Position numbers and translations under genes: made by a program | Shown: one piece after another, positions 1-11,182 of the stretch | Position numbering within the stretch: position 1 is the first letter of the stretch | How the letters are laid out: each line of letters opens with the position of its first letter | Source of the DNA: an uncultured Ruminococcus sp. | GTDB taxonomy: Bacteria > Bacillota > Clostridia > Oscillospirales > Acutalibacteraceae | DNA length: 11,182 nucleotides | Assembly: GCA_902802975.1 (NCBI GenBank) | Contig: CADCOF010000204.1 | Location: 1 to 11,182 of the forward strand | Direction of reading: 5' to 3' | The notes under the pieces: generated by a model | Seen by the model: the letters and a program-made list of their open reading frames with translations, nothing else | Told to the model about the DNA's origin: nothing | Databases searched by the model: none

Positions 1-4
1 GCGG

Positions 5-28
5 CAAGCCTTTTTGAAAAAAGGCTTG
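5..28. repeat. A/T-rich hairpin, possible terminator-like repeat
   Basis: Positions 5-14 (CAAGCCTTTT) pair perfectly with 19-28 (AAAAGGCTTG) around a 4-nt loop. The 10-bp stem is strong, but no T-run follows on the plus strand, and on the minus strand only four bases remain before the window edge. It may be a terminator-like structure between two genes or one end of a dispersed repeat. The window does not show which. Confidence 0.5.
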
Positions 29-101
29 GCGAAAAACTTTGTGATGCTCTCTGTCTAACCTTAAGTTGATGACATTGCCTCTATCGCCGGGGAGGCGAGT
101 G

Positions 102-123
102 ACTTTTGCTAGGCGGCAAAAGT
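102..123. repeat. Hairpin of a probable dispersed intergenic repeat
   Basis: ACTTTTGC (102-109) pairs perfectly with GCAAAAGT (116-123) around a 6-nt loop, and is followed by AACCAAAAACGCC (124-136). From memory, similar hairpins with a 'GTAACCAAAA' tail recur between genes in many bacterial genomes and are often mistaken for short proteins. Membership of such a family is inference. No open frame runs through it. Confidence 0.5.
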
Positions 124-308
124 AACCAAAAACGCCTTTGGGATTTAGTGGCTACAATCCCGCCTTTGTTTTCTACGGAGCCGAGTCACCGCCGGTTTTA
201 GACTGGGTCGGCATTCTTCAATGCGCTGCGCGCAATTACAGCTTTTTCATGTGTATAGCGCGGGTTTTTATGGTTTAGATTTGCATATAGTTTGAGCGCG
301 TATTGGGT

Positions 309-410
309 ACGGTGCGAGTCTCCAGTGGAGACCTCTGCGCAGCAGAAGCACCGTCGGGGACGGCTCCCAGCCGACCGAACCGGCAGGTGAGACCGGCATG
401 CCGCCGCCAG
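309..410. repeat. GC-rich foldback element with three-way junction
   Basis: The outer stem pairs ACGGTGC (309-315) with GCACCGT (348-354). Inside it are two hairpins: 318-323 with 327-332 (GTCTCC/GGAGAC) and 334-338 with 342-346 (TCTGC/GCAGA), each with a 3-nt loop. Only four bases outside the loops are unpaired. To the right lie GTCGG (353-357) with CCGAC (371-375), and a perfect 10-bp palindrome CGGCATGCCG (394-403). By hand count the 102 nt are about 70% GC, well above the surrounding sequence. The element ends exactly where the DUF4132 stop codon begins. It is probably a dispersed repeat or a structured RNA element of the 3' untranslated region. Confidence 0.6.
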
Positions 411-3400
411 TCAAGCTTTGATCTGACGCATGATAAAGGGGTCTTTTATCTTGTCGTCATTTGAGAACATGAGCATTTTTGTTATGATCTCTGCAGTTTT
501 CGGATCTTCATCAAGGAACGGCAGGAATATCTTACTCTTTTTCCCGCTTGATACAGCGACAACATTTATCTGATGACCGCCGACCATATGTATAACTCCG
601 CTTCCGAGATGAATAGTATACTTCGCCCATTTTCCGTCGATCATAATATGATTTTTGTCAACAGAAACATTCTTCAAACCGAAAAGCTTGACGTTGTAAT
701 CCACGATAACAGAACGCATTTCTATTGTTGAGTGACTTGTTTCGGGGTCTACGCCTCCGGCATGGGCAACACTGACGGCAAGATCAACATCACGCATTAC
801 TTCGGAGTATATGATATCGGGAATTTCGCTGATCTTTAACGGTGCATACGTTTTTCTGTCATAGAAACACACGCCGTCTATCGTTGGTGCTTCAATATCG
901 GCAGGACTGAACCAGTCTGCAACGGCATACAAAGACGCAATTACATTGTCATCATAATATATCTTCTGTAAGCCGTCCTCATAATCCGCTACCCAGCGTC
1001 TTGTTTTCAGTGCGCCGACAGTCCGGCTTGCTTGTATCTGATAACCCGTGAACATAAGCGACATTGTCTTCTCGCTTTCCTCCGGCAGTTTTACGTACAA
1101 TTCTCTGAAAACCTGACGGAACGGCTGGAATTTTCCTTCATTTGAACCACGTTCAAGCACAATGCTTTGGAAATCCGACCATACGCCTTTTTTGTACAGA
1201 TCATACGGGTGAGCGGCGCGAAGCAGAGTATCATTGTCAAATTTGTGACGGGTTCCTTTTTCATCGATCAATACGCCGTTATCGATAAATCCGCAGATAT
1301 ACTCGTCTCCCGTTGTGACAAATACAAGACTCTCCATGATACAGCGTGTAACCGGGTTTTCGCACAGCGCGTTAAGCTCCCCAAGAGTAAATTTGCTGCA
1401 TTCCTCCATTGCAAGCTCGAACATTTTCACCGTTCGGCTGTACTGCTGCTTGAGCTTTTCGTAAAACTCCTTCACTTCCAAAAACTCTTCATTTTTCTTA
1501 AGCGGTGCAGGCGTTGATTTGAGTGCTTTTCCCTTTTTCTCAAACGTCATGGACGGTTTGCCTAATTTATCAACAACTATCTGCACTTCGTATTCACCGA
1601 TGCTTGTTTTGTCAAAGAAACGCTTGTTATGGCGGACGAGCTCTGTTTCCATAGAGAGTGTGAGACGCGTTTCGTCGCTGTAGCCCGCTGCTGCGGCAAG
1701 GTTTTTCAGGGCGTATTTTACCGCCTCGCCCTCGCTTTGTCGTCGCTGTGCGCCGAATTTTTTGCTCTGCTTCAAAAACGCCTGGATAAACTCGTATCGC
1801 TGCAAAATGTCGGCGTTTTCTTTTGACGGAATGATTCCGAGTGCCAAAAGTAAATCTTTGTTTCGCTTGTCCCTGATGATGTTCTCTGTTTCTGCAATGT
1901 CCATTTTACCCAAAGCAGCATCGGCAAATTTTCGCGCTCTTGTGTGCATATTGCTTGATGAAATATACTTTGCACTCTTATATATACGTTCAAACAGTTT
2001 ATCGCCAAGTTGAGTATAAACGTCCATAAACCACTTAGCATCAAAGCAGCCGCCGTTCAGCTCTTCTTTTGTGAGCGGAGTATATTTCGCGATTATCGCA
2101 AAACGCTTGTCACTGATAAACTCCGCAGTGTGTGCCATAAAATAATAACAGCCGCTCCTGAACCCTTCTATACCCAGATGTTCGCCGATAAAATCTATCC
2201 ACTGTACCGCAAACATAGCTACTTCGATTAGACGCTCGTCGCTGATGTGAGACTCCTTCGCTTTTTTGCTGAATATTTCGGCTGTTTCACCTTCGGCAGG
2301 ATAACAAACGGAAAGCAAATGACCCAAACTTTCTTTTTTGGACATTGTTCCGCTGTAATAATAACTTCTTGCTTTCAGCGTTTCGTTTCCAAGAGCTTTC
2401 AGAATCTCCATCAAACGGTCAATACCGTATATTTTTTTGATGCTCGGAACAGAATGCGTAAATACAGTCTCACTGTCGCCTCGCTTAAGTTCCGTATTAA
2501 GAACAAGCTCGATAACATTCGATAAAACTTCATGAGAATTGCGATACAGGTCGCTGTCCTTTGGTATTTCATCGTTTTCGGTCAGCTTTTTCCCTTCAAT
2601 CTCAAGTATTTTTTCTATGTCTCTGCGTGTATAATACGAAAGATTGTTTTCGGTCACGCTGCTAAGTGATGAAATCGATTTAGGCAGTCCTATGTACTCG
2701 AACATGATCTTGTATATGTCATCTTTGGTAATTATGCCATGCGCAAAAGCGGTAAGATATGTGTATATACCAAGTGTAAGATTGCTGCTGCCGCCTAAAT
2801 GTCTGCTCTCTAATTCGTTGTTTATTTCATGCTCTTTCAAGAGAAGTTCATGAAGGATACGGAAATTTGTATCGAAATCCTTCTCTATATAGCCTGCCAG
2901 TTTAGCTATCATCAAAGACGGCGCACGCTTTGACAAATACAGAGCAGGCTGACTGTACCAATACGGCCTTTTCGACTCGTTATCGCGCGTCAGAATATAT
3001 GTGTCCATATCAAGACAGCGAACGAAATACAGCACACAGTTTTGCACAACTTCATACGGCAACTCAAGTTCGAATTCGCTGAGTATGCAGTCCAAAACAC
3101 AGCTTCTCAACTGACTGAAGGAACTTTCAAGAAAACGTTTGTCCTTGACTCCAAGTTCTTTGTCATAGTCAAAATCGGCGATAGTTCCGAAAACTTCCTT
3201 CTGCGTTTTGTCATAATGCTTTTGGGATTCCTTTGAAAGAGAAGCAGGAGAACGATCTCTGTTATGATACAGATACAGTGACCAAAAACGCTGAGGAGTT
3301 TTGATCGATTCGCGGTAATACTTCGCCCAAAGCTCATGAAAAGGCGTTACTTCCCATATTTTTTGACGCGCTCTCTCCTCTGCCACAGACGACCATTTGC

Positions 3401-5519
3401 ATGGTAAGCTTCCGAAATTTCCAAGCAGACGTTCTTCGCCATTGTAGCCGGTAAATTCAAGATTTGAGTTTTCTTCAATAAGCGACATCAAGTCCAACTC
3501 CATTTTCACAAGCTCTTTGTGCGGCACGGAAAAAAACTTTTGTACAATCTTGATATCGGGTTTCACATTAGCCGGCGCAATAGATGTATTTGTATCGTAC
3601 AGACCATACCCGTTTTCAGCGTTAAGCTCCTCGGAATCCTTTTTGCCAACTATTTCGTTAATGAGAATTCTTTCACGATCGGTCGGAGACTCTATGGAAC
3701 CTGCTGCTGCGATAGATTTGGAAAAATCATCATCTTTGTATTCGGACATTGCAAACATCAACAAATCGAGTGCGGCTAATCTTATGTTTTCTTCTTTCGA
3801 TGTCATCATCCGCAGTATAGACAATTTCAAATCCGAGGGAGAGCGTTTTTTGAGAAGTTCCAGAACGCCGCTGCGGATATCGGCAGATTTATATTTTGCG
3901 AAACCTTCAATTATCTGATACTCGCTGTCTGACATTTTCAGATCACACAGTATCTTGAGCGAAGTAGAGCGTGTATAGCCACCTTTGTCAGCGACTGCTT
4001 TAATCACGATATTTCTGAGAGACTGATTATCGCTGCCCTTCTCTTTTAATACAACTCCGATAACACTTATAATATCGGAGCGAGTATCGACGTCGAAATC
4101 CGTCATGCGTTCACCTAAGGAACAAAGTTTGTCTTCATCGTTGAGTATAATAGCGGCACCGAGCATACACTGCAAAATACGGCTTTTTGTTATTTCACCC
4201 GAAAGCCACGGGAAAACAAACGGCGCGTATTCAATCTTCTTTTTAGACATGGATCTATACAATCCGTCCATGATATCATAATGCTTTTGTGCTGCAGATT
4301 TATCCTTGAAAAATGGCTTGGCATATTGATCAATGTGCCGATAATCGTTTTTGCAGGAGTAATTGTAGTAGATATACATGGGGTAGTACATAGCAAAAAC
4401 TTTTGTATCAAGCGGGTGAGTTTCTATCACTTCGGACGCAATACGGTAAGTAATGCTCTTTATCTCGACTTGGCACATGAAATAACCGATAGTCAAAAGC
4501 TGTACATCATTTTCACAGCCTCGCAATTCCAGGATAACATTCATTGCATCAGCTATATCATAAAAGCTAAGTCCCCACAAGCCACAGTAGATATGTACCG
4601 CGTCTGTTGTATTGATAAGCTCCATGCAGTTCTCACGGCTTTTGACGGCAGCGACCATATCGTCAAGCACCTTTTCGGCAGTTCTGTCTGGTTCGCCCTC
4701 CCAACAAATTCCGCACCATGTCGCAACGGCGCGTTTCACCGCAGGAAAACGGATAAGGTTATTATCCTTGATAGTGTTTAGTATCGATATGAATGCCGCG
4801 ATGGTTCCGCAGTCGGCACTTTCGCAGATAGACTGACGCAGCCCCTCCTGAAGACGGGCAGCCACAAGCAGACCGCACAAAAGCGTGTGCAGCTCGGTAT
4901 TATCCGACATAATTACGGAGCGAATACAACGATAAGATAACACATTCGTGTTGTTTTCGCTTGTTATCATATCGTGCAGTATACCGATAACTTCTTCATC
5001 ACCGGAATTGATGCGCTCGGCAATAAATGTATCTGTATATCTTAAACTAAGATATACAGAACGTTTTATATCATCCTCCCACTCATCACATACAATGGGC
5101 TTGAGGTTTCCGATACTCAATCCAAGTCGGCCAACAATATAATAATAATTCATCAGCTTAAAAATTCTCTGCGCATGAGGAAATACATCACGGCTGCGAT
5201 AGCTTCTTCTGTAATATGAGCGGCTGTACTGATAGCGCACCATGTTATCGCAAGCACGATAGAAGTCATTGACAAACTCGCTGGGCACGAGAATTTCGAC
5301 AACTTTCCCGTACTCTCTCTTTACAAATTCGGACAACACATCTATATGCTGTCTTTTGATCTCAACGTAATATTTTGAGTCTCTGTCAAACGAGTCATCT
5401 GCACCATACATAACAAAATCCAGTGCCTTGCGCTCTTTTTCCGAAAGACACTTTAGTTCTTTTTTGTGAGTATCGATAAATTTCTCATTATACTCTTTGA
5501 TGATGTCATAGCTGTACAA
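411..5519 (-). CDS. Giant DUF4132-domain protein (1702 aa)
   Basis: This is a large, probably cytoplasmic protein with no signal peptide or membrane segment. Its biochemical role is unknown, as for the DUF4132 family generally. Residues about 440-600 look like helical HEAT/ARM-type repeats. The DUF4132 core is around 1290-1480, with a typical 'GKALKSTPAPLKKNEE' stretch at 1330-1345. The conserved C-terminal block is 1500-1702, including VAHAGGVDPE (1584-1593), HSTIEMR (1596-1602) and FLPFLDEDPKTAEI (1665-1678). The N-terminal third is unassigned and has a Tyr/Arg/Ser-rich patch at 94-111. I see no WGR domain. It is longer than the E. coli relatives YehI and MolR/YehF, which are about 1200 residues as I recall. 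The start is TTG (5517-5519), supported by an AAAGGAGGAA site 7 nt upstream. The first internal Met is residue 37. The gene follows the ubiquitin-like gene by 13 nt. The family call is firm; the function is not. Confidence 0.93.
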   Translation of the reverse strand: MYSYDIIKEYNEKFIDTHKKELKCLSEKERKALDFVMYGADDSFDRDSKYYVEIKRQHIDVLSEFVKREYGKVVEILVPSEFVNDFYRACDNMVRYQYSRSYYRRSYRSRDVFPHAQRIFKLMNYYYIVGRLGLSIGNLKPIVCDEWEDDIKRSVYLSLRYTDTFIAERINSGDEEVIGILHDMITSENNTNVLSYRCIRSVIMSDNTELHTLLCGLLVAARLQEGLRQSICESADCGTIAAFISILNTIKDNNLIRFPAVKRAVATWCGICWEGEPDRTAEKVLDDMVAAVKSRENCMELINTTDAVHIYCGLWGLSFYDIADAMNVILELRGCENDVQLLTIGYFMCQVEIKSITYRIASEVIETHPLDTKVFAMYYPMYIYYNYSCKNDYRHIDQYAKPFFKDKSAAQKHYDIMDGLYRSMSKKKIEYAPFVFPWLSGEITKSRILQCMLGAAIILNDEDKLCSLGERMTDFDVDTRSDIISVIGVVLKEKGSDNQSLRNIVIKAVADKGGYTRSTSLKILCDLKMSDSEYQIIEGFAKYKSADIRSGVLELLKKRSPSDLKLSILRMMTSKEENIRLAALDLLMFAMSEYKDDDFSKSIAAAGSIESPTDRERILINEIVGKKDSEELNAENGYGLYDTNTSIAPANVKPDIKIVQKFFSVPHKELVKMELDLMSLIEENSNLEFTGYNGEERLLGNFGSLPCKWSSVAEERARQKIWEVTPFHELWAKYYRESIKTPQRFWSLYLYHNRDRSPASLSKESQKHYDKTQKEVFGTIADFDYDKELGVKDKRFLESSFSQLRSCVLDCILSEFELELPYEVVQNCVLYFVRCLDMDTYILTRDNESKRPYWYSQPALYLSKRAPSLMIAKLAGYIEKDFDTNFRILHELLLKEHEINNELESRHLGGSSNLTLGIYTYLTAFAHGIITKDDIYKIMFEYIGLPKSISSLSSVTENNLSYYTRRDIEKILEIEGKKLTENDEIPKDSDLYRNSHEVLSNVIELVLNTELKRGDSETVFTHSVPSIKKIYGIDRLMEILKALGNETLKARSYYYSGTMSKKESLGHLLSVCYPAEGETAEIFSKKAKESHISDERLIEVAMFAVQWIDFIGEHLGIEGFRSGCYYFMAHTAEFISDKRFAIIAKYTPLTKEELNGGCFDAKWFMDVYTQLGDKLFERIYKSAKYISSSNMHTRARKFADAALGKMDIAETENIIRDKRNKDLLLALGIIPSKENADILQRYEFIQAFLKQSKKFGAQRRQSEGEAVKYALKNLAAAAGYSDETRLTLSMETELVRHNKRFFDKTSIGEYEVQIVVDKLGKPSMTFEKKGKALKSTPAPLKKNEEFLEVKEFYEKLKQQYSRTVKMFELAMEECSKFTLGELNALCENPVTRCIMESLVFVTTGDEYICGFIDNGVLIDEKGTRHKFDNDTLLRAAHPYDLYKKGVWSDFQSIVLERGSNEGKFQPFRQVFRELYVKLPEESEKTMSLMFTGYQIQASRTVGALKTRRWVADYEDGLQKIYYDDNVIASLYAVADWFSPADIEAPTIDGVCFYDRKTYAPLKISEIPDIIYSEVMRDVDLAVSVAHAGGVDPETSHSTIEMRSVIVDYNVKLFGLKNVSVDKNHIMIDGKWAKYTIHLGSGVIHMVGGHQINVVAVSSGKKSKIFLPFLDEDPKTAEIITKMLMFSNDDKIKDPFIMRQIKA

Positions 5520-5524
5520 ATTTC

Positions 5525-5534
5525 TTCCTCCTTT
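5525..5534 (-). promoter_or_regulatory. Ribosome binding site fixing a TTG start
   Basis: Read on the minus strand this is AAAGGAGGAA, a near-perfect Shine-Dalgarno sequence with 7 nt between GGAGG and the TTG start at 5519. It begins inside the TAA stop codon (5533-5535) of the upstream gene. A ribosome finishing the small protein could therefore re-initiate on the DUF4132 gene, which suggests translational coupling. Confidence 0.85.
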
Positions 5535-5955
5535 ACCATATTCTGCCTGAAAGCATAACCAGCTTGATGAATGTTAGACTTTCTGTTGATTTTATATCGA
5601 CAAATTCATCGAGAGATTCAAGCTTTTTGTCATCTGCAAAAATAACTACGATCCCGTCTTCAAACGCTTCCAAAGCATTATCGACAGAGGTCTGCAGGTT
5701 GGGTAACTTTTCTCCGTAATTTACGTTGAATGCCACTTTTCCAAGCTGAGCTTTATTTTCAATGTCGACAGGCGACAACACATTAAAAAGCTCGGACGTT
5801 TCACGGCGTTCTATATATTCATCGACGCAGTTTTTCACCGCCGCAGTGATAAGCTGACGCACTGTAGATATGTTATCATCAAACATCATGCTTCTTGTTG
5901 TGACCTTGTTTTTTTTGCCTGATACAGTTTTTACATTGATTTTTACTTCTACCAT
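5533..5955 (-). CDS. Small ubiquitin-like (beta-grasp) protein upstream of DUF4132
   Basis: This is a 140-residue soluble protein with no signal peptide or membrane segment and no assigned function. Residues 3-14 (VKINVKTVSGKK) and 31-45 match the first strands and helix of ubiquitin in pattern. Residues 104-135 (VIFADDKKLESLDEF, then STESLTFIKLVML) resemble the ubiquitin stretch IFAGKQLEDGRTLSDY followed by STLHLVL. Between them, about residues 46-100, is an insertion with a second predicted helix. The C-terminus is SGRIW, with no diglycine, so conjugation to targets is unlikely without processing. It starts at ATG with TAGGTGA 6 nt upstream. It lies 13 nt before the DUF4132 gene, so the two proteins probably work together. 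I recall similar small proteins ending in a 'TFIRL...GR.W' pattern in other Clostridia. The gene is certain; the ubiquitin-like fold is inferred by eye. Confidence 0.85.
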   Translation of the reverse strand: MVEVKINVKTVSGKKNKVTTRSMMFDDNISTVRQLITAAVKNCVDEYIERRETSELFNVLSPVDIENKAQLGKVAFNVNYGEKLPNLQTSVDNALEAFEDGIVVIFADDKKLESLDEFVDIKSTESLTFIKLVMLSGRIW

Positions 5956-5983
5956 GAGAAATCACCTACTTAAGTATGAGTTA

Positions 5984-6032
5984 GTGTGGAGTTTGGAGAG
6001 TTGAGAGTGGAGTTGGCAGTTGGTAGCTGAAA
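5984..6032. repeat. Degenerate heptanucleotide repeat array, 7 units
   Basis: The stretch divides into seven consecutive 7-mers, each starting with G and ending with A: GTGTGGA, GTTTGGA, GAGTTGA, GAGTGGA, GTTGGCA, GTTGGTA, GCTGAAA. The 7-nt period is clear although units differ by several bases. It resembles the short tandem heptamer repeats known between genes in some bacteria. Its role is unknown. Confidence 0.6.
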
Positions 6033-6078
6033 TTGCACTCTCAACTTTAAGCTTTGAGCTGTATTGTATTTTCCAAAC
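5991..6078. repeat. Nested inverted repeat (foldback) ending at the transglutaminase stop codon
   Basis: AGTTGAGAGTG (5999-6009) pairs perfectly over 11 bp with CACTCTCAACT (6036-6046). Outside it, GTTTGGA (5991-5997) pairs with TCCAAAC (6072-6078). Inside it, 6016-6021 can pair with 6031-6036 with one G-U pair, competing for base 6036. A small AGCT-TTG-AGCT hairpin sits at 6050-6060. The right arm ends directly beside the stop codon of the transglutaminase gene (6079-6081). It may be a miniature insertion-like element or a 3' mRNA structure. No T-run follows on the minus strand, so it is not a classical terminator. Confidence 0.55.
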
Positions 6079-8940
6079 TTACTCTAAAAACAGTCCGTAC
6101 TTAATGATAGCCGCTATTGCCTTTCTGCGCGAATCATATGCGGCTCTTGACAGCTTGCATATCACTTTATACATCATGCAGAGTTCTTCTTCGGAAGGCG
6201 GTGTGCGTCCGAATTTCGCTTTTAGCGCAGTCGCTGTAAAGAGTTTATAATCTGCAGCCGATACGCCTCTGATTAATTTGCTTATTCTTAATGAGAATTC
6301 TTCTTCTCCCTGATCTTTGGATTTTTTGATCCGCTGCAGTCTCAGCAGGAAAAGTGAATACGAGTACATCGATAACGCTCTTCTGCGTTCATCTCCCTTT
6401 GTTAAATACAATATACGCAGTTTGATCAAAGATACCCGCAGCAAAACAGCCGATGCGGCGATAACAAATATTTTCAGCAGCATCATAAGGAAGCTTTTCA
6501 GTGCCTTGAGCAATTTTGAAGGCGGCGCAGTAACAGTGCCATCTGAGGAAGTTGAAATGCTTTCGCTCTCGGATTCGGTGTCGCTGTCTGTATCGCTTTC
6601 GGTATCACTGTCCGTTTCCGTATCGATGTTTGTATCGCTGTCTGTTTCTAAGTCTGTATCGTCTCCGGTATCACTATCAGTTTCGGCATTTTCGGGTGTT
6701 GTATTCTCCTCGGGAATATCACCGCCGATGTAAGGAGGCGTAAATTCCACTGGTATCCATCCCATCAATGGATAATATACCTCAACCCACGCATGGGAAT
6801 TGCTGTCCGGAATCGGGTGATATCCTCCGTTAATTGCGGTTTTTGGAGAAAGATCCTTCTTTGAAACTATATAGCCCTCACAGTAGCGCGTAGGTATTCC
6901 CGCACGCCTTAGCATCAGCGCAGCCACCGTTGCGAAATGCACGCAATAACCTTTATGGTTCTCGTTGAGAAAATACCCGACAAAATCCCTGTCTCGCGGC
7001 GTTTTGCCGGGACTGAGCGTATATTGTGCCTGATCCGAAAGATACTGTCTGATAGTAGACTCCATGCTGTCATAATAGCCTTTGATATAAAACATTCCGT
7101 TGTTATCTCCGACATAAGTATTGTTACTTTGAAAGATCATTTCAATGGAATCATCAAAATATTCAGGCAAATACGAATCTATATTTTCGGGGTAATCAAG
7201 ATAATTTTCAAGAACAAATTGGCGGTATATTTTCTCGTTATCCAAGAAATCACGATAATCATCTTCGTTTGCTGCGTCTTCCCCTGTCAAATAACTGCTG
7301 TATTCCAAAAAATCTCCATCATGGAGAATACTGTACAAGCATTGATTAGGGTTGCCCGTATTGACGTAATCAATTATACTTGAATTTAATATATACTGAT
7401 ATTCAGATGTATCCATATATATGTCTTCATATATATTTTCGTCATCAGGGGTACTTATTTCACTCCAGCTTCCATATGAACCGATATATGCACTTGGGTA
7501 ATCGAAAGAATAATCAACAACACGCTCCCGGTAATCAGACAATCCACTGCTGAGTGATACGGAAAAAGATCTGTCGTATTTTGCCTTTGCGGTGCCATTG
7601 ACTATCTCATCGGAATACTCAGGCAGCATATATCCCGCAGTAAGAAATGTTTTGGGATTGATCGCTTCGTTTACGATTTCAATATCGTATGTGTGAAGAG
7701 GATAAAACAAATCATTATAGTAATTTGTTCCATCATAAAAATTGATCGCATTTGGTTGAAACAGCTGAGGATAATATCCGTTTTCGACCAGCATATCCCA
7801 ATTGTTAAAAGAATTTACTTTACGTGGCGAAAGAGATTTCCAGCTTTTTCCATTAAATACATCTGCCGAAAAAGCTCTCAGATACTGAATATATGCGCGG
7901 TCGCTTTTGATCTTGAACATTGTTTCACCGGAATAATGAAGATCACCGAGCTTTGACACCTGACCGTGATTAAGATTATCCGATGTACCGAAACCCATCT
8001 GTTCAAAAAATGTACCCGAGGCGGCATATTCCGCATAATGCAGGATATCACGTCCAAATTGATCAAGTTCCTTGCTGCGCTTGTAATTTGTGTAATCGAA
8101 TACATTATACATAAATAGAGTTATCAATCCGGCGAAAATAAACATAACCGCTGTTTGTTCCGCTGCCGAATATGCAGAGTATTTTCCTGAAATGCGTATC
8201 GTTTTGCCAAAATGCAGCACAATATCGCGCTTGCCTCCGATGCGGAAATCGGATACGTTGATCACATACGTCACAATGCACATAAGAAATGCGATCAAAA
8301 ACCAAAACTCGCCCACAAGAACATTCAGGATAAGTGGAACGCTGCAGATAGACATTACCGCTACGGCATAGCAAATCGAACTGCACCGACGCACGCCCAA
8401 AAATGACATCACCAAAGTCAATCCGAACACAACAGCAGACATAAACCATACCAATTCTTTTTTGGGATCATCCGCATCGTAAAACACAAGATAATACCGC
8501 TGTGGAGATACGCCTTCTGATACAAGTATGCTGTACATTACACGGTTTGCCGCACGGATAAAACCATTTGCTATAAGTTTGTACCGCGGGATAAATTCAA
8601 CTGCGGCGATGATCAGAATTACCGCCATCACGGCTGCATATTTCTTTTTTATACAGTGTAATCCGGAAATGATCAAACTGCTAAAAAAAGCTACGCTAAA
8701 GAATAATGTGATTTCCCGCTCGGAGAATGAAAACGAGATTGGTTCGGAAGAACCGCTGCCAAAAAGCCCGAAGCTTTTTGCGTAAATAATCATCAGACAT
8801 AACAACGTCACACTAACTATCAAACAGGCCAATATGCTCATAACAGGATTATCATTTTTGTCGGTCTTTATGCCGATAATTCCATTTAATTTGAGTATAC
8901 GAGGCTTTTTGCCAATAAATTTATCGTTATTTTTTGTCAA
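6079..8940 (-). CDS. TgpA-like membrane transglutaminase/cysteine-protease-fold protein (953 aa)
   Basis: This is a membrane protein with an extracytoplasmic transglutaminase-like domain, expected to cleave or crosslink a cell-surface protein; the substrate is unknown. About seven hydrophobic segments lie at 35-57, 77-95, 100-118, 163-182, 187-208, 210-229 and 263-280. A long outer region (281-812) follows, then one more membrane segment (813-836) and a cytoplasmic tail of DUF4129 type (about 840-930). The catalytic pattern is visible: Cys666 in KGYCVHFA, His716 in SHAWVEVYY, and the third position as Glu732 in VEFTPPY, where many relatives have Asp. A 48-residue Asp/Glu/Ser/Thr-rich linker (753-800) joins the domain to the last membrane segment. 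The start is TTG, with a GGAGGTGA site 9 nt upstream, and it overlaps the DUF58 stop by 4 nt (TTGA). It is the third gene of the MoxR-DUF58-transglutaminase operon. Confidence 0.94.
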   Translation of the reverse strand: MTKNNDKFIGKKPRILKLNGIIGIKTDKNDNPVMSILACLIVSVTLLCLMIIYAKSFGLFGSGSSEPISFSFSEREITLFFSVAFFSSLIISGLHCIKKKYAAVMAVILIIAAVEFIPRYKLIANGFIRAANRVMYSILVSEGVSPQRYYLVFYDADDPKKELVWFMSAVVFGLTLVMSFLGVRRCSSICYAVAVMSICSVPLILNVLVGEFWFLIAFLMCIVTYVINVSDFRIGGKRDIVLHFGKTIRISGKYSAYSAAEQTAVMFIFAGLITLFMYNVFDYTNYKRSKELDQFGRDILHYAEYAASGTFFEQMGFGTSDNLNHGQVSKLGDLHYSGETMFKIKSDRAYIQYLRAFSADVFNGKSWKSLSPRKVNSFNNWDMLVENGYYPQLFQPNAINFYDGTNYYNDLFYPLHTYDIEIVNEAINPKTFLTAGYMLPEYSDEIVNGTAKAKYDRSFSVSLSSGLSDYRERVVDYSFDYPSAYIGSYGSWSEISTPDDENIYEDIYMDTSEYQYILNSSIIDYVNTGNPNQCLYSILHDGDFLEYSSYLTGEDAANEDDYRDFLDNEKIYRQFVLENYLDYPENIDSYLPEYFDDSIEMIFQSNNTYVGDNNGMFYIKGYYDSMESTIRQYLSDQAQYTLSPGKTPRDRDFVGYFLNENHKGYCVHFATVAALMLRRAGIPTRYCEGYIVSKKDLSPKTAINGGYHPIPDSNSHAWVEVYYPLMGWIPVEFTPPYIGGDIPEENTTPENAETDSDTGDDTDLETDSDTNIDTETDSDTESDTDSDTESESESISTSSDGTVTAPPSKLLKALKSFLMMLLKIFVIAASAVLLRVSLIKLRILYLTKGDERRRALSMYSYSLFLLRLQRIKKSKDQGEEEFSLRISKLIRGVSAADYKLFTATALKAKFGRTPPSEEELCMMYKVICKLSRAAYDSRRKAIAAIIKYGLFLE
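6541..6684 (-). repeat. Low-complexity repeat encoding an acidic Ser/Thr linker
   Basis: This part of the transglutaminase gene encodes residues 753-800, almost only Asp, Glu, Ser and Thr in short SDT/ESD/ETD units. The DNA is repetitive: the 11-mer TCGCTGTCTGT occurs at 6581-6591 and 6635-6645 on the plus strand, 54 nt apart and in the same frame. It is probably a flexible, negatively charged spacer outside the membrane, and its length may vary between strains by slippage. Confidence 0.75.
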
Positions 8941-10043
8941 TTCGAGTCACCTCCGATAGAGTTGTCTTTTACGTCGATACACATCATCGAACTATCGGGG
9001 TGAAAATCATCGTTCATATGTGACGAATCATAAATATAGTAAACTGCTGCGTCACTGTGATAGACAGATTTATATGAGTGATATGTAAGTCCGTTACCTT
9101 TCGGCAAAGGATTAGACAAAACCATTTTCATCAACAGTGATATATCTTCTGTTTTTTGTATCTTGATTTCAATATTTTTATCAGCTGTATTCGAAAAGAG
9201 GCTTACATTAAACGGCTTGTTCTGCTCGATCAATCTGAGTGCCAGCTGCACAAACACCGCAAGGAGATTGTCGGAAAGCTTCTTTTTTTCTTCAACAGAT
9301 ACATCTTCATAAATCGATGTTTCGATCAAAACACGAATATTCTCCTCAATAGGACAGCTGAATTCCTTAACTATCAGCATATCACGCTTTGTACTGAGCG
9401 GCCAATGAACATTTCTCAGGTCATCGCCCTCACGATAATCCCGAAGCTCGAAAACCTGAGACCTATCGTCACCTTTTACCGTGTCCGAAAATATATCACT
9501 GTCCGGTATAATGTGCGAGGCGGCATTGGCGTTAAGTTCCTGCGGTTTTGACGACGGTGTTATCAGCAATTCTACAAATTCACGGCTGGCTCGTATGGGA
9601 ATTGCTAGCAGTCCAAAGCTGTCACACACTTTAACTTTTAATATCCTGCCACGTATACAAGCAGCATACGGAGTTTCAAGCGGAACATAAAGCCGTCTTT
9701 TATCGTGGGCGGCAAGTGCGGAACAAACAGATACACGAAGCTCCCCCGTATCGCATGGATCGCTGAAGCCTAGTTTTACGATCAGTTTTCCGACCGGCAG
9801 TACAAAAGTATTTTCAATAGTTACGCAAAACTCCACTATTCTTTTTGATGTATTTGCATGGGAATGCGTCTTGCTTAGAGCAGCAGTAACATTTCTCGAT
9901 ACCATAACGCACTGAACAAAGCTCACGGAACACAGAGCGCACACCAACACTATTGAAAATAAAGCCACATATGAATCGCAGTATACATAGAAAAATAACA
10001 GTACAACCGACGCTGCAAGCAGTGCAATTCTGTTTTTTATCAT
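8937..10043 (-). CDS. DUF58 membrane-anchored protein (368 aa)
   Basis: DUF58 proteins accompany MoxR ATPases, carry a vWA-like fold and probably act as adaptors between the ATPase and envelope targets. Two hydrophobic segments (about 5-22 and 26-46) anchor the N-terminus. Residues about 65-150 form a beta-rich region. The signature is at 202-228: DYREGDD (202-208), VHWPLSTKRD (212-221) and IVKEF (224-228). After it, where the vWA strand usually ends in an Asp-x-Ser metal site, this protein has ETS (241-243), so metal binding may be altered. I chose the ATG at 10043 because AGAGGT lies 7 nt upstream and the hydrophobic segment then starts at once. The longer frame from 10088 would add 15 charged residues overlapping MoxR and has no visible site of its own. 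The gene starts 4 nt after the MoxR stop. Confidence 0.93.
   Translation of the reverse strand: MIKNRIALLAASVVLLFFYVYCDSYVALFSIVLVCALCSVSFVQCVMVSRNVTAALSKTHSHANTSKRIVEFCVTIENTFVLPVGKLIVKLGFSDPCDTGELRVSVCSALAAHDKRRLYVPLETPYAACIRGRILKVKVCDSFGLLAIPIRASREFVELLITPSSKPQELNANAASHIIPDSDIFSDTVKGDDRSQVFELRDYREGDDLRNVHWPLSTKRDMLIVKEFSCPIEENIRVLIETSIYEDVSVEEKKKLSDNLLAVFVQLALRLIEQNKPFNVSLFSNTADKNIEIKIQKTEDISLLMKMVLSNPLPKGNGLTYHSYKSVYHSDAAVYYIYDSSHMNDDFHPDSSMMCIDVKDNSIGGDSN
8947..8954 (-). promoter_or_regulatory. Ribosome binding site fixing the transglutaminase TTG start
   Basis: The minus strand reads GGAGGTGA, a full Shine-Dalgarno match, with 9 nt between GGAGG and the TTG at 8938-8940. The site lies inside the last codons of the DUF58 gene, whose TGA stop shares three bases with the TTG start. 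This arrangement fits coupled translation. Confidence 0.8.
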
Positions 10044-10047
10044 TATA

Positions 10048-10980
10048 TCAACCTCTGACCGTGGGCGCGTCCACTCTTCGCAAAACACCGTTTAAAACAT
10101 CTTCACAGGATTCGTCCGACATTTTTGCCTGCGCACTGAGAATTATACGGTGAGAACACACATCAATAAAGGTTTTACTGACATCTTCGGGGATAACATA
10201 ATCTCGTTTATGCAGGAATGCGCGGGCTGCTGACATATTCGAAAGCGCAAGCGCACCTCTGGGGCTTACGCCAAGCGTGATCTTTGAGTCCTCTCTTGTG
10301 GCGTTGACAAGGCGCACAATGTAATCCAAAATAGCGTCGCTCCGAAATACATTCTCAACTTTATTTCGCATTTCCATAATGTCATACGCAGACGCTGCGG
10401 GGCGTACAAGGTCAAGCGGATTGTAGCCCTGACGATCACGAAGCATGGCGATCTCACTTTCAATATTCGGATACCCCATGGTCAATCTGACTGTAAATCT
10501 GTCTGTCTGCGATTCCGGCAAAGGCAGCGCACCGGCAGTTCCGACATGGTTTTGTGTTGCGATAACCATATGGGGTTCGGGACACTGATGAGTTACTCCG
10601 TCAACTGTAACGGCGTGTTCCTCCATCAATTCCAAAAGCGCAGACTGAGTTTTACTGGATGTTCTGTTTATCTCATCTGCAAGCAAAAGATTACAAAGAC
10701 CTGCGCCCTTTTTGTATTCAAATTTTCCTGTTGATTTATTATATATAGTAAAGCCTGTAATATCAGAAGGCATTACGTCCGGAGTAAACTGCACGCGCTT
10801 GCATTCAAGCTGCATAGCTTTTGAAAACGCGAGAGCCATTGTAGTTTTGCCCACACCGGGTATATCCTCGATCAGAATATTTCCTCCGGCCAATATTACT
10901 TCCATTACTTTTACAAGAATATCGTCTTTTCCTACAACTACTTTCTTAACTTCTTTTATGATATTTATAGCCTGTTTCAT
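10048..10980 (-). CDS. MoxR-family AAA+ ATPase (310 aa)
   Basis: This is a cytoplasmic ATPase of the MoxR family, chaperone-like machines that activate or assemble partner proteins, usually through vWA or DUF58 proteins encoded next to them. Walker A is EDIPGVGKT (38-46), Walker B is LLLADEINR (98-106), sensor 1 ends in Asn144 of IATQN, and the arginine finger is Arg161 in ESQTDRF. A GVSPRGA sensor 2 motif lies in the C-terminal lid. Length and motif order are normal for the family, so the protein should be active. The ATG start has AAGAGG 6 nt upstream. It is the first gene after the promoter at 11036-11064, and the DUF58 and transglutaminase genes follow it almost without gaps. The symbol moxR is often used loosely for this family, so I leave it blank. 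Confidence 0.96.
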   Translation of the reverse strand: MKQAINIIKEVKKVVVGKDDILVKVMEVILAGGNILIEDIPGVGKTTMALAFSKAMQLECKRVQFTPDVMPSDITGFTIYNKSTGKFEYKKGAGLCNLLLADEINRTSSKTQSALLELMEEHAVTVDGVTHQCPEPHMVIATQNHVGTAGALPLPESQTDRFTVRLTMGYPNIESEIAMLRDRQGYNPLDLVRPAASAYDIMEMRNKVENVFRSDAILDYIVRLVNATREDSKITLGVSPRGALALSNMSAARAFLHKRDYVIPEDVSKTFIDVCSHRIILSAQAKMSDESCEDVLNGVLRRVDAPTVRG

Positions 10981-11035
10981 TTACTGCCTCTTTTCATAGT
11001 CTATGTAGATATTTGCGTAAAACAAATCTGAAATA

Positions 11036-11064
11036 ATTATACATCATACAAAAATAGATTTCAA
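11036..11064 (-). promoter_or_regulatory. Sigma-A type promoter of the MoxR operon
   Basis: On the minus strand TTGAAA (11059-11064) is followed after exactly 17 nt by TATAAT (11036-11041), a near-consensus housekeeping promoter. Transcription should start around 11028-11030, leaving a leader of about 50 nt before the MoxR start codon. I see no clear operator or riboswitch in that leader. Confidence 0.8.
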
Positions 11065-11158
11065 TAACTACAGAAAAAAATGGCAAGCAGACAGGCAGTT
11101 ACTATTCACACTCAAACCTAAGATAAAAATAGGAGAAAAACTCTAAAATAATCAAAAG

Positions 11159-11181
11159 CCTCAAATCTCGTAAAATTGAGG
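11159..11181. terminator. Weak hairpin, possible terminator of the upstream gene
   Basis: CCTCAA (11159-11164) pairs with TTGAGG (11176-11181) over 6 bp with an 11-nt loop. In the minus direction it is followed by CTTTTGATTATTTT, which is T-rich but interrupted. It could end a gene lying beyond the right edge. The stem is short and the call is weak. Confidence 0.3.
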
Positions 11182-11182
11182 A

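Follow-up and report, generated by a model that had tools for sequence, protein, structure and literature searches.

A small protein with a predicted ubiquitin fold is encoded directly upstream of giant DUF5724-DUF4132-DUF7737 proteins in Clostridia, Bacteroidota and Deinococcus

The window analysed here is the whole 11,182-nt stretch of contig CADCOF010000204.1 from an uncultured Ruminococcus sp. (assembly GCA_902802975.1), in which a gene for a small protein directly precedes the gene of a giant partner (Table 1). The small protein carries VKTVSGKK near its N-terminus as well as VIFADDKKLESLDEF and SLTFIKLVML near its C-terminus, and its final five residues are SGRIW. The original prediction, made from the sequence alone, had correctly noted this ending in place of a diglycine (the last residues read LSGRIW) and an insertion of about 50 residues, with residue 52 as the last of predicted helix 1 and residue 104 as the first of the following strand. 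It had also stated that the stop codon touches the ribosome binding site of the giant: the TAA at 5533-5535 is indeed directly contiguous with AGGAGG, and the giant's TTG start (5517-5519) lies 13 nt past the stop.

Table 1 Features of the small gene, its giant partner and the upstream genes in the window.
Feature	Position	Strand	Basis or remark
Giant partner, 1702 aa, TTG start	411..5519	-	ORF
DUF7737 domain (PF24879), giant residues 1599-1700	420..725	-	Pfam, E 6e-30
DUF4132 domain (PF13569), giant residues 1330-1509	993..1532	-	Pfam, E 6e-32
DUF5724 region (PF18991), giant residues 45-1290	1650..5387	-	Pfam, E 2e-289
Ribosome binding site of giant, AGGAGG	5527..5532	-	Immediately 3' of the small gene's stop codon
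Ubiquitin-fold small protein (predicted), 140 aa	5533..5955	-	ATG start, TAA stop
C-terminal tail LSGRIW of small protein	5536..5553	-	In the family LAGRMW and similar; LAGG in Deinococcus
Insertion, small-protein residues 53-103, joining helix 1 to strand 3 of the beta-grasp, partly helical	5647..5799	-	Structure prediction
MoxR ATPase, DUF58 protein, TgpA-like transglutaminase	6079-10980	-	5' of the small gene, at a distance of 123 nt

Upstream of the pair lies a row of MoxR, DUF58 and TgpA-like transglutaminase genes, which we take to be a familiar trio. These three genes had no tblastn match at E<=1e-4 in the 80 other loci described below, many of which are short on that side, and the pair is not accompanied by a conserved MoxR ATPase and vWA/DUF58 partner, as it would be in the MoxR-vWA type of ternary conflict system. 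The gap between the trio and the small gene contained no promoter- or terminator-like site; it holds an inverted repeat (5999-6046) with 16-nt arms that are 88% complementary. Within the transglutaminase gene, a repeat of mostly 12-nt period (6563-6689) encodes a serine/aspartate-rich linker.

The part of the giant that contains the DUF7737 domain is strongly conserved, and residues from about 918 to 1300 were modelled as HEAT/ARM-like helical hairpins. Beyond such helical repeats, the giant's fold found no match in a search that barely covered the DUF4132/DUF7737 part; a sequence search against solved structures gave a best hit at E 0.14, which was rejected. DUF5724 matches at E<=1e-3 occurred in 6 of 245 genomes of the same class and in 10 of 398 genomes of the same phylum. 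In the open-access literature searched, DUF5724 is not mentioned, and DUF4132 occurs in 3 papers.

Turning to the small protein, the AlphaFold model comprises a beta-hairpin, a long helix and then further strands on one sheet, which supports a beta-grasp (ubiquitin-like) fold at the level of prediction, in agreement with the fold that had been proposed. The highest-ranked Foldseek hits were chains of PI3K, with an rmsd of 8-11 over the whole alignment. The sequence motifs on which the ubiquitin-like pattern had been based are present, but the resemblance does not exceed chance, including that of the C-terminal third: in Smith-Waterman alignments with human ubiquitin, shuffled sequences attained the observed score in 381 (whole protein), 1133 (residues 100-140) and 104 (residues 1-53) of 2000 cases each, and none of 58 family members reached p<=0.01 (300 shuffles each). 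The best of these alignments (whole protein, with VKTVSG on VKTLTG, and residues 100-140) score at chance level while standing in the structurally equivalent register.

Profile methods gave a similar picture. Pfam ubiquitin-like families were not matched significantly by the window protein or among the 58 members, and nothing significant related the small protein to a known Ubl family by sequence or profile. When the family profile was compared with 21 sequences of the ThiS/MoaD type taken from related genomes, the probability was 1.5%; taken by halves, the N-terminal score was reached by 1 of 60 column shuffles and the C-terminal score by 12 of 60. NCBIfam had no match for the window protein, and its sole Pfam match, SEO_N at E=0.024, is not credible. 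Among the 58 members, the most frequent Pfam match was DUF4768 (5 members, best 8e-5), which is inconsistent between members and was taken as chance, as was a single Urm1 match at E=0.03. A sequence search against solved structures with the family profile gave a viral protein at E 0.17 as its best hit, which was also rejected.

A first search recovered 48 family proteins at E<=1e-3, including the query's own entry, and profile searches returned 580 proteins (cut-off E<=0.1) and 665 proteins (cut-off E<=0.01). Scanning one genome per species gave 151 confirmed genomic loci of the small gene, of which the best 80 were used for the locus analyses. According to their record titles, the loci belong mainly to rumen and gut Clostridia, plus Parabacteroides. 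In the plasmid collection, small-protein matches were found on Bacteroides finegoldii and four Deinococcus replicons; a Novosphingobium humi homologue matched the HMM at model positions 85-136 only, its C-terminal half (E 7e-6 among eight loci). One Clostridia-like pair (L048) lies on a contig labelled Candidatus Gastranaerophilales, which may be a binning error or a transfer. Before other DUF4132 genes, at Nonomuraea, Burkholderia, Acetobacter, Iodobacter and E. coli, the HMM gave no credible match, and an Acetobacter ORF upstream of a DUF4132 gene proved unrelated. At a Parabacteroides locus (L112), two DUF4132 genes that belong to a different class lie side by side, and the HMM found no small ubiquitin-like gene there.

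We investigated the pairing of the two genes in both directions. By tblastn, the giant was found downstream on the same strand in 75 of the 80 small-gene loci; loci L039, L050 and L054, in which the giant's N-terminus runs off the contig end, were counted as paired, and L061 and L064, whose sequences stop 26 and 131 nt past the small gene, were left out of the count. The small gene is thereby followed by the giant in 78 of the 78 testable loci, with one giant truncated; in many of the others the contig ends inside the giant, so that completeness of the giant was assessed for part of them. For the reverse direction, genomes of the same class (245), the same phylum (398) and the phylum Bacteroidota (148) were surveyed, giving 17 giants above the DUF5724 cut-off, all in different genomes; the sub-cut-off DUF5724 matches G193 and G405 were not counted among them. 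Leaving out G238, which runs into a contig end, the small gene was found upstream of 15 of 16 testable giants (3 in the class, 8 more in the phylum, 4 in Bacteroidota). The sole miss (G008, at locus L091, contig 15, 2535-4859) is a remnant matching giant residues 1008-1700 only, with unrelated genes and no small gene upstream; since this giant is 5'-truncated, the miss leaves the odds of our best explanation unchanged. The expectation that the homologues always lie beside DUF4132 genes was thus confirmed at every testable small gene and, in reverse, at all but one giant, and the small gene lies directly in front of the giant in nearly every genome examined, from gut Clostridia to radiation-resistant Deinococcus. 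No other neighbour recurs to this extent: after the pair, the largest neighbour cluster comprises only 15 of 81 loci, on mixed strands.

Spacing and divergence are likewise shared. In 52 of 62 loci, the gap between the two reading frames is -20 to +32 nt, and the remaining ten have gaps of -50, -38 and +52 to +623 nt. The distance matrices of the small protein and the giant are correlated with r=0.90 (n=62; 0 of 1000 Mantel permutations), which fits a co-inherited unit, while contact between the two proteins would not follow from the correlation by itself. The pairing of the two genes and their co-divergence are shown by these data. The small gene fits a class that we propose here, the cognate partners of DUF5724-DUF4132-DUF7737 giants, located upstream and on the same strand. 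At locus L032 (258-10749), one small gene is flanked by two giants, and the contig end cuts the region upstream of the first. At locus L026 (3664-8724), an intact small gene precedes a giant cut to about 75 residues, followed by an unrelated 1558-aa gene on the opposite strand; this looks like a replacement of most of the giant.

A homologous pair in the same order, adjacent as in the window, is DRA0165 (SEP068184)-DRA0166 of Deinococcus radiodurans. Homology is full-length for both proteins, with 26% identity between DRA0165 and the window small protein and 34% between DRA0166 and the window giant; unlike the window protein with its SGRIW end, DRA0165 ends in di-glycine, and a DdrO operator precedes it. 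The available text of PMC8533742 gives the RDRM operator of DRA0165 as GGTTATGCTATTTACATAAC, located at -83, and describes the gene as 'putatively in operon with drA0166'; it reports that the operon is strongly upregulated upon DdrO depletion and that mitomycin C raises DRA0166-V5 in wild-type cells, an increase that an irrE mutant lacks. In the DNA before the pair (L094, 8928-8947), we located this operator at the position given in the published table. According to the accessible part of PMC9650054, DRA0165 is raised by gamma rays and H2O2, has a predicted MoaD- and SAMP1-like structure, is preceded by no RDRM and is confined to Deinococcus. The first of the latter two statements is contradicted by PMC8533742, as far as available, and by the DNA, both of which show an operator at about -83; the second is contradicted by homologues at 151 loci elsewhere, including the window protein. 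In the available main text of PMC9650054 the word 'ubiquitin' occurs 0 times, and the available portions of these two open-access reports do not present DRA0165 and DRA0166 in terms of a ubiquitin-like protein and a partner.

In Deinococcus, the module belongs to the DNA-damage (RDR) regulon, with damage induction shown by others. Among the five loci run, the full RDRM motif occurred in 3 of 4 Deinococcus loci and was absent in Bacteroides; upstream of 4867 in Deinococcus ficus (L098), only a degenerate RDRM-like palindrome, TTCTGCTATTTACAGAA, is present. Within 300 nt upstream of the small gene, GAACnnnnGTTC was found in 2 of 86 sequences against 0.34 expected, so DNA-damage control outside Deinococcus is not general, and damage induction is accordingly claimed for Deinococcus only.

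The deletion phenotype of DRA0165 bears on two further explanations. As proposed in PMC9650054, as far as available, proteins of the DRA0165 type might act mainly on others such as thioredoxin, leaving the giant as a bystander in the operon. DRA0165 binds the thioredoxin DRA0164, a pull-down with Trx1 is reported, and the deletion strain shows raised antioxidant capacity, more catalase activity and higher katA expression (PMC9650054, available text). However, the constant neighbour is the giant and not thioredoxin, which among the four Deinococcus loci listed is annotated beside the pair only in D. radiodurans (neighbours of the clostridial loci were clustered by sequence, without annotation), and we consider this reading very improbable. 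Alternatively, the small protein could guard a harmful giant, holding it inactive or soluble as an antitoxin, inhibitor or dedicated chaperone until it is freed under stress, as part of a conflict or defence module. The two-gene organization with the small gene first and the patchy spread of DUF5724 among the surveyed genomes would suit such a role, as would the giant cut short beside a large unrelated gene at L026 and the G008 giant lacking its first 1000 residues. In contrast, D. radiodurans without DRA0165 is viable, survives H2O2 better and keeps its DRA0166 transcript unaffected (PMC9650054, available text), which argues against an antitoxin. Moreover, the sole PADLOC match, AbiEi for the small protein at E=0.012, is not credible, scans of viral contigs with six peptides and one tail peptide found no relatives, and phages yielded no match to the giant. 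We therefore regard a guarding function as unlikely.

The tail of the small protein is conserved. Among 58 diverse sequences, five of the ten invariant columns fall within the last seven residues, a count inflated by the tail peptide used to fetch loci, and in the window protein residues 134-138 have pLDDT values under 50. Because one of the two peptides of the genome scan was the tail itself, [VT]MLAGR[MI]W, tail conservation is inflated in all scan-derived loci; of 81 such sequences, 79 have GRMW or GRIW as their last residues; of the other two, one continues for a single residue beyond GRMW, and in the second the frame is broken ahead of the tail. An unbiased sample is provided by the 15 small proteins reached through their giants in a search blind to the tail. 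All 15 keep the tail glycine and 12 end in Trp (GRLW 4, GRMW 3, GSYW 2, and GRIW, GRAW and GTYW one each), the others ending in GAIF, GRMG and GSCFSYVF. The protein with the GRMG end adjoins a giant with an in-frame stop. Counting all 239 relatives that were listed or translated, five of them from fetched loci, which is a part of the family, a GRxW end is present in 216 and an exact di-glycine C-terminus in 21. The latter belong without exception to a single Deinococcus-like type, including four translated from named Deinococcus replicons, and end in ...LTALAGG or first-letter variants with ALAGG, as do 4 of 4 Deinococcus loci fetched. The diverged Novosphingobium homologue ends in ...LTPLKGG, and its stop codon overlaps the start of an 842-aa DUF4132-DUF7737 gene. 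As the glycine is kept before either type of end, it forms the fixed point, with ubiquitin's di-glycine or a mostly aromatic end at or after it.

These di-glycine ends raise the question of a modifier or carrier, activated at its C-terminal glycine by a ThiF/MoeB-type enzyme, for which the giant would be the cognate ligase, acceptor or enzyme and whose clostridial forms would have lost this property or be trimmed after the glycine. The recurrence of di-glycine in Novosphingobium, again before a DUF4132-DUF7737 gene, the glycine kept in all 15 proteins reached through giants and two ThiF-type genes in the window's genome are consistent with it; in D. radiodurans, a JAMM protease cleaves MoaD-MoaE, and the authors suspect a Ubl system (PMC8832034, available text). 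The GRxW end, however, is not adenylatable as such, the window protein with its LSGRIW has no C-terminal di-glycine, and the prevailing terminal Trp is conserved in a way that differs from the drift of a discarded propeptide. Furthermore, no E1 or JAMM gene is linked to the pair, since only the giant recurs in more than 15 of 81 loci (clusters by sequence, without annotation), and no Prok-JAB was present in the window's genome, which is 83.6% complete. Finally, DRA0165 with a C-terminal tag covering the GG still shared 157 interactors with the N-tagged protein (PMC9650054, available text). Altogether, we doubt a modifier or carrier role. We are similarly hesitant about an evolutionary version, an unrecognised bacterial ubiquitin-like system in which the DRA0165 family would be a stress-induced modifier or sulphur carrier, with the giant's DUF4132-DUF7737 region making chemical use of its di-glycine, and in which the tail of Clostridia and Bacteroidota would have turned into a fixed aromatic docking end (GRMW, GSYW, GTYW), making a modifier a permanent subunit.

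Our preferred reading, to which we assign a probability of roughly 0.6, is that the DUF5724-DUF4132-DUF7737 giant has in the small protein a beta-grasp subunit of its own, which binds by its fold, docks by its tail and is needed for activity. Here we infer a physical complex, docking of the tail and an enzymatic activity of the giant. The coupled two-gene module would make the giant and its ubiquitin-fold subunit together, and the folded part of the small protein would bind the giant. Its flexible, conserved tail (LAGRMW-like here, LAGG in Deinococcus) would reach into the giant at a pocket that probably belongs to the conserved C-terminal alpha/beta region, and would be required for the giant's activity. 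A model for such docking is offered by MoaD, whose tail enters MoaE (PMC8832034, available text). The predicted fold and the conserved adjacency support the idea, put forward in the original prediction, of a ubiquitin-fold protein as dedicated partner of the giant.

This reading joins a small family without Pfam or NCBIfam identity, a giant DUF family almost without literature and a separately studied damage operon of D. radiodurans, and it predicts that DRA0165 acts through DRA0166. As homologues carry either GG or aromatic GRxW tails, the question of modifier or subunit is answerable from natural variants.

Small bacterial ubiquitin-like proteins include YukD and EsaB; their family PF08817 was not matched by the window protein (E<=5) and was not among the 25 of 44 families listed for the 58 members. 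The E. coli MolR/YehI-type WGR-DUF4132 proteins have the DUF4132 domain in common with the giant but, unlike it, show no DUF5724 or DUF7737 match. In one E. coli record, the annotation shows no gene in the interval from metG to the first DUF4132 gene or in the one from there to the second, and the family HMM gave no credible match in this stretch; a 101-aa hypothetical gene lies downstream. To ubiquitin and eukaryotic Ubl domains (HOIL-1L, BAG1, TBCE), the sequence match of the small protein is at chance level, and the window protein differs from ubiquitin in having no diglycine, with no conjugation gene found linked. The small beta-grasp sulphur carriers and modifiers MoaD, ThiS, SAMP1 and Urm1 share no significant sequence or profile match with the small protein, whose family is set apart from them by the insertion of about 50 residues and, in most relatives listed, by the aromatic end after the glycine. 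While MoaD and ThiS have MoaE or ThiG as their partners, the partner of the small protein is a giant with predicted helical repeats.
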